Of a DNA stretch of 64,000 nt, positions 1 to 64,000 are shown piece after piece. Source of the DNA: Faecalibacterium sp. I3-3-33 (GTDB lineage Bacteria > Bacillota > Clostridia > Oscillospirales > Ruminococcaceae); assembly GCF_023347295.1 (NCBI RefSeq), contig NZ_CP094469.1, positions 2,356,001 through 2,420,000 on the forward strand. The letters run 5' to 3'. Both the position numbers and the translations under genes were made by a program. Each line of letters begins with the position of its first letter. Within the stretch, counting starts at the first letter, position 1. Under the pieces are notes generated by a model that was given only the letters and a program-made list of their open reading frames with translations, was not told the origin of the DNA and did no database searches.

Positions 1-2
1 TT

Positions 3-120
<118 letters not shown>

Positions 121-244
121 CGATTTGACTGAATCAGTATATCACATTTCTGCTTTACTGTCCAGTATTTTTAGAAGGACGTGCCTTCAAAACTGAATAA
201 TCACTGCTAACATTTTTTCGTTGACTTAAAAGTCTCAAGCGAAT

Positions 245-4858
<4,614 letters not shown>

Positions 4859-5057
4859 AAATGATATTTATCACTTAAAAGTGTTAAATCTTGTTTCGCT
4901 CAGCACGCAATCGCTTGCGTCCTGTGTGAATTACTTTTGTTTGGAATTGTTTACCGTGTTTTTCCAACACGAAAATAGGTTCCGTTACAAGTTCTTTCGA
5001 TATTGTTCAATTTTCAAGGTCCTGTGCGCCGCGGCCTTATCGGCTGACGACTTGATT

Positions 5058-5086
5058 ATTTTACCACAGAAGCGGTTTTTTGTCAA
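5058..5086 (-). promoter_or_regulatory. rRNA operon sigma-A promoter
   Basis: On the minus strand, -35 TTGACA (5081-5086) and -10 TAAAAT (5058-5063) are separated by exactly 17 bp. This is close to the best sigma-A promoter in the window and lies about 200 bp upstream of mature 16S. The transcribed leader (4859-5050) holds the TTTTCAAGGT phrase shared with the spacer. Confidence 0.85.
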
Positions 5087-5376
5087 GCACTTTTTTGAGA
5101 AGCTTTTGAAGTTTTGTGAACTTGGATCGCTTTGAGTTTTTCGGTATCAACCGGAACTTTTCAGCGTCTATTGGTTCTTTTCAAGGGCTTCCTGCCGAGC
5201 TTTCAGAAGTCATTCTTTTGTCTCAGCGCTTGGCGCTCACATATAGTACCATACCGCAACTACTTTTGCAAGTCTTTTTTACATTTTTTTCGGCTTTTTT
5301 TGCGCTTTGTATACATCATCCAGTTTTTTGCTCAGTTTCAGGGGATGTTTTGACCTTTCTTCCACCATTTCTGCGC
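5087..5376. other. intergenic region upstream of the rRNA operon
   Basis: About 290 bp of T-rich sequence between the rRNA promoter and the CPBP terminator. T-runs at 5274-5300 may act as UP-element-like DNA for the rRNA promoter, which is inference. No gene, tRNA or small RNA seen. Confidence 0.5.
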
Positions 5377-5412
5377 AAAAACAGCCGCCGCACAAAAGTG
5401 CAGCGGCTGTTG
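5377..5412 (-). terminator. terminator after CPBP gene
   Basis: Minus-strand hairpin AACAGCCGC-TGCAC / GTGCG-GCGGCTGTT with a TTTT loop, followed by TTTTGCG. It directly follows the stop codon of the CPBP gene. Confidence 0.8.
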
Positions 5413-5421
5413 CCTTGGGAT

Positions 5422-6330
5422 TCAGTTCTTTTCTTCCTGCTTCATTTCCCGCAGGGTCAGCCAGACAGCCGCCGCCAGCATCGGCAGTGCGGCGATCAGT
5501 CCAATGGGCATGGGACCCAGTACATTATAATAAGCATCTGCCGGGGTGACCAGCACCTGCGGCAGCGCCGCAATGGCGTTGAACGCTCCATGCGCAATGG
5601 CGGGCACCCAGATACACTCCGTTTTCTCGTAGAGGATATCTAACAGGGTGTTGAGGGCAAAGCAGACCACGCACCACACCACCAGACCCAACAGGGGTGC
5701 GCCCAGATAGTTGATGCCGTACTCGTAGCCCACTAGCAGCATCAGCGGCCAATGCCAGATGCCCCACACAACGCCGCCCAGCAGACGGCCATTCAGCAGA
5801 CCGAACCGCTCTTTCAGGCGAGGCATCATGTAGCCGCGCCAGCCGACCTCCTCGCCCAGCGCGGGGAACATATTGATGGCTGGGGCAAGGAGCACCGCAA
5901 ACAGCCCGTTTTGCAGCAGATAGCTGAGGGTAGAGACCCCCAGCTGGCTGCGCAGGGTCTGCGCGTCCATCTCACCGCCGTAGGCGGCTACCAGCCAGCT
6001 GCCGGAAAAGTCCAGCCGGGAGGGGAACACTGCAAAATACAGCACTGCGCCCAGCAGAGTGAGCACCGCCGGGCCGAACCATGCCGCCAGCCAGAACCGA
6101 CGCTTGCCCTGCACCTTCCAGCCGATACCGGTGGGCTGGCGCAGAAATGCCTTTTGCACCGGCAGAACCGCCAGCAGCGGGCAGAACATGGTAACGATGA
6201 GCGCCAGCTGATACAGCACCGCATTATTCTGCTGCAATAGTGCCATGCAGCCGCCGACCTGACACAGCCACGCCATGCCGAAGGCGAGCAGGAAGTACAG
6301 GCCGAAACTCTGTTTTTCTTTTACCGTCAT
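5422..6330 (-). CDS. CPBP family intramembrane metalloprotease
   Basis: A 302-residue multi-pass membrane protein. The motif ALGEEVGWRGYMMPRL (about residues 157-172) is the EExxxR signature of CPBP/Abi glutamic-type or metalloproteases, and the later motif HWPLML and NTLLD regions fit motifs 2-3. Hydrophobic segments occur throughout. The family includes CAAX-like proteases and bacteriocin-immunity proteins; the substrate here is unknown. Its ATG overlaps the stop of the YbjQ gene (ATGA), so it is the last gene of a three-gene operon headed by a MerR regulator. Family assignment is secure; the role is not. Confidence 0.88.
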   Translation of the reverse strand: MTVKEKQSFGLYFLLAFGMAWLCQVGGCMALLQQNNAVLYQLALIVTMFCPLLAVLPVQKAFLRQPTGIGWKVQGKRRFWLAAWFGPAVLTLLGAVLYFAVFPSRLDFSGSWLVAAYGGEMDAQTLRSQLGVSTLSYLLQNGLFAVLLAPAINMFPALGEEVGWRGYMMPRLKERFGLLNGRLLGGVVWGIWHWPLMLLVGYEYGINYLGAPLLGLVVWCVVCFALNTLLDILYEKTECIWVPAIAHGAFNAIAALPQVLVTPADAYYNVLGPMPIGLIAALPMLAAAVWLTLREMKQEEKN

Positions 6331-6638
6331 ACGAATTTCACCGCCGTTCCGTAAGCGATCACCTCTGCCGCGCCCTGCATGACGCTGGCAGAGGCGTACC
6401 GCATGCCCACAATGGCATCTGCGCCAAGGCTTTCAGCGTCCTTGACCATGCGTCCGGTGGCGATCTGCCGGGCTTCGGTGAGCATATCGGCGTAGTCGGT
6501 CACCTCGCCGCCCACAAGGGTGCGGAAGCCGGCCATCATGTCGTGGCCAAGGTTGCGGCTCTGCACTGTGCTGCCACGCACCACGCCCAGTGCCTCCAGC
6601 TTTTTGCCCGGGATCTCGTTAATAGTTACGATAAGCAT
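6327..6638 (-). CDS. YbjQ-like (UPF0145) heavy-metal-binding domain protein
   Basis: 103 residues, the full length of the YbjQ/DUF74 family, with the typical start MLIVTINEIPGKK, the central RNLGHDMMAGFRTLVGGEV and the SLGADAIVGMRY block. Members form pentamers; a metal-binding role is proposed but not firmly shown. It overlaps the upstream MerR gene by 20 bp and the downstream CPBP gene by 4 bp, so the three are translationally coupled. A stress or envelope role under MerR control is inference from context. Confidence 0.88.
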   Translation of the reverse strand: MLIVTINEIPGKKLEALGVVRGSTVQSRNLGHDMMAGFRTLVGGEVTDYADMLTEARQIATGRMVKDAESLGADAIVGMRYASASVMQGAAEVIAYGTAVKFV

Positions 6639-7272
6639 CTTCTTCTCCCTTTCCGATTTCTTCGATCCGATCCAGCAGCACCTTCAGGGTGCCTACGATG
6701 CAGCCCGCCGGGATGCCGAACATCACCACCAGCAGCGGCAGCGGCGGGGCATCCTGCGGGTCGGTGTAAACTGCCCAGCCCATGGTGGCCATTATAAAGG
6801 CCATCATGGCCACAAAAAGGGCAGCACCGATGCAGGCGCCCCGGATGCGGCGGGTCTTTTGGTCGGTACGTTCAATGTTCACAAAAGTCACTCCCTGTTC
6901 TTCCCGTGCGGTCAGGCGCGCCAGCGTCTGCTCCACATCCAGTTGTTCCAGAGGGCCGTTCTCCTGTTGGAGCAGCGTGCAAAAGCCGATTGCTTCCTCC
7001 AAGTCGGCGCGGCGGCTGCGCAGACGTTCCAGCTGCAGGCTCATGCCCTCGGCCAGCGTGCGCTGCCCTTCCAGCATCTCCCGGATCTCTGCCAGCGGCA
7101 CGTCCAGCTTACGCAGCAGCTTGATGCGGCGCAGGCGCTCCACATCCGCCTGCGAGTAGCTGCGGTAGCCGTTGCCCGGCTCGCGGCTGGGACTGATGAG
7201 CCCCTCTTCCTCATAAAAGCGGATGTTCTTTTTGGTCACGCCGACGGCGGCTTCCACTTCGTTGATCTTCAT
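6619..7272 (-). CDS. MerR family regulator with C-terminal membrane segments
   Basis: 217 residues. Residues 1-70 are a MerR winged-helix domain (MKINEVEAAVGVTKKNIRFY, then GYRSYSQADVERLRRI). A helical region follows (70-130). Two hydrophobic stretches come next: about 146-168 (ACIGAALFVAMMAFIMATM) and about 177-200 (LPLLVVMFGIPAGCIVGTL). Most MerR proteins are soluble, so this one looks membrane-tethered. It heads the operon with YbjQ and CPBP genes. The SD AAGGAGGGGG precedes ATG at 7272. The promoter has the 19-bp spacer typical of MerR autoregulation. Confidence 0.9.
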   Translation of the reverse strand: MKINEVEAAVGVTKKNIRFYEEEGLISPSREPGNGYRSYSQADVERLRRIKLLRKLDVPLAEIREMLEGQRTLAEGMSLQLERLRSRRADLEEAIGFCTLLQQENGPLEQLDVEQTLARLTAREEQGVTFVNIERTDQKTRRIRGACIGAALFVAMMAFIMATMGWAVYTDPQDAPPLPLLVVMFGIPAGCIVGTLKVLLDRIEEIGKGEEDAYRNY

Positions 7273-7299
7273 GGGTCACGACCCCCTCCTTACGGGAGT

Positions 7300-7330
7300 A
7301 TTCTACACCTTCCACAAAGGGGAAGGTCAA
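7300..7330 (-). promoter_or_regulatory. MerR-type promoter with dyad operator
   Basis: On the minus strand, -35 TTGACC (7325-7330) and -10 TAGAAT (7300-7305) are 19 bp apart, the stretched spacing that MerR proteins correct. A perfect 7-bp dyad, ACCTTCC (7307-7313) and GGAAGGT (7321-7327), lies between them. It sits 28 bp upstream of the merR-like start codon. Spacing and dyad are seen directly; regulation is inferred from the MerR family. Confidence 0.8.
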
Positions 7331-7381
7331 GCCTTTTTGCAAAAAGAGCCGCCGCACAAGGTCGTACAGCAGCTCCTTCCT

Positions 7382-8569
7382 TTAAAAATAGCACTTGATC
7401 TGGAAACGGTCTGCGTTGTCCTGCTTTTTCTCCACCACGATATGCTCGTGGTTGAAGTCGAAGTGCACCGGGGTGCACAGGTCGGTATTGCGGGTCAGGC
7501 GCAGCAGCTCCTGCACACGCTTCTTTTCCTCCGGCACATAGAACAGGTAACTCACGCCCTCTTTTTTGGCGCGGCCGGTGCGGCCGATGCGGTGGGTGTA
7601 GTGCTCGTTCTCGCCGGGAACATCGTAGTTGATAACGGCATCCACGTCCGAGACATCAATGCCGCGGGCGGCAACGTCGGTCGCCACCAGAATAGCCAGC
7701 TTGCCGTCCCGGAAAGCCTGCATGATCTGGTTGCGCTCCTTCTGGGAGAGGTCGCCGTGCAGGCAATCCACCGAGAAGCCCAGCCGTGCCAGCTGGTTTG
7801 CCAGCGTGGCGGTGTTGAACTTGGTATCGCAGAACACCATGACCCGCTTGTAGCCCTCGCCGATGATGATCTGTGCCAGATCCGACAGCTTGTTGCGGCC
7901 GGAGGTCTCCAGCATATACTGGGTGATCTTGGGCTGGCTTTCCTCCCGGGGCTGCACGGTGATCTCCTCGGCGTTGTGCTGGTACAGCCAGCCGATATCC
8001 ATCACCTCGCGGCTGATGGTGGCCGAGAACATGGACAGCGCCTTGCGTGCCTTCATCATCTCGATGATGTGACGCACATCCTTATAAAAGCCCATGTTCA
8101 GCATTTCGTCGGCCTCGTCCAGCACGATCTGGGTCACATGGGAGATATCGATGCTGTGGTGCTTGTAGTGATCCATCAGGCGGCCCGGGGTGGCTACCAC
8201 GATCTGGCAGCCCTCGGCCAGACGCTTTGCCTGCTTTTCCATATTGGCGCCGCCGTACACGCAGGCCACCTGCACCTCGGGCATAAAGTAGGTGAGGTTG
8301 GTCAGTTCCTCAGCGATCTGCTGGGCAAGCTCCCGGGTGGGTGCCATGATGACGGCCTGCGGGTATTTGTTTTCCGGCTGGATATGCTCCACCACCGGGA
8401 TGCCAAAGGCACAGGTCTTACCGGTACCGGTGGGTGCCTTGGCAATGACATCATGCCCGGCCAGCATGAGGGGGATGGTCTTTTCCTGAATTTCTGTCAT
8501 TTCGGCAAAGCCCATGCGTTCCACAGCCTTGTGGATGGCTTCGCTGCACTGCAACTCGCTGTAAAGCAT
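7382..8569 (-). CDS. DEAD-box ATP-dependent RNA helicase
   Basis: 395 residues with every DEAD-box motif in order: Q region (MTEIQEKTIP), I APTGTGKT, Ia PTRELAQQ, II DEAD, III SAT, V ATDVAARGID, VI HRIGRTGR. It probably unwinds RNA in ribosome assembly or mRNA decay, like CshA/DeaD, but it has a short C-terminus without an extra RNA-binding domain. The frame stays open upstream, but I place the start at 8569 (MLYSELQCSE): GGAG lies 8 bp ahead and the upstream residues do not resemble the family. It has its own promoter at 8613-8641. Confidence 0.93.
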   Translation of the reverse strand: MLYSELQCSEAIHKAVERMGFAEMTEIQEKTIPLMLAGHDVIAKAPTGTGKTCAFGIPVVEHIQPENKYPQAVIMAPTRELAQQIAEELTNLTYFMPEVQVACVYGGANMEKQAKRLAEGCQIVVATPGRLMDHYKHHSIDISHVTQIVLDEADEMLNMGFYKDVRHIIEMMKARKALSMFSATISREVMDIGWLYQHNAEEITVQPREESQPKITQYMLETSGRNKLSDLAQIIIGEGYKRVMVFCDTKFNTATLANQLARLGFSVDCLHGDLSQKERNQIMQAFRDGKLAILVATDVAARGIDVSDVDAVINYDVPGENEHYTHRIGRTGRAKKEGVSYLFYVPEEKKRVQELLRLTRNTDLCTPVHFDFNHEHIVVEKKQDNADRFQIKCYF

Positions 8570-8612
8570 TTGGACAACTCCGTTCTTTTGTGGCGTTTTT
8601 CTCGTTGCAACA

Positions 8613-8641
8613 AGTATAGCATGAAATGCCGCGCTTGTCAG
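8613..8641 (-). promoter_or_regulatory. promoter of DEAD-box helicase
   Basis: Minus-strand -35 CTGACA (8636-8641), 17 bp, -10 TATACT (8613-8618), about 45 bp upstream of the chosen start codon. It confirms that the open frame upstream of 8569 is not coding. Confidence 0.75.
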
Positions 8642-8681
8642 CAGAGAAACCAAAAGATACCGTGCGCCGCACGCAGGGCAG

Positions 8682-8903
8682 GACGATTTAAAATGCCCTC
8701 CGCTTATCGGGTTGCGGCTCCCAGCATCCGCTTCGTGCCTTGAGCGGCACTTGTGTCTTGCTGGCCGCTGCCCCAACAACTCCTCCCTGCTTCCGCCGCT
8801 GGCGGCGGTCGTCGTCGTTGCACTCTGGGCATTTTCAGCGGAAAATGATTTTGAATTTCGGGATATCGGAACGCCTGCGGGCGTTCCGATATCCCATTTT
8901 CAC
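8682..8903 (+). repeat. two-hairpin dispersed repeat, copy R1
   Basis: Begins GACGATTTAAAATGCCC and ends with a 16-bp perfect hairpin (arms 8860-8875 and 8880-8895, loop TGCG) then CATTTTCAC. The first hairpin, ATGCCC...GGGCAT, is split by about 115 bp of extra sequence (8706-8819), itself rich in small hairpins. See copies R2-R9. Confidence 0.8.
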
Positions 8904-8921
8904 AACAGAGTTTTTGGCAAA

Positions 8922-8958
8922 CAAAAAGAACCGCACCCGGGGTCACGGGTACGGTTCT
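8922..8958 (-). terminator. terminator after HU gene
   Basis: Minus-strand hairpin AGAACCGTACCCG / CCGGGTGCGGTTCT followed by TTTTTG, 14 bp past the HU stop codon. Confidence 0.85.
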
Positions 8959-8971
8959 CATTATGCAGGGA

Positions 8972-9274
8972 TCAGGCGGTCTCTTCCACGCTCTTCTTGC
9001 CGGCTTCCAGCTTCTGCTTGAAGCGGCCGCTGGCCTTGAAGCCGGGGATGGAGGTGGACTCCAGCTGGCTGGAGACCTTGGTCTTGGGGTTGGTGTAAGC
9101 CTTCGGCTTGCGGGGGCGCATCTCAAAGCGGCCAAAGCCGGCGATGGTCACCTTTTCGTCAGCACGCAGGCAGTCCGCGATCTGGTCAAACATTGCATCC
9201 ATCGTGGTCTCGACCTGAGCTTCGGTAAAGCCGGTCTTGCGTGCCACGGTTTCGATCATCTGGGAACGGGTCAT
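8972..9274 (-). CDS. hup: HU family DNA-binding protein
   Basis: 100 residues of the HU/IHF fold: MTRSQMIETVARKTGFTEAQ dimer helix, then VTIAGFGRFEMRPRKPKAYTNP forming the beta-arm with its DNA-intercalating proline region. HU bends and compacts DNA as a dimer. The frame is open upstream to 9406, but AGGAGG sits 10 bp ahead of ATG at 9274, which is the family N-terminus. A TATACT -10 box lies at about 9335-9340. It follows carB by 216 bp but with its own signals. Confidence 0.93.
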   Translation of the reverse strand: MTRSQMIETVARKTGFTEAQVETTMDAMFDQIADCLRADEKVTIAGFGRFEMRPRKPKAYTNPKTKVSSQLESTSIPGFKASGRFKQKLEAGKKSVEETA

Positions 9275-9431
9275 GTATCGATATCCTCCTGGAATGTCCA
9301 AAAGTAACGTCTTTTGGCAAATTTTGCGTTGTTGAGTATAACATATTTCGCGCACTGTTTTCGATGGATTGCGCACGAAATGTAGTTTATTGCGCACGAA
9401 CCACATTCAGTTCCGTGCACCCCGCACAAAT

Positions 9432-9460
9432 ACAGCGCCCACCGTTTCGGCAGGCGCTGT
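9432..9460 (-). terminator. possible terminator after carB
   Basis: Minus-strand hairpin ACAGCGCC-TG-CCG / CGG-TG-GGCGCTGT with a short tail ATTTGTG. The U-tract is weak, so some readthrough into HU is possible. Confidence 0.5.
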
Positions 9461-9489
9461 AAAGAGCTGTTTTATGCGGGTGTTACGGC

Positions 9490-12400
9490 TTATTTGCCGC
9501 GGTACAGGGTGGCAATATCCACCAGCGGGATGTTAGCCAGACTGTGCTCGCTGCGCAGGCAGTCCACCAGAGAAGCGGCGGTATCCACTGCGGTGATGCA
9601 GGGGATGCTCAGCTCCACGGCCTTGCGGCGCAGGCGGACGGAATCGCGCCGGGGGTCACGGCCCTTGGCGCTGGTGGAGAACACATAGTCCACCAGACCG
9701 CTCTGCAGCAGATCCACGATGTTGGGAGCCTCGCCGGAGATGTTGCGCACCTCGTTGCAGGGGACCATGTGCTTGTTGAGCCATGCACAGGTGCCGGAGG
9801 TGCCGTAGAGCTTATAGCCCATATCCTTCAGCTTCCATGCAATATCCACGAACTCGGGCTTGTCGCTGTCCTTCACGGTGAAGATGCAGCAGCTGCCCGG
9901 GCCGGGAGTCTTGAAGGTGTAGCCTGCACCGATCAGACCCTTGAGCAGGGCGTCGTGGTAGTTGGGTGCAATGCCCAGCACCTCGCCGGTGGACTTCATC
10001 TCGGGGCCGAACTGGGTATCCACGGCGTGCAACTTTTCAAAGCTGAACACGGGCACCTTTACCGCCACATAGGGGGCATTGGGGTGCAGACCGGTGCCGT
10101 AGCCCATATCCGTCAGCTTCTCGCCCAGGCAGCAGCGCACGGCCATATCCACCATGGGCACGCCGGTGACCTTGGAGATGTACGGCACGGTACGGGAGGA
10201 GCGGGGGTTCACCTCGATGACGTACACACGGCCATGGGAAACGGCGTACTGCACGTTGACCAGACCGGTGACGTGCAGCTCGCGGGCAAAGCGGCCGGTA
10301 TAGTCCACCATGGTGTCGATCTCGTCCTGCGTCAGGTGCTGTGCCGGGTAGACGCAGATGGAGTCGCCAGAGTGCACGCCGGTGCGCTCCACCTGCTCCA
10401 TGATGCCGGGGATCAGGAAGTTTTCGCCGTCGCAGATAGCGTCCACCTCGCACTCGGTGCCCATGATGTACTTATCCAGCAGCACCGGATGATCCATGTC
10501 AACGTGCTCGGTGATAACGCCCATGTACTCGATGATGTCAGCCTTGTTGTAGGCCACGATCATGTTCTGACCGCCCAGCACATAGGAGGGGCGCATCAGC
10601 ACCGGCAGACCGATCTCCTCGGCAGCGGCCAGAGCCTCGTCCAGATTGAACACAGTACGGCCCGGGGCGCGGGGGATGTTGCAGCGCTCCAGCAGCTCGT
10701 CAAAGCGCTCGCGGTCCTCGGCCTCGTCGATGGCGTCCGCCGGGGTGCCCAGAATGGGCAGACCGATCTCGTCCATGTGCTTGGCCAGCTTGATGGCGGT
10801 CTGTCCGCCGAACTGCACCACGCAGGCATCCGGCTTTTCGGTGGCAATGATGTTGTCCACGCTCTCCGGGTTCAGCGGGTCGAAGTACAGACGGTCGCCG
10901 GTATCAAAGTCGGTGGAAACGGTCTCGGGGTTGTTGTTGACCAGAATGGCCTCGCAGCCGTTCTTCTTCAGCGTCCACACGCAGTGCACAGAGCAGTAGT
11001 CGAACTCGATGCCCTGACCGATGCGGATGGGGCCGGAACCAAAGACCAGCACCTTCTTCTTTTTGGGCTCACCCTTGGCAGCGGTCTCGGCTTCCTTCTC
11101 GGCGATGAAGCCTGCGGCCTCGTTGTCGCCGTCGTAGGTGGAATAGAAGTAGGGGGTATTGGCCGAGAACTCAGCAGCGCAGGTATCCACCATCTTGAAG
11201 CCGGCGCGGTAGTTCTCCACGGGCAGGGTGTCCACCTGTGCCAGACGGCGGATGGTCTTATCCTGGAAGCCGTACTTCTTGGCAGTCTTGTACTGCTCCA
11301 GAGACAGCTGGCCGTTGCACTGTGCCAGACCCTTTTCCAGATCTGCCAGATGCTGCATCTTATCAAGGAACCACCAATCGATCTTGGTGATATCGTAGAT
11401 GACCTTGTGATCGATGCCGCGCTTCAGCGCCTCGTACACGCAGAACACGCGCTCGGCGTCCTGAACGTGCATGTGCTCCACCACTTCCTCGTCGGTCAGC
11501 TCCTCAAAGGGCTTGTGGGTCAGGGTGTCCATGCCCAGCTCAATGGAGGAAACTGCCTTCATCATGGCGGCTTCGAAGCTGTTGCCGATGCTCATCACCT
11601 CGCCGGTAGCCATCATCTGGGTGCCCAGAGACTTGTCGGCGTAGACGAACTTATCAAACGGCCACTTCGGGTACTTGACCACGATGTAGTCCAGCGCAGG
11701 CTCGAAGCAGGCGCAGGTCTTGCCGGTAACGTCGTTGGTGATCTCGTCCAGTGTGTAGCCGATGGCGATCTTGGTTGCCACCTTGGCAATGGGGTAGCCG
11801 GTAGCCTTTGATGCCAGCGCGGAGGAGCGGGACACACGGGGGTTGACCTCGATGACCGCATAGTCGAAGCTGTCCGGCTTCAGGGCGAACTGGCAGTTGC
11901 AGCCACCCTCGATGCCCAGCTCGGTGATGATATCCAGTGCGGCGGTACGCAGCATCTGGTACTCGTGGTCGGTCAGGGTCTGGGAGGGAGCCACGACCAC
12001 CGAGTCGCCGGTGTGGATGCCCACGGGGTCGAGGTTCTCCATGTTACATACGGTGATCACGTTGCCCTTGTGGTCGCGCATCACCTCGTACTCGATCTCT
12101 TTCCAGCCGGCGATGCACTTTTCCACCAGGATCTGATGGATGGGAGAAAGGCGCAGGCCGTTGGTGCCGATCTCGATCAGCTTTTCGCGGGTCTCGCAGA
12201 TGCCGCCGCCGGTGCCGCCCATGGTAAAGGCCGGGCGCACGATGACCGGGTAGCCGATGCGGTCGGCGCAGTCCAGTGCGTCCTGCAGGGTCTCCACCAC
12301 CTCAGAGGGGATGATGGGCTGGTGCAGCTTTTCCATGGTCTCCTTGAACAGCTCGCGGTCCTCGGCACGGTCGATGGTCTCGGGCTTGCAGGCCAGCAGA

Positions 12401-12741
12401 CGGATGCCGGTGCGGTCCAGATAGCCGGAGCGTGCCAGCTCCATGGACAGGTTCAGACCCATCTGGCCGCCGAGGTTGGGCAGCACAGAGTCCGGCTTTT
12501 CAATGTCCAGAATGCGCTCCACGACTTCCAGCGTCATGGGCTCGATATACACATGGTCGGCCACGTCCGGGTCGGTCATGATGGTAGCGGGGTTAGAGTT
12601 CAGCAGAACGGTCTCGATGCCCTCTGCTTTCAGGGCGCGGCAGGCCTGCGTGCCAGAGTAGTCAAACTCCGCAGCCTGACCAATGATGATAGGGCCGGAG
12701 CCAATGACCAGCACTTTTTTGATTCTGGGGTCCTTCGGCAT
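9490..12741 (-). CDS. carB: carbamoyl-phosphate synthase large subunit
   Basis: 1083 residues, the full family length. Two homologous ATP-grasp halves are clear: MPKDPRIKKVLVIGSGPIII at the N-terminus, and a second start KKVLVFGSGPIRIGQGIEFD near residue 556. The C-terminal methylglyoxal-synthase-like regulatory domain ends at HSLANIPLVDIATLYRGK. It makes carbamoyl phosphate from bicarbonate, ATP and ammonia channelled from CarA, for both pyrimidines and arginine. It starts 1 bp after the carA stop codon and is the last gene of the pyr operon. Confidence 0.98.
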   Translation of the reverse strand: MPKDPRIKKVLVIGSGPIIIGQAAEFDYSGTQACRALKAEGIETVLLNSNPATIMTDPDVADHVYIEPMTLEVVERILDIEKPDSVLPNLGGQMGLNLSMELARSGYLDRTGIRLLACKPETIDRAEDRELFKETMEKLHQPIIPSEVVETLQDALDCADRIGYPVIVRPAFTMGGTGGGICETREKLIEIGTNGLRLSPIHQILVEKCIAGWKEIEYEVMRDHKGNVITVCNMENLDPVGIHTGDSVVVAPSQTLTDHEYQMLRTAALDIITELGIEGGCNCQFALKPDSFDYAVIEVNPRVSRSSALASKATGYPIAKVATKIAIGYTLDEITNDVTGKTCACFEPALDYIVVKYPKWPFDKFVYADKSLGTQMMATGEVMSIGNSFEAAMMKAVSSIELGMDTLTHKPFEELTDEEVVEHMHVQDAERVFCVYEALKRGIDHKVIYDITKIDWWFLDKMQHLADLEKGLAQCNGQLSLEQYKTAKKYGFQDKTIRRLAQVDTLPVENYRAGFKMVDTCAAEFSANTPYFYSTYDGDNEAAGFIAEKEAETAAKGEPKKKKVLVFGSGPIRIGQGIEFDYCSVHCVWTLKKNGCEAILVNNNPETVSTDFDTGDRLYFDPLNPESVDNIIATEKPDACVVQFGGQTAIKLAKHMDEIGLPILGTPADAIDEAEDRERFDELLERCNIPRAPGRTVFNLDEALAAAEEIGLPVLMRPSYVLGGQNMIVAYNKADIIEYMGVITEHVDMDHPVLLDKYIMGTECEVDAICDGENFLIPGIMEQVERTGVHSGDSICVYPAQHLTQDEIDTMVDYTGRFARELHVTGLVNVQYAVSHGRVYVIEVNPRSSRTVPYISKVTGVPMVDMAVRCCLGEKLTDMGYGTGLHPNAPYVAVKVPVFSFEKLHAVDTQFGPEMKSTGEVLGIAPNYHDALLKGLIGAGYTFKTPGPGSCCIFTVKDSDKPEFVDIAWKLKDMGYKLYGTSGTCAWLNKHMVPCNEVRNISGEAPNIVDLLQSGLVDYVFSTSAKGRDPRRDSVRLRRKAVELSIPCITAVDTAASLVDCLRSEHSLANIPLVDIATLYRGK

Positions 12742-12742
12742 T

Positions 12743-13849
12743 TCAGCGTGCCTCCTTTGCTGCTTTGACGTTGTTCAGGAAGCGGTCGAACAGGAATTCG
12801 GTGTCCTTGGGGCCGCCGTTTGCTTCCGGGTGGAACTGCACGGTAAAGCAGTTCCACTTTTTGTACTTGATGCCCTCGCAGGTGCCGTCGTTGGCGTTCA
12901 CCTGTGCCACCTCGCCCATCTCGGCGGGCAGCTCCTCGCCCACGACCGCATAGCCGTGGTTCTGGCTGGTGATAAAGGTGCGGCCGGACTCAAAGTCGGT
13001 CACAGGCTGGTTGGCACCGCGGTGGCCGTACTTCAGCTTCATGGTCTTGGCACCGGCTGCCAGTGCGGACAGCTGGTGACCCAGACAGATGCCGAAGGTG
13101 GGGATGTTCAACTCAAAGATGTGCTTGAGGTTCTCGATGATCTCCACCGGCTCGGCGGGGTCGCCGGGGCCGTTGGACAGCATAATGCCGTCCGGGGCAA
13201 GGGCTTTGATTTCCTCTGCCGTTGCAAAGGCAGGCATCACGGTCACCTTGCAGCCGCGCTTGACAAGGCAGCGCACGATGTTGCGCTTGCAGCCGTAGTG
13301 CATCAGCACGATATGGGTCTCACCTTCCGGGTTGAACACCTCAGGTGCGGCGCAGGTCACGTTCTTCACGGCATCGGTCACGGCGTAGGCGCGGATCTCA
13401 GCCAGCAGTGCCTCGGTCTCGGCCTTGTTGGCCGGGTCAGCGGGGTCAAAGGTGGTCAGGATGGCGCCGTTCATCACGCCGCTCTCCCGGATGATGCGGG
13501 TCAGGTGGCGGGTGTCGATGCCCTCGATGCCGATGGTGTTGTTCTTTTTCAAAAAGCTGTCCAGCGTTTCCTCACAGCGCCAGTTGGAGGGGGTGGTGCA
13601 GGCCTCGCGCACGATGTAGCCCTTTGCCCAGATGCGGTCGGACTCCATGTCATCGTGGTTCATACCGTAGTTGCCGATGAGGGGATAGGTCTGGGTGATG
13701 ATCTGGCCATAGTAGCTGGGGTCGGTCAGGGTCTCCTGAAAGCCCACCATGCCCGTGGCGAACACCACCTCGCCCACGGTCACGCCCTGCGCGCCCACGG
13801 ACTGTCCGGCAAAGACCATGCCGTTTGCCAAAAGAAGATATGCGTTCAT
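12743..13849 (-). CDS. carA: carbamoyl-phosphate synthase small (glutaminase) subunit
   Basis: 368 residues. N-terminal CarA domain begins MNAYLLLANGMVFAGQSVGA. The class I glutamine amidotransferase domain holds the nucleophile in FGICLGHQLSAL (about residue 256) and the His-Glu pair in FHPEANGG. It releases ammonia from glutamine for CarB. It lies 31 bp downstream of pyrE and directly abuts carB, so both subunits are made from one message. Its position in a pyr cluster suggests the enzyme mainly serves pyrimidines; argF lies elsewhere in the window (55.7 kb). Confidence 0.97.
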   Translation of the reverse strand: MNAYLLLANGMVFAGQSVGAQGVTVGEVVFATGMVGFQETLTDPSYYGQIITQTYPLIGNYGMNHDDMESDRIWAKGYIVREACTTPSNWRCEETLDSFLKKNNTIGIEGIDTRHLTRIIRESGVMNGAILTTFDPADPANKAETEALLAEIRAYAVTDAVKNVTCAAPEVFNPEGETHIVLMHYGCKRNIVRCLVKRGCKVTVMPAFATAEEIKALAPDGIMLSNGPGDPAEPVEIIENLKHIFELNIPTFGICLGHQLSALAAGAKTMKLKYGHRGANQPVTDFESGRTFITSQNHGYAVVGEELPAEMGEVAQVNANDGTCEGIKYKKWNCFTVQFHPEANGGPKDTEFLFDRFLNNVKAAKEAR

Positions 13850-13880
13850 AGTTTTCCTCGTTTCAACAAAAGCTTTCAGT

Positions 13881-14474
13881 TTACAGGGTCTGCTTTGCTT
13901 CCTGCTTCATCTTGCGGCTGCCCAGATGCACCAGCGGCAGCTTGCCCTCCTTGCAGATGGGGCACTCCTCCGGGGTGTAGTTGGGCAGGTCCAGCTTCAG
14001 GGCGCTGGCCAGAATGGGAATGGGAGACGGAGCCTCAGGCTTGGTGCGGTCCACCACACAGGTGATGCCAAGGCAGATGCCGCCGGCCTCTTCGATGACG
14101 CGCTTGGTCTCCAGAGAGGAGATGCCGGTGGTCACCACGTCCTCGGCGATGATGCACTTTTCACCCGGGTGGATGGCAAAGCGCTTCAGGCACATCACGT
14201 TGTCCACGCGCTCGGTAAAGATAGCGCGCTTACCGGTCTGGCGGGCCAGCTCGTAGGCGTACACGATACCGCCCATGGCAGGGCCGACGATGACGTCCAC
14301 ATCCATCTCCTTGACCTTATCAGCCACAGCCTTCATCACCTCGGCGCAGCGGTCCGGGTACTGCTGCAGATAAGCCATCTGGCAGTATGCGCCGGAGTGC
14401 CGACCGGAGGACAGCAGGAAGTGACCCTCCAGAAATGCGTCACAGCTCTTCAGAATTTCAAGTGCTTCACTCAT
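13881..14474 (-). CDS. pyrE: orotate phosphoribosyltransferase
   Basis: 197 residues. The PRPP-binding loop appears as IIAEDVVTTGISSLE, and IVGPAMGGIVYAYELAR is the family substrate loop. It joins orotate to PRPP to make OMP. The C-terminus carries a Cys-rich tail (ECPICKEGKLPLVHLGSRK), a tail I have seen in clostridial PyrE proteins; its role is unknown to me. A 137-bp gap separates it from pyrD and contains its own promoter, so pyrE-carAB can be made apart from the attenuated upstream part. Confidence 0.96.
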   Translation of the reverse strand: MSEALEILKSCDAFLEGHFLLSSGRHSGAYCQMAYLQQYPDRCAEVMKAVADKVKEMDVDVIVGPAMGGIVYAYELARQTGKRAIFTERVDNVMCLKRFAIHPGEKCIIAEDVVTTGISSLETKRVIEEAGGICLGITCVVDRTKPEAPSPIPILASALKLDLPNYTPEECPICKEGKLPLVHLGSRKMKQEAKQTL

Positions 14475-14520
14475 TGTACTTCTCCCTCTCTTTTCAGTGG
14501 TTTATATTCCTTTGGGTGGT

Positions 14521-14549
14521 ATTGTACCACGCTTTTACGGCATTTGCAA
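14521..14549 (-). promoter_or_regulatory. internal promoter before pyrE
   Basis: Minus-strand -35 TTGCAA (14544-14549), 17 bp, -10 TACAAT (14521-14526), in the 137-bp pyrD-pyrE gap. No terminator or leader frame follows it before pyrE. It would give attenuator-independent expression of pyrE-carA-carB. Confidence 0.75.
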
Positions 14550-14611
14550 ATTTATGCGTTAAGTTTTATTTTATGCACATAATTGTAGATATTTTATGGA
14601 TATATCAGCTT

Positions 14612-15538
14612 TTATTCTGCATGACGGGCGCAGCCGCGGATCTCGTCCAGCGTTTTCACGCCGTTTTTGTCCATCCATGCTGCCATCTCGTTTGCAATGG
14701 TCTCCATGGCGCGGGGGTTTGCAAAGTTTGCGGCACCCACCTGCACTGCAGCAGCGCCTGCCATGATGAACTCCAGTGCGTCGCGGCCGGTGGCAATGCC
14801 GCCCAGACCCACCACCGGGATGTTCACGGCACCCACGGCCTGCCATACCATGCGCAGGGCGATGGGGCGCACCGCCGGGCCGGACAGACCGGCAAAAATG
14901 TTGTTGAACACCGGGCGGCGCTTTTCCAGATCGATGGCGCAGGCCTGAAAGGTATTGGTCAGGCTGATAGCGTCCGCACCGGCGGCCTCCACAGCCTTGC
15001 ACATCTCGGGGATGTTCTCTGCCTGCGGGCTCAGCTTGACCATCAGGGGCTTTTTGCAGGCAGCGCGCACCATGCGCACCACCTCACCGGCAGCCTCGGC
15101 CTTTACGCCGTAGGCCATGCCGCCCACCTTGACGTTGGGGCAGGAGATGTTCAGCTCCACGATGTCCACTGCGCTCTCGCTCAGCATCGCAGCGCCTTCC
15201 ACATACTCTTCCTCGCTGTGGCCGCCAAGGTTTGCAATGGCCACCGTGCCGTACTTCTGCTTCAGTTCCAGCATCTCGGGCAGCTCCACGTCAATAAAGT
15301 GCTGCACGCCCGGGTTCTGCAGGCCGATGCTGTTGATGAGGCCGGAGGGGGTCTCCCACAGGCGCTCGCCCTTGTTGCCGTACTGGCCGTGCAGGGTAAG
15401 ACCCTTGCCGGAGATACCGCCGATCTTTGCAAAATCGGCCAGCTCCTCGTACTCCACACCGTAGCCCACGGTGCCGGACGCGCCGATGACCGGGCTGTTC
15501 ATCACAAAGCCCAGCAGGTTGGTTTTCAGGTCTGCCAT
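14612..15538 (-). CDS. pyrD: dihydroorotate dehydrogenase, catalytic subunit (class 1B)
   Basis: 308 residues. The N-terminus ADLKTNLLGFVMNSPVIGAS and the active-site LNISCPNVKVGG (catalytic Cys) mark class 1B. The FMN-phosphate loop is GLGGIATGRDALEFIMAGAAAVQ. It oxidises dihydroorotate to orotate and hands electrons to PyrK, which passes them to NAD. Its ATG overlaps the pyrK stop by 1 bp, so the two subunits are coupled. Confidence 0.97.
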   Translation of the reverse strand: MADLKTNLLGFVMNSPVIGASGTVGYGVEYEELADFAKIGGISGKGLTLHGQYGNKGERLWETPSGLINSIGLQNPGVQHFIDVELPEMLELKQKYGTVAIANLGGHSEEEYVEGAAMLSESAVDIVELNISCPNVKVGGMAYGVKAEAAGEVVRMVRAACKKPLMVKLSPQAENIPEMCKAVEAAGADAISLTNTFQACAIDLEKRRPVFNNIFAGLSGPAVRPIALRMVWQAVGAVNIPVVGLGGIATGRDALEFIMAGAAAVQVGAANFANPRAMETIANEMAAWMDKNGVKTLDEIRGCARHAE

Positions 15539-16311
15539 CAGAAGAACACCTCCGTTGCGTCAAATACAGGGCCGTTCTTGCACACGCTCTTGCCCTCGCC
15601 GCCCTTGGTCTCGCAGGTGCAGCCAAGGCAGGCACCAATGCCGCAGGCCATCTTCTTTTCCATGCTCACAAAGCAGGGGGTGCCTTTTTCCGCACACAGG
15701 CGGGCAGCGTTCTTCATCATCACGGTGGGGCCGCACACCAGCACCACGTCGTAATCGGCGGGGTCGTACAGCTGGGTGACAAAGCCGTGGAAGCCCACCG
15801 CGCCGGTGTCGGTGGACACCTTGACGAGGTTTGCGATGCTGCGGTACTCCTCCATGCAGTAGGGGGTGTCGCGGAAGCCGAAGAACACATCCGGCTTTAC
15901 CCCGGCAGCGGCCAGTTCGCGGGTAAGCTGGAACATAGGCGCAGTGCCGATGCCGCCGCCCACCACGGCGATCTTTTTGTACTTGCTCACGATCTCCGGT
16001 ACATCAAAGCCGTTGCCCATGGGGCCGGTAAGCTGGAAGGTATCCTGCTGCTTGAGCTGTGCCAGCTTTTCGGTGCCCTCGCCCACCACCTGATACAAAA
16101 ACTCGATGGTGCTGCTGTCCGGGTTCCAGCGGTGCACGCTGATGGGACGGGACAGAAAGGGGGCTTCGTCTGCACCCCAGGAGCGCAGGGTGAAGAACTG
16201 GCCTGCGTGGGGGGCGTGGTCGCGGTCCGGCCACACCACGGTCAGCAGACGGATGTCCGGGGCAATGACCTCATTGCGCAGGACGGTGGCTTCACAGCAG
16301 GCTACACGCAT
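15538..16311 (-). CDS. pyrK: dihydroorotate dehydrogenase, electron transfer subunit
   Basis: 257 residues. The order is FAD-binding barrel (RPISVHRW), NAD-binding domain (VGGGIGTAPMFQL) and C-terminal [2Fe-2S] cluster cysteines in ACGIGACLGCTC...C. It carries electrons from PyrD to NAD. I start at ATG 16311, with GGAGG 9 bp ahead; a TTG two codons earlier is too close to the SD. The start lies inside the 3' end of pyrF, a 20-bp overlap. Confidence 0.95.
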   Translation of the reverse strand: MRVACCEATVLRNEVIAPDIRLLTVVWPDRDHAPHAGQFFTLRSWGADEAPFLSRPISVHRWNPDSSTIEFLYQVVGEGTEKLAQLKQQDTFQLTGPMGNGFDVPEIVSKYKKIAVVGGGIGTAPMFQLTRELAAAGVKPDVFFGFRDTPYCMEEYRSIANLVKVSTDTGAVGFHGFVTQLYDPADYDVVLVCGPTVMMKNAARLCAEKGTPCFVSMEKKMACGIGACLGCTCETKGGEGKSVCKNGPVFDATEVFF

Positions 16312-17158
16312 GAGCAATGGCCTCCTTCATGTTCACACACTCGTTGTAAGCGGCCTCGTCAAAGGCAACACCCGGCTGCTTTTTGTAAGCCAGCAGGATG
16401 CCGCGGCTGGAGTTGACCACGCCGCCGTTGCCCTTGGTCAGGTACTGGGCGATATCCTCGGCCTTGCCGCCCTGTGCGCCGTAGCCGGGGATCAGGAAGA
16501 AGCTGTCCTGATACTTTGCGCGGATCTCGGTAGCCTCCTCGATGTGGGTGCCGCCGATGACCAGACCGATGGAGGAGTAGCCGTGCTCGCCCATGTAGTC
16601 CTTGCCCAGCGCGTTCAGTTTGTCGCCCACCAGATCGTAGACGTGGCGGCCGTCGGCCAGCTTCTCGTACTCAAAGTCCTTAGCGCCGCCGTTGGAGGTG
16701 CGGCAGAGCACGAACATGCCCTTGCCCTGCTTTTCAGCATAGGGCAGGTAGGGGCTGATGGAGTCCAGACCCATGTAGGGTGCCAGCGTAACGAAATCGC
16801 TCTCGAAATCGCCGGTGAAGTGACCCATGGCGTACATCTCGGCAGTCTTGGCAATGTCACCGCGCTTGATGTCCGCGATCACCGGCACACCGGCCTCGCG
16901 CACAGCCTTCAGAGTGTCGGCGTAGGCCTTCATGCCCTCCATGCCCAGAGACTCATAATAAGCGATCTGCACCTTGTAGCAGCCTGCCACAGCCTTGGTG
17001 GCATCAATGAGCTTCTTGTTGAAGCGCACGATGTTCTCGCCCTTGGTCAGGGTGCTGTCCACAAAATCGGCAGGCAGGTAGCTGAAGTCGGTGTCCAGAC
17101 CCACGCACACCGGGCCGCGGGCTTCCACAGCTTCGTACAGTTTGTCCATGTTCGTCAT
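16292..17158 (-). CDS. pyrF: orotidine 5'-phosphate decarboxylase
   Basis: 288 residues, of the longer PyrF type. CVGLDTDFSYLP near the N-terminus and VIADIKRGDIAKTAEMYA hold the catalytic Lys-Asp network. It decarboxylates OMP to UMP. The frame is open far upstream, but AGGAGG 8 bp before ATG 17158 (MTNMDKLYEAVEARG) fixes the start. It lies between pyrC, with a hairpin-rich 175-bp gap, and pyrK. Confidence 0.96.
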   Translation of the reverse strand: MTNMDKLYEAVEARGPVCVGLDTDFSYLPADFVDSTLTKGENIVRFNKKLIDATKAVAGCYKVQIAYYESLGMEGMKAYADTLKAVREAGVPVIADIKRGDIAKTAEMYAMGHFTGDFESDFVTLAPYMGLDSISPYLPYAEKQGKGMFVLCRTSNGGAKDFEYEKLADGRHVYDLVGDKLNALGKDYMGEHGYSSIGLVIGGTHIEEATEIRAKYQDSFFLIPGYGAQGGKAEDIAQYLTKGNGGVVNSSRGILLAYKKQPGVAFDEAAYNECVNMKEAIAHACSLL

Positions 17159-17185
17159 TTGGTTGTCCTCCTGTAAGTCGTATTG

Positions 17186-17326
17186 TAGAACCCTCTCAGG
17201 CGCTTGCGCGCCAACTCCCCCGAAGGGGGAGCTTTTTCTCTTGAGGGCAACTGTTTCTTTTCGTGATATGCGAACTGCTTTCCGTACTCTCAGGCAAAGC
17301 CTGACGGCTTTGCCTGAGAGGGTTTC
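17186..17326. repeat. hairpin-rich pyrC-pyrF intercistronic gap
   Basis: Two palindromic elements. The first is CTCCCCC/GGGGGAG (17214-17232) followed on the plus strand by CTTTTTCTC, nested in outer arms CCCTC...GAGGG. The second is a 15-bp perfect stem, CTCTCAGGCAAAGCC (17287-17301) and GGCTTTGCCTGAGAG (17306-17320), with loop TGAC. Neither gives a U-tract in the pyr direction, so they look like inserted REP-type elements or mRNA-stability hairpins. Confidence 0.6.
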
Positions 17327-17333
17327 GTTCTTT

Positions 17334-18524
17334 TTACTCCTCGGCCTGATAGGTGATCTTACCGGCCTTGATGGTGGCAAACACCTTGCCGTAGAGCTGT
17401 GCGCCGTCAAAGGGGGTGTTGTGGCTCTTGGAGTGCAGCTTTTCCTTTTCCACTGTGTAGGGGGTGTCCAGATCCACCAGCACAAAGTCGGCATCGAAGC
17501 CCGGCTCCAGCTGACCCTTGGCAAGACCCATGATCTCGGCAGGGCGGGTGCTCATCAGGTGCACCAGCAGCTCCAGCGGCAGCCCCTCCTGCTTGCAGAG
17601 CTTGGTGTAGCACACGCCGAAGGCAGTCTCGCTGCCCACCATACCGGCCATGCCCTTCAGCTTATCCTCTTCGGAGTGGGGTGCGTGATCGGTGGCAATG
17701 GCATCCACGATACCAGTGCGGATGCCCTCCACCAGTGCCTCCACGTCATCGGCGGTGCGGATGGGCGGGTTGACCCGGTAGTCGCAGCTGTCGTTGGTGA
17801 ACCACAGGTGGTGGGGGGTCACCTCACAGGTGACCGGTGCGCCCCGCAGCTTTGCCATGCGGATGGCGTCCAGCGCACCCCGGGTGGATACATGGCACAT
17901 GTGCAGCCGGGTCTGGTAATACTCGCTCAGCCAGCAGTTGCGCACCGTCTCGATATCCTCGGCCAGCCGGTAGTCCCACGGGCTGATCTCCATATCCTCG
18001 GCGTGGCTCATGACCGTGATGTCCTTCTGGGTGCAGATGGCAAACGCCCGCGCCATGGTGGCGTTGTCCTGCACGCCGTGGCCGTCCTCGGTGATGAACT
18101 TCACGCTGGCGGGCAGGGTCTTGAGGTGGTCGATGCTCACGCCGTCAAAGTTCTCGGTGATGGAGACGGTCTGGTTTGCATCGCACAGCCCCACCTCGGC
18201 GGCTTTCTGCTCCACCATCATGGCCTGTGCGGCGGAAGAGCAGACGGGCTTTGTGTTAGGCATCAGGTTTACAAAGGTGTAGCCACCGGCGGCGGCGGCG
18301 CGGCTGCCGGTCTCGATGTCCTCCTTGTACTCAAAGCCCGGGGTGCGCCAGTGGCAGTGCAGATCCACAAATGCGGGCAGCACAGTCAGCCCACCGGCAT
18401 CCACCACCGTCTCATTCTCGGCGGCAAGGGCGGAAAGATCCTGCCCTACGGCAGCGATCTTTCCATCCTTTACATAGATCTCGAGCGGCCGTCCCTCGGT
18501 GTTCACAGCGTTTGTCAGCAGCAT
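17334..18524 (-). CDS. pyrC: dihydroorotase
   Basis: 396 residues, type I (class with AllB/hydantoinase fold). The metal site is DLHCHWRTPG (HxHxR), with later ligands in MCHVSTRGALDAIR and IATDHAPHSEEDK. It cyclises carbamoyl aspartate to dihydroorotate. ATG 18524 has GGAGG ahead. It is the first structural gene of the pyr operon. No aspartate transcarbamylase (pyrB) is in the window, so that step must be encoded elsewhere. Confidence 0.96.
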   Translation of the reverse strand: MLLTNAVNTEGRPLEIYVKDGKIAAVGQDLSALAAENETVVDAGGLTVLPAFVDLHCHWRTPGFEYKEDIETGSRAAAAGGYTFVNLMPNTKPVCSSAAQAMMVEQKAAEVGLCDANQTVSITENFDGVSIDHLKTLPASVKFITEDGHGVQDNATMARAFAICTQKDITVMSHAEDMEISPWDYRLAEDIETVRNCWLSEYYQTRLHMCHVSTRGALDAIRMAKLRGAPVTCEVTPHHLWFTNDSCDYRVNPPIRTADDVEALVEGIRTGIVDAIATDHAPHSEEDKLKGMAGMVGSETAFGVCYTKLCKQEGLPLELLVHLMSTRPAEIMGLAKGQLEPGFDADFVLVDLDTPYTVEKEKLHSKSHNTPFDGAQLYGKVFATIKAGKITYQAEE

Positions 18525-18577
18525 CGCGGTTCCCTCCTGTAATGATATTTTTGGGTGTCAGGTGCCCGAAAACGGGC

Positions 18578-18608
18578 AAAAAAAAACTTTTCCCCGCAAA
18601 GGGAAAAG
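18578..18608 (-). terminator. pyr leader attenuator terminator
   Basis: Minus-strand stem CTTTTCCC / GGGAAAAG (18601-18608 and 18587-18594) with loop TTTGCG, followed by nine T residues (18578-18586). It lies between a leader peptide and pyrC. The leader stop codon sits only 1-3 bp before the stem, so a ribosome reaching it would block the hairpin. A second small hairpin (TGCCCG/CGGGCA, 18563-18578) follows without a T-run. Confidence 0.85.
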
Positions 18609-18609
18609 C

Positions 18610-18699
18610 TCATTGCGCAAAAAAAGGAAACAACGAAGCCACGGCAAAACCGGACGCGAACTGCTTGTTCAGTTTCGGGTTCTGGGCGCTGCACAGCAT
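18610..18699 (-). CDS. pyr operon leader peptide (29 aa)
   Basis: ATG at 18699 follows the SD AAAAAGGAG by 7 bp. The 29-codon frame ends TCG TTG TTT CCT TTT TTT GCG CAA TGA (peptide end SLFPFFAQ). The U-rich run just before the terminator, and a stop codon at the stem base, are the design features of the enteric pyrBI leader, where UTP shortage slows RNA polymerase, lets the ribosome catch up and prevents termination. The sequence layout is seen directly; UTP sensing is inferred from pyrBI. No sequence similarity to PyrL was tested. Confidence 0.8.
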   Translation of the reverse strand: MLCSAQNPKLNKQFASGFAVASLFPFFAQ

Positions 18700-18741
18700 G
18701 GTGTTTCTCCTTTTTATGATGGTTGCGTTTTCATTCGTATT

Positions 18742-18771
18742 ATTTTATCATAGAACCGCAAAATATGTCAA
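18742..18771 (-). promoter_or_regulatory. pyr operon promoter
   Basis: Minus-strand -35 TTGACA (18766-18771), 18 bp, -10 TAAAAT (18742-18747). The predicted RNA start is about 35 nt before the leader peptide ATG. I saw no PyrR binding-loop consensus in the leader. Confidence 0.85.
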
Positions 18772-18889
18772 TGGCTGTACGCAAAAACAGGTGCTAAAAG
18801 GTTTCTGGCATCTCTCGCCGAATTTTGGATACTCTACCCAAAACCCGGTCAGCGCGGCAAAATAAATGCCATTTTGTTCCACAATCCCT

Positions 18890-18931
18890 AGTACAGCACT
18901 GTACTTTCGTTGCCTGCTGTGCTATTATAAT
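18890..18931 (+). promoter_or_regulatory. cysE promoter with palindromic operator
   Basis: -10 TATAAT (18926-18931). The expected -35 position (18903-18908, ACTTTC) is poor and is overlapped by a perfect dyad AGTACAG-CA-CTGTACT (18890-18905). A dyad over the -35 suggests a repressor or activator site. The regulator is unknown; CymR-like control is only one possibility. Confidence 0.6.
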
Positions 18932-18992
18932 ACGGTAAAAGGGAGAGCCCCGCCGCGTGGGCGGGTGTTTATGGGAAAGAGAGGTTTTCCGC

Positions 18993-19664
18993 ATGGGTTT
19001 ACTTGAGGACGCGCGGAACATCCAGCGCAAGGACCCCGCCGCACGCAGCGTGCTGGAGGTAATGCTGCTGTACCCGGGATTCCACATTCTGGTGTACCAC
19101 CGCATTGCGCACTGGCTGTACGAGCACAAGCACTTTTTTCTGGCGCGATGGGTCAGCCAGCATGGCCGCCACCGCACCGGCATCGAGATCCACCCGGGTG
19201 CTACCATCGGCAAGTGTCTGTTCATCGACCATGGCATGGGCATCGTGTTCGGCGAGACCTGCGAGATCGGGGATAACTGCACCATCTACCACGGGGTAAC
19301 GCTGGGCGGTACCGGCAAGGATACCGGAAAGCGCCACCCCACCTTGGGCAACAACGTGCTCATCGGCGCGGGCACCAAGGTGCTGGGCCCGGTGTTCATC
19401 GGGGATAACGCCCGCATCGGCGCAGGCAGCGTGGTGCTGCGCAACCTGCCCGCCAACTGCACCGCCGTGGGCGTGCCCGCCGAGGTGGTGCGCATCAACA
19501 ACAAGGCGGTGAACCCCGCCGACGATCTGGACCAGCAGGATCTGCCGGATATCGTCTCGCAGCGGCTCACCGATCTGGACCGCCGCCTGAGCCAGCTGGA
19601 AAAGACAGCACAGGGCGATATCCCGCCCACTGCCGCGCAGATCGCCGCCCGGCAGCGGAAATAA
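18993..19664 (+). CDS. cysE: serine O-acetyltransferase
   Basis: 223 residues. An N-terminal helical part (MGLLEDARNIQRKDPAARS) precedes a left-handed beta-helix of hexapeptide repeats (IEIHPGATIGKCLFIDHGMG, with the catalytic DH pair) and the GNNVLIGAGTKVLG block. It makes O-acetylserine for cysteine. The length matches the short, single-trimer-type bacterial enzymes. GAGAGG lies 8 bp before ATG 18993; an earlier in-frame ATG at 18957 has no good SD. It stands alone, diverging from the pyr operon, so the 290-bp gap holds both promoters. Confidence 0.94.
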   Translation: MGLLEDARNIQRKDPAARSVLEVMLLYPGFHILVYHRIAHWLYEHKHFFLARWVSQHGRHRTGIEIHPGATIGKCLFIDHGMGIVFGETCEIGDNCTIYHGVTLGGTGKDTGKRHPTLGNNVLIGAGTKVLGPVFIGDNARIGAGSVVLRNLPANCTAVGVPAEVVRINNKAVNPADDLDQQDLPDIVSQRLTDLDRRLSQLEKTAQGDIPPTAAQIAARQRK

Positions 19665-19682
19665 AAGATTCATTTTATAAAA

Positions 19683-19726
19683 AGAGGAGACAGGCTTCCC
19701 GGAAAGGGTCGCCTGTCTCTTTTTTG
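19683..19726. terminator. two-way terminator cysE / HD-GYP gene
   Basis: Hairpin GGAGACAGGC / GCCTGTCTC, with TTTTTT on the plus strand and, on the minus strand, CTTTTTATA-like tail. It sits between convergent cysE and the HD-GYP/GGDEF gene. Confidence 0.8.
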
Positions 19727-19739
19727 TTGTCAGCTGCGG

Positions 19740-22121
19740 TTATAGCACCTGCTCGCCGTTTTCTTTATTGCAATACATCCGGGCATCGGCCTGCCGGATG
19801 GCCTCGGTCAGGGGATGCACATCACACACGCCGCCAATGCTTACCGAAAGCCGGAGCCCCGGGTGGCTGGGCACCCGTGCCGCCTGCACAGCGTTCTGCA
19901 CCCGCCGGATGACGCTTTCCACGCCGTCAGGGCAGTTCTGGGGCATCAGCAGCAAAAATTCATCGCCGCCGTAGCGGATCAGGATATCGGTCTGGCGCAG
20001 GCAGCTTTGCATGGCTGCGGCCACGGTTTGCAGTGCCTCGTCCCCTACCAGATGCCCAAAGCTGTCGTTGACCGACTTGAACTGGTTCACATCGATCATG
20101 GCTACGCCGCCGTGCATCTCGCCCCCGGCAAGGAACTTATCAAAATAGCGGCGGGTGTAGGCCCCGGTCAAGGGGTCTACGAAGGCGCTGCGTTCCATTC
20201 CGTCGCAGCGGTCCAGCAGCAGCCGGTGGCCGCCCATATCCAGCCAGCGGCCATCCGTCAGCCGGGTGACCATTTCCAGCATACAGCCCCTGCCGCCTAC
20301 CTCGATGTACTTGGAGATGACAAAATAGGCCTCCTCGTCCTTGAACTCGATCTTATTCAGAATGGTCTTGCGGGCGTAGGCTTTGGCCGAGATGCAGTTT
20401 TCGCACCGGGTATCCTTGTTCCATATCATGTGGCAGTTGCCGGGCTTTTCGGTCAGGATGCCGTCACTGTCCAGCGCAAGCACCTTGCGGTGCTCCGGGT
20501 CTACCAGACGCACCACATCAAAGATGCCCTGCAACCGCCGTAGGAACCGGGCGGGATCTTCCTCCGGGTCGGTGGCGGTCAGCAGCTCTGTCTGACGCTC
20601 CACGCGGTGCTGTTCATCGGTGAGCTGACCCAGCACGTTCACGCAGCGGCGCACCCCGGCACCGCTCCAGATGGTATGCAGCGCCATCCGGTGCAGGTGC
20701 GGCTTCCCGTCCCGCTGCACCATGACCGGAAGCACCACGTCCGGTGCTTCCGGCGTGGCGCGGCTGATGGCCTTGGAGAACTTGCGCCGATCCTGCTCGT
20801 TCAAAAAGCCAAGTCCCCTGCCTTGCGCAAAATCGGCCACCGTCTTTTGCTGCAAGGGCTCGGCATGGTAGTCATACACGGTCACGCTGCCTGCCAGCAG
20901 GTCATAGTCGAACCGGATGCCGCCGCACTGGGCGGCGTAGAAATCCGTGCGCTCCTTTTCCTGCTCCAGCAGCAGCTGGGAGTGGTTCTCCCGGGGCAGC
21001 GCTTCCCGGTGCAAAATCTCCTCGGAAAGGCGGTGGGTCTCCTGCCGGAAGCCCCTGTCCCACTCCGAGCGGTTCAGCTCGGTGCGCAGCTGCTCCGAGG
21101 ACTCCCGCAGGCAGTCCAGCAGCAGCGGGTTAAAAGCGCCGCACTCGCCGTTCAATATCATGCGCAGCGCAGTGTCGTGGTCGTAAGCGTGCTTATAGCA
21201 GCGCTCACTGGTCAGGGCATCGTACACGTCCGCCAGTGCCACCACCTGCGCCGCAATGGGGATCTCGTCCCCTTTCAGCCGGTCGGGGTACCCATTGCCA
21301 TCCCAGCGCTCATGGTGCCAGCGGCAGATGGCGTGCGCCACCTGCAACAGCGGCTCGTCCTGCGCAATCGCCTGTCCCAGATCCTGCAGCATCTGCGCAC
21401 CCGCCACAGTATGGTTCTTGATGATGGCAAACTCTTCGGCGGTCAGGCGGCCGGGCTTGTTCAGGATCTCCTCCGGGATGACGATCTTGCCGATATCGTG
21501 CAGCGCCGAGGCGGTGCTGATGCGGGCGATATCGCTTTCGTCCAGCTGATAGCGGTCGGTCTTTTGCGCCAGCCGGTGCAAAAGCAGATCGGTCAGGGTG
21601 CGGATGTGCAGGACATGAAGCCCGCTCTCACTGTTGCGGAACTCCACCACATGGCTCAGGATGCTGATCATCAGCACGCTGTTATGCTCTTTTTCGTACA
21701 CCTGATCGGTGACAAGGCGGGTGAGCCGCTTTTGCTTGGCGTACAGCATGAGGATATTCTTCACCCGGCGCAGCACCATGATCCGCTCGAAGGGACGGCG
21801 GATATAGTCCGTCACCCCAAGATCGTAGGCACGCTCGATGTTGGCGGTGTCCTCTGTCGCCGAAATGACGATGACCGGGATCTCGTCCAGCCATGCGTGG
21901 TACTTCATCACCCGCAGCACATCAAAGCCGTCCATGCCGGGCATCATCAGGTCCAGCAGCAACAGAGAGATATCCGTGCGCTGCCGCATCAGCTCCACCG
22001 CTGCTGCGCCGTCCTCCGCTTCCAGATAGTCATAGCCATCGCCCAGTATCTCCTTGAGCAGGGCACGGTTGATCTCGGAATCATCCGCGATCAGAATCTT
22101 CGGTTTCTCGTTCATGGCCAT
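19740..22121 (-). CDS. response regulator with HD-GYP and GGDEF domains
   Basis: 793 residues. Residues about 5-125 are a receiver domain (ILIADDSEINRALL, phospho-Asp in LLLLDLMMPGMDGF). About 150-340 is an HD-GYP phosphodiesterase domain (LHDIGKIVIPEEI, then HHERWDGNGYPDRLKGDEIP). A PAS-like or unassigned region follows (360-620). A C-terminal GGDEF cyclase has intact RYGGDEFLLLMP and an I-site RQTD five residues before GGDEF. So both synthesis and hydrolysis motifs for cyclic di-GMP are intact. The start is ATG 22121 (SD AAGGAG) or two codons later. No partner histidine kinase is adjacent. Confidence 0.92.
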   Translation of the reverse strand: MAMNEKPKILIADDSEINRALLKEILGDGYDYLEAEDGAAAVELMRQRTDISLLLLDLMMPGMDGFDVLRVMKYHAWLDEIPVIVISATEDTANIERAYDLGVTDYIRRPFERIMVLRRVKNILMLYAKQKRLTRLVTDQVYEKEHNSVLMISILSHVVEFRNSESGLHVLHIRTLTDLLLHRLAQKTDRYQLDESDIARISTASALHDIGKIVIPEEILNKPGRLTAEEFAIIKNHTVAGAQMLQDLGQAIAQDEPLLQVAHAICRWHHERWDGNGYPDRLKGDEIPIAAQVVALADVYDALTSERCYKHAYDHDTALRMILNGECGAFNPLLLDCLRESSEQLRTELNRSEWDRGFRQETHRLSEEILHREALPRENHSQLLLEQEKERTDFYAAQCGGIRFDYDLLAGSVTVYDYHAEPLQQKTVADFAQGRGLGFLNEQDRRKFSKAISRATPEAPDVVLPVMVQRDGKPHLHRMALHTIWSGAGVRRCVNVLGQLTDEQHRVERQTELLTATDPEEDPARFLRRLQGIFDVVRLVDPEHRKVLALDSDGILTEKPGNCHMIWNKDTRCENCISAKAYARKTILNKIEFKDEEAYFVISKYIEVGGRGCMLEMVTRLTDGRWLDMGGHRLLLDRCDGMERSAFVDPLTGAYTRRYFDKFLAGGEMHGGVAMIDVNQFKSVNDSFGHLVGDEALQTVAAAMQSCLRQTDILIRYGGDEFLLLMPQNCPDGVESVIRRVQNAVQAARVPSHPGLRLSVSIGGVCDVHPLTEAIRQADARMYCNKENGEQVL

Positions 22122-22362
22122 GTTTCTCCTTTTGCGGCGCAGCCTTCTGTCCCGGCTTTGTTCCGGGTGTACCGTCCGCACTGACTGGATGTAATAGGTT
22201 TTCCCTGGCATCCGCTTTATTGCATTCATTTATACTTTACTGGATTTTACAGCAAAATGCAAGGCTACGTGCAACATTTCTGCCATTTTCCAGTATTTTC
22301 TGCAAACGTTCTCATTCCCGGTTGTATAAATGCAATTCAATCCGTACTGAAACCTATTTCTG

Positions 22363-22469
22363 GTGAAAGGGCAATTCTGGAAAATCCGCAGATTTTCCAG
22401 AATTGCAAATTAAAAACAATCTTTCCTCTGATGATGGCCAGAGCGCAGCGGAGGCCATTTCAAATCGTC
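22363..22469 (-). repeat. two-hairpin dispersed repeat, copy R2
   Basis: Minus orientation. GACGATTTGAAATGGCC...GGCCAT first hairpin, then a 16-bp perfect stem (22371-22386 and 22391-22406; loop TGCG on the minus strand). The main stem is the same as in R3. It lies in the 400-bp gap between the HD-GYP gene and the coiled-coil gene; I see nothing else in that gap except the terminator at 22482-22520. Confidence 0.85.
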
Positions 22470-22481
22470 CTACGCAGAAAG

Positions 22482-22520
22482 AAAAAGGACTGCTGCGCAA
22501 AACACGCAACAGTCCTTTTA
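22482..22520 (-). terminator. terminator after coiled-coil gene
   Basis: Minus-strand hairpin AAAGGACTGTTGCG / CGCAGCAGTCCTTT followed by TTCTTTC. It is the likely end of the ftsZ transcription unit. Confidence 0.8.
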
Positions 22521-22524
22521 AGAT

Positions 22525-23082
22525 TCATTCTTGGGGCATCATGGCATCGAACCAGCCCATCAGCTCCGCAGCCATCTGTTCCAGCCGGGTCTCCGGCTGC
22601 CATACAGGCTGTGCAGGCTCCGGGGGCAGTGCCTGTTCCGGGGCACAGAGCAGTTCTTCCGTTTCCGGCGCAGGTTGTTCCGGTGCAGCCTCGCATTGCG
22701 GCACAGCCTCGGGGGCGGTGTCCGGCTGCGCAGGTGCTTCCGGGGCGGTCTGCTGCATGGCGGCAAGAGCAGCTTCCGCTCTGCGGCAGGCGGCTTCGGC
22801 CTTTTCTGCCCGGGCATTGGCCTGTTCCAACTGCTCCCGCGCCTGCTCACAGGCGGATTCCAGCTCTGCATTATCGTGCTTGAGGGCAAGCAGAGTACGC
22901 TCAAAGGCGAACATCCGGGTCTGGTACCGGCGCACCTCGGCGCGTGCGGCAGCCAGCTTGCGGCTCAGCTGCTCTGCCTGCGCCCGGGCGCTTTCCGCCT
23001 GTGCTGCGGCAGATGCCTGTACAGCGGCCTGCCGGGCAAATTGTCCGCGCAGGGCACCGGTCTCCCGCTCTGTCTGCACCAT
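22525..23082 (-). CDS. unknown coiled-coil protein downstream of ftsZ
   Basis: 185 residues, not recognised. Residues about 5-115 are an Ala/Glu/Arg-rich coiled coil (for example LKHDNAELESACEQAREQ). Residues 116-160 are a Pro/Glu/Ala linker. The C-terminus is a short amphipathic block, RLEQMAAELMGWFDAMMP. No membrane segment or signal peptide. GGGAGG lies 5 bp before ATG. It starts 79 bp after the ftsZ stop codon in the same direction with no terminator between. A division or FtsZ-partner role is a guess from position and shape (ZapB-, SepF- or GpsB-like partners are short coiled coils or small domains) with no sequence support. Confidence 0.75.
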   Translation of the reverse strand: MVQTERETGALRGQFARQAAVQASAAAQAESARAQAEQLSRKLAAARAEVRRYQTRMFAFERTLLALKHDNAELESACEQAREQLEQANARAEKAEAACRRAEAALAAMQQTAPEAPAQPDTAPEAVPQCEAAPEQPAPETEELLCAPEQALPPEPAQPVWQPETRLEQMAAELMGWFDAMMPQE

Positions 23083-23161
23083 GATGCCCTCCCATGCACA
23101 CCTTGCACGGGGCTTTCGCTGACCGCATGGGCGCAGCTGCCAGCCCCATTGTAGCCTGTAA

Positions 23162-24340
<1,179 letters not shown>

Positions 24341-24420
24341 AACTTTGTCCTCCATCGGATTTTTATGTGGAACTGCGCAAATGCCGCACAGAAATTATCA
24401 TACGATATTTATATAACTGT

Positions 24421-24449
24421 ATCGTATCATTTTTTTGCACCGATTGCAA
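24421..24449 (-). promoter_or_regulatory. ftsZ promoter
   Basis: Minus-strand -35 TTGCAA (24444-24449), 17 bp, -10 TACGAT (24421-24426). The -35 is inside the 3' end of murA. Confidence 0.7.
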
Positions 24450-25758
24450 GACAAAATTGCTTTTTCGTGGGTGTTTTTTTCACAAGCCCGCTCCGGGCGG
24501 GTATTTCCTGCATAATCTGTGCGCCCAGCCCCGCCAAAAGCCGGTCAAGGTCCGCATAGCCGCGCCGGATAAATTCTGTCCCGCCAAGGCGGCTGCTGCC
24601 CCGGGCAGCCAGCGCCGCAAGTACCAGCGCCGCCCCTCCGCGCAGGTCCGGTGCGGTCAGTTTTGCCCCGTGCAGTGCCCCGCCGGGCTGCACATATAGC
24701 GTGCGCTCTGCCACCCGGACATTCGCGCCCAGCGCCGCAAAACCCTCGGCACAGGCAAAACGATTTTCAAACACCCTGTCCTGCAGGCGGCTTTCGCCCT
24801 GTGCGCAGAGCGTCACCGCCGCCAGCAGCGGGGCGGCGTCCGTGGCAAGGCCGGGATAGGGTGCAGTGTGCACATTTCCCGCGCCGCGCAGCGCCCCGAA
24901 CCGTGAAATGGCGGCAGCATCGTGCGCCCGCTCTACGGTGCAGCCCATTTGTTCCAGAATTTCCAGCAGCGGCGCATACAGCCCGGGTGCGCAGCCCGTC
25001 AGCTCCACCCTTCCGCCCGCCGCAGCCGCCGCACAGGCCAGCGTGGAGGCGATGATACGGTCTGCCACCGGCGCAAAGGTGCAGCCCGCAAGGCAGCGCT
25101 TTCCCTGCACCCGGATGGTGTCGGTGCCCGCACCCTCCACGCAGCCGCCGCAGGCGTTGAGGAAAGCGGCAAGATCCGCGATCTCCGGTTCTTTTGCAGC
25201 GCCGTGCAGCACGGTCTGCCCCTGCGCTGTGGCAGCGGCCAGCAGCAGCGTTTCGGTAGCGCCTACGCTGGGAAAAGCAAGACAAATTTCCGCGCCCCGC
25301 AGCCCCGCCGGGGCGTACAAAGTAAGCTGTCCGGGTGCTGCGGGCAGCTGCCGCACCCCCATCTGCGCCAGCCCCTGCAAATGCAGGTCGATGGGTCTTG
25401 CCCCGATGCGGCAGCCCCCGGGCAGCACGGTGCTCACCCGCCCCAGCCGCGCCAGCAGCGGCGCGCAAAACAAAATGGACGCCCGCATCCGGCCTGCGGC
25501 CTCCGGCGCAAGGTCGGTGCGCATGGGCCGCCCCTGCACCGCCAGCGATGCGCCCTGCCAGCCCACCGTGCAGCCCACGCCCCGCAGCAGGGCAAGACAG
25601 TCCTCTACATCGGTCAGGCGCGGCACATTTTGCAGCCGCACCGGCCCGCTGCACAGCAGCGCTGCTGCCAGCAGCGGCAGTACACTGTTTTTGGCCGCAG
25701 GCAGTTCCACCCTGCCCTGCAAAGGCCGCCCGCCCGTAATGATCCAATCCCCAGCCAT
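24427..25758 (-). CDS. murA: UDP-N-acetylglucosamine 1-carboxyvinyltransferase
   Basis: 443 residues. The catalytic loop VLPGGCRIGARPIDLHLQG keeps the active-site Cys, so the enzyme should be fosfomycin-sensitive (Asp variants are resistant). The N-terminal ELPAAKNSVLPLLAAALL and the C-terminal TEFIRRGYADLDRLLAGLGA are family blocks. It performs the first committed peptidoglycan step. I start at ATG 25758 (MAGDWIITGG) with GGGGG 7 bp ahead. It is unusually Ala/Gly-rich. It lies between ftsW and ftsZ, all on the minus strand. Confidence 0.94.
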   Translation of the reverse strand: MAGDWIITGGRPLQGRVELPAAKNSVLPLLAAALLCSGPVRLQNVPRLTDVEDCLALLRGVGCTVGWQGASLAVQGRPMRTDLAPEAAGRMRASILFCAPLLARLGRVSTVLPGGCRIGARPIDLHLQGLAQMGVRQLPAAPGQLTLYAPAGLRGAEICLAFPSVGATETLLLAAATAQGQTVLHGAAKEPEIADLAAFLNACGGCVEGAGTDTIRVQGKRCLAGCTFAPVADRIIASTLACAAAAAGGRVELTGCAPGLYAPLLEILEQMGCTVERAHDAAAISRFGALRGAGNVHTAPYPGLATDAAPLLAAVTLCAQGESRLQDRVFENRFACAEGFAALGANVRVAERTLYVQPGGALHGAKLTAPDLRGGAALVLAALAARGSSRLGGTEFIRRGYADLDRLLAGLGAQIMQEIPARSGLVKKTPTKKQFCLAIGAKK

Positions 25759-25938
25759 GCCAAGACCCCCGTTCTGCAAAAGATACCCCATGGTATGCAA
25801 AACGAGGGTCTTTGGTCAAAGAAATGCACCGGAAACGGTCTTCCCGCCGTCTGCGGGATTTGTCCGGTCATTTGTCCGCTTTTTTCCGGTATTTCCGCGC
25901 CGGTCCTGCCCCATTACGGCAGGAAATGCCGGTCTTTA

Positions 25939-27069
25939 TCAGCTTTCGCCCCGGGAGACGGAAAGCACGATGCCCATCTCGCCCAGAAGCATCATCAGGC
26001 TGGTGCCGCCGGAGGAGAAAAAGGGCAGACTGATGCCGGTGTTGGGGATGGTATTGGTGACCACCGCGATGTTCAGCACCGCCTGCAGCGCCACCTGCAC
26101 CACAAAGCCCACCACCAGCAGTGCGCCGAACCGGTCCGGCGCGTGCGCCGCCAGCGTGATGCCCCGCCACAGCAGCGCGCTGAACAGCAAAATCACTGCA
26201 CACGCGCCCAGAAAACCCAGTTCCTCGCAGAGGATGGAAAAGATGAAGTCGTTCTGCGGCTCGGGTACGAACAGATGCTTCTGGCGGCTGTTGCCCAGCC
26301 CCAGCCCCGCCGCCCCGCCGGAGCCGATGGCGTACAGGCTCTGGATGGTCTGGTGTCCATCGCCCAGCGGATCGGCAAAGGGGTCCAGCCACGAGTTGAG
26401 CCGGTCGGCGGCGTAGGGCACCAGCTCCGGCATCAGCACGATGGCCGTGCCAATGGCGGCAGCACCGCCCGCCCCTGCCAGCATGAACCACCGCAGCCCG
26501 GTGCCGCCCACGAACATGAGCACCGCACCGATGCTTAAAATCAGCACCGTACCGGAAAGGTGAGGCTCCAGCAGCATGAGCACCGCCACCACCCCCAGCA
26601 CCAGCGCAAAGGGCACTACCCCTACCGCAAAGCTGCCCATGCGGTCGTGGTTCAGGGCGATGATGTGTGCAAATACCAGAACCACCGCAAATTTAGCGAT
26701 CTCGCTGGGCTGTAATGTGCCAAGCCCCGGCAGCACCAGCCAGCGCTTGCAGCCGTTATACTCCGGCATGAACAGCACCGCCGTCAGCAGCACCAGCGAG
26801 AGCGCCAGCAGCGGCCACGCCAGCTTGTGATAAATGTGGTAGTCCATCCGGCTGGCCATCCACATGGCTACCAGCCCCATGGCGGCGTACAGCAGCTGCG
26901 GCCGCACATAGGCAAAGGCGTCCTGCCGCCGGTACAGTGCCACCGCACTGCTGGCGCTGCACAGCATCACCAGCCCAAAGGCTACCAGCGTGAGCACCAG
27001 CACCAGAAAGGGCAGGTCCATGGGCGGCAGCGGCCGCAGCAGCCCTTTGCGGGCAGCAGTTCTGTGCAA
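25939..27069 (-). CDS. ftsW: FtsW/RodA/SpoVE family peptidoglycan polymerase
   Basis: 376 residues with about ten membrane segments. SEDS motifs include GTLQPSEIAKFAVVLVFA, the large extracytoplasmic loop ending GNSRQKHLFVPEPQNDFIFSI (split in the text), and NTGISLPFFSSGGTS. It polymerises glycan strands with a class B PBP. The start is probably TTG 27069: GGAGG lies 9 bp ahead, while the first ATG (27021) has no SD. It diverges from the PBP gene, its likely partner, across 100 bp. It shares a block with murA and ftsZ. FtsW is preferred over RodA on context only. Confidence 0.93.
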   Translation of the reverse strand: MHRTAARKGLLRPLPPMDLPFLVLVLTLVAFGLVMLCSASSAVALYRRQDAFAYVRPQLLYAAMGLVAMWMASRMDYHIYHKLAWPLLALSLVLLTAVLFMPEYNGCKRWLVLPGLGTLQPSEIAKFAVVLVFAHIIALNHDRMGSFAVGVVPFALVLGVVAVLMLLEPHLSGTVLILSIGAVLMFVGGTGLRWFMLAGAGGAAAIGTAIVLMPELVPYAADRLNSWLDPFADPLGDGHQTIQSLYAIGSGGAAGLGLGNSRQKHLFVPEPQNDFIFSILCEELGFLGACAVILLFSALLWRGITLAAHAPDRFGALLVVGFVVQVALQAVLNIAVVTNTIPNTGISLPFFSSGGTSLMMLLGEMGIVLSVSRGES

Positions 27070-27170
27070 TCCCGGTCACCTCCGTTTCTGTTATTGTACG
27101 CGGGTGCGGGGGCGGTTAGTCATATAAGCTGCCGCCGGGCGCATAAACTGCCCGCAAAGGGGGTGCTGCC

Positions 27171-29054
27171 ATGCGCGGCTCAAAACCCACGGACGCCCTG
27201 CGCACTTTGCCGGAGCGAGCGTTCCGTCTGCGGGCACGGCTCATTGCGGTGGGGCTGTGCGCCGTCTGCTTTGCAGGGCTCATCGGGCGGTTGTTCTGGC
27301 TGCAATTATGCACCGACGGCTGGTACACCCAGCGGGCGCTGGGACAGCAGCTGCGGGACACCGTTGTGCCCGCCGACCGGGGCAAAATATACAGCGCCGA
27401 CGGCGCATTGCTTGCCGCCAACAGCAGCTGCTGGACCCTGCGCGCCAGCCCCCGGGAGATGCCGGAGGATAAGCTTGCCCTTGCCGCCAAGGGACTTGCG
27501 GAGATTCTGGAACTGGACGAGGCAAAACTGCTGGAAAAGTTCAGCGACCGGCGCTCCAACGACTGCCTTCTGCGCTACCGTGTGGAGCGCGAAACCGCCG
27601 ATGCCGTGCGGGATTTCTGCGCGGCGAACGGCATCACCGGCGTGCGCATCAATCAGGATTCCAAGCGCTGGTACCCGCAGGGGGAGCTGCTGGCCTCGGT
27701 GCTGGGGTTCACCAACGTGGACAACGCCGGGGTCAGCGGACTGGAGCTTGAATACAACGACACCCTTACCGGACAGAACGGGGTGGTGCTGACCGCCGTG
27801 AACGCTTGGGGCTATACGCTGGCACAGAGCTACGAGACCGAGCTTGCCCCCGTGGAGGGCAGCGGACTGCGGCTGACCATCGATGCAAATATTCAACATT
27901 ATCTGGAAAATGCGTTGAATTATGCGGTGCAGGAGCACCATGTAGCCGCCCGCAGCGTGGGCATCGTGATGGAGGTAAACACCGGGGCGGTGCTGGCCAT
28001 GGCCACCACCCCGGCCTACGACCCCAACCAGCCCCGGGTCATCGCCGACACGGCCGCGCGCGCAGCCGTGGATGCCCTTTCCGGTAAAGAGCGCGCTGCC
28101 GCCTTACAGCTGGCTCAGCAGACCCAGTGGCGCAACAAGGCGGTGAGCGACCTGTACGAGCCGGGCAGCGTGTTCAAGCTCATCACCTGCGCGGCGGCGC
28201 TGGACGCCGGAGCCATCACCCGGCACTCTACCTTTTACTGCGGGGACTCTATCTCGGTGGCGGGTACACGGTTCCACTGCGCCAATCGCAAGCGCCACGG
28301 CAGCCAGACCGTGACGCAGGCACTGGAAAACTCCTGCAACCAGAGCTTTATCCAGATCGGAGCGCGGCTGGGCAAGCAGGCCTTCTGCGATTATTTTGCC
28401 GCTTTCGGCCTGCGGGAGCCCACCGGCATCGACCTGCCCGCCGAGCCGAAAAAGAGCCTGTACTACACCGCCGACCGCATGGGGCCGGTAGAATTGGCCT
28501 CCTGCGCCTTCGGGCAGAGCAGCAAAATTTCCTATCTGGAAATGGCTGCTGCCGTCTGCGCGGTGGTGAACGGTGGGCGCCTGATGCAGCCGTATCTGGT
28601 CTCGGATATCCTCGCACCGGACGGCAGCATTTTGCAGCACAATTCCCCGGTGTGCAAGCGGCAGGTCATCCAGCCCGCCACCTCTGCCACCATGCGGGAG
28701 ATGATGGAGGCAGTGGTGCTGTACGGCGGCGGGCGCAACGCGCAGATCGCGGGCTACCGGGTGGGCGGCAAAAGCGGCACCAGCCAAAAGCTGGACAGCG
28801 CCGACGAGAAAGCCCGCATTGCCAGCTTTGTGGCGGTAGCACCCATCGATGACCCGCAGTTTTTGTGTCTGGTCTGTCTGGATGAGCCCCACAGCTGGAC
28901 CACCGCCGGTGGCAGTCTCTCGGCACCGGTCTGCGCGGAGGTGCTGGAACAGACGCTGGTATACAAAGGCGTCCCCCGAGCAGCGGACAGCGGCAGCGCA
29001 GACGCGCAAGCCGCTGCCCTGCCCGCTGATGGGGACAGCTTTGATGGGGCGTGA
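27171..29054 (+). CDS. class B penicillin-binding protein (FtsI/SpoVD type)
   Basis: 627 residues. A single N-terminal membrane anchor (about 24-46, LIAVGLCAVCFAGLIGRLFW) precedes a PBP dimerisation domain starting RGKIYSADGALLA. The transpeptidase domain has SxxK in YEPGSVFKLI, SxN in NSCNQSF and KSGTSQ as the KTG box. No PASTA domains; an Ala-rich tail follows. It cross-links septal peptidoglycan with FtsW, whose gene diverges 100 bp away. The stop codon TGA lies inside repeat R3. Confidence 0.94.
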   Translation: MRGSKPTDALRTLPERAFRLRARLIAVGLCAVCFAGLIGRLFWLQLCTDGWYTQRALGQQLRDTVVPADRGKIYSADGALLAANSSCWTLRASPREMPEDKLALAAKGLAEILELDEAKLLEKFSDRRSNDCLLRYRVERETADAVRDFCAANGITGVRINQDSKRWYPQGELLASVLGFTNVDNAGVSGLELEYNDTLTGQNGVVLTAVNAWGYTLAQSYETELAPVEGSGLRLTIDANIQHYLENALNYAVQEHHVAARSVGIVMEVNTGAVLAMATTPAYDPNQPRVIADTAARAAVDALSGKERAAALQLAQQTQWRNKAVSDLYEPGSVFKLITCAAALDAGAITRHSTFYCGDSISVAGTRFHCANRKRHGSQTVTQALENSCNQSFIQIGARLGKQAFCDYFAAFGLREPTGIDLPAEPKKSLYYTADRMGPVELASCAFGQSSKISYLEMAAAVCAVVNGGRLMQPYLVSDILAPDGSILQHNSPVCKRQVIQPATSATMREMMEAVVLYGGGRNAQIAGYRVGGKSGTSQKLDSADEKARIASFVAVAPIDDPQFLCLVCLDEPHSWTTAGGSLSAPVCAEVLEQTLVYKGVPRAADSGSADAQAAALPADGDSFDGA

Positions 29055-29172
29055 CGATTTTGAATGGCCTCCGCTTGCGCTCTGGCCATAGTCAGCGGAA
29101 AAATGATTTTTAATTTGCAATTCTGGAAAATCTGCGGATTTTCCAGAATTGCCTTTTCACGGGAGGGGTCGT
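29053..29172 (+). repeat. two-hairpin dispersed repeat, copy R3
   Basis: A complete copy. It runs from GACGATTTTGAATGGCC and the GGCCAT pairing arm, then AGCGGAAAAATGATTTTT, a 16-bp perfect stem (29117-29132 and 29137-29152, loop TGCG), and the right end TTTTCACGGGAGGGGTCGT. It begins within the PBP stop codon. Confidence 0.88.
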
Positions 29173-29191
29173 AAAGGGAAGCGGCAGGTGC

Positions 29192-29227
29192 AAAAAAAAT
29201 AACGGAACGTCCGCAGACATTCCGTTA
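29192..29227 (-). terminator. terminator after xpt
   Basis: Minus-strand stem TAACGGAATGTC / GGACGTTCCGTTA with loop TGC(G), followed by TTTTTTTT. Twenty bp past the xpt stop codon. Confidence 0.88.
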
Positions 29228-29248
29228 CGCTGAAATGTATAATGATTT

Positions 29249-29842
29249 TTAGTTCTGGTTCGGCTGGGGACGGAAGGTGATCTCGCCGGTGGTGCTGTCC
29301 ATAGCGTCCACGATGGCAAGGCTTTCCAGCTGGATGCCCTTGCTGCGGATCAATTCGCCGCCCTGCTGGAAGCCCTTTTCCACGGCAATGCCGATGCCCT
29401 CTACGGTAGCACCAGCTTCCTCGGCCAGTTCCAGCAGGCCCATCAGGGCGCAGCCGTTGGCCAGAAAATCGTCGATGATCAGCACATGATCCTCCGGGGT
29501 GAGGAACTTTTTGGAGACGATGACGTTGTAGATCTTTTTGTGGGTGAAGGACTGGATCTGGGTCTTGTAGTTGTCGTAGTCCAGATTGATGCTCATAGAT
29601 TTTTTGGCAAACACCACCGGCACGTTCAGCTCGCTGGCTACCACAGCCGCAATGCCGATGCCGCTGGCCTCGATGGTGAGCACCTTATTGATGGGCTTGC
29701 CCGCAAACAGGCGCTTCCACTCCCGTGCCATCTCGCGGAACAGCGGGATGTCCATCTGGTGGTTGATAAAGCTGTCCACCTTGAGTACGTTGCCCTCGCG
29801 CACAATGCCGTCCTTGCGGATACGATCTTCCAGCATCTTCAT
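29249..29842 (-). CDS. xpt: xanthine phosphoribosyltransferase
   Basis: 197 residues. The N-terminus [20 protein letters not shown] and the block [14 protein letters not shown] are typical of Xpt. The PRPP motif is [14 protein letters not shown]. It salvages xanthine to XMP. The frame is open upstream, but GGAGG 9 bp ahead of ATG 29842 fixes the start. It is monocistronic, with a structured leader of about 120 nt instead of the usual guanine riboswitch. Confidence 0.95.
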
Positions 29843-29995
29843 AAAGTATATCCTCCAACCCTTATAGGCGCGTTTTCTGCCATCGGCTTTCTCGCCGCGA
29901 AAAGCGCCCGCCTGTTTTCCATTCCCGGGCGCGCGCCACACGCACCCATGATATAATGTTTCACCTAGTATACCGGAAGCACTCCGCTTTGACAA
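29843..29995 (-). promoter_or_regulatory. xpt promoter and structured leader
   Basis: Minus-strand -35 TTGTCA (29990-29995), 17 bp, -10 TATACT (29967-29972). The leader holds arms GGCGCG (29932-29937) and CGCGCC (29867-29872) enclosing an inner stem GCGCCCG/CGGGCGC and a small GGC/GCC hairpin. I looked for the purine riboswitch core and did not find it. The rest of the gap up to 30121 shows nothing clear. Confidence 0.55.
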
Positions 29996-30121
29996 GGGGT
30001 TTTCTTGCCAAAATTCGTAAAAATACGACACCAAACCTCTTCGTTTTTTCTAAAAGTATGACCTTGTCCAAAAATACCGAAACTTCGTGAGGTTGTCGGG
30101 TCATTTTTGGTTTATCCTCCC

Positions 30122-30149
30122 TTGTTCTTTCGCGGTTTTTGAGTATACT
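30122..30149 (+). promoter_or_regulatory. promoter of patatin-like gene
   Basis: -35 TTGTTC (30122-30127), 16 bp, -10 TATACT (30144-30149), 60 bp before the start codon. Confidence 0.65.
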
Positions 30150-30208
30150 ATTCTTAATAGGAGAAGGGTAATATCCGGGATTTTTGACCGGACGAGGAGG
30201 AAAATGGT

Positions 30209-31078
30209 ATGAAAACAGGACTTGTGCTGGAAGGCGGCGCTATGCGCGGAATGTTCACCGCTGGCGTACTGGATGTGCTGATGGAGCATAACATCCAGCT
30301 GGACGGTGCCGTTGGCGTGTCGGCGGGGGCAGTGTTCGGCTGCAACTACAAGTCGCACCAGATCGGACGCACCATCCGCTACAACACGGAATACTGCGCC
30401 GACAAGCGCTACGCCAGCTTTGGCAACCTGCTGCGCACTGGCAACCTGTACAGCGAGCAGTTCTGCTACCATATCGTGCCGGAAAAGCTGGATCCCTTTG
30501 ACACCGAGGCTTTCCGGGAGAACCCCATGGACTTTTTTGTGGTGTGCACCGATGTACGCACCGGCGAGCCCATCTACCGCAAGTGTCGCACCGGCGACGC
30601 CGAGGATATCCAGTGGATGCAGGCTTCGGCATCCATGCCGCTGGCGGCCAAGATCGTGAAGATTGGCCACTATCAGTTGCTGGACGGCGGTGTTGCGGAT
30701 TCCATTCCTGTGCGCTTTTTTGAGTCCATCGGCTACAAGCGCAACCTGATCATCCTGACCCAGCCCAAAGGCTTTGTAAAGCAGAAAAACAAGATGCTGC
30801 CCCTTATCCGGGCGAAGTTTGTGCGCTACCCCGCCTTTGTGGAGGCCGTGGCAGACCGGCACCAGCGCTACAATGAAACGCTGGCCTATATTTCCATGCT
30901 GGAGCAGTCCGGCCGGGCATTCGTCATCCGCCCGCCCATCCCGCTGGAGATTCCCTCTATGGAGCGCGATGCCGCCCAGCTGCGCCGCGTATACGAGACC
31001 GGTCGTGCCGTGGCACAGATCCAGATCGACAAGATCGCAGCCTATGTGGAGAAGTGCAAGGCTGCACCGGAGGAATAA
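30209..31078 (+). CDS. patatin-like phospholipase family protein
   Basis: 289 residues of the RssA/YlbK-type patatin fold. The oxyanion loop is LEGGAMRGMFTAGVLD, the nucleophile elbow GVSAGAVFG (GxSxG), and the catalytic Asp in LLDGGVADSIP. It should hydrolyse acyl esters; the substrate is unknown. No signal peptide, so it is cytoplasmic. GAGGAGG precedes ATG 30209. It is monocistronic with its own promoter and terminator. Confidence 0.93.
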   Translation: MKTGLVLEGGAMRGMFTAGVLDVLMEHNIQLDGAVGVSAGAVFGCNYKSHQIGRTIRYNTEYCADKRYASFGNLLRTGNLYSEQFCYHIVPEKLDPFDTEAFRENPMDFFVVCTDVRTGEPIYRKCRTGDAEDIQWMQASASMPLAAKIVKIGHYQLLDGGVADSIPVRFFESIGYKRNLIILTQPKGFVKQKNKMLPLIRAKFVRYPAFVEAVADRHQRYNETLAYISMLEQSGRAFVIRPPIPLEIPSMERDAAQLRRVYETGRAVAQIQIDKIAAYVEKCKAAPEE

Positions 31079-31082
31079 CGCG

Positions 31083-31122
31083 AAAGGCTGCTGCACAGAT
31101 TTTGTGCGGCAGCCTTTTTTGA
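31083..31122 (+). terminator. terminator after patatin-like gene
   Basis: Stem AGGCTGCTGCAC / GTGCGGCAGCCT followed by TTTTTT. Confidence 0.88.
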
Positions 31123-31129
31123 TAAGGAA

Positions 31130-31240
31130 ACGATTGAAAATGCCCTCCGCTTGTGCTTTGGGCATCTTCAGCGGAAAAATATTTTTATAGAGCAATCCCG
31201 GAAAGTCTGCGGACTTTCCGGGATTGCATTTTCACGGGAG
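31130..31240 (+). repeat. two-hairpin dispersed repeat, copy R4
   Basis: First stem ATGCCC/GGGCAT. Main stem GCAATCCCGGAAAGTC (31192-31207) with its exact complement (31212-31227), loop TGCG. Right end ATTTTCACGGGAG. The main stem differs from R3 at four positions, each matched on the other arm. Confidence 0.88.
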
Positions 31241-31276
31241 AAAAAAGAGGCCTGCACCTTACGGAGCAGACCTCTT
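31241..31276 (-). terminator. terminator after rplL
   Basis: Minus-strand stem AAGAGGTCTGC / GCAGGCCTCTT followed by TTTTC, past the rplL stop codon. Confidence 0.82.
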
Positions 31277-31312
31277 GATGTTCAAGAAAGAACGGTAAGA
31301 GAAGGGGTTAAA

Positions 31313-31687
31313 TTACTTAACCTCAACCTTAGCGCCAGCCTCTTCCAGCTTCTTCTTGATGTCGTCAGCCTCAGCCTGGGAGACCTTCTCCTTGACAGCC
31401 TTGGGAGCGCCATCAACGATAGCCTTAGCCTCCTTCAGGCCCAGACCGGTGATCTCCTTAACGACCTTGATGACCTGCATCTTGGTAGCGCCAGCCTCAG
31501 CCAGGATGACGTCGAACTCGGTCTTCTCTTCCTCAGCGGCAGCAGCAGCGCCAGCAGCAGCGGGAGCAGCAGCAGCAACAGCAGAAACACCGAACTCCTC
31601 GCAGTAGGTGTCGATCAGTTCCTTCAGCTCCAGAACGGTCAGGCCCTTGACGGACTCGATGATGGCAGTAATCTTCTCAGAAGCCAT
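31313..31687 (-). CDS. rplL: 50S ribosomal protein L7/L12
   Basis: 124 residues. An N-terminal dimerisation helix ([20 protein letters not shown]), an Ala-rich hinge and a C-terminal factor-binding domain ([21 protein letters not shown] and [14 protein letters not shown]). It forms the ribosomal stalk with L10 and recruits translation GTPases. It follows rplJ after 70 bp. Confidence 0.98.
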
Positions 31688-31757
31688 GGTAATAACCCTC
31701 CAATATCAATGGTTTTAGTTTGTTTCAGTTTTTTGTTAAGCGGCGGTCACGCGGCCA

Positions 31758-32273
31758 TTAGGCAGCGGGCTCCTCCTGCTTGTCGGCATAAGCCTGCATT
31801 GCAACGGCCAGACCAGACAGAGTGCTGGTGAGGGCGCCTGCAAACATGGACAGCATACCTTCGCGGTTGGGCAGCTTTGCGATGGCGTTGGTCTCGGCGG
31901 CGTTCATAGCCTTGCCTTCCATGAAGCCAGCCTTCACGACGAACTTCTTGGACTTATCGCCATCCTGATACTTGCACAGGATGCGGGCAGCAGCCATGGG
32001 ATCCTCTTCGTGAGCAAAAGCGACAGCGGTGTCGCCCTTGAAGTTCTCAGCCAGACCCTCCAGAGCGGTACCCTTAACTGCCAGACGCAGCATGGTGTTC
32101 TTCACGACCATGTAATCAACGCCTGCCTCACGCAGCTCCTTACGGAGCTTGGTGTCGTTCTCGACGTTAATGCCGCCGTAAGCGACGACGCAGCCGGAAA
32201 CCGCACTCTCAAACTTTGCCTTCAGATCAGCGACGTAAGCCTGCTTTTCAGAAAGAATCTTTGCACTGGGCAT
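31758..32273 (-). CDS. rplJ: 50S ribosomal protein L10
   Basis: 171 residues. The rRNA-binding N-terminal domain (MPSAKILSEKQAYVADLKAK) and C-terminal helices bind L7/L12 dimers. It has its own promoter and an attenuator-like hairpin in a leader of about 160 nt; L10 leaders are a known site of feedback by the L10-L12 complex. Confidence 0.98.
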   Translation of the reverse strand: MPSAKILSEKQAYVADLKAKFESAVSGCVVAYGGINVENDTKLRKELREAGVDYMVVKNTMLRLAVKGTALEGLAENFKGDTAVAFAHEEDPMAAARILCKYQDGDKSKKFVVKAGFMEGKAMNAAETNAIAKLPNREGMLSMFAGALTSTLSGLAVAMQAYADKQEEPAA

Positions 32274-32475
32274 TCGGTTTCACCTCGTTTCAAAAACTTG
32301 TATCGAAAGCCGGAGCAATGAAAAAAGCCTCTTTCCCGCGCACTGCGCCGAGAGAGAGGCATAAAGCAACTTTACGCACGTTTCTCGGCAGGCGGTCAAA
32401 CTTTACACTGGACTCCAGCGCCTGCTGTCTTAAAAACAGCATGATTATAATACCGCAAACGTGCGGCGTTGTCAA
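32274..32475 (-). promoter_or_regulatory. rplJL promoter and L10 leader with attenuator
   Basis: Minus-strand -35 TTGACA (32470-32475), 17 bp, -10 TATTAT (32447-32452). The leader contains a hairpin GCCTCTCTCTCGG...GGAAAGAGGC followed by TTTTTTC (32321-32360), which is terminator-like and lies before rplJ. This fits the known L10 (ribosomal protein) leader family in Firmicutes. Confidence 0.8.
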
Positions 32476-32547
32476 GTGTTTTTTTGAATTTTCTGACAAA
32501 ATTTTCTGCCATTCCGCAGAACGGCAGAAAAACATCAGAAACTAAAA

Positions 32548-33240
32548 TCAGACACCGTACTTCAGGGTGTTCAGACGGATGCCAGGGCCCATGGTGGTGG
32601 CGATGGTAGCGCTCTTGAAGTAGGTACCCTTAGCTGCAGCGGGCTTTGCCTTGGCAATAGCCTCCATCACAGTGTCCAGGTTGGTGTACAGCTTCTCTGC
32701 ACCGAAAGAAGCCTTGCCCACGGGCACATGGATGATGTTCTGCTTGTCCAGACGGTACTCGATCTTACCAGCCTTAGCCTCGCTGACAGCCTTGCCCAGA
32801 TCGGGAGCCACAGTGCCGGCCTTGGGGTTGGGCATCAGACCACGGGGGCCCAGAACCTTACCCAAACGGCCAACGCGGCCCATCATATCGGGGGTGGTCA
32901 CGACGACGTCAAAATCCATGAAGCCGCCGGCGATCTTTGCGATCAGCTCGTCATCGCCAACGATATCAGCGCCAGCAGCCTCGGCAGCAGCAGCTGCGGG
33001 GCCCTTAGCAATAGCGCAGACGCGGACGGTCTTGCCGGTGCCGTTGGGCAGAACGACAGCGCCACGGACCTGCTGGTCAGCGTGACGGCCATCAACGCCC
33101 AGACGGACGTGCAGCTCGACGGTCTCGTCGAACTTGGCGGAAGCGGTCTTGCAAGCCAGCTCCAGAGCCTCGTTCACATCGTATGCCTTAGTAGAATCGA
33201 CCAGCTTTGCAGCGTCGACATAGTGCTTGCCATGTTTCAT
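32548..33240 (-). CDS. rplA: 50S ribosomal protein L1
   Basis: 230 residues with the L1 motif [20 protein letters not shown] and [12 protein letters not shown]. It binds 23S rRNA at the E-site stalk and often represses its own operon. It starts 57 bp after rplK ends. Confidence 0.98.
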
Positions 33241-33297
33241 TGTATATCCTCCTGTGTGGTCATGCGGGCAGTGTTATGCCCTCCCACTGTTTATGTC

Positions 33298-33723
33298 TCA
33301 GCCCTCGACGGTGACGCCCATGGAACGGCAGGTGCCGCGGACCATGCTGCAGGCAGCTTCCAGAGAAGCAGCGTTCAGGTCGGGCATCTTGGTCTTGGCG
33401 ATCTCCTCCACCTGAGCGGCGGTCAGAGAAGCAACCTTTTCCTTGTTGGGCTTGCCGGAAGCGGTGTTGATGCCAGCGGCCTTCTTGATCAGAACAGCTG
33501 CCGGAGGAGTCTTGGTGATGAAGCTGAAGGAGCGGTCAGCGTACACGGTGATGACGACGGGGATCACATAACCCATCTGGTTCTTGGTACGCTCGTTGAA
33601 CTCCTTGGTGAACGCCATGATGTTGACGCCCTTCTGACCCAGAGCAGGGCCAACAGGGGGAGCCGGAGTCGCCTTGCCGGCCTCGATCTGCAGCTTAATG
33701 TAGCCAGTAACTTTCTGTGCCAT
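33298..33723 (-). CDS. rplK: 50S ribosomal protein L11
   Basis: 141 residues, the exact family length. The proline-rich [20 protein letters not shown] loop and the C-terminal rRNA-binding [12 protein letters not shown] are clear. The start at 33723 ([12 protein letters not shown]) has GGAGG ahead, though the frame is open further upstream. Confidence 0.98.
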
Positions 33724-33859
33724 GATAAATGCACCTCCAAAAATCTGTGGTGAGTTGCGGCGCAGTGTCTCTGCGCCTCCCACGAGCGCGTGCACGCTGC
33801 ACACGCTCTATAAGAACCGCACTGCGGTCTTACCTTGGTAAACGGAACTTGCCGGTTGG

Positions 33860-34411
33860 TTACGGCAGCTCGACCTGACCGATCTCCACCTCTGCGGGGG
33901 TCTCGCGGCCGAACATATTGACCTTGAGCTTCACCTTGAAGTTCTCGGTATCAATGGCCTCCACAAGGCCCATAAAGCCTTCCAGAGGACCGGCGGTGAT
34001 CTGCACGGTATCGCCGACAGCAAAATCGACGCTGAGCGGTGCAGCCTTCTCCACGCCCATCTTCTCCACTTCCTCAGCGGTCAGCGGAACGGGCTTGGAG
34101 GCGGGGCCGACAAAGCCGGTGCAGCCGCGCGTATTACGCACGACATACCAGGTATCGTCGTTCATCACCATTTTGACCAGAACGTAGCCGGGGAACAGCT
34201 TGTGCTCCACCATCTTCTGCTTGCCGTTCTTGTCGATCTCAGGAACCATCTCGACGGGAACCTTGATGTCGCAGATCAGCTCCTGCAGGTGACGGTTCTC
34301 CACCATGGTCTGCAGGTCGTTGGCGACCTTGTTCTCGTAACCGGAATAGGTATGCACAACATACCAAAGAGCCTCAGTGGACTCATCTACCAGCTTGGTT
34401 GATTCTTCCAT
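33860..34411 (-). CDS. nusG: transcription termination/antitermination protein NusG
   Basis: 183 residues. NGN domain (ALWYVVHTYSGYENKVANDL, LFPGYVLVKMVM) then KOW domain (GDTVQITAGPLEGFMG). It binds RNA polymerase and couples elongation, pausing and termination. It sits in the conserved secE-nusG-rplK order, 31 bp after secE. Confidence 0.97.
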   Translation of the reverse strand: MEESTKLVDESTEALWYVVHTYSGYENKVANDLQTMVENRHLQELICDIKVPVEMVPEIDKNGKQKMVEHKLFPGYVLVKMVMNDDTWYVVRNTRGCTGFVGPASKPVPLTAEEVEKMGVEKAAPLSVDFAVGDTVQITAGPLEGFMGLVEAIDTENFKVKLKVNMFGRETPAEVEIGQVELP

Positions 34412-34441
34412 TTTGGTTGACCCTCCGTTTCAAGATGATTC

Positions 34442-34693
34442 TCAGGCGCCGATGATCAGGCCCAGAATACCACCAAAGATGGCATCCAGCAGGATCATCA
34501 CAACCGCTGCGATCGCGACGGTCACAAGCACGACGATGGTGTTGGTCTTGACGTCCTGCTTGGACGGCCAGACCACCTTCTTCAGCTCGCTCTTGGTATC
34601 GCGGAAGAACTTTGCGACCCGTGCGCAGAAGCCCTTCACAGCGGCTTTAGCTTTGGCCACAAAGCCCGGCTTTTTCTCGGTTTTGTCTGCCAT
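34442..34693 (-). CDS. secE: preprotein translocase subunit SecE
   Basis: 83 residues. The family motif FRDTKSELKKVVWPSKQDV precedes a single membrane helix (VVLVTVAIAAVVMILLDAIF). It stabilises SecY in the translocon. ATG 34693 is used; the frame is open upstream through rpmG but those residues are not SecE-like. Confidence 0.95.
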   Translation of the reverse strand: MADKTEKKPGFVAKAKAAVKGFCARVAKFFRDTKSELKKVVWPSKQDVKTNTIVVLVTVAIAAVVMILLDAIFGGILGLIIGA

Positions 34694-34710
34694 TATGCTC
34701 CGCCTTTCTT

Positions 34711-34860
34711 TTACTTGGTTTCGCGATGAACGGTGTGCTTCTTGCAGAAACGGCAATACTTCTTCATCTCGAGACGATCGGGGTTGTTCTTCTTGTTCTT
34801 CGTGGTGTTGTAGTTGCGCTGCTTGCACTCGGTGCAGGCCAGAGTGATTTTAACGGTCAT
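34711..34860 (-). CDS. rpmG: 50S ribosomal protein L33
   Basis: 49 residues, the usual length. Sequence begins [20 protein letters not shown] and ends [10 protein letters not shown]. Two CxxC pairs (CTEC, CRFC) show the zinc-binding form. It is the first gene of the rpmG-secE-nusG-rplK-rplA operon. Confidence 0.96.
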
Positions 34861-34963
34861 TTGTTGACACCTCCATTATAACGGTTGTTTTGAACCTCCC
34901 TCGGGTGCGGGTGGCAGCTGTAAAAACAGGCGCACTTAATAACCCCGCAAAAGAGGTGATATC

Positions 34964-34992
34964 ATTGTACCACGCGTTTTTCAATCCGTCAA
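34964..34992 (-). promoter_or_regulatory. promoter of rpmG-secE-nusG-rplKA operon
   Basis: Minus-strand -35 TTGACG (34987-34992), 17 bp, -10 TACAAT (34964-34969), about 100 bp before rpmG. Confidence 0.8.
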
Positions 34993-35069
34993 GCAGAAAA
35001 AAGCGATTTTGAGAAACTTTTTTCGCAGCCGGCGTCTTTTTGTCCCAAGGCAGCTTTTTTGCATTCTGC

Positions 35070-35098
35070 TTGCATCGCGGGCGTAGATATTGTATAAT
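35070..35098 (+). promoter_or_regulatory. promoter of ddl-murI operon
   Basis: -35 TTGCAT (35070-35075), 17 bp, -10 TATAAT (35093-35098), 72 bp before the ddl start codon. Confidence 0.8.
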
Positions 35099-35170
35099 GA
35101 ATCGAAACGGCATTTTACCGGTTTGAAGCCGCCCCTTTACCGGGGGCTTTATAAATAGGAGTGAGATATC

Positions 35171-36265
35171 ATGCAGTCTGCAAATAAAATGTGTGTGGCG
35201 CTGCTGTTCGGCGGTATGTCCAGCGAACATGAGGTCAGCTGTGTCTCTGTGGGCAACTTTGTCCGCAACATCGACCGCAGCAAATACGAGGTGCTCACCG
35301 TGGGCATCACCAAGGAGGGCCGCTGGCTCTATACCGAGGCCACGGCGGAACAGATGGCCGATGGCAGCTGGGAAGAGCTGCCCGGCAATATGCCCTGCGT
35401 GATCAGCCCGGACCGCGCCGACCACGGCATGATCCTGTTTACCCCGGACGGCCGGGTGGAAAAGATGCACCTTGACGTGGTGATTCCGGTGCTCCACGGC
35501 CTGTGGGGCGAGGACGGCACGGTGCAGGGCCTGCTGGAACTGGCAGGCATCGCCTATGTGGGCTGCGGCGTGCTGGCAAGCTCTGTGTGCATGGATAAGG
35601 CCGTAGCCAACGCCCTGTTTGAAGCCAACGGTGTGCCCCACACCAAGTGGGTAGCCGCCAACCGCTGGGAGATCGAGAAGGATCTGGAGGGCGTTTGCGC
35701 TGGTGTGGAAGAAAAGCTGGGCTGGCCGGTGTTCGTCAAGCCCGCCAACGCAGGCTCCAGTGTGGGCATCTCCAAGGTGTCCAGTCAGGATGAGCTGAAG
35801 GCCGCCATCGCCCTTGCACTGGAAAACGACCGCAAGGTGGTGTTTGAGGCCTTTGTGGACGGACAGGAAGTGGAGTGCGCCGTCATCGGCTCCGACCCCG
35901 CTGTTGCCACCCGTCCCGGTGAGATCCTTGCCGGTGCAGAGTTCTACACCTATGATGATAAGTACAAGAACGGCGTGAGCCAGACCGTCATCCCGGCACA
36001 CCTGCCGGAGGCCAAGCTGGACGAGGTAAAGACCTACGCCGCCATGGCCTACACTGCACTGAACTGCGAGGGGCTGGCACGGTGCGATTTCTTTGTGGAA
36101 AAGAACACCGGCCGGGTGCTCATCAACGAGATCAACACCTTCCCCGGCTTTACCGCCATCAGCATGTACCCCAAGCTCATGGAGCACGAGGGCCTGCCGG
36201 TGCCGCAGCTCATCGACCGCCTGATCGCACTGGCGGTGGAAAGGACGGAAAAGCAGCATGGATAA
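35171..36265 (+). CDS. ddl: D-alanine--D-alanine ligase
   Basis: 364 residues. N-terminal LLFGGMSSEHEVSCVS, central VIPVLHGLWGEDGTVQGLLE and ATP-grasp blocks VFVKPANAGSSVGIS and RVLINEINTFPGFT. It makes the D-Ala-D-Ala dipeptide of peptidoglycan. AGGAG precedes ATG 35171. Its 3' end overlaps murI by 8 bp, joining two cell-wall precursor enzymes in one operon. Confidence 0.97.
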   Translation: MQSANKMCVALLFGGMSSEHEVSCVSVGNFVRNIDRSKYEVLTVGITKEGRWLYTEATAEQMADGSWEELPGNMPCVISPDRADHGMILFTPDGRVEKMHLDVVIPVLHGLWGEDGTVQGLLELAGIAYVGCGVLASSVCMDKAVANALFEANGVPHTKWVAANRWEIEKDLEGVCAGVEEKLGWPVFVKPANAGSSVGISKVSSQDELKAAIALALENDRKVVFEAFVDGQEVECAVIGSDPAVATRPGEILAGAEFYTYDDKYKNGVSQTVIPAHLPEAKLDEVKTYAAMAYTALNCEGLARCDFFVEKNTGRVLINEINTFPGFTAISMYPKLMEHEGLPVPQLIDRLIALAVERTEKQHG

Positions 36266-37082
36266 TCGCCCCATCGGTGTGTTCGACAGCGGTCTGGGCG
36301 GCCTGACCGGCGTGCGGGAACTGCGCAAGCGCCTGCCCCATGAGGATATCATCTACTTCGGCGATACCGGCCGGGTGCCCTACGGCAGCCGCAGCCCGGA
36401 GACCATTTTGCAGTACGCCCGGCAGGACGTGGCCTTTTTGCTTTCCAAAAACGTTAAGTGCATCATGGCCGCCTGCGGTACGGTGAGCAGCACCTACCCG
36501 GCTGCGGAGGCAGCCCAGCTGCCGGTGCCCTACCTTGGCGTAGTGGACGCCGCCGCCCGGGAGGCAGCCTTTGTCACCCGCAACCGCCGCATCGGCGTTA
36601 TTGGCACAGCCGCCACCATCCGCTCCCGCAGCTACGAAAAGCTGCTGCGGCAGCTGGTGCCCGGGGTGGAGATCACCGCCCGCCCCTGCCCGCTGTTCGT
36701 ACCGCTGGTGGAGGCCGGGTATGTGGATCACAGTGAGGCCGGAAAGCAGCAGGTCACAAAGCTGGTCATTGCCCAGTACCTGACCGAGGTGCGCGAGGCC
36801 GGGGTGGATACCCTGATCCTGGGCTGCACCCACTACCCGCTGCTGAAAAGCATGATCGGGGAGTTTATGGGGCCGCAGGTCACGCTGGTGGACCCTGCCA
36901 TGACCGCCGCCCATCATCTGGAGCGGATGCTCGCCGAGCGCGGGCTGCGCGCCGACCACGAGAACGGGCAGGCACACTTTTACGTCAGCGATGTGCCGGA
37001 CTGCTTTGTGCAGACGGCAGACCTGTTTCTGGGCGAGTACAAGGGCGGCCCGGTGGAGCAGATCGCCATTGATAAATATTGA
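36258..37082 (+). CDS. murI: glutamate racemase
   Basis: 274 residues. It supplies D-glutamate for peptidoglycan. N-terminal VFDSGLGGLTGVRELRK holds the DS pair; VPYGSR follows. The second catalytic Cys is in LGCTHYPLL. The first catalytic Cys is in AACGTVSST, where most MurI have ACNTAS: the Asn that contacts the substrate is Gly here. Catalytic cysteines are both kept, so activity is expected. It overlaps ddl by 8 bp and the DUF1934 gene follows closely. Confidence 0.93.
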   Translation: MDNRPIGVFDSGLGGLTGVRELRKRLPHEDIIYFGDTGRVPYGSRSPETILQYARQDVAFLLSKNVKCIMAACGTVSSTYPAAEAAQLPVPYLGVVDAAAREAAFVTRNRRIGVIGTAATIRSRSYEKLLRQLVPGVEITARPCPLFVPLVEAGYVDHSEAGKQQVTKLVIAQYLTEVREAGVDTLILGCTHYPLLKSMIGEFMGPQVTLVDPAMTAAHHLERMLAERGLRADHENGQAHFYVSDVPDCFVQTADLFLGEYKGGPVEQIAIDKY

Positions 37083-37096
37083 TAAGGAAAAACAAC

Positions 37097-37573
37097 GTGA
37101 GCAAGCCACTGAAGGAAGACTATATCATCCGCATTAAAAGCCGCATTGAGCAGCGGCTGGACGAACCGGCTGCGGAAGAGGAAAAAGAAGAATTTGTGGA
37201 GCTGATGACCCGGGGCAGCTTTGTGCTGAAAGGCGGCAGCTACTATGTGACCTACCGCGAGACCGAGACCACCGGCTACGAGGGCTGCACCACCACCCTG
37301 AAGATCGCCGCAGACGGCAGCCGGGTGGCCATGCTGCGGTTCGGCAAGGGCGGCGGGGCAGGCACCCAGCTGCTGATCGAAAAAGGCCGCCGCAACCTGT
37401 GCCACTACGAGACCGGCTTCGGCTCCATGACCTTGGGCGTGACTGCGGACGAGATCGACTGTCACCTGACCGAAAAGGGCGGCACCGCCCGGTTTGCCTA
37501 CCTGCTGGATGCCGACAGCGCCGAGCTGGTGAGCCGCAACCGTCTGGAAGTTACCGTGACCCATGTGAATTGA
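37097..37573 (+). CDS. DUF1934 (YwiB-like) calycin-fold protein
   Basis: 158 residues from GTG 37097, which has TAAGGA 8 bp ahead; a TTG at 37079 overlapping murI has no SD. The core ELMTRGSFVLKGGSYYVTYR and CHYETGFGSMTLGVTADEI match the DUF1934/YwiB family, a lipocalin-like beta barrel often next to argS in Firmicutes. Function is unknown. It sits between murI and argS. Confidence 0.88.
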   Translation: MSKPLKEDYIIRIKSRIEQRLDEPAAEEEKEEFVELMTRGSFVLKGGSYYVTYRETETTGYEGCTTTLKIAADGSRVAMLRFGKGGGAGTQLLIEKGRRNLCHYETGFGSMTLGVTADEIDCHLTEKGGTARFAYLLDADSAELVSRNRLEVTVTHVN

Positions 37574-37608
37574 TGAAGTTCCCTGAGACTGTGAAAGGAA
37601 TCCGACCC

Positions 37609-39423
37609 ATGACTGATTTTGAAAAGACCTACCAGAACTACAACCCCCGGCAGGCTGCGCTGGACGAGGCACGCGCTCTGCTGACCGCAGCCGCCAAGGC
37701 TGCTATGGCAGACGGCACCCTGCCCGAGGCAGAGCTGCCCGCCTTTATCGTGGAGATCCCCGCCGACGTGAAGAACGGCGATATCGCCTCCAACCTCGCC
37801 ATGGCCGGTGCACGCACCTGGCGCAAGGCTCCCAAGATGATCGCAGACGCCCTGCTGGCACATCTGCCCTCTCTTGAAAACAGCGTGTTCTCCAAGGTGG
37901 AGGTCGCCGGTCCCGGCTTCATCAACCTGTTCCTGTCCCAGAGCTTCTGGGCAGGCGTGGTGCTGGGTGCCTGTGCCAACAAGGAATATGGCCGCACCGA
38001 CCACGGCAAGGGTGCAAAGTACAACGTGGAGTTCGTTTCTGCCAACCCCACCGGCCCCATGCACATGGGCAACGCCCGCGGCGGCGCACTGGGCGACTGT
38101 CTGGCCGCTGTGCTGGACTGGTCCGGCTACGATGTGACCCGCGAGTTCTATATCAACGACGCCGGCAACCAGATCCAGAAGTTCGGCAAAAGTCTGGCGG
38201 TGCGCTACCTGCAGCAGTTCTGCGGCGAGGAGGCCTATCCCCTGCCCAAAGAGTGCTATCAGGGCGGCGACATCAAGGTGCTGGCCGGTGAGTTCGCCCA
38301 GCTGAACGGCGACAAGTACGTTGCCGCCTGCAAGGGTATGGACGAGGAAGCTCTGTTTGAGAGCGAAGCCTTTGCCGCCCTGAAGGACGCACTGGTGGCC
38401 TACGCCCTGCCCAAGAACATTGCCGCCCTGAAGCGGGACCTCGGCAAGTACCGCATTGATTACGATGTCTGGTTCCACGAGAGCACCCTGCACGAGTCCG
38501 GCGCAGTTCTGGCTGTGGTGGACAAGCTGCTGGAACTGGGTGCCTGCTACAAAGCCGAGGACGGTGCCATCATGTACCGCAGCGCCCAGTATGCTGCCAA
38601 GTACGGCACTGTGAACAAGAAAAAGACCGAGGACGGCACCGAGGAAGAGGCCAAGGACGAGGTACTCGTCCGCGCCAACGGCATCCCCACCTACTTTGCC
38701 GCCGATATCGCCTACCACTACAACAAGCTGGCTACCCGCGGCTTTGCCAAGGCCATTGACGTGTGGGGCGCAGACCACCACGGTCATGTGGCCCGCATGA
38801 AGGGTGCCATGGATGCCATCGGCCTGAATGGCGAGGATCTGGACGTTGTATTGATGCAGATGGTCAACCTGATGCGGGACGGTCAGCCTGTCCGTATGTC
38901 CAAGCGCACCGGCAACGCCATCACCCTGACCGACCTGCTGGAGGAAGTGCCCATCGACAGCGCACGCTTCCTGTTCAATATGCACGACGCAGGCAGCGGC
39001 ATCGACTTTGACCTGGATCAGGCCGTCAAGACCGACAACGACAACCCTGTGTACTATGTGCAGTACGCCCATGCCCGCATCTGCTCCATCCTGAAAAAGA
39101 TGGAGAGCGAGGGTGTGCAGTTTGCCGGTGCAGAGCACATCGACGCCACCCTGCTCACCGAGCCTTCCGAGATGGATCTGATCCGTATGCTGGCCGCTTT
39201 CCCGCAGGAGATCGTGATGGCTGCTGAAAAGTACGACCCCAGCCGCATCAACCGCTTTGTCATTGATCTGGCAAGCGCCTTCCACCGCTTCTACGGCAAC
39301 TGCCGCATTCAGGGCGCAGACCCCGCCGTGCAGCAGGCGCGCCTTGCCTTGTGCATCGGCGTGAAGAACGCCATCTTCAACGTGCTCACCATGTTCAAGA
39401 TCAACGTGCCCGAGAAGATGTAA
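37609..39423 (+). CDS. argS: arginyl-tRNA synthetase
   Basis: 604 residues. Class I signature motifs: HIGH variant in NPTGPMHMGNARGGALGD and KMSKS variant VRMSKRTGN. The DALR anticodon-binding domain lies at the C-terminus (SAFHRFYGNCRI). It charges tRNA-Arg. AAAGGA lies 9 bp before ATG 37609; an ATG at 37573 overlapping the previous stop is possible. It ends the operon with a strong terminator. Confidence 0.97.
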   Translation: MTDFEKTYQNYNPRQAALDEARALLTAAAKAAMADGTLPEAELPAFIVEIPADVKNGDIASNLAMAGARTWRKAPKMIADALLAHLPSLENSVFSKVEVAGPGFINLFLSQSFWAGVVLGACANKEYGRTDHGKGAKYNVEFVSANPTGPMHMGNARGGALGDCLAAVLDWSGYDVTREFYINDAGNQIQKFGKSLAVRYLQQFCGEEAYPLPKECYQGGDIKVLAGEFAQLNGDKYVAACKGMDEEALFESEAFAALKDALVAYALPKNIAALKRDLGKYRIDYDVWFHESTLHESGAVLAVVDKLLELGACYKAEDGAIMYRSAQYAAKYGTVNKKKTEDGTEEEAKDEVLVRANGIPTYFAADIAYHYNKLATRGFAKAIDVWGADHHGHVARMKGAMDAIGLNGEDLDVVLMQMVNLMRDGQPVRMSKRTGNAITLTDLLEEVPIDSARFLFNMHDAGSGIDFDLDQAVKTDNDNPVYYVQYAHARICSILKKMESEGVQFAGAEHIDATLLTEPSEMDLIRMLAAFPQEIVMAAEKYDPSRINRFVIDLASAFHRFYGNCRIQGADPAVQQARLALCIGVKNAIFNVLTMFKINVPEKM

Positions 39424-39434
39424 CATAAAACCAC

Positions 39435-39474
39435 AGGGGCTGTTGCACAGCATTTGGCGCAACAGCCCCTTTTT
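39435..39474 (+). terminator. terminator after argS
   Basis: Stem AGGGGCTGTTGC / GCAACAGCCCCT followed by TTTTAC. Confidence 0.88.
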
Positions 39475-39509
39475 ACGGTGTATGGTAGGAAAGCAGCTGC
39501 CGCTTCCGT

Positions 39510-39729
39510 CACGACCCCTCCCGTGAAAATGCGTTTGGAGCGCTCCGCAGAGCTTGTCGGGGCAAAGCCCCTCCATCTGCTAGCGCAGACTGCTCTGCCG
39601 CTTAAAAGCCCCACTGGGGCTTTCATTGCTGCGCTGCGCTCCGCAAACGCGGTCGCTCCAAACGCGAAATTAAAAATAATTTTTCCTCTGAATATGCGCA
39701 AAGCAACGCGGAGCGCATTCCAAATCGTC
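39510..39729 (-). repeat. two-hairpin dispersed repeat, copy R5 (expanded)
   Basis: Minus orientation: GACGATTTGGAATGCGC...GCGCAT first stem, then main stem arms GCGTTTGGAGCG / CGCTCCAAACGC kept apart by about 115 bp of extra hairpin-rich sequence, with CTCTGCGGAG on the right. Right end ATTTTCACGGGAGGGGTCGT. It occupies most of the argS-dusB gap. Confidence 0.8.
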
Positions 39730-39757
39730 TACCCCAAAACAAATACAAGGAGAACCC

Positions 39758-40777
39758 ATGGAACCTTTGAAGATCGGCAATATCATCCTGCCCCACCGGG
39801 CGGTGTTCGGCCCTATGGCGGGCTTTACGGATGCCCCCTGCCGCCGCCTGATGGCACAGCACGGCGCGGGCTTTACGGTCAGCGAGATGGTGTCCAGCCG
39901 GGCGCTGGTGTACGGCGACCATAAGACTGTCAGCCTGCTGAAGGCAGAGCCTAACGGCGCCCCCTATGGGGTGCAGATCTTCGGCGAGGTGCCGGAGATC
40001 ATGGGCGAAGCCACCGCCGCCATCGAGCAGTACGAATTTGACTTTGTGGATATCAACATGGGCTGCCCTGCCCCCAAGATCGTTTCCGGCGGGGCGGGCA
40101 GCAAGCTGATGCTGGATCCCGACCGCTGCGGGCGCATCGTGGAGCAGGTAGTGGCGCACACTAAGCGCCCCGTCACCGTAAAAATGCGAAAGGGCTGGGA
40201 CGCCGACCACATCACCGCCGTGGAGTGCGCCAAAGCCTGCGAGCAGGCGGGCGCGGCGCTGGTGGCGGTGCACGCCCGCACCCGGGAGCAGATGTATACC
40301 CCGGGCATCGACCCGGAGATCATCGCCCGGGTAAAGGATGCGGTAAAAGTGCCGGTGCTGGGCAACGGCGATATCCACTGCGCCGAGGACGCGCTGCGCA
40401 TGGTGCGCGAGACAAACTGCGACGGCGTGATGATCGCCCGGGGCGCACTGGGCGACCCGTGGCTGTTTGAGCGGGTAAACGCCGCGCTGGAGGGTCTGCC
40501 CGCTCCCAAGGAGCCGAACCTGCAGGCGCGGATGAACGCGCTGCGCCGTCAGGTGGAGGAGATGGTAGAGCAGAAGGGCGAATTTGTGGCCATGCCGCAG
40601 GCGCGTGCCCAGACCATGCACTACATGAAGGGGCTGAAGGGCGCTGCCGCCCTGCGCCGCTACTGCTGCACCCTGACCCATTTAGAGGACTTGGACGAGC
40701 TGATCGCTGCCGTGTTTGAAGAGCAGCGCAAAGCCGGGCTGGACCCCGACGATGTGCGGGAAATACCGTTCCCGTAA
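39758..40777 (+). CDS. dusB: tRNA-dihydrouridine synthase
   Basis: 339 residues, DusB-like. N-terminal GNIILPHRAVFGPMAGFTDA, active-site block NMGCPAPKIVSGGAGSKLM with the proton-donor Cys, and FMN-phosphate motif GVMIARGALGDPWLF. It reduces uridines in the tRNA D-loop. AAGGAG precedes ATG 39758. It is probably monocistronic. Confidence 0.95.
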   Translation: MEPLKIGNIILPHRAVFGPMAGFTDAPCRRLMAQHGAGFTVSEMVSSRALVYGDHKTVSLLKAEPNGAPYGVQIFGEVPEIMGEATAAIEQYEFDFVDINMGCPAPKIVSGGAGSKLMLDPDRCGRIVEQVVAHTKRPVTVKMRKGWDADHITAVECAKACEQAGAALVAVHARTREQMYTPGIDPEIIARVKDAVKVPVLGNGDIHCAEDALRMVRETNCDGVMIARGALGDPWLFERVNAALEGLPAPKEPNLQARMNALRRQVEEMVEQKGEFVAMPQARAQTMHYMKGLKGAAALRRYCCTLTHLEDLDELIAAVFEEQRKAGLDPDDVREIPFP

Positions 40778-40792
40778 GCTGCGGGCTGAGTA

Positions 40793-40913
40793 ACGATTTA
40801 AAATGGCTTCCGCTGCGCTCTAGCCATAATTAGCGGAAAGAATATTTTAAATAGAGCAATACCGGAGCGTCTGCGGACGCTCCGGTATTGCATTTTCACG
40901 GGAGGGGTCGTGA
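40793..40913 (+). repeat. two-hairpin dispersed repeat, copy R6
   Basis: First stem ATGGCT/AGCCAT. Main stem GCAATACCGGAGCGTC (40856-40871) and its exact complement (40876-40891), loop TGCG. Right end ATTTTCACGGGAGGGGTCGT. Directly follows dusB. Confidence 0.88.
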
Positions 40914-41313
40914 CCGGAAACGGCATTTGCCGCGCCGCTTTCTGCGAAAGCGCGGCGCTGCGGCGGGCAAACTTGCTCCCCCGGGGGGAGCTGTCGCGCA
41001 GCGACTGAGGGGCTATAAATGGAGAAGCGAAAAAAGCGTTAAAGCGATAGCGCCGACTGGCGCAGCGCTAGCTTTTTTGTGCTTCGACTTCTTCTTTAGG
41101 TTTGTCAAGGGCGTGCAGCCCTTGACCCGTTGCGGGGTGGGTGGAGTCCAGAGGTAGGGAGGGGGGAGTCGGAACACCCCTCCCTGCCTCTGGCCCAGCG
41201 GAGCGTCTTTGCACGCTGAAAACAAGCAGAAAGTCCTCCCGCAGAGCGCAATGCACTTTTCCGGTTCTCTTTTGCCACCAAAAGAGAACATTCCCCGGCG
41301 GCAAGACGTATGG
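40914..41313. other. long intergenic region with palindromes
   Basis: 400 bp without a credible gene. It holds CTCCCCC/GGGGGGAG with TGTCGCGCAGCGACTGAGGGG (40967-41012), related to the element near 17.2 kb, and a large inverted repeat at 41148-41193 (CCAGAGGTAGGGAGGGG / CCCCTCCCTGCCTCTGG). Short frames on the minus strand here lack SD sites and family features. Confidence 0.6.
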
Positions 41314-41901
41314 TTACAACTTCGTCAGCTCGTCTAGATTCTGGGTGTAGCAGGGCAGGCAGTGCTCCAGAAACCAGTCGGCTTCCGGGCAGTGCATGGC
41401 TTGCAGCGCAGCGCGCTGCTGCGTGAGTGCGGCGTCAAATTCGTGGTTGCCGCTGCGCTGCTCCTCGGTGCATTTGATCAGAGCGCTCAGCCGGTCGGCG
41501 GCTTTGAGCAGCCGGTGCTCCTCTGCCGTCAGGGCGCTGCCGTCCATGCAGGGGGTCAGCTCTGCGGCCAGTTCTGCGGGCAGCAGGGCCGCCATGGAGC
41601 GCACGCTCTCGGTCTCCAGCGCCTTGTAGGCGTCCCGCAGCGCCGGGGAGTGGTATTTGACCGGCGTGGGCATATCCCCGGTGATGATCTCCGGGGCGTC
41701 GTGGTACAGCGCCGCCACCGCCACCACCTCGGGGCGGCAGGGCGTGCCGGTGTAGTGCTTGGCGATGAGGCACAGCAGGTGCGCCAGCAGCGCGGTGTCA
41801 CAGGTGTGCTCGCTGAGGGATTCCGCCCGGGTGGAGTGCATCAGGCTCCACCGGGTAATATACTTCATGCGCGCCAGCAAGGCGCTGAAGGGATACAGCA
41901 T
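41314..41901 (-). CDS. HD-domain 5'-nucleotidase, YfbR-like
   Basis: 195 residues. YfbR/YGK1 family signature: SLSEHTCDTALLAHLL then LYHDAPEIITGDMPTPVKY with the HD metal pair, and a later ADRLSALIKC. The family removes phosphate from deoxynucleoside 5'-monophosphates. The start may be residue 1 or the internal Met 12 (MKYITRWSLMHSTRAESL), which matches family N-termini better. It diverges from the YfhO-like gene. Confidence 0.88.
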   Translation of the reverse strand: MLYPFSALLARMKYITRWSLMHSTRAESLSEHTCDTALLAHLLCLIAKHYTGTPCRPEVVAVAALYHDAPEIITGDMPTPVKYHSPALRDAYKALETESVRSMAALLPAELAAELTPCMDGSALTAEEHRLLKAADRLSALIKCTEEQRSGNHEFDAALTQQRAALQAMHCPEADWFLEHCLPCYTQNLDELTKL

Positions 41902-42038
41902 GGCAAACGTCTCCTTTTCTTCACCATACCCGCCCCGCGCTTGGTTGTCAAGCCCTTTTTTCTTGCCCGCCGCCGTGCTATACTACAAGGTGACATCAAA
42001 TCCACTTCCGCGCCGGTGCGCGGAGAAAGAGGAACGCT

Positions 42039-44441
42039 ATGGAAAAGTTTATAAAACCACGGCTGCTCACACCAAGGGAGCAGGACCGTAAAAAGTTCTG
42101 GCAGGCGGTGGGACTGTGCGCCCTGACGGCGGCAGTATTCTTTCTGCCCTTCTATCTCCTTGACGGCGGCTTTTTCCACTATGCAGGCGATTTCAACAGC
42201 CAGCAGATCAGCTTTTACCGGTATATGAATGGCTTCGTCAAGGGCGCAGGCTACCCGGACAGCGCCTTTGACGGTGCGCCGCACAATACCTTTTCGTGGG
42301 CGACCGACCTTGGCAGCGGGGTGATGAACGCCTACTCCTTTTACCTGTACGGCTCGCCGTTTTTCTGGCTGTCGGTGCTGCTGCCGCAAAGCTGGCTGCC
42401 CTATATGATGGTGCCGCTGCTGGTGTTCAAGTTCGGCGTGGCGGGCGGCGGCGCGTACCTGTACCTGCGCCGCTACGTTAAAAACGCGAACTACGCGGTG
42501 CTGGGTGCCTGCCTGTACGCGCTTTCCGGCTTTGCAGTGTACAACGTGTTCTTCAACCACTTTGTGGATGTGGTAGCGCTGTTCCCCTACCTGCTCTGGG
42601 CGCTGGACGAAGCCATTTATGAAAACCGTCACGGCCTGTTCGCCTTCTGGGTGGCGGTGAACCTGCTGAACAACTATTTCTTCTTTGTGGGACAGGTAAT
42701 TTTCCTGTGTATCTACTTTGTGTGCAAGCTGACCGCCAAGGACTTCCGGCTGACCGGGCGCAAGTTCGGGCATCTGTTGTGGGAGAGCGTGCTGGGCGTT
42801 GCCATGGGCTGTCTGCTGCTGTTCCCGGCGGTGCTCAGTCTGCTGCAGAACCCGCGCACCATCGACCTTTCCTCCGGCTGGGGCTTTCTGACCTATGCCA
42901 AGGTGCAGCAGTATCTGGCCATCCTGCTCAGCTGGATCCTGCCGCCGGACTCCCCTTACCTCACCTCGGTCTGGTCGGAGGGCGTCATCAAGTGGACGAG
43001 CATGACGGCCTATCTGCCGCTGTGCAGTCTGGCCGGTGCCATGGCCTACTGGCGCAGCCGCAAAGCCGACAGCAAAAAGCGCATCGTAGCGGTATGCGCT
43101 GTGTGCGCACTGGTGCCGGTGCTGAACAGCGCCTTCTACGCCCTGAATTCCAGCTACTACGCACGCTGGTACTATATGCCCACCCTCATCCTTGCCGCCA
43201 TGACCGTGAATGCGCTGGAGGACCCGGACATTGATCTGGACGCGCCTGCCCGGGGCATCAGCTGGATCATGCTGGCTACGCTGGTCTTTGCCGTTGTGCC
43301 CGTGCGGGACGACACCACTGAGACATGGTCCTTCGGCGTGCTGAAGAACCCGGGACAGTTCTTTACCGTGCTGGGCTTTGGCCTGCTGGGGCTTATGCTG
43401 TACCGCTACCTCTGCGGCGTATGGCGGCAGGACAGCCGCTTTGCCCAGCGCATGACGGCGGCGGTGCTGGTATTTGCCTGCGCGTTCACCATGGTGCACA
43501 TCGGCATTGGCAAGTTTGGCCAGTGGCACACCGACAGCGACCTTGTGGAGCAGGACACTAACGCCCTGCTGCTGAAAAACGCCCTGCCGGAGGGTGACTA
43601 CCGCATCGACACCTACAAGATCCACGACAACATCGGGATGTGGCTGGATAAAAGCTGCCTGCAATATTTCGGCAGCACAGCGGCTCCCAGCATCCTCAGC
43701 TTCTACCCGGGGCTGGGGGTCAAGCGGGACGTGCGCAGCGAGCCGGAGATCACAAACTACGCGTTGCGTGGTCTGTTGAGCGTGGAGTACCTCATCACCA
43801 CCCCGGAAAAGCGCGAAAGCTTTGAGGACGAGGCGGACGAGGGTTGGACCTATCTTGCTGATGTGGACGGCTACGCGCTGTACCACAACGACAACTATGT
43901 GCCCATGGGCTTTACCTACGACTACTATGTGACCGAGGCCACCTACGAGGCTTCGATCAAGACCCTGCGCTCCAACCTGCTGCTGCGGGCGCTGGTGCTG
44001 GAGGACGAGGACGTAGAAAAATACAGTTCCTACCTGACCGAGTTGCCGGACGCCCTGCTGGATGACCTGCACTACGACAGCTACACGCAGGACTGCGCCG
44101 ACCGCCGCGCCCACAGCTGCTCGGTGTTCCAGATGAACAATGCAGGCTTCCATGCCGAGATCACGATGGACAAGCCAAACCTAGTCTTTTTCTCCGTACC
44201 CTACGATGACGGCTTTACCGCCTACGTCAACGGCGAAAAGACCGGCATCCTGCGTGTGGACGAGGGACTGATGGCGGTGCTCTGCCCGGCGGGCGCAAGC
44301 AGCATCGACTTTGTGTATCAGGCCGCCGGGCTTTCTGCAAGCCGGGTGGTGACCGCCGTGACCATTCCGGTATGGGTGGTGTATGTTGCCTGCTTTGTGC
44401 GCCGCAAGCGCCGCAGCACCGGCACCCCGGCAGAAGAATGA
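42039..44441 (+). CDS. YfhO family membrane protein
   Basis: 800 residues. About a dozen membrane segments fill residues 25-460, followed by a 300-residue outside domain and a last segment (VVTAVTIPVWVVYVACFVRR). Early conserved block YAGDFNSQQISFYRYMNGF and DLGSGVMNAYSFYLYGSPFF match YfhO proteins, GT-C-fold relatives implicated in lipoteichoic acid glycosylation in Bacillus and Listeria. Substrate here unknown. A TATACT -10 box lies at 41980-41985 in the shared divergent region. Confidence 0.88.
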   Translation: MEKFIKPRLLTPREQDRKKFWQAVGLCALTAAVFFLPFYLLDGGFFHYAGDFNSQQISFYRYMNGFVKGAGYPDSAFDGAPHNTFSWATDLGSGVMNAYSFYLYGSPFFWLSVLLPQSWLPYMMVPLLVFKFGVAGGGAYLYLRRYVKNANYAVLGACLYALSGFAVYNVFFNHFVDVVALFPYLLWALDEAIYENRHGLFAFWVAVNLLNNYFFFVGQVIFLCIYFVCKLTAKDFRLTGRKFGHLLWESVLGVAMGCLLLFPAVLSLLQNPRTIDLSSGWGFLTYAKVQQYLAILLSWILPPDSPYLTSVWSEGVIKWTSMTAYLPLCSLAGAMAYWRSRKADSKKRIVAVCAVCALVPVLNSAFYALNSSYYARWYYMPTLILAAMTVNALEDPDIDLDAPARGISWIMLATLVFAVVPVRDDTTETWSFGVLKNPGQFFTVLGFGLLGLMLYRYLCGVWRQDSRFAQRMTAAVLVFACAFTMVHIGIGKFGQWHTDSDLVEQDTNALLLKNALPEGDYRIDTYKIHDNIGMWLDKSCLQYFGSTAAPSILSFYPGLGVKRDVRSEPEITNYALRGLLSVEYLITTPEKRESFEDEADEGWTYLADVDGYALYHNDNYVPMGFTYDYYVTEATYEASIKTLRSNLLLRALVLEDEDVEKYSSYLTELPDALLDDLHYDSYTQDCADRRAHSCSVFQMNNAGFHAEITMDKPNLVFFSVPYDDGFTAYVNGEKTGILRVDEGLMAVLCPAGASSIDFVYQAAGLSASRVVTAVTIPVWVVYVACFVRRKRRSTGTPAEE

Positions 44442-44480
44442 CTTTGACCGGGCAGGAAAATAAAAATTTCAAATTCCCTC

Positions 44481-44831
44481 TTGACTTTACGAAGATAAAG
44501 TGTATAATGCAATCAAACCGATGAGGCGGAAGAGAACCTGCACAGCGCATCTGCAGTGAGCCCGGACAGTGCAAACGGGCGAAAGCGGGGCAGAGTTTCG
44601 TGGGCCGCCGAGGGCCGGGCAAACGGGCACAAACCCTAGTAGCTTTGGACGGAAGTCTCCGTTACAGGACAGGGGAGTGTTGGCTCTCCGTGAGTGGCTC
44701 TGCTGTATTGGATGCAGAGCAAGCAAGGTGGCACCGCAGAATCGTATTTACCGATCCTGTCCTTGTGGATAACACACAGGGACAGGGTCGTTTTGTTTTA
44801 AGACCCGTCCCGCAAAGGGAGCGGGTCTTTT
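44481..44831 (+). promoter_or_regulatory. tryptophan T-box leader with two tandem terminators
   Basis: Promoter: TTGACT (44481-44486), 16 bp, TATAAT (44503-44508). Stem I base GGCGG (44525-44529) pairs with CCGCC (44605-44609). Just before that arm is TGG G (44601-44604), the expected place for the specifier codon, so Trp. T-box AAGGTGGCACCGC (44725-44737); its TGGC matches a GCCA tRNA end. Terminator 44753-44799 (GATCCTGTCC/GGGACAGGGTC, TTTTGTTTT). A second terminator-like hairpin AAGACCCG/CGGGTCTT follows (44800-44831). Confidence 0.88.
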
Positions 44832-44866
44832 GATTTGCCGCCCGCTCCGGGAAAGGAGTTACCACT

Positions 44867-45961
44867 ATGAAAAACCTGAACATGATCTCCCGCCGCAGCT
44901 TCCTGAAGGCCGCTCTGGCTGCTTCCGCTGTTTCTGCCATGGCACTCACCGGCTGCGGCGGCGCTGCTTCCGGCTCTGCCTCCAGTGCATCGGTCTCCTC
45001 CTCCGCAGCTGCTTCCAGCAGCACCGCTGGCGAGACCTTCAAGGTGGGCATCGTCAACTATGTGGACCACGCCTCCCTCAACCAGATTGTAGAATCTGTG
45101 GAGAGCCGTCTGGATGCCATCGGCAAGGAGAAGGGCGTCACCTTTGATTACGCTGATTACTACGCCAACGCACAGGCCGACCAGTCCAACCTGAACCAGA
45201 TCGGCGCAGACCTTGTGGCTGACGGCGTGGACGTGATCGTAGCTGTGGCCACCCCTACCGCCGCTACCATGCTGGCTGCCGTGGAGGACACCGACATCCC
45301 GGTGGTCTACTCTGCCGTGACCGACCCCGCCGCCGCAGGCTTTGACGGCGAGGAGAACATTACCGGCACCTCCGATGCGCTGAACACCGATGCCATCATG
45401 AACCTGATCGTGGCGGCAAACCCCGGCATCGACACCATCGGTCTGCTGTACGACCTGAGTCAGGATGCCTCCACCCAGGCCATTGCGGACGCCAAGGCCT
45501 TCTGCGAGAAGAACGGCATCAAGGTGGTGGAAAAGAACGGCACCACCACCGCCGAGGTGCAGATGGCTGCCGAAGCACTGGTAGCCGCCGGGGTCAAGGC
45601 CGTGTTCACCCCCACCGATAACACCATCATGACCGCCGAGCTGTCCATCTATGAGAGCTTCATCGAGGCCGGTGTGCAGCACTACACCGGTGCCGACAGC
45701 TTTGCGCTGAACGGCGCACTGGTGGGCTACGGCGTGGACTACGTCCAGCTGGGCGAGGCCACCGCCGATATGGTCAGCCAGCTGCTGTGCGACGGCAAGA
45801 CCCCCGCAGACCTGCCCTACCAGACCTTTGATAACGGCATCGTTACCATCAACACCGAGACCGCCGAGGCGCTGGGCTTGGATCTGGCAGCCCTGAAGGA
45901 AGCCTTCAAGCCCTACTGCACCGAAATTACCGAAGTGACCACCGCCGAGAACTTCTCCTGA
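44867..45961 (+). CDS. trpX: ABC transporter substrate-binding lipoprotein (TrpX-like)
   Basis: 364 residues. An N-terminal signal has a twin-Arg SRRSFLKAAL followed by lipobox LTGC (Cys about 28), so it is a lipoprotein. A Ser/Ala linker leads to the type 1 periplasmic fold of PF04392-type binding proteins (VGIVNYVDHASLNQIVES). With the following permease and ATPase it forms a TrpXYZ-type uptake system, and the UGG-specifier T-box upstream supports tryptophan as substrate. SD GGAAAGGAG. Substrate is inferred, not shown. Confidence 0.9.
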   Translation: MKNLNMISRRSFLKAALAASAVSAMALTGCGGAASGSASSASVSSSAAASSSTAGETFKVGIVNYVDHASLNQIVESVESRLDAIGKEKGVTFDYADYYANAQADQSNLNQIGADLVADGVDVIVAVATPTAATMLAAVEDTDIPVVYSAVTDPAAAGFDGEENITGTSDALNTDAIMNLIVAANPGIDTIGLLYDLSQDASTQAIADAKAFCEKNGIKVVEKNGTTTAEVQMAAEALVAAGVKAVFTPTDNTIMTAELSIYESFIEAGVQHYTGADSFALNGALVGYGVDYVQLGEATADMVSQLLCDGKTPADLPYQTFDNGIVTINTETAEALGLDLAALKEAFKPYCTEITEVTTAENFS

Positions 45962-45974
45962 ACGCCCCGCTCAG

Positions 45975-46031
45975 CCAGAACCTGACGGTTTTGCCAGCTC
46001 TCCCGCAAGGGAGAGCTTTTGGCGGTTCTGG
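45975..46031. repeat. nested hairpin element
   Basis: Inner stem AGCTCTCCC/GGGAGAGCT (45996-46017) inside outer arms CCAGAACC (45975-45982) and GGTTCTGG (46024-46031). Similar build to the element near 17.2 kb. It lies in the trpX-permease gap and may lower expression of the downstream genes relative to the binding protein. Confidence 0.6.
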
Positions 46032-46043
46032 GGAAAGTGGTTC

Positions 46044-46104
46044 CCCTCTCCCGTGAAAATGCGTTCGTCGCACTCCGCAGAGCAACGCGGCGCGCATTCA
46101 AAAT
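46044..46104 (-). repeat. two-hairpin dispersed repeat, copy R7 (deleted)
   Basis: Minus orientation. TTTTGAATGCGCGCCGCGTTG joins straight to CTCTGCGGAGTGCG...AACGCATTTTCACGGGAG. The middle, including the left arm of the main stem, is missing. Confidence 0.7.
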
Positions 46105-46125
46105 AATATAAAAGGAGCATACACC

Positions 46126-47064
46126 ATGCTGGCGAGTATCTTTTCCCTCAACGTCTTGCAGACAGCGCTGGAGCTGGGCTGCATCTACGGACTGGTGGCG
46201 TTGGCACTGTTTCTGAGCTACTCCATCCTGAATATTGCCGACCTTTCCACCGACGGCTGCTTTACGCTGGGCTGCGCCGTGGCCTGTCAGGTGGCACTGA
46301 CCGGCCACCCCATCCTTGCGCTGGCGGCAGCCATGGCTGCGGGGGTGTGCTCCGGCTTTGTCACCGCCTTTTTGCAGACAAGGCTCGGGGTGGAAAGCAT
46401 CATGGCGGGCATCATCGTCAACACCGGCCTGTACACCATCAATCTGGCGGTGATGGGCTTTTCTTCCACCATGTCGCTGGTCAAGACCCCTACCATCTTC
46501 TCGATGGCAAAAACTTCGCTGGGCTTTCTGGGCAGCTGGTACAAGCTGGCGCTGGCGGCAGTCATTATCGCCATCGCCTGCGCGGCGATGCTGGGCTTTC
46601 TGGGCACACGGCTGGGTCTTTCCATCCGCGCCACCGGCGATAATGCCGCCATGGTGCGGGCTTCCAGCATCAACCCCGCCTTTACCATCACGGTGGGTCT
46701 GTGCGTGTCCGGTGCGCTGTGTGCGCTGTCCGGCGGGCTGCTGGCGCAGTACCAGAAAAGCTGCGATATCAACGTGGGCACCGGCATGGTGACCATTGCA
46801 CTGGCTTCCCTGATTATCGGCGAGACGCTGGTGGGCAAGCGCACCATGCTGCGCCGCATTCTTGGCGTGGTGTTCGGCAGCTGCCTGTACCGCTTTATCG
46901 TGGCAGTGGCGCTGCGGTTCAACGTGCCCGCCGCCGCCATGAAGCTGGTTTCCGCCATCATTGTGGCAGTGGCCATCTCCATGCCCGCCATCCGGGAGCA
47001 CTTTGCCTTTGAAAAGCGCCGGCACGCCGCCCGCCGCACCGTGACCAACAGGGAGGGACAGTAA
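46126..47064 (+). CDS. trpY: ABC transporter permease (TrpY-like)
   Basis: 312 residues with about eight to nine membrane segments, of the branched-chain-amino-acid/LivH-like permease class paired with PF04392 binding proteins. Conserved parts: ELGCIYGLVALALFLSYSIL and LSIRATGDNAAMVRASSIN. AAAGGAG precedes ATG. It ends 1 bp before the ATPase gene. Part of the Trp T-box operon. Confidence 0.9.
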   Translation: MLASIFSLNVLQTALELGCIYGLVALALFLSYSILNIADLSTDGCFTLGCAVACQVALTGHPILALAAAMAAGVCSGFVTAFLQTRLGVESIMAGIIVNTGLYTINLAVMGFSSTMSLVKTPTIFSMAKTSLGFLGSWYKLALAAVIIAIACAAMLGFLGTRLGLSIRATGDNAAMVRASSINPAFTITVGLCVSGALCALSGGLLAQYQKSCDINVGTGMVTIALASLIIGETLVGKRTMLRRILGVVFGSCLYRFIVAVALRFNVPAAAMKLVSAIIVAVAISMPAIREHFAFEKRRHAARRTVTNREGQ

Positions 47065-47065
47065 A

Positions 47066-47884
47066 ATGGAAATGCTGCAGCTGAACGACCTGCACAAGAC
47101 CTTTAACCCCGGCACCGTCAACGAAAAGGTGGCGCTGAATGGGGTGAGCCTGCAGATGGAAGCCGGAGATTTTGCCACCATCGTGGGTTCCAACGGCGCG
47201 GGCAAATCCACCCTGTTCAACGCCATCACCGGCGGCTTTATCGCCGACGAGGGCAGCATTCTGCTGGGCGGGCAGGACATCACCTTTGCGCCGGAGCACC
47301 AGCGCAGCAAGGTCATCGGGCATCTGTTCCAAGACCCGCTCAAGGGCACCGCGCCCAACATGACCATTGAGGAAAATCTGGCGCTGGCTTACCTGCGGGC
47401 AGGCACTGCGCCCAATGCCATCTTCTCCCGCATCTCCCGCAAGGATAAGGCGCTCTTCCGCGAAAAGCTTGCCCTGCTGGACATGGGGCTGGAGGACCGC
47501 ATGAAGCAGCCGGTGGGGCTGCTCTCCGGCGGGCAGCGGCAGGCGCTTACCCTGCTTATGGCTACCCTTGTCACCCCGAAGCTCCTGCTGCTGGACGAGC
47601 ACACCGCCGCGCTGGACCCTGCCACCGCCGAAAAGGTGCTGGCACTGACCAAGAGCATTGTGGCCGAGAAAAAGATCACCTGCCTGATGGTGACCCACAA
47701 TATGCATCAGGCGCTGGAGCTGGGCAACCGCACCCTGATGATGGACGCCGGACGCATCGTGTTTGATGTAAAGGGTGCCGCGCGCAGCAGGATGACCGTG
47801 GACGACCTGCTGGAAAAGTTCCGCGAAAACGCGGGCAAAAACCTTGATAACGACCGCATCCTGCTGAGCAAGGTGGAGAAATAA
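47066..47884 (+). CDS. trpZ: ABC transporter ATP-binding protein (TrpZ-like)
   Basis: 272 residues. Walker A GSNGAGKST, signature LLSGGQRQALTLL, Walker B LLLLDEHTAALDP and H-loop VTHNMHQAL. It powers the TrpXY transporter. It begins 1 bp after the permease stop. The HAD gene follows 24 bp later and may be cotranscribed. Confidence 0.93.
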   Translation: MEMLQLNDLHKTFNPGTVNEKVALNGVSLQMEAGDFATIVGSNGAGKSTLFNAITGGFIADEGSILLGGQDITFAPEHQRSKVIGHLFQDPLKGTAPNMTIEENLALAYLRAGTAPNAIFSRISRKDKALFREKLALLDMGLEDRMKQPVGLLSGGQRQALTLLMATLVTPKLLLLDEHTAALDPATAEKVLALTKSIVAEKKITCLMVTHNMHQALELGNRTLMMDAGRIVFDVKGAARSRMTVDDLLEKFRENAGKNLDNDRILLSKVEK

Positions 47885-47908
47885 AAATATTTTTACCAGA
47901 GGTGTCGT

Positions 47909-48679
47909 ATGATAAAAATTGCTTTTTTTGATGTAGACGGAACCTTGCTCAAGCTGGGCAGCAAGGAGCCATCCCCAAAAACTGTGCAGGCTTTACAGCA
48001 GCTGCAAGCAAACGGGGTCTTGTTGTGCATGGCGACCGGCAGAGGCTATCTCTCCATCCCGCATTTTGAAGGTGTCGATTTTGATATCTGGCTTACCTTC
48101 AACGGCTCCTATGTCCGCAGCAAGGATACTGTGCTCTTCAAAAATCCGCTGGACGCTGACGACAAACACAAGATTCTACAAAACCTGAAGCAGATGCACC
48201 GGGCAGCTGCTATCAGCAATGAGCACTTTATCGTAACAAACGGGACAGACCCCGATCTGGCACAATACTTTTCCTTTGGCAGCGAAAAGCTGGTGATTTC
48301 CGAGCATTTTGATGCGCTGTGCGAGGAGGAGATCTATCAGATCATGTGCTCCTGCAACAGCGCCGAATACACACAGATCTTACAGGGGACGCACGCCACA
48401 CAGATCACCGCATGGTGGGACAAGGCAGTAGATATTATTCCGCTCTCCTGCGGCAAGGGAAACGCTGTAAGGGCGGTCTTGGCGCATTATGGATTTTCAA
48501 AGTCCGAAGCCATTGCCTTTGGGGACGGACGGAACGACATTGAAATGCTGGAAGCAGTCGGTACAGGCGTTGCCATGGGAAACGCGCTCGAAGAGGTCAA
48601 GACCAGAGCTGCCGTCCGCTGCCGCTCTGTGGAAGAGGACGGGGTCTATCATTACTGCCTTGAAAACCACCTTATCTGA
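47909..48679 (+). CDS. HAD superfamily (Cof-type) phosphatase
   Basis: 256 residues. Motif I FFDVDGTLLKLG, motif II in MATGRGY, motif III Lys in SCGKGNAVRAVL and motif IV IAFGDGRNDIEMLEA, with a C2-type cap between. Such enzymes dephosphorylate sugar phosphates or flavin precursors; the substrate is not predictable. Its bases are more AT-rich than its neighbours, which could mean recent acquisition. RBS AGAGGTG is moderate. A two-way terminator follows. Confidence 0.9.
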   Translation: MIKIAFFDVDGTLLKLGSKEPSPKTVQALQQLQANGVLLCMATGRGYLSIPHFEGVDFDIWLTFNGSYVRSKDTVLFKNPLDADDKHKILQNLKQMHRAAAISNEHFIVTNGTDPDLAQYFSFGSEKLVISEHFDALCEEEIYQIMCSCNSAEYTQILQGTHATQITAWWDKAVDIIPLSCGKGNAVRAVLAHYGFSKSEAIAFGDGRNDIEMLEAVGTGVAMGNALEEVKTRAAVRCRSVEEDGVYHYCLENHLI

Positions 48680-48721
48680 GGGAGACTTCCTTCTATGCTG
48701 TGTTCCTTCTCGTAAAAGCGA

Positions 48722-48762
48722 AAAAGGTCTGCTGCACCGGTACGGTGCAGCAGACCTTTTAA
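48722..48762. terminator. two-way terminator HAD / GntR
   Basis: Stem AAAAGGTCTGCTGCACCG / CGGTGCAGCAGACCTTTT with a short loop, T-rich on both strands. Confidence 0.88.
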
Positions 48763-48773
48763 TTTTTATTCTT

Positions 48774-49433
48774 TTACCACAGGCGGATGACCTTGATAAC
48801 GCCCTCGGCCTTATCGCGGGCCAGCTCCAGATGGTGCTGCAGCGCCATGGCTGCGCCGTCCCAGTCCCCTGCCAGAGCAGCGTCCAGAATTTGCAGATGC
48901 TCCTCGCAGGTCTGCTCCTGATTGATCATGCTCACCTTGCCGGTCATAATGCGGAAACGGGTGTTCAGACCGGTAATGCGGTCGTAGGCAGCGCGCAGAT
49001 ACTTGTTGGGCAGGGTGCTCATCAGCAGTTCGTGGAAGTCATCGTCCGACTCGCAGAAATCCTCAATGCGCTCGCTGTGGTGCATCAGTTCGGCGTAGGC
49101 CTCCAGCTGCTCCCGGGGGATGGCGTTGCCGTAAGTACGCAGGGCGTAGGGCTCCACCAAAAGACGCATCTCAAACATGCTGTGCACGTCCTCTTCGGTG
49201 ATGCCGGAGACCATCAGGCCCTTTTTGGGCAGAATGGTGATCAGCCCCTCCTGCTCCAGACGCCCCAGCGCATCCCGCATGGGGGTGCGGCTGATGTTGC
49301 CCATCTCGGCGCAAAGCTTCTGCTCGTTCAGAAACTCGTTGGGGCGGTACTCGCAGTTCAAAATCTTGGTTTTGAGGTACTGGTACGCCTGTAGCTTCAG
49401 GCTGAGCTTTGCCTGTGCTTCCTGCTCTTTCAT
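48774..49433 (-). CDS. GntR family regulator, FadR (FCD) subgroup
   Basis: 219 residues. The N-terminal winged helix (YLKTKILNCEYRPNEFLNEQ, then ISRTPMRDALGRLEQEGLI) precedes an all-helical FCD effector domain with metal-ligand candidates in DDDFHELLM and QTCEEHLQILDA. FCD regulators usually sense organic acids or sugars acids and control nearby catabolic genes; no such gene is adjacent. ATG 49433 has GGAG 9 bp ahead, better than GTG 49439. Confidence 0.92.
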   Translation of the reverse strand: MKEQEAQAKLSLKLQAYQYLKTKILNCEYRPNEFLNEQKLCAEMGNISRTPMRDALGRLEQEGLITILPKKGLMVSGITEEDVHSMFEMRLLVEPYALRTYGNAIPREQLEAYAELMHHSERIEDFCESDDDFHELLMSTLPNKYLRAAYDRITGLNTRFRIMTGKVSMINQEQTCEEHLQILDAALAGDWDGAAMALQHHLELARDKAEGVIKVIRLW

Positions 49434-49733
49434 AAGCACACTCTCCTATTCTTCGTTGTCTTCTTCTCCAAAAACGTTCCAAAACGTCCGAACCGGCAGC
49501 GCAAACCCACCGCGGCCGGTTTCTTCTTCTTCATGTTCAGCCAGCTTGTATCCCGGCTGCAATCCAACCACTTTATCCAGTATATTATTTCACATTAGGG
49601 CATTTTTTACAAGACTTTTTGCTTAACTTTGGCGTGTTTTCCGTTTTACACAAAGATTACACCCCATTTTTGCTGCTTTTTACAATGTTTTTTGTGCTTG
49701 TCGCCAAACAGACCGACTTTCTGCCTGCTTCTT

Positions 49734-49762
49734 TTGCATCCAAGAGCAAACTGTGCTACAAT
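49734..49762 (+). promoter_or_regulatory. promoter of Fur-family gene
   Basis: -35 TTGCAT (49734-49739), 17 bp, -10 TACAAT (49757-49762). Confidence 0.75.
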
Positions 49763-49808
49763 AGGAATAAAAAACAACACATCTACACCGGAAAGGACCG
49801 AATTTCTC

Positions 49809-50294
49809 ATGGCACGAAGCGATGGCTACAACACCCGCACCCGGCAGCTCATCTTGGATTACCTCATCAACAACCGCCAGCATGCAGTAAGCGCCTCCAA
49901 CATTCTGGAGCATCTGGAGGCACAGGGCGCAAGCCCCAACCCCACCACCGTGTACCGCTATCTGGACAAGCTGGCGGGCGAGCAGCGCATTATGAAATAT
50001 GTAGCTGACAAGGGCGAGCGGGCGGTGTTCCAGTATGTGGACGAGGGACGCCACTGCCGGGAGCATTTGCACCTCAAGTGCGTGCAGTGCGGGCGCATCT
50101 ATCACCTGGACTGCCATTTTATGGATGAAGTGCGCGCCCACCTGATGGCAGAGCACGGCTTTACCCTGCAATGCGAGGGCAGTGTGCTGTACGGGCTGTG
50201 CCGTCATTGCGCGCAGAACGCGGCACCGTCCGCAGCGGAAGAACAGCCTGCAAAAAAATGCGCCTGCTGTGTTGACACGGACAAAAACCCGTGA
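49809..50294 (+). CDS. Fur family metal-dependent regulator
   Basis: 161 residues. Winged helix (TRQLILDYLINNRQHAVSAS, NPTTVYRYLDKLAGE) and dimer domain with metal ligands HCREHLHLKC. Structural zinc pairs CVQC and CRHC are present, plus an extra C-terminal CACC. The long HC..EH.H pattern and lack of the PerR Asp ligand lean towards Zur, but this is uncertain. Its last codons overlap the promoter of the asn T-box leader (50272-50300). Confidence 0.9.
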   Translation: MARSDGYNTRTRQLILDYLINNRQHAVSASNILEHLEAQGASPNPTTVYRYLDKLAGEQRIMKYVADKGERAVFQYVDEGRHCREHLHLKCVQCGRIYHLDCHFMDEVRAHLMAEHGFTLQCEGSVLYGLCRHCAQNAAPSAAEEQPAKKCACCVDTDKNP

Positions 50295-50606
50295 TACAAT
50301 GCAGACAATAAAAGCGTTGACCGGGAAAAGTAAGGCCTCAGGTTTTTCTTGCAGAGAGCGCGGGACGGTGGAAACCGCGCAGAAAACGAAGCCCGAAGAA
50401 CACCCGTGAGCCGCTCCCTGAACCTGCGTGTGCAGCAGTAGGGGCAGACGTGCGCCGCTCGTTATCGCGGCAGTGCTTTCAACGGGGAGAGCGCACAAAA
50501 GTGACCGGCGTATTGCGTATGCCGGTAATTTAGGTGGCACCACGGATACGGCAGCATATTCGTCCTAGGACTATGGGATGAATGTGCTGCCGTATTTTTA
50601 TTTTTA
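50272..50606 (+). promoter_or_regulatory. asparagine T-box leader
   Basis: Promoter TTGACA (50272-50277), 17 bp, TACAAT (50295-50300), partly inside the Fur gene. Stem I base CGGG (50322-50325) with AGTA-type loop AAAAGTA just after; the partner arm CCCG (50403-50406) is preceded by AAC A (50399-50402), so the specifier is Asn. T-box TAGGTGGCACCACGG (50531-50545) with TGGC for a GCCA tRNA end. Terminator stem ATACGGCAGCA / TGCTGCCGTAT followed by TTTTTATTTTT. Confidence 0.9.
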
Positions 50607-50632
50607 TCGTTTTTACAAGAGGGGTAAGAAGT

Positions 50633-52219
50633 ATGTGTTGTGTTATGGGTTATACGGGGCACGACCTGAGTGCCGAAAAGTTCAAAGAGTATCTGCTGCG
50701 CACCGTGGACCGCGGGCCGGACGACCAGCGGGTGGTGGAGGGGCCCTACGGCTTGATGGGCTTTGGGCGGCTTGCCATCATGGGACTGACCCCGGAGGGG
50801 ATGCAGCCCTTTTACCGGGGCGCTGACTGCGTGGTGTGCAACGGCGAGCTGTACGGCTTCCGGTTCGAGAAAGAGATCTTAAAGCGCCGTGGCTACAAGT
50901 TCTGCTCCGACTGCGACTGCGAGATTTTGCTGCCGCTGTACTACGAGTACGGGCTGGATATGTTCCGCCACATGGACGCGGAGTTTGCACTTATTATGTA
51001 TGATTCCCGCAAGGACAGGCTCATCGCCGCCCGCGACCCCATCGGCATCCGTCCGCTGTTCTACGGCTACTCCAAGTCCAGCCACAAGATTGCCTTTTCC
51101 TCCGAGATGCGCAACCTCATCGGCTGGTGCGATGATATCCGTCCCTTCCCCATTGGCAGCTACTACTGCGACGGCCGCTTTGTGCGCTACGAGGACATCG
51201 CCGATGTGCCCGCCCCCATGCAGGACGACATGCCCACCATCCTGCAGAACATCCGCGAGAAGCTGATCGCCGGTGTGGAAAAGCGGCTGGACGCCGATGC
51301 ACCCGTAGGTTTCCTGCTCTCCGGCGGGCTCGACTCCTCGCTGGTGTGCTCCATTGCCGCCAAGAAACTGGGCAAGCCCATCCGCACCTTTGCCATCGGC
51401 ATGGACACCGATGCCATTGACCTGAAATACGCCCGGCAGACTGCGGACTATCTTGGCAGCGAGCACCACGAGATCATCATCAACCGCGAGATGGTGCTCA
51501 GCAGCTTAGAGGAGGTCATCCGGCTGCTGGGTACATGGGATATCACCACCATCCGCGCCAGCATGGGTATGTATCTGCTGTGCAAGGCCATCCACGAGCA
51601 GACCGATGTGCGTGTGCTGCTGACCGGCGAGATCTCGGACGAGCTGTTCGGCTACAAATACACGGACTACGCCCCCACCGCCGACGCCTTCCAGCAGGAG
51701 AGCCAGAAGCGCATCCGTGAGCTGTACATGTACGATGTGCTGCGGGCAGACCGCTGCATCTCCTCCAACAGCATCGAGGCGCGGGTGCCCTTTGGCGACT
51801 TGGATTTTGTGCGCTACGTCATGGCCATCGATCCGGAAAAGAAGCTGAACCGCTACGGCAAGGGCAAGTATCTGCTGCGCAAGGCCTTTGAGGGCGACTG
51901 GCTGCCGCCGGAGATCCTGTGGCGCGAAAAGGCCGCCTTCTCGGACGCCGTGGGTCACAGCATGGTGGACGACATCAAGGAGTACGCCGAGAGCCTGTAC
52001 ACCGAAGAGGAGTTCCAGATGCGCCGGGCAAACTACTCGGCACACTGCATGCCCTTTACCAAGGAAAGCCTGTTCTACCGCGAAATTTTTGAGAAGTACT
52101 ACCACGACCAGAGCCGCACCATCGTGGGCTTCTGGATGCCCAACAAGGCATGGCCGGGCTGCAACGTCAACGATCCCTCTGCCCGCGTGCTGGCAAACTA
52201 CGGTGCCTCGGGCGTGTAA
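50633..52219 (+). CDS. asnB: asparagine synthase (glutamine-hydrolysing)
   Basis: 528 residues. Start ATG 50633 places Cys at residue 2 (MCCVMGYTG), the N-terminal nucleophile of class II glutaminases. The RGPDDQ block, VVCNGELYGF, the synthetase pyrophosphatase loop LLSGGLDSSLV and GEISDELFGYKYTDYAP follow. It makes Asn from Asp, Gln and ATP. The Asn T-box raises expression when uncharged tRNA-Asn builds up. SD GAGGGG 8 bp ahead. Confidence 0.96.
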   Translation: MCCVMGYTGHDLSAEKFKEYLLRTVDRGPDDQRVVEGPYGLMGFGRLAIMGLTPEGMQPFYRGADCVVCNGELYGFRFEKEILKRRGYKFCSDCDCEILLPLYYEYGLDMFRHMDAEFALIMYDSRKDRLIAARDPIGIRPLFYGYSKSSHKIAFSSEMRNLIGWCDDIRPFPIGSYYCDGRFVRYEDIADVPAPMQDDMPTILQNIREKLIAGVEKRLDADAPVGFLLSGGLDSSLVCSIAAKKLGKPIRTFAIGMDTDAIDLKYARQTADYLGSEHHEIIINREMVLSSLEEVIRLLGTWDITTIRASMGMYLLCKAIHEQTDVRVLLTGEISDELFGYKYTDYAPTADAFQQESQKRIRELYMYDVLRADRCISSNSIEARVPFGDLDFVRYVMAIDPEKKLNRYGKGKYLLRKAFEGDWLPPEILWREKAAFSDAVGHSMVDDIKEYAESLYTEEEFQMRRANYSAHCMPFTKESLFYREIFEKYYHDQSRTIVGFWMPNKAWPGCNVNDPSARVLANYGASGV

Positions 52220-52220
52220 C

Positions 52221-52305
52221 GGCCAGAGCATTTTCAGCAGAAAAAAGTCTTTATCATTGCGGAACACCGGAGCATCTGCGGACGCTCCGGTGTTCCATTT
52301 TTACG
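52221..52305 (+). repeat. two-hairpin dispersed repeat, copy R8 (5'-truncated)
   Basis: Lacks the left end. It keeps ATTTTCAGCAGAAAAAAG and the main stem GGAACACCGGAGCATC / GACGCTCCGGTGTTCC (52261-52276 and 52281-52296, one A-C mismatch), loop TGCG, then ATTTTTACG. Confidence 0.78.
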
Positions 52306-52351
52306 CAAAAAAGCCCCCGCCGACAGAGGGAAAAAAGTGTCGGCGGGGGCT
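52305..52351 (-). terminator. terminator after EF-G-like gene
   Basis: Minus-strand stem AGCCCCCGCCGACA / TGTCGGCGGGGGCT followed by TTTTTTGCG. It may also stop asnB transcripts. Confidence 0.88.
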
Positions 52352-52381
52352 CAGGAAAATGTCAAATCAGGGGTTCAGGGC

Positions 52382-54466
52382 TCAGTCGTCTGCGGCCTCG
52401 TCCAGATTGCCCAGCTTCTTGGCCTGCTCCACAACGGCAGGCACCAGCATCTCGGGCAGGGTCTCATAGCGGGCGAACTCGGTGGTGAACCAGCCACGAC
52501 CCTGCGTGGTCTGACGGATGAAGGTGGTAAAGTTTGCAAGTTCTGCCAGCGGCACCTCGGCAATGATGGTCTGCAAGCCGTCCTCGTCCGGCTCCATGCC
52601 CAGCACACGGCCGCGGCGCTTGGTCACATCGCCCATGATGTCGCCGGTGTTGTCGTTCGGCACATGAGCTTTCAGGGTGTGGATGGGCTCCAGAATGACG
52701 GGGCCGGCCTCCGGCATAGCGGCCTTGTAGGCCAGCTTTGCGGCCATGATAAAGGCCATTTCAGAGCTGTCCACCGGGTGGTAGCTGCCGTCCAGCAGGG
52801 TAGCCTTCAGGCCAACCACGGGGTAACCGGCCAGCACGCCCTTTTCGGCAGCCAGACGCACGCCCTTTTCCACGGCGGGGAAGAAGTTCTTGGGCACGCT
52901 GCCGCCGAACACCTTCTCCTCGAACACCACCTGCTCGCTGTCGCAGGGCTCGAAGTTGATGATAACGTCGCCGAACTGGCCGTGGCCGCCGGTCTGCTTC
53001 TTATGGCGTCCCTGCTTCTGGCAGGCCTTGCGGATGGACTCGCGGTAGGCGATGCGGGGAGCTTCCAGACCGATCTCCACGCCGAACTTGTTCTTCAGCT
53101 TGGCCTTGACCACGTCCAGATGCTGCTCGCCCAAGCCGCCGATGACCTGCTGATGGGTCTCGGCGTTGTTGATGTAGCACAGGGTGGGATCTTCTTCCAT
53201 CAGGCGTGCCAGTGCGCTGGAGATCTTGCCCTCGTCGCCCTTCTTGGCCACGGTAACAGCCATGAACAGGCTGGGCTTGGGGAACACAGGTGCGGGCAGC
53301 TTGACCACGCGGTCTGCATCGCACAGGGTATCGCCGGTCTTTGCGCTCACCAGCTTTGCCACTGCGCCGATATCACCGGCACCGATGCCGTCGTTTTCAA
53401 TCTGCTTCTTGCCAAGGACGGTCAGGGGCTTCGTGATCTTTTCCACCTCGCCGGTGCGGGCGTTGGTCAGCGGTTCGCCTGCGGTCACCTTGCCGCTGAT
53501 GACACGCAGATAGCTCAGCTTGCCCACGAACGGGTCGGCCACGGTCTTAAAGACGTAGGCGGCAGTGGGCTCGTCTTCGGTGCAGTGCAGCTCCACCGGC
53601 TCACCGTTGGCATCCTCGGCCAGCGTGCTGGCTTCGTGCTCCGGGCTGGGCAGCAGCTTGTGCATATTGAACAGCAGCATATCCAATGCCTGCATATTCA
53701 CGGCGCTGCCGCAGAACACGGGGGTGATCAGGCCGTCCTTAACGCCCTTGCGCATACCCTCCACGATCTCCTCGGTGGTAAAGGGCTCGCCGCCGAAGAA
53801 CTTTTCCATCAGTTCATCGTCAGTTTCTGCAATGGCTTCGCCCATGGCCTCGATCAAGCCCTGGAAGCGGTGGCCGATGTCAGGCAGGTCCACCTGGATC
53901 TGCTTGCCGCCCTCGTACTTGAAGGCCTTCTGGCTGAACAGGTTGATGTACACGGGGGTGCCGTCATCCAGCTTTGCGGGCACGACACAGGGACAGACGG
54001 TGGAGCCGAAGCGGATCTTCATATCCTCAAGGATCTTGAAGTAGTTGGCGTTTTCCAGATCGCACTTGGAAACGAACACCATGGTGGCCTTGCCGTTCTT
54101 GCGTGCCAGCTGGAACGCCTTTTCTGCGCCCACGGTAACGCCGCTGCGGCCGGACACACACACCAGCACGCTCTCGGCGGCGCGGATGCCCTCGTACTCG
54201 CCTGCTTCAAAGTCGAACAGACCCGGTGCATCGATCAGGTTGTACTTGATGCCCTCGTACTCCACCGGCACAACGGACGCCGACAGGCTGGCCTTGCGCT
54301 TTGCTTCCTCGGGATCAAAGTCCGAAATCGTGGTGCCGTCCTCAACCCGGCCCATACGCTCGGCAGCGCCCGAAAAATAGACCAGTGCTTTGGTCAGCGT
54401 GGTCTTGCCGCTGCCGGCATGGCCGGCAATCAGAATATTGCGGATGTTGTTGCTTGCGTATTTCAT
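52382..54466 (-). CDS. EF-G-like translational GTPase
   Basis: 694 residues with the EF-G domain order. The G1 loop is AGHAGSGKTTLTKAL rather than the GHIDAGKTT of housekeeping EF-G, and the G4 motif is SKCD; G3 is DAPG. These mark the EF-G-like (FusA2/EF-G2) branch, whose role is unsettled. Domain IV ends TKRRGRVLGMEPDEDG. Start ATG 54466 (MKYASNNIRN) with GAGGG ahead. A perfect operator-like dyad overlaps its promoter, so unlike fusA it may be regulated. It is a separate gene, not next to rpsL/rpsG/tuf. Confidence 0.92.
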   Translation of the reverse strand: MKYASNNIRNILIAGHAGSGKTTLTKALVYFSGAAERMGRVEDGTTISDFDPEEAKRKASLSASVVPVEYEGIKYNLIDAPGLFDFEAGEYEGIRAAESVLVCVSGRSGVTVGAEKAFQLARKNGKATMVFVSKCDLENANYFKILEDMKIRFGSTVCPCVVPAKLDDGTPVYINLFSQKAFKYEGGKQIQVDLPDIGHRFQGLIEAMGEAIAETDDELMEKFFGGEPFTTEEIVEGMRKGVKDGLITPVFCGSAVNMQALDMLLFNMHKLLPSPEHEASTLAEDANGEPVELHCTEDEPTAAYVFKTVADPFVGKLSYLRVISGKVTAGEPLTNARTGEVEKITKPLTVLGKKQIENDGIGAGDIGAVAKLVSAKTGDTLCDADRVVKLPAPVFPKPSLFMAVTVAKKGDEGKISSALARLMEEDPTLCYINNAETHQQVIGGLGEQHLDVVKAKLKNKFGVEIGLEAPRIAYRESIRKACQKQGRHKKQTGGHGQFGDVIINFEPCDSEQVVFEEKVFGGSVPKNFFPAVEKGVRLAAEKGVLAGYPVVGLKATLLDGSYHPVDSSEMAFIMAAKLAYKAAMPEAGPVILEPIHTLKAHVPNDNTGDIMGDVTKRRGRVLGMEPDEDGLQTIIAEVPLAELANFTTFIRQTTQGRGWFTTEFARYETLPEMLVPAVVEQAKKLGNLDEAADD

Positions 54467-54532
54467 ATCGGTTTTTCCCTCATTTCCGCCGCACGGAGCG
54501 TTCTCTCCGTTTTTGTGGCATATTTTACAAAG

Positions 54533-54573
54533 ATAATACCACATCTGAAACGATTTTTAAATATATCGTTTCA
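54533..54573 (-). promoter_or_regulatory. EF-G-like gene promoter with dyad
   Basis: Minus-strand -35 TTTAAA (54556-54561), 17 bp, -10 TATTAT (54533-54538). Flanking and covering the -35 is a perfect dyad TGAAACGAT (54546-54554) and ATCGTTTCA (54565-54573) with a 10-bp AT-rich centre. This is the layout of a repressor site; the regulator is unknown. Confidence 0.65.
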
Positions 54574-54703
54574 AATTTTAGCAAAAGCGCCTGCCAAACT
54601 TCCGGGCACTGTTTTGTGCAAGTTGACATTCGGGTGCAAAACGGGTGGGTAGAAAAAGCAGAACTCCCGGCAGCGCGTACAGGTGCGAGACCGGGAGTTT
54701 TCG

Positions 54704-54863
54704 TTGCAAATATGCGGGTTTTGTGGTATGCTGTAAGTGCCGCTTCGGCGGTGAAAAGGCGCTGATTGCATAATCGGTGGTCTAGCTCCTTCCGGCTGCG
54801 CGCCAGAGGGGACGAAAAACTTTTTGCTTCCCCTGACGCGAAAGCGGAAAGGGGGGATGCTTC
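54704..54863 (+). promoter_or_regulatory. promoter and structured leader of small hydrophobic peptide 1
   Basis: -35 TTGCAA (54704-54709), 17 bp, -10 TATGCT (54727-54732). The leader of about 125 nt carries GTGCCGCTTCGGCG, then GCGCTGATTGCATAATCGG, GGTGGTCTA and TCCGGCT. A long stem AGGGG...CCCCT (54813-54840) lies before the SD. The CCCC arm could instead pair with the SD GGGGGG (54851-54856). Upstream, 54662-54699 is a hairpin AACTCCCGG/CCGGGAGTT. Confidence 0.75.
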
Positions 54864-54965
54864 ATGACGTTTGAACAGGTCGTGTTGCTGCTCACGCTTC
54901 TTGGCGGAGCAGTTTACATTACCTTCGAGATTACATGGACGATTTCCAACGGCAAAAAGAAATGA
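54864..54965 (+). CDS. 33-aa hydrophobic peptide, candidate type I toxin (copy 1)
   Basis: ATG 54864 with AAAGGGGGG 7 bp ahead. Peptide MTFEQVVLLLTLLGGAVYIT then FEITWTISNGKKK: one membrane helix (about 5-28) with a charged KKK tail, the shape of Fst/TxpA-type toxins and of holin-like peptides. The stop codon lies inside a two-way terminator. A paralogue with the same LLGG.(V)..T(F).I(S/T)W layout lies at 57758. Peptide, leader and antisense promoter are all conserved between copies, so it is unlikely to be a chance frame. Toxicity is inference. Confidence 0.78.
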   Translation: MTFEQVVLLLTLLGGAVYITFEITWTISNGKKK

Positions 54966-55087
54966 CCGCTCATGCCCTCAGAAAGCAAGCGGTCATTCTT
55001 TACGACTGATTAGCCGGATGAGGAGCTGACCATTGCAGTCAGCGCTCTTTCTATTCGTAGTATAGTCTATTTTTCCGGGTTTGTCAA
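54952..55087 (-). ncRNA. convergent small RNA 1, candidate antitoxin RNA
   Basis: Minus-strand promoter TTGACA (55082-55087), 17 bp, TATACT (55059-55064): consensus hexamers. The RNA would begin near 55052, form hairpin GAGCGCTGAC-TGCAAT-GGTCAGCTC, and end at the shared terminator after about 100 nt. It has no evident frame. Its 5' part resembles the 5' leader of the peptide mRNA in the same sense (GCGCTGA.TGCA...GGTC.AGCTCCT...TCCGGCT), so the module ends are inverted repeats. Confidence 0.72.
54961..54997. terminator. two-way terminator of module 1
   Basis: Stem AATGACCGCT (54961-54970) and AGCGGTCATT (54988-54997). Plus strand continues CTTTACG; minus strand continues TCTTTTTGC, a good U-tract. 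It should end both the peptide mRNA and the facing small RNA. Confidence 0.8.
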
Positions 55088-55125
55088 GCCGCAGACCCAC
55101 ATGAAGGGGCAGGAGGTTTTACGCG

Positions 55126-55605
55126 ATGAAACGCGAGGATTATATCAACTGGGACGAATATTTTATGGGCATTGCGCTGCTTACCGCCATGCGCTCCAAG
55201 GACCCCAACAGTCAGGTGGGCGCGTGTATCGTAAGCCCGGAAAACAAGATCCTTTCCTTGGGCTACAACGGCATGCCCATGGGCTGCAGCGATGACGAGA
55301 TGCCTTGGGAGCGGGAGGGTGCGCCCTTGCAGACCAAATATATGTATGTCTGCCATGCCGAGCTGAACGCCATCCTCAACAGCGCCCACAACAACCTGAA
55401 GGGTGCCCGGGTGTATGTGACCCTGTTCCCCTGCAACGAGTGTACCAAGGCCATCATCCAGTCCGGCATTGCCGAGGTGGTGTACTACGGCGACAAATAC
55501 CACGACAGTGATTCCAGCATTGCAGCGCGGTTCATGTTCGAGCACGCCGGTGTCCGGCTGACCCCCTATAAGCCCACCGGACGCCGGGTAGAACTGGAGT
55601 TGTAA
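55126..55605 (+). CDS. dCMP deaminase (ComEB-like)
   Basis: 159 residues. Zinc site VCHAELNAILNSAHNN (HAE) and TLFPCNECTKAIIQ (PCxxC); early SKDPNSQVGACIVSPENKIL. It converts dCMP to dUMP for thymidylate synthesis. AGGAGG lies 9 bp before ATG 55126. It starts about 40 bp beyond the promoter of small RNA 1, which points the other way. ComEB-type members have this length. Confidence 0.94.
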   Translation: MKREDYINWDEYFMGIALLTAMRSKDPNSQVGACIVSPENKILSLGYNGMPMGCSDDEMPWEREGAPLQTKYMYVCHAELNAILNSAHNNLKGARVYVTLFPCNECTKAIIQSGIAEVVYYGDKYHDSDSSIAARFMFEHAGVRLTPYKPTGRRVELEL

Positions 55606-55613
55606 GCTCCCTC

Positions 55614-55670
55614 TTGACCTTCCCGATGCAACGTACTATAATAGAACCACAACTTGAATAAATATTCAAG
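55614..55670 (+). promoter_or_regulatory. argF promoter with ARG box
   Basis: -35 TTGACC (55614-55619), 17 bp, -10 TATAAT (55637-55642). Just downstream is the perfect palindrome CTTGAATAAATATTCAAG (55653-55670), which matches the ArgR/AhrC ARG box. Position over the RNA start implies repression by arginine-bound ArgR. Confidence 0.88.
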
Positions 55671-55698
55671 AGCGTTTGCATAGAGAGGGAAATATACA

Positions 55699-56694
55699 AT
55701 GGAACTGAAAAATCGGAGCTTTTTGAAGCTATTGGACTACACCCCTGCTGAGATCGGGCAACTGCTGGAGCTGGCCGCTGACCTGAAGGCCAAAAAGAAG
55801 GCCGGTATCCGTCACGACCAGCTGCGGGGCAAGAACATTGCCCTGATCTTTGAAAAGACCTCCACCCGCACCCGGTGCAGCTTTGAGGTGGCCGCCCACG
55901 ATCTGGGCATGGAAGTGACCTATCTGGATCCCTCCGGCAGCCAGATCGGCAAAAAGGAATCCATCGCCGATACCGCCCGGGTGCTGGGACGGATGTTTGA
56001 CGGCATCGAGTATCGGGGCTACGGCCAGCAGATCGTGGAAGATCTGGCGCACTACGCCGGTGTGCCGGTGTGGAACGGCCTGACCAACGAGTTTCACCCC
56101 ACTCAGATCTTAGCCGATTTCCTCACCATTCAGGAGCATTTCGGCCATCTGAAGGGCATTCACTTCGTTTACTTCGGCGACGCCCGCTACAATATGGGCA
56201 ACAGCCTGATGGTGGGCTGCGCCAAGATGGGTCTGCACTTCACCGCCTGTGCACCCAAAAAGTATCAGCCCGACCCCGCGCTGGTGGAACAGTGTCAGGC
56301 CATTGCCGCCCAGACCGGGGCTACCCTCTCCTTTGAAGAGGACCCCGTCAAGGCCGCAAAGGGCGCAGATGTGCTGTACACCGATGTGTGGGTGTCCATG
56401 GGTGAACCGGTAGAGGTTTGGGCTGAGCGCATCCACGATCTGGCCCCCTACCAGATCAATCAGGATCTGATGAATATTGCCGGCCCTGATGCAGTATTTA
56501 TGCACTGCCTGCCCGCCTACCACGACCACAAGACCACCGTGGGCAAGGAGATGGGCGAGCGCTTTGGCCGCGACGCCATGGAGGTAACCGACGAGGTGTT
56601 CGAAGGCCCCCAGAGCATCGTGTTTGACGAGGCCGAGAACCGGATGCACACCATCAAGGCGGTCATGGCAGCCACCTTGGGGTATGAGGAATGA
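55699..56694 (+). CDS. argF: ornithine carbamoyltransferase
   Basis: 331 residues. Carbamoyl-phosphate motif STRTRCSFE, ornithine-side [10 protein letters not shown] and HCLPAYHDH are all intact. It makes citrulline from ornithine and carbamoyl phosphate. The ARG box upstream favours a biosynthetic role over the arginine deiminase pathway, and no arcA or arcC is nearby. AGAGAGG lies ahead of ATG. The stop TGA is part of the AATGATG spacer of a mini-hairpin array. Confidence 0.96.
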
Positions 56695-56760
56695 TGTATT
56701 CCGCTTATGCGGAATATGATGAGCCTACGGCAATGATGTTGTGTGCGGTGCGTACAAATG
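56689..56760 (+). repeat. mini-hairpin array, argF side
   Basis: A chain of tiny hairpins separated by ATGATG: GAATGATG, ATTCCGC-TTA-TGCGGAAT, ATGATGA, GCC-TAC-GGC, AATGATG. It starts in the argF stop codon and is a mirror of the array on the other side of the terminator. Confidence 0.65.
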
Positions 56761-56773
56761 ATAAAATGCGCAA

Positions 56774-56814
56774 GCAAAAACCCTGCGTGATTTTTCACGC
56801 AGGGTTTTTGCTGT
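56774..56814. terminator. two-way terminator argF / bioY
   Basis: Stem AAAAACCCTGCGTGA / TCACGCAGGGTTTTT with short T loop; T-rich on both sides. It sits between convergent argF and bioY. Confidence 0.88.
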
Positions 56815-56831
56815 TGTTTTCCATTATATTC

Positions 56832-56936
56832 ATGCCTGCGCAGCAGGTGCATCATTTGTTCCGCAGGAACAACCTCATTGCGCAGCACATCATTGCCGCA
56901 GGCTCATCATTCTGAAACTGCATTCTGCAGTTTCAG
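56832..56936 (-). repeat. mini-hairpin array, bioY side
   Basis: Read on the minus strand: AACTGCA-GAA-TGCAGTT, AGAATGATGA, GCC-TGC-GGC, AATGATG, TGC-TGC-GCA, ATGAGG, TTGTTCC-TGC-GGAACAA, ATGATG, CACCTGCTGCGCAGG. The loop is mostly TGC and the spacer ATGATG. The first units encode the last residues of BioY (KLQNAVSE). Confidence 0.65.
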
Positions 56937-57476
56937 CACGCCTGCCTGCGTCAGGCGCTTACGCAGCAGCGCACCCACGATGCAGGACACCACGATCTTG
57001 CCCAAGTCCAGTGCAATGAAGGGGTAGACGCAGACGGTCAGCGCGTAGCCCAGCTCGCACTGCATCTGAAACACGAACCATGCGGTGCCCAGCACATAGC
57101 AGGCGGCATCGCCCAGCACCAGACCCACAGCGGAGATCACCGGGTTGCCCTTGCTCTTTTCAATGAACATACCGCCAATGAAAGCCAGCAGCAGATAGCC
57201 CACCAGATAACCGCCGGTAGGGCCTGCCAGCTTGGCAAGACCGGCACCGTAGCCGGAAAACACCGGAATGCCGATGGCGCCCAGCGCCAGATAGATAACC
57301 ACACTCAGGGTGCCGAACTTCGGCCCCAGCAGCCATGCGGTCAGGCAGATGACAAAGTTTGCCAGCGAGATGGGCACGGCTCCGATGGGCACGGTCAGCG
57401 GGCCAAGCACGCACAGCACGGCAGCCATCACAGCGGTAACAGCCATCTGGTAGGTAGTCAGTTTTTTGTCTTTCAT
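56907..57476 (-). CDS. bioY: biotin transporter BioY (ECF S component)
   Basis: 189 residues, six membrane segments. Conserved VPIGAVPISLANFVICLTAW, the GPTGGYLVGYLLLAFIGG motif and VLGDAACYVLGTAWF. It captures biotin and works with the shared ECF energising module, not encoded here. ATG 57476 follows the SD AGAGGGG. Promoter: TTGACC (57549-57554), 18 bp, TATACT (57525-57530). I saw no BirA operator. Convergent with argF. Confidence 0.93.
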   Translation of the reverse strand: MKDKKLTTYQMAVTAVMAAVLCVLGPLTVPIGAVPISLANFVICLTAWLLGPKFGTLSVVIYLALGAIGIPVFSGYGAGLAKLAGPTGGYLVGYLLLAFIGGMFIEKSKGNPVISAVGLVLGDAACYVLGTAWFVFQMQCELGYALTVCVYPFIALDLGKIVVSCIVGALLRKRLTQAGVLKLQNAVSE

Positions 57477-57524
57477 AGTCAGTTTTCCCCTCTGTTTTTT
57501 CGTTTTGCAAGGCATCTGTGCCCG

Positions 57525-57554
57525 AGTATACCGCACCGGTGCGCCGCAGGTCAA
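57525..57554 (-). promoter_or_regulatory. bioY promoter
   Basis: Minus-strand TTGACC (57549-57554), 18 bp, TATACT (57525-57530). A small palindrome GCACCGGTGC lies in the spacer. Confidence 0.7.
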
Positions 57555-57592
57555 CGGAAAAGTTTGCAAAGGGTTTACAATCAGATTTTTGA

Positions 57593-57757
57593 TTGTAATA
57601 CTGTGGAAAGTATGTTAAAATAAAAATGCCGCCGGAAACGGCGGCGGGTGCTGTCTGCATAAAAAGGTGGTCTAACGTCCTCCGGCAAGTGTCCGGGGGC
57701 TGTGAAACCTTATTGCTCGGTTCCCCCGGACGCAAATGCGAAAGGGGGGGATGCGTC
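57593..57757 (+). promoter_or_regulatory. promoter and structured leader of small hydrophobic peptide 2
   Basis: -35 TTGTAA (57593-57598), 17 bp, -10 TAAAAT (57616-57621). The leader holds GCCGCC-GGAAAC-GGCGGC, GGTGCTGTCTGCA, GGTGGTCTAAC and TCCGGC. A long stem GTCCGGGGG / CCCCCGGAC (57687-57695, 57723-57731) precedes CGCAAATGCG and the SD AAAGGGGGGG. The CCCCC arm can alternatively pair with the SD. On the minus strand the GGCGGC hairpin is followed by ATTTTTATTTT, a terminator for leftward transcripts. Confidence 0.75.
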
Positions 57758-57868
57758 ATGGTGTTGAATGATGTTCTGCAACTGCTTGTCGTCATCGGCG
57801 GTACAGTGGGGATCACGTTTAAAATTTCATGGGCAATCTTTCAGGAGATCCATAACAATAAGAAATGA
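57758..57868 (+). CDS. 36-aa hydrophobic peptide, candidate type I toxin (copy 2)
   Basis: ATG 57758 with GGGGGGG 7 bp ahead. Peptide MVLNDVLQLLVVIGGTVGIT then FKISWAIFQEIHNNKK: one membrane helix with a basic tail, same plan as copy 1 (GG..(V/Y).ITF.I(S/T)W). The TGA lies in the terminator stem. It follows bioY divergently by 280 bp. Function by analogy to type I toxins only. Confidence 0.78.
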   Translation: MVLNDVLQLLVVIGGTVGITFKISWAIFQEIHNNKK

Positions 57869-57990
57869 CCGCCCACAGTCTCGCAAACACTGAGCGGTCA
57901 TTCTTATTGACTACTTAGCCGAAGGAAACTGACCCTTGCAGCCAGCACCCTTTCTATTTGCAGTATAGCCCATTTTGCACGAAATGTCAA
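57857..57990 (-). ncRNA. convergent small RNA 2, candidate antitoxin RNA
   Basis: Minus-strand promoter TTGACA (57985-57990), 17 bp, TATACT (57962-57967). RNA begins near 57955 with AGAAAGGGTGCTGGCTGCA, forms a small hairpin with TGCA in its loop, and ends at the shared terminator after about 95 nt. The 5' part resembles the peptide-2 leader in the same sense (GGGTGCTG.CTGCA...GGTC). Confidence 0.72.
57864..57902. terminator. two-way terminator of module 2
   Basis: Stem AATGACCGC (57864-57872) and GCGGTCATT (57894-57902); plus tail CTTATTG, minus tail TCTTATTG. The same stem sequence as module 1, with a different loop. Confidence 0.78.
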
Positions 57991-58009
57991 GAAAAACACG
58001 GAGGTTCCC

Positions 58010-58582
58010 ATGGGTGGAGGTCATGTATCGCGGCCGGATTTCGGGATGCCGCAGCCGGATGCGGCGTACCCGCTGACCGAATTCTATCTGCTGGCGCAGC
58101 AGGCGCTGGAAAAAAGCGGCAGCTTTATGCTGCCCGCCCTCTACGCAGGGCTGCACGCCCCCGCCCGGCGTATCTACCGGGAGGAAGCCGCCGGGTATTT
58201 ACAGCTTGCGGCAGCTCCGGCCGAGGGCCTGACCCGGCTGCTCTCCCCTGCCCGGATGCAGCTTTTATACAGCAGCTTACAGGTGCAGCCGGACGGCACC
58301 CCCGCCGCCCTTTTGCTGACCGAGGAGTGCACCCGCCTGACCGTGGCAGTGCAGCTGCTGCCGCCCTTTGTGTGGGAGGACCCGCTGCCGCCGCTGCCGG
58401 ATGTTCCGGCGGCGCTCACCCTGCAACTGACCATGCAGGACGTGATGGCCATCGACACCGCCCCTGCCGCACTGGCGCAAAAACTGGTGCACAGCACCGA
58501 TGGCAAATGCTGGCTGCACCACCCCAAGGCCGAGACCTTTCTCTCCGAGCGGCTGGCGCTGCTGCAAAGGATCTATAAATAA
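58010..58582 (+). CDS. unknown 190-aa soluble protein
   Basis: Not recognised. CGGAGG lies 5 bp before ATG 58010, and the frame runs to a stop with codon use like its neighbours. Leu/Ala/Pro-rich, no membrane segment or signal peptide. Notable blocks: PDAAYPLTEFYLLAQQALE, MQLLYSSLQVQPDGTPAALL and DGKCWLHHPKAETFLSERLA. It starts 20 bp from the promoter of small RNA 2 and is alone. A YmaF- or regulatory-type role cannot be assigned. Confidence 0.72.
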   Translation: MGGGHVSRPDFGMPQPDAAYPLTEFYLLAQQALEKSGSFMLPALYAGLHAPARRIYREEAAGYLQLAAAPAEGLTRLLSPARMQLLYSSLQVQPDGTPAALLLTEECTRLTVAVQLLPPFVWEDPLPPLPDVPAALTLQLTMQDVMAIDTAPAALAQKLVHSTDGKCWLHHPKAETFLSERLALLQRIYK

Positions 58583-58630
58583 TGAAGGAACCGCCGTACA
58601 TCCCCGTGTGCAGCAATTCCTTGTCCATGA

Positions 58631-58755
58631 GACGATTTAAATGGCCTCCGCGTTGCTCTGGCCATATTCAGCGGAAAGACTATTATTTATATTCGTGTTT
58701 GTCGCACTCTGCGGAGTGCGACAAACACATTCTTAGTTTTTTACACGGGGTCTCC
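58631..58755 (+). repeat. two-hairpin dispersed repeat, copy R9
   Basis: GACGATTTAAATGGCC...GGCCAT first stem; AGCGGAAAGACTATTATTTAT; main stem GTGTTTGTCGCACTC / GAGTGCGACAAACAC (58695-58709 and 58714-58728), loop TGCG; degenerate right end TTTTTTACACGGG. The main stem is wholly different from other copies but still perfectly paired. Confidence 0.85.
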
Positions 58756-58758
58756 TCT

Positions 58759-59000
58759 TTTACTTTTTTGCGATTCCGTGGTATACTGACCGGTAAACCG
58801 GCAGGATATCCAACCTCTGTCGGAGAACGTGGACGTACCTTGCGGCCCGGTGCGTCCAGCACACAAAAAATGGAAGGATCCGGGTTTTGTTCTGCAATAA
58901 TCGGGGATGCTGAGCCGTATATTGAGTGAACGTCCCCGTGAGAACCACAAACATTCCATCGAGAAGCCCGCTTCCGGGCATCCAAGGAGAGTTTATAACA
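58759..59000 (+). promoter_or_regulatory. promoter and long leader of ECF sigma operon 1
   Basis: -35 TTTACT (58759-58764), 17 bp, -10 TATACT (58782-58787). A leader of about 205 nt follows with stems TGGACG/CGTCCA (around 58831-58859) and CGGGGA/TCCCCG (around 58902-58939). I do not recognise it as a known riboswitch. No terminator is evident. Confidence 0.55.
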
Positions 59001-59495
59001 ATGGGACAGCTGACCAGAAACGAAGTATTTACCTTGGCGGTGCAGCGTTACAGCGACACCGTCTACCGCACTGCGGTGCATAATTGCCGCTGCGCAGCCG
59101 ATGCTGAAGATGTGGTGCAGGATGTGTTTGAAAAGCTGCTGCACTACAACGGCATCTTTGAGAGTGAGGAGCATCTCAAAGCATGGCTGCTGCGGGTGGC
59201 CATCAACCGCTGCCGGGATCTGACCCGCGCCGCCCACCAAAAGGACACCGAACTGGACGAGAACCTGCCCGCCCCCGATGTTCTGGAAGAGGACGGCAGC
59301 GTGCTGGATGCCATCCGCACGCTGCCGGAAAACTACCGCAATGCCATCTATCTGCATTACTACGAGGGATACACTGCGGCAGAGATCGGGCGGATGATGG
59401 CGGTGCCCACAAACACGGTACTAAGCTGGCTGCGGCGCGCACGGGCACAGTTACATACGATGCTGAAGGAGGAGATCGAAGATGAGGTGGTATGA
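59001..59495 (+). CDS. ECF-type RNA polymerase sigma factor
   Basis: 164 residues. Sigma region 2 (ADAEDVVQDVFEKLLHYNGI, LKAWLLRVAINRCRDLTR) and region 4 (LPENYRNAIYLHYYEGYTAA, then TVLSWLRRARAQL). ATG 59001 has AAGGAG 11 bp ahead. Its 3' end overlaps the DUF4349 gene by 14 bp, the usual coupling of an ECF sigma with its membrane regulator. Confidence 0.92.
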   Translation: MGQLTRNEVFTLAVQRYSDTVYRTAVHNCRCAADAEDVVQDVFEKLLHYNGIFESEEHLKAWLLRVAINRCRDLTRAAHQKDTELDENLPAPDVLEEDGSVLDAIRTLPENYRNAIYLHYYEGYTAAEIGRMMAVPTNTVLSWLRRARAQLHTMLKEEIEDEVV

Positions 59496-60645
59496 ATATA
59501 AGATGGAGGTCGATGACCTGACTGCCCCGGACGATCTGAAGGCAAAACTGCTGGCCATGACCGACACCCTGACTGCGGAGGAAAAGGCTGAACCCATGAT
59601 GGCCGCCCCTGCCCCGCAGACCGCTGCACCCGCAGCACCCCTGAATATCGAACCCAAGAAGAAAAAGCCCATCCACTTCCCGGTAAAGCAGCTGGGCACG
59701 CTGGCCGCCTGTCTGGCCGTGTGCGTGCTAGGTTACAGCACCCTGCATCTGGGCATCGGGATGGGCAGCGCCAAAAGCAGCGCACCCGCCCTGTACGCAG
59801 CCGAAGGCGCTGCCGACAGCTCCGCTGCCTCTGTGGCAGCAGGCGGGTTTGATCTCCAGCACGCCGCGCTGGACAGCGCCCCCGAGGCGGTGAATTATAG
59901 TCTGGAGGCAGACGACCGTTCTCTGGAAACGGAGTACAGCGGCACCGGCAGCACCGAGGCTGCTGCCCCTGCGGTGGATAGTGCCAAGATCATCTACACC
60001 GCCAACCTGACGCTGGAAAGCAAGGACTACGAAGCAGCCCGCAGTGCGTTGGACAGCGCCCTTGCCGAGGCGGGCGGCTATCTGGAATCCAGCAGCGAGT
60101 ACACGCGCACCGGTTCCAGCCGCTCGGTCAACCTGACCTACCGGGTGCCGCAGGCCAACTACCAGAGCTTTCTGGACGCTGTTGCCGCTGCCGGCAATGT
60201 GACCTACCGCAGCCAGCAGGCCGATGATGTGACCACCCAGTATATGGACGTGTCCGCGCGGCTTGCCAATCTGCAGGCACAGCGCACCCGCTTACAGCAG
60301 CTTCAGGCACAGGCCGAAACTCTTTCCGACCTGTTACAGATCGAGGATTCCCTCACCGAGGTGCAGTCCCAGATCGAGAGCTGGCAGAGCCAGCTGGACT
60401 GGTACAGCAACCAGGTGCAGCAGTGCACCGTGTATATCGACCTGAACGAGGTGCAGACCTACACCCCTGCGGACGAAGGCTTCTTCTCCCGCATCGGCAC
60501 CGCCTTTACCTCCGGCTGGGGCAACTTTGTGAACGGCTTGCAGCAGCTGGTGGTGGCGCTGGCCTCCGTTTGGCCGCTGGCCGTGCTGGCGTGCGCTGCG
60601 GTCGCCCTTGCGCTTGCGTGGCGCAAAAAGCACCCGAAGAAGTGA
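59482..60645 (+). CDS. DUF4349 membrane protein, likely anti-sigma partner
   Basis: 387 residues. A cytoplasmic N-terminal part (1-70), a membrane segment (about 74-92, LGTLAACLAVCVLGYSTLHL), an Ala/Ser-rich outside linker, the DUF4349 core (IIYTANLTLESKDYEAARSA) with a coiled coil (NLQAQRTRLQQLQAQAETLS), and a last membrane segment (VWPLAVLACAAVALALAW). The 14-bp overlap with the sigma gene suggests it holds the sigma factor at the membrane; that role is inference. Confidence 0.85.
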   Translation: MRWYEYKMEVDDLTAPDDLKAKLLAMTDTLTAEEKAEPMMAAPAPQTAAPAAPLNIEPKKKKPIHFPVKQLGTLAACLAVCVLGYSTLHLGIGMGSAKSSAPALYAAEGAADSSAASVAAGGFDLQHAALDSAPEAVNYSLEADDRSLETEYSGTGSTEAAAPAVDSAKIIYTANLTLESKDYEAARSALDSALAEAGGYLESSSEYTRTGSSRSVNLTYRVPQANYQSFLDAVAAAGNVTYRSQQADDVTTQYMDVSARLANLQAQRTRLQQLQAQAETLSDLLQIEDSLTEVQSQIESWQSQLDWYSNQVQQCTVYIDLNEVQTYTPADEGFFSRIGTAFTSGWGNFVNGLQQLVVALASVWPLAVLACAAVALALAWRKKHPKK

Positions 60646-60664
60646 CCTCATAAATTTTCCACAT

Positions 60665-60695
60665 AAAGGCTTCCCCCGGCTGGGGGAAGCCTTTT
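60665..60695 (+). terminator. terminator after DUF4349 gene
   Basis: Stem AAAGGCTTCCCCC / GGGGGAAGCCTTTT. Confidence 0.85.
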
Positions 60696-60715
60696 GTTCC
60701 ACCCCGCTGAAAACG

Positions 60716-60762
60716 ACCACCCCTGTCCCGCCGGGCTGCTGCACCGGGAGACAGGGGTGGTT
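60716..60762. terminator. terminator after SDR gene
   Basis: Stem ACCACCCCTGTC / GACAGGGGTGGT with a loop holding CCCG...CGGG; T-run on plus, GTTTTC on minus. It ends the SDR gene from the other side. Confidence 0.78.
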
Positions 60763-60785
60763 TTTGTTATATTTCGCAGTACTTA

Positions 60786-61640
60786 TTACACTCCGGAATA
60801 GGCCGAGAAGCCGCCGTCCACCGGCAGGCAGATGCCGGTGATGAAGCCCGCTGCATCATTGTTCAGTAGGAACAGCAGTGCACCCACAAGGTCCTTTTCG
60901 CTGTCGCCGAAGTGTCCCATGGGGGTGGCGGCAAGGATCTTTTTGGTGCGGTCGGTGGGGGTGCCGTCCTCGTTGAAGAGCAGCTTTGCGTTCTGCTCGC
61001 TGGCAAAGAAGCCCGGCGCGATGGCGTTGACCCGGATGCCCACCTTGCTGAAATGCACCGCCAGCCACTGGGTAAAGTTGGTCACAGCAGCCTTGGAGCC
61101 GGAGTAGGCAGGGATCTTGGTCAGGGGCAGGTAGGCGTTCATGCTGGAAATGTTCAGGATGTTGCAGCCCTCGCGGCCTACCATCTGGCGGGCAAAGGCC
61201 TGCGTGGGCAGAAGCGTGCCGATGAAGTTCAGGTTGAACACCATCTCCACGCCGCTCTCGTCCAGATCAAAGAAGGTGACAGTGTCGCTTTCCAGATCGG
61301 CCATCTCAAAATATTCCTTGTCCGTGTTGGCACGGGCGTTGTTGCCGCCTGCACCGTTCACAAGGATATCGCAGGGGCCAAGGTCTGCCAGCACGTCCTC
61401 GGCTACCTGCAGGCAGTTGGCCTTGTTCATCACGTTGCAGGTGTAGCCTTTGGCGATGCCGCCCTCGGCTTCGATCTCGTCCGCAAGCTCCTTGAGCTTA
61501 TCCATGTTGCGGCCCAGCAGCGCCACCTTTGCACCGGCGCGTGCCAGCGCCTTGGCAAAAATGGAGCACAGCGTGCCGCTTGCGCCGGTGACAACGGCTA
61601 CCTTGCCGGTGAGATCGGTGTTCAGTACATTCTTTTCCAT
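60786..61640 (-). CDS. SDR oxidoreductase, D-mannonate oxidoreductase-like
   Basis: 284 residues. Rossmann TGASGTLCSIFAKALAR, NNAG-type VNGAGGNNA, Ser-Tyr-Lys in NISSMNAY and AYSGSKAAV. The block KILAATPMGHFG and the GFFASEQNAKLL stretch resemble the Firmicutes SDR-type fructuronate/mannonate oxidoreductase (YjmF-like). It would interconvert fructuronate and mannonate in glucuronate use, but no uxuA or uxaC is nearby, so the substrate is tentative. AGGAGG precedes ATG. Confidence 0.85.
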   Translation of the reverse strand: MEKNVLNTDLTGKVAVVTGASGTLCSIFAKALARAGAKVALLGRNMDKLKELADEIEAEGGIAKGYTCNVMNKANCLQVAEDVLADLGPCDILVNGAGGNNARANTDKEYFEMADLESDTVTFFDLDESGVEMVFNLNFIGTLLPTQAFARQMVGREGCNILNISSMNAYLPLTKIPAYSGSKAAVTNFTQWLAVHFSKVGIRVNAIAPGFFASEQNAKLLFNEDGTPTDRTKKILAATPMGHFGDSEKDLVGALLFLLNNDAAGFITGICLPVDGGFSAYSGV

Positions 61641-61836
61641 AACATCCTCCTGTTACAGCCGTATTCATTGGCTAGAGTATAACAGAAAAAGACGGTCTTT
61701 GCCAGAACATTCTTATTATAAAATGGGAATATTTTACGCTTTTTCGTGGTCAACAAGCACGATATCTTCTGGATGCCGTGCAGACGGAATCGTGCAAAAT
61801 CGCAAAAATGACCGTTTATGTATAAGTATAGGAACG

Positions 61837-61873
61837 CAAAAAACAGGTTGAACTTATAAAGTTCAACCTGTTT
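61837..61873 (-). terminator. terminator after tRNA-fMet
   Basis: Minus-strand stem AACAGGTTGAAC / GTTCAACCTGTT followed by TTTTTGCG, starting 3 nt past the tRNA CCA end. Confidence 0.88.
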
Positions 61874-61875
61874 GG

Positions 61876-61952
<77 letters not shown>

Positions 61953-61997
61953 ATATTTACTTTTTGCCTTTCAGCGGTTCTCGCTGACTGCTCAAGT

Positions 61998-62026
61998 ATA
62001 ATACCACAGGGCAGGCAGAATGTCAA
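61998..62026 (-). promoter_or_regulatory. tRNA-fMet promoter
   Basis: Minus-strand TTGACA (62021-62026), 17 bp, TATTAT (61998-62003). Confidence 0.82.
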
Positions 62027-62085
62027 CCCTTTTTGAGAATTTTTTTCGTTTTATGCGCTCCGGGTCTTGCGCAGCGCCAGAGCGT

Positions 62086-62142
62086 ATAAAAGCCATACCC
62101 CGCTGCCGTGGGATCGGCCTGCGGGGTGCGGCTTTTTATGAT
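62086..62142. terminator. orphan two-way terminator hairpin
   Basis: AAAAGCC..ACCCCGC / GCGGGGT..GGCTTTTT. It follows no recognised plus-strand gene; it may insulate the tRNA promoter from the sigma operon. Confidence 0.55.
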
Positions 62143-62190
62143 GAAGGAGAAAGAAGATAAAAAAGAGAGGGCTGGACGATGCCAGCGCTC

Positions 62191-62229
62191 TTGACAAGGA
62201 AAAACACAAGGTTCTTTATTATAATAAAG
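62191..62229 (+). promoter_or_regulatory. candidate promoter/operator of ECF sigma operon 2
   Basis: TTGACA at 62191-62196 with an AT-rich region beyond; CTTTAT or TTTATT at 17-18 bp could be the -10. A perfect 16-bp palindrome CTTTATTATAATAAAG (62214-62229) covers that -10. The remaining sequence up to 62288 is AT-rich with nothing clear. Confidence 0.5.
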
Positions 62230-62288
62230 CTATAAGAACATAATAAAGGCAATTATTTGAAATTTTTGAAAAAACAGAAATCATTTTG

Positions 62289-62864
62289 ATGATGTGGAAC
62301 GTTTTAATAGACAGGAAGGGGGTGAACCGTATCCAGACAGAATTATTGCTGCGGAAAGCGCAGAGCGGAGATACAGGTGCGCTGGACACTCTGATTACAG
62401 CGTACTATCCACAAATTCTGAACTATTGCCGTTGGCATACAGCGGACGAGCAGCAGGCGCAGGATGCAGCACAGGAAACCTTTTTGAAAGCGGTGCGCTG
62501 GCTGGATTCCTGTGGTGGATTTCAGGGGGCATTCCGTCCCTTTCTGTACAAAATCGCAAAAAACATTTGCATCGATCTGAACCGTACGATGGAGCGGACG
62601 GAGGTATCACTGGAGAGCTTGCCGGGCGAACCCGCCTATCAGGAAAGCGGCTTTGCTGCGGCAGAGGAGAAAGCAAACCTGCGAGCGCTGACGGCCCAGC
62701 TGGAGCCAGAACAGCGGGAACTGGTATTGCTGCGGTTCGCACAACAGCTTAAATTGCGGGAGATCGCGCAGATCACAGGTCTGCCCCTGCGCACAGTGCA
62801 GTCCCGCCTGCGTGCCGCATTGAAAACCTTGAAAATGCAATTGGAAAAGGAGGACTGGAGATGA
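62289..62864 (+). CDS. ECF-type RNA polymerase sigma factor
   Basis: About 191 residues if started at the first ATG (62289); no good SD is visible there. GTG 62322 follows AGGAAGGGG but with almost no spacing, so the start is unsure. Region 2 (DTLITAYYPQILNYCRWHTA, QDAAQETFLKAVRW) and region 4 (EPEQRELVLLRFAQQLKLRE, LPLRTVQSRLRAALKTL) are clear. It overlaps the next gene by ATGA, so the sigma factor, membrane protein and ABC ATPase form one operon. Confidence 0.87.
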   Translation: MMWNVLIDRKGVNRIQTELLLRKAQSGDTGALDTLITAYYPQILNYCRWHTADEQQAQDAAQETFLKAVRWLDSCGGFQGAFRPFLYKIAKNICIDLNRTMERTEVSLESLPGEPAYQESGFAAAEEKANLRALTAQLEPEQRELVLLRFAQQLKLREIAQITGLPLRTVQSRLRAALKTLKMQLEKEDWR

Positions 62865-63592
62865 ATCGAGCCTTTGAAAAAGAACTGTCCAGAGCACTGG
62901 CGACAGAGCTTGACACAGCCGCACCGAAAACGCTGCTGCGCCGCTGCCGGGCGGAACATGTCGTAAAACAACGGAGTGATTGGCGTGATTTGCTGCACTG
63001 CCAGTTCAAATTGCTGGGCTGGAAGGTCTGGGCGCTGGAAGCAATGGCGGCACTGACGTTGTACAGTGTGGGTCGGGAACTTGCCCTGTGGGAGAAGGCA
63101 TGGACATTACGCAATGCACTGTTTGGTCTGAGCACACTTGCCATGCTGACAGCCCTGCTCGGTCTGCCGTTTTTATACCGGGCAAGTCAATATAAGATGC
63201 TTGAACTGGAACAAGCCACATATGCAGGAATCGGTCGTCCGCTGGTGATGCGGTTTTTGCTGCTGCTGGCGGGGGAAACGATCCTGCTGGGAGTGCTGGT
63301 ACTCAATGTGCGGGCAGCCGTGCCATGGAGCATCGGGCAACTGCTGGCGGTGCTGACCGTGCCATTCCTGACCGCAAACAATGAGCTGCTTCTGCTGCTG
63401 CGCTGGGTGCGCCCGGAATGGATGATGACCGGGGCTGTACCGCTGTTTGCAGGGCAGCTGTGTTTGCTGCGGTTCGTGCAATTATCGGAACTGCCGAAAG
63501 GTCTGCCGCTGGCGGCGGGCGTGCTGGTGCTCTGTATGGTGTTGCAGTGCATCCGGCTTGCCGCCCGGTCAGAATATATTGCAGAAGGCTGA
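62861..63592 (+). CDS. membrane protein of unknown family in sigma/ABC operon
   Basis: 243 residues. N-terminal 60 residues are soluble (MNRAFEKELSRALATELDTA), followed by six hydrophobic segments (for example FGLSTLAMLTALLGLPFLY, VMRFLLLLAGETILLGVLVL, LPLAAGVLVLCMVLQCIRLA). It could be an anti-sigma protein, from its place right after the sigma gene, or an ABC accessory subunit. Its start overlaps the sigma stop (ATGA), and the ABC ATPase starts 12 bp later. Confidence 0.78.
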   Translation: MNRAFEKELSRALATELDTAAPKTLLRRCRAEHVVKQRSDWRDLLHCQFKLLGWKVWALEAMAALTLYSVGRELALWEKAWTLRNALFGLSTLAMLTALLGLPFLYRASQYKMLELEQATYAGIGRPLVMRFLLLLAGETILLGVLVLNVRAAVPWSIGQLLAVLTVPFLTANNELLLLLRWVRPEWMMTGAVPLFAGQLCLLRFVQLSELPKGLPLAAGVLVLCMVLQCIRLAARSEYIAEG

Positions 63593-63604
63593 AAGGAGCA
63601 AGTC

Positions 63605-64000
63605 ATGGAACTGAAAATTCAGAATATTACAAAGCGATACCGGGATAAAACGGCGGTGGATGATGTGTCCATCACTCTCACGCCGGGTGTGTGGGGACTG
63701 CTGGGGGCGAATGGTGCAGGCAAAACAACCTTAATGCGGATGCTGGCGGGCATTCTGCGGCCTAGCAGTGGCCGGATTTTGTGCGATGGGGTGGAGATTG
63801 GGACGCTTGGTGCGGCCTACCGGGAAAAGCTGGGGTATCTGCCGCAGGAATTCGGGTTTTACCCGGAATTCACGGTGCAGGACTATCTGGAATATATGGC
63901 GGCGCTCAAGGGTCTGCCGCGCACAGAGGCTGCCCGGCAGATCGACGCGCTGCTGGAGCGGGTAAGCCTCACTGAGGTGCGCCGCAAAAAGATCATAAAG
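63605..64000 (+). CDS. ABC transporter ATP-binding protein (cut by window end)
   Basis: The first 132 codons only; the frame is still open at 64000. Begins MELKIQNITKRYRDKTAVDD; Walker A LLGANGAGKTTLMRML; Q-loop LGYLPQEFGFYPEFTVQDYL. The signature and Walker B lie outside. The CcmA/ABC-2 type, usually paired with a membrane permease. The SD AAAGGAG precedes ATG. Confidence 0.9.
   Translation, partial: MELKIQNITKRYRDKTAVDDVSITLTPGVWGLLGANGAGKTTLMRMLAGILRPSSGRILCDGVEIGTLGAAYREKLGYLPQEFGFYPEFTVQDYLEYMAALKGLPRTEAARQIDALLERVSLTEVRRKKIIK

Follow-up and report, generated by a model that had tools for sequence, protein, structure and literature searches.

As reported for BsrG/SR4 of Bacillus subtilis, binding of the small RNA at a distant site lengthens the stem that hides the Shine-Dalgarno (SD) sequence from 4 to 8 nt (PMC4147584), and in par, direct repeats in the DNA make both RNAs complementary near the start codon (PMC7472228). 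In this study, we analyzed a 64,000-nt window of Faecalibacterium sp. I3-3-33, in which the initial annotation had described a candidate type I toxin-antitoxin module whose two RNAs seemed to overlap only at the terminator. We propose a chromosomal type I toxin-antitoxin-like module in which the leader and the antitoxin would compete for the 3′ end of the mRNA, and our confidence in this sequence-based model falls just short of even. The earlier type I reading fits the layout of a conserved two-gene module, whereas its restriction of the RNA relation to the terminator did not hold: a common 5′ element recurs in the leader and the small RNA (sRNA) as locus-specific, same-sense copies, and the distribution of mismatches suggests that the leader contacts the mRNA stretch opposite the sRNA 5′ half.

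The locus resembles several described systems. As in BsrG/SR4, the RNAs are convergent and meet at their 3′ ends, and 3′ binding closes a distant SD, as proposed here (PMC4147584); in contrast, the leader and antitoxin of this locus share a same-sense 5′ element, of which the consulted part of the BsrG/SR4 account makes no mention. The likeness to par/Fst (RNA I/RNA II, of pAD1 and chromosomal) comprises a peptide some 33 aa long in which a tryptophan stands between membrane helix and charged tail, as well as convergent promoters and a shared hairpin (PMC7472228), although the plus-strand promoter here is only an 8/12 match. However, the leader and the sRNA 5′ element flank the gene as inverted repeats at the DNA level, which makes the two RNAs alike rather than complementary, and since the complementary direct repeats of par are absent, the module is not filed as par. 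TxpA/RatA and CD2517.1-RCd8 of C. difficile likewise combine a small hydrophobic protein, a convergent antisense RNA, and a 3′ overlap, but their toxins have 50–59 aa, and a leader-antitoxin likeness is not mentioned in the parts of these sources consulted (PMC4147584, PMC6563280). In hok/Sok, tisB/IstR-1, and zorO/OrzO, too, the ribosome site is masked by structures within the leader or between the mRNA ends, and the antitoxin provides a second layer (PMC5668327); in contrast, their full-length mRNA is inert until trimmed, while here the full-length 5′-3′ contact is predicted to be more open.

Table 1. Features of the module and of its second copy in the window (positions count from the first letter of the window).
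Feature	Position	Strand	Basis
Putative peptide-mRNA promoter, TTGCAA-17-TATGCT, TGG before −10	54704..54732	+	8/12 match; TGG by reading
Small mRNA 5′ hairpin, CCGC..GCGG	54740..54751	+	By reading
Leader copy of shared 5′ element, AAAAGGCGCTG...GGTGGTCTAGCTCCTTCCGGCT	54754..54797	+	Same-sense alignment with own sRNA; consensus
Leader arm a	54785..54800	+	Leader alignment; cognate a.b pairing, t −6.6, n = 50
Leader arm b	54800..54813	+	Cognate b.a (t −6.6) and b.c (t −7.7) pairing, n = 50
Leader arm c	54828..54839	+	Cognate c.b (t −7.7) and c.SD (t −7.3) pairing, n = 50; compensatory changes c.SD
SD sequence, AAAGGGGGG	54848..54857	+	By reading; conserved in leader alignment
Peptide, 33 aa, single hydrophobic segment, conserved W, K-rich end	54864..54965	+	Profile, alignment, pN/pS 0.23
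Shared hairpin with T-rich flanks; sRNA terminator, possibly also mRNA terminator	54956..55001	.	Compensatory changes in conserved stem
Predicted sRNA (about 99 nt), starting near 55052	54954..55052	-	Promoter; model match 72.6 bits (sequence in model)
Stretch opposite sRNA 5′ half, proposed 3′ partner of leader	55003..55052	+	Mismatch asymmetry; folding
Terminator-like hairpin opposite sRNA 5′ hairpin	55025..55043	+	Terminator scan (two scans)
sRNA promoter, TTGACA-17-TATACT	55087-55059	-	11/12
Second copy, peptide, 36 aa, MVLNDVLQLLVVIGG...	57758..57868	+	Profile, window reading
Second copy, predicted small RNA	57857..57955	-	Model match 69.4 bits (sequence in model)
Second copy, sRNA promoter, TTGACA-17-TATACT	57962..57990	-	Promoter scan

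The 33-codon membrane peptide with AAAGGGGGG directly 5′ and the facing minus-strand promoter (11/12) were both found as the initial annotation had described them. The promoter that it placed before the peptide also exists as an element, of merely fair quality; the promoter scanner needs at least 9/12, and this 8/12 element is hence absent from the scan output. Similarly, the proposed hairpin with T-rich tails on both strands is visible by reading but appears in neither terminator scan. At the shared hairpin, a crude scan for terminators returned the plus strand in 25/51 and the minus strand in 32/51 loci, and neither direction at this one. Additionally, a plus-strand terminator-like hairpin at 55025–55043, which had escaped the initial annotation, is the sole one that the second scan found at the locus. 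The covariance-model match of the sRNA lies at G000:C1:2410954-2411052 on the minus strand (G000 being the own genome).

To describe the peptide family, we assembled 59 member loci, namely, 68 profile hits minus nine rows with spurious or duplicate starts; three of the 59 were kept despite weak profile E-values (0.046, 0.069, and 2.0) because of the look of the peptide, before the promoter scan. With a five-row peptide profile, 22 of the 31 genomes of the genus match at E ≤ 1, the weakest surely by chance, at up to ten places per genome, while the same profile matches 8/100 genomes of the family sample at E ≤ 0.1, strongly only in the own genome and in G055. Seven matches fall in named genomes, each of them Faecalibacterium. 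At E ≤ 0.001, 877 clusters were retrieved by a protein search, and among the 120 clusters listed, five are named, all as hypothetical proteins and four from Faecalibacterium. Purifying selection acts on the peptide frame (pN/pS 0.23; 12 sequences, 66 pairs). The 48 aligned peptides have 32–48 aa, a conserved hydrophobic stretch and tryptophan, and a K-rich end, as in toxins of <60 aa with a charged C-terminus. W25 is nearly invariant among them and stands between helix and charged tail, the signature of Fst/Ldr; the P/D/S/TXXXG motif of the membrane segment can be read as TLLGG in this peptide and is not general across the alignment. The 48 peptides gave no credible match to Pfam or NCBIfam (best E 0.031 and 0.028, to unrelated families), none to the PADLOC defence-system library, and none at E ≤ 1 to Pfam PF16935 (Hol_Tox). 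Of ten peptides that lie opposite related sRNAs in other genera, four matched PF16935 weakly, the best at E 0.0072 and 16.6 bits, and none reached the 23.3-bit cut-off. The module is one of a large and unnamed family of likely toxin-antitoxin modules.

The predicted sRNA facing the peptide is, by comparison of sequences, a conserved gene. In 51/59 member loci, the 180 nt past the stop hold an 11–12/12 promoter on the minus strand; on the plus strand, they do so in 2/59, and dinucleotide shuffles yield one in 1/590, so the facing promoter is beyond chance. By sequence, the predicted RNA would overlap the mRNA at the shared hairpin. Common to the aligned sRNAs are a 5′ element, AAAAGGYGCTG..GCAAA..GGYYAGCTCCTTACCGG, and a GACCGC..GCGGTC hairpin in which compensatory changes occur. 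No Rfam family exceeded the gathering threshold for the module, whether in a scan of the window or of ten relative loci, and at E ≤ 10 this locus had chance matches only. A covariance model of the sRNA matches 62 of 100 sampled family genomes at E ≤ 0.01 and 26 at E ≤ 1e-5 (counted from the table), with rough E-values and some matches being plain terminators (the loci from four of the 26 genomes, G046, G052, G105, and G118, showed no credible module). Among 299 phylum genomes, 13 match at E ≤ 1e-5, the own genome included. From 119 matches outside the genus, 107 were used and 12 weaker or opposite-strand ones left out; a 12/12 promoter accompanies 76 of the 107 and one of at least 10/12 accompanies 92, shares that are somewhat flattering since L102 (which belongs to the genus set), L156, and the plain-terminator-like L115–L118 and L122 were set aside. 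Moreover, in 77/107 the peptide opposite the sRNA has both an SD and a hydrophobic stretch, 30 of these 77 being from the tandem arrays of G093. These peptides mostly have 20–37 aa and are very unlike the Faecalibacterium type. Because they diverge while the sRNA keeps matching, the RNA is better conserved than the peptide.

At each locus, the leader resembles its own sRNA. In the same sense, their match lies above the 99th shuffle percentile in 55/59 loci. For 51 unique loci of the genus (the 59 minus identical sRNAs and four without a readable leader, namely, L016, L054, L059, and the second L009), own pairs exceed mixed pairs with a mean z of 2.8, and 3.9% of the sRNAs of other loci fit better. 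A second set, from outside the genus, gave the same result (n = 77, with 30/77 from one tandem-array genome), at z 2.7 and with 7.0% of foreign sRNAs fitting better. Thus, at the level of predicted RNAs, the 5′ elements of leader and sRNA co-vary locus by locus, which is new. Outside the genus, leader and sRNA also show some cognate antisense fit (z 0.59, t 4.1), which we tentatively ascribe to the symmetry of the shared hairpin.

The plus strand opposite the sRNA provides the one RNA complementary to both the leader and the sRNA. If the leader pairs with this 3′ stretch, mismatches are expected to leave G-U pairs, and such an excess was found. In the genus, mismatches keep leader:3′ G-U pairs at a ratio of 84:27 (32 loci vs 6), compared with 275:181 for non-cognate pairs; outside the genus, the ratios are 91:32 (45 loci vs 11) and 348:246. 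The bias is about twofold over the non-cognate baseline (OR 1.95 and 1.89; p about 0.003, which is optimistic as loci are related), is the same in both strand-skew classes, and peaks within the first 12 nt; in sRNA nt 28–46, the part with the CUCCUU arm, it is not above baseline (p 0.53 and 0.33). These flanked-mismatch counts, with non-cognate baselines and a strand-skew control, replaced a wobble-ratio permutation that was dropped because per-column asymmetry is fixed by column make-up and inflated by constant columns. Any common partner bound better by the sRNA than by the leader would produce the same bias, and the antisense window tests and arm-pairing tests turned up no other such partner. 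Leader contact with the stretch opposite the sRNA 5′ half would require the mRNA to extend beyond the shared hairpin. In a crude scan of 51 loci, plus-strand terminator-like sites fall about equally on the first hairpin (25) and the second (22); transcription of the mRNA may already cease at the former, and where the mRNA ends is the weak point of the model.

To examine the leader itself, we aligned 50 rows, with L049 left out. Arms a and b, b and c, and c and the SD all pair better within than between loci (t values in Table 1), and 14 sequences carry compensatory changes at one c.SD pair; a and the SD have no such advantage (t −0.6, n = 50). Many leaders (about 54800–54826 here; also L055, L017, and L018) have a T run after arm b, ..GCTTTTTT, and a.b may double as an early terminator. 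Domain-swapped hairpin pairing between leader and sRNA gave no cognate signal (z +0.01) and was rejected. In folding predictions, the mean openness of the SD is 0.33 with the mRNA's own 3′ end, 0.15 without it, 0.16 with a shuffled one, and 0.20 with that of another locus. The own 3′ end gives the higher value in 31, 31, and 26 of 51 loci against none, shuffled, and other-locus ends, respectively, and the lower value in 1, 2, and 3; several loci, e.g., L008, L009, L011, and L046, show no effect. At this locus, the predicted openness is 0.31 with the 3′ end and 0.02 without it. The outside set (64 of 76 unique loci, with a leader-sRNA score of at least 25) points in the same direction but more weakly, with 0.21 against 0.15, 0.15, and 0.17, and the own 3′ end lowers openness in 5–8 of 64.

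Based on these observations, the plus-strand mRNA would encode a membrane peptide that is probably toxic if overmade, and the minus-strand RNA of about 99 nt, judged by layout and conservation, would be the antitoxin. The leader may act as a switch that forms either a.b together with c.SD, which would close the SD, or b.c, which would leave it more open, with a presumed effect on translation. In the predicted folds, the leader 5′ element, including arm a, pairs with the mRNA's own 3′ stretch, leaving b.c and a more open SD. The sRNA, perfectly antisense to that same stretch, would bind it and free the leader, so that a.b and c.SD form and translation is shut; cleavage of the sRNA:mRNA duplex may come next. 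If the leader and sRNA compete for one 3′ stretch, they must match each other, and this is seen as co-variation and as the G-U mismatch bias.

Besides the second copy in the window (Table 1), the own genome (2.99 Mb, one contig) holds five peptide copies in all, and the sRNA model finds these five and two more at E below 1e-5. The two extra sRNA copies (L082 and L083; G000:C1:2033553-2033645 and 2292429-2292528) face another peptide type, MPITLTFHxFGxxFTIKV. Four modules lie in a 7-kb stretch of G002, and G093 has tandem arrays (L101, L174, L179, L181, and L186) with varied peptides, a unit spacing of about 330 bp, and up to eight units in 3.2 kb. In the genus, 23 of 30 sites upstream of a dCMP-deaminase-like gene were readable on the wanted upstream side, and the other seven were left out; the module is present in five and lacking in 18. 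Three of the five have this peptide type and two another peptide with the same flanks and promoters. L123, L125, L126, L128, and others represent one site with either cassette type or none, where the matching ends swap with the peptide while the promoters stay. Such occupancy and swaps indicate that cassettes are gained, lost, and exchanged as units. A distant search for phage or plasmid carriage returned three unannotated fecal phage records and no plasmids, which we did not take as evidence; these short records (MT838975.1, MT838730.1, and MT838111.1) match the module at 69–80% and may be bacterial pieces, the one inspected being marked UNVERIFIED.

Other explanations of the locus deserve weighing against leader-antitoxin competition. 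In a plain par-like module, both RNAs would end at the shared hairpin and meet via their terminator loops, the CUCCUU arm would cover the SD, and the 5′ element would be a stabilizing cap. The shared stem with its T-rich tails, the ability of the sRNA CUCCUU to pair with AAGGGG, a weak cognate signal between the sRNA arm and the SD (t −2.2, n = 50), and a layout like that described for par in the part of the source consulted (PMC7472228) all agree with this. However, 48 tests of mRNA windows between −150 and +105 revealed no antisense fit specific to the cognate sRNA 5′ half (t from −2.1 to +2.8), the whole sRNA body has none either (z −0.08), and a cap alone leaves the locus-by-locus matching unexplained; we regard this explanation as unlikely, while giving it some weight. 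Anti-SD action of the sRNA as the main contact was rejected, as start-region duplexes average little better than shuffles (−19.4 vs −17.3 kcal/mol) and are not cognate-specific, and ≤5% of shuffles are better in only 16% of 55 loci.

The matching might also be kept up without function in a toxin-antitoxin pair, if inverted repeats lying close together undergo neutral gene conversion or template switching, and the copies are indeed inverted repeats about 300 bp apart, with one site at which the whole interior is swapped with both ends (L125 and L128 vs L123). Yet the matching is patchy rather than tract-like: alignment columns 15, 40, and 41 match at 0.90–0.96, compared with about 0.5 expected, while the adjoining columns 42 and 45 are barely above expectation. 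Furthermore, a leader-only GCAGG insert persists throughout, columns 35–36 hold a fixed leader/sRNA difference, and mismatches are directional in the G-U sense regardless of strand skew, which together make neutral conversion very improbable in our judgment. Finally, the sRNA might tune a nontoxic membrane peptide, such as a stress or transporter regulator, in keeping with the lack of a match to known toxin families. The copy number (five in G000, four in 7 kb of G002, and the G093 arrays) is instead toxin-antitoxin-like, and the patchy presence at a fixed site and the diversity of K-tailed hydrophobic peptides facing one RNA family also count against a nontoxic role, which we consider rather improbable.

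Extending leader-antitoxin competition beyond the genus, we tentatively suggest, with more doubt than belief, an RNA-defined superfamily across Clostridia-like Bacillota. In it, the antitoxin RNA would be conserved and the toxin peptide freely replaced, with leader and antitoxin as rivals for the mRNA 3′ stretch; the antitoxin would in effect be a copy of the leader that pairs better and shuts the toxin off by setting the leader free. Faecalibacterium is a dominant commensal of the human gut, and hardly any small-RNA regulation in it is described within the literature searched; modules of this kind were not found there either, in a partial search that does not establish their absence from print. 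If the model is true, Faecalibacterium and many relatives hold several unannotated module copies per genome, and the antitoxin RNA, rather than the peptide, would be the handle for finding modules, including those missed by peptide profiles. The rivalry would leave a mark in the sequence, co-variation with a G-U bias, making the mechanism testable by comparative genomics; to our knowledge, such a mechanism is otherwise known from single laboratory cases. Elsewhere in the window, a T-box leader (50308–50570) lies 5′ of a gene that reads as asparagine-synthase-like.
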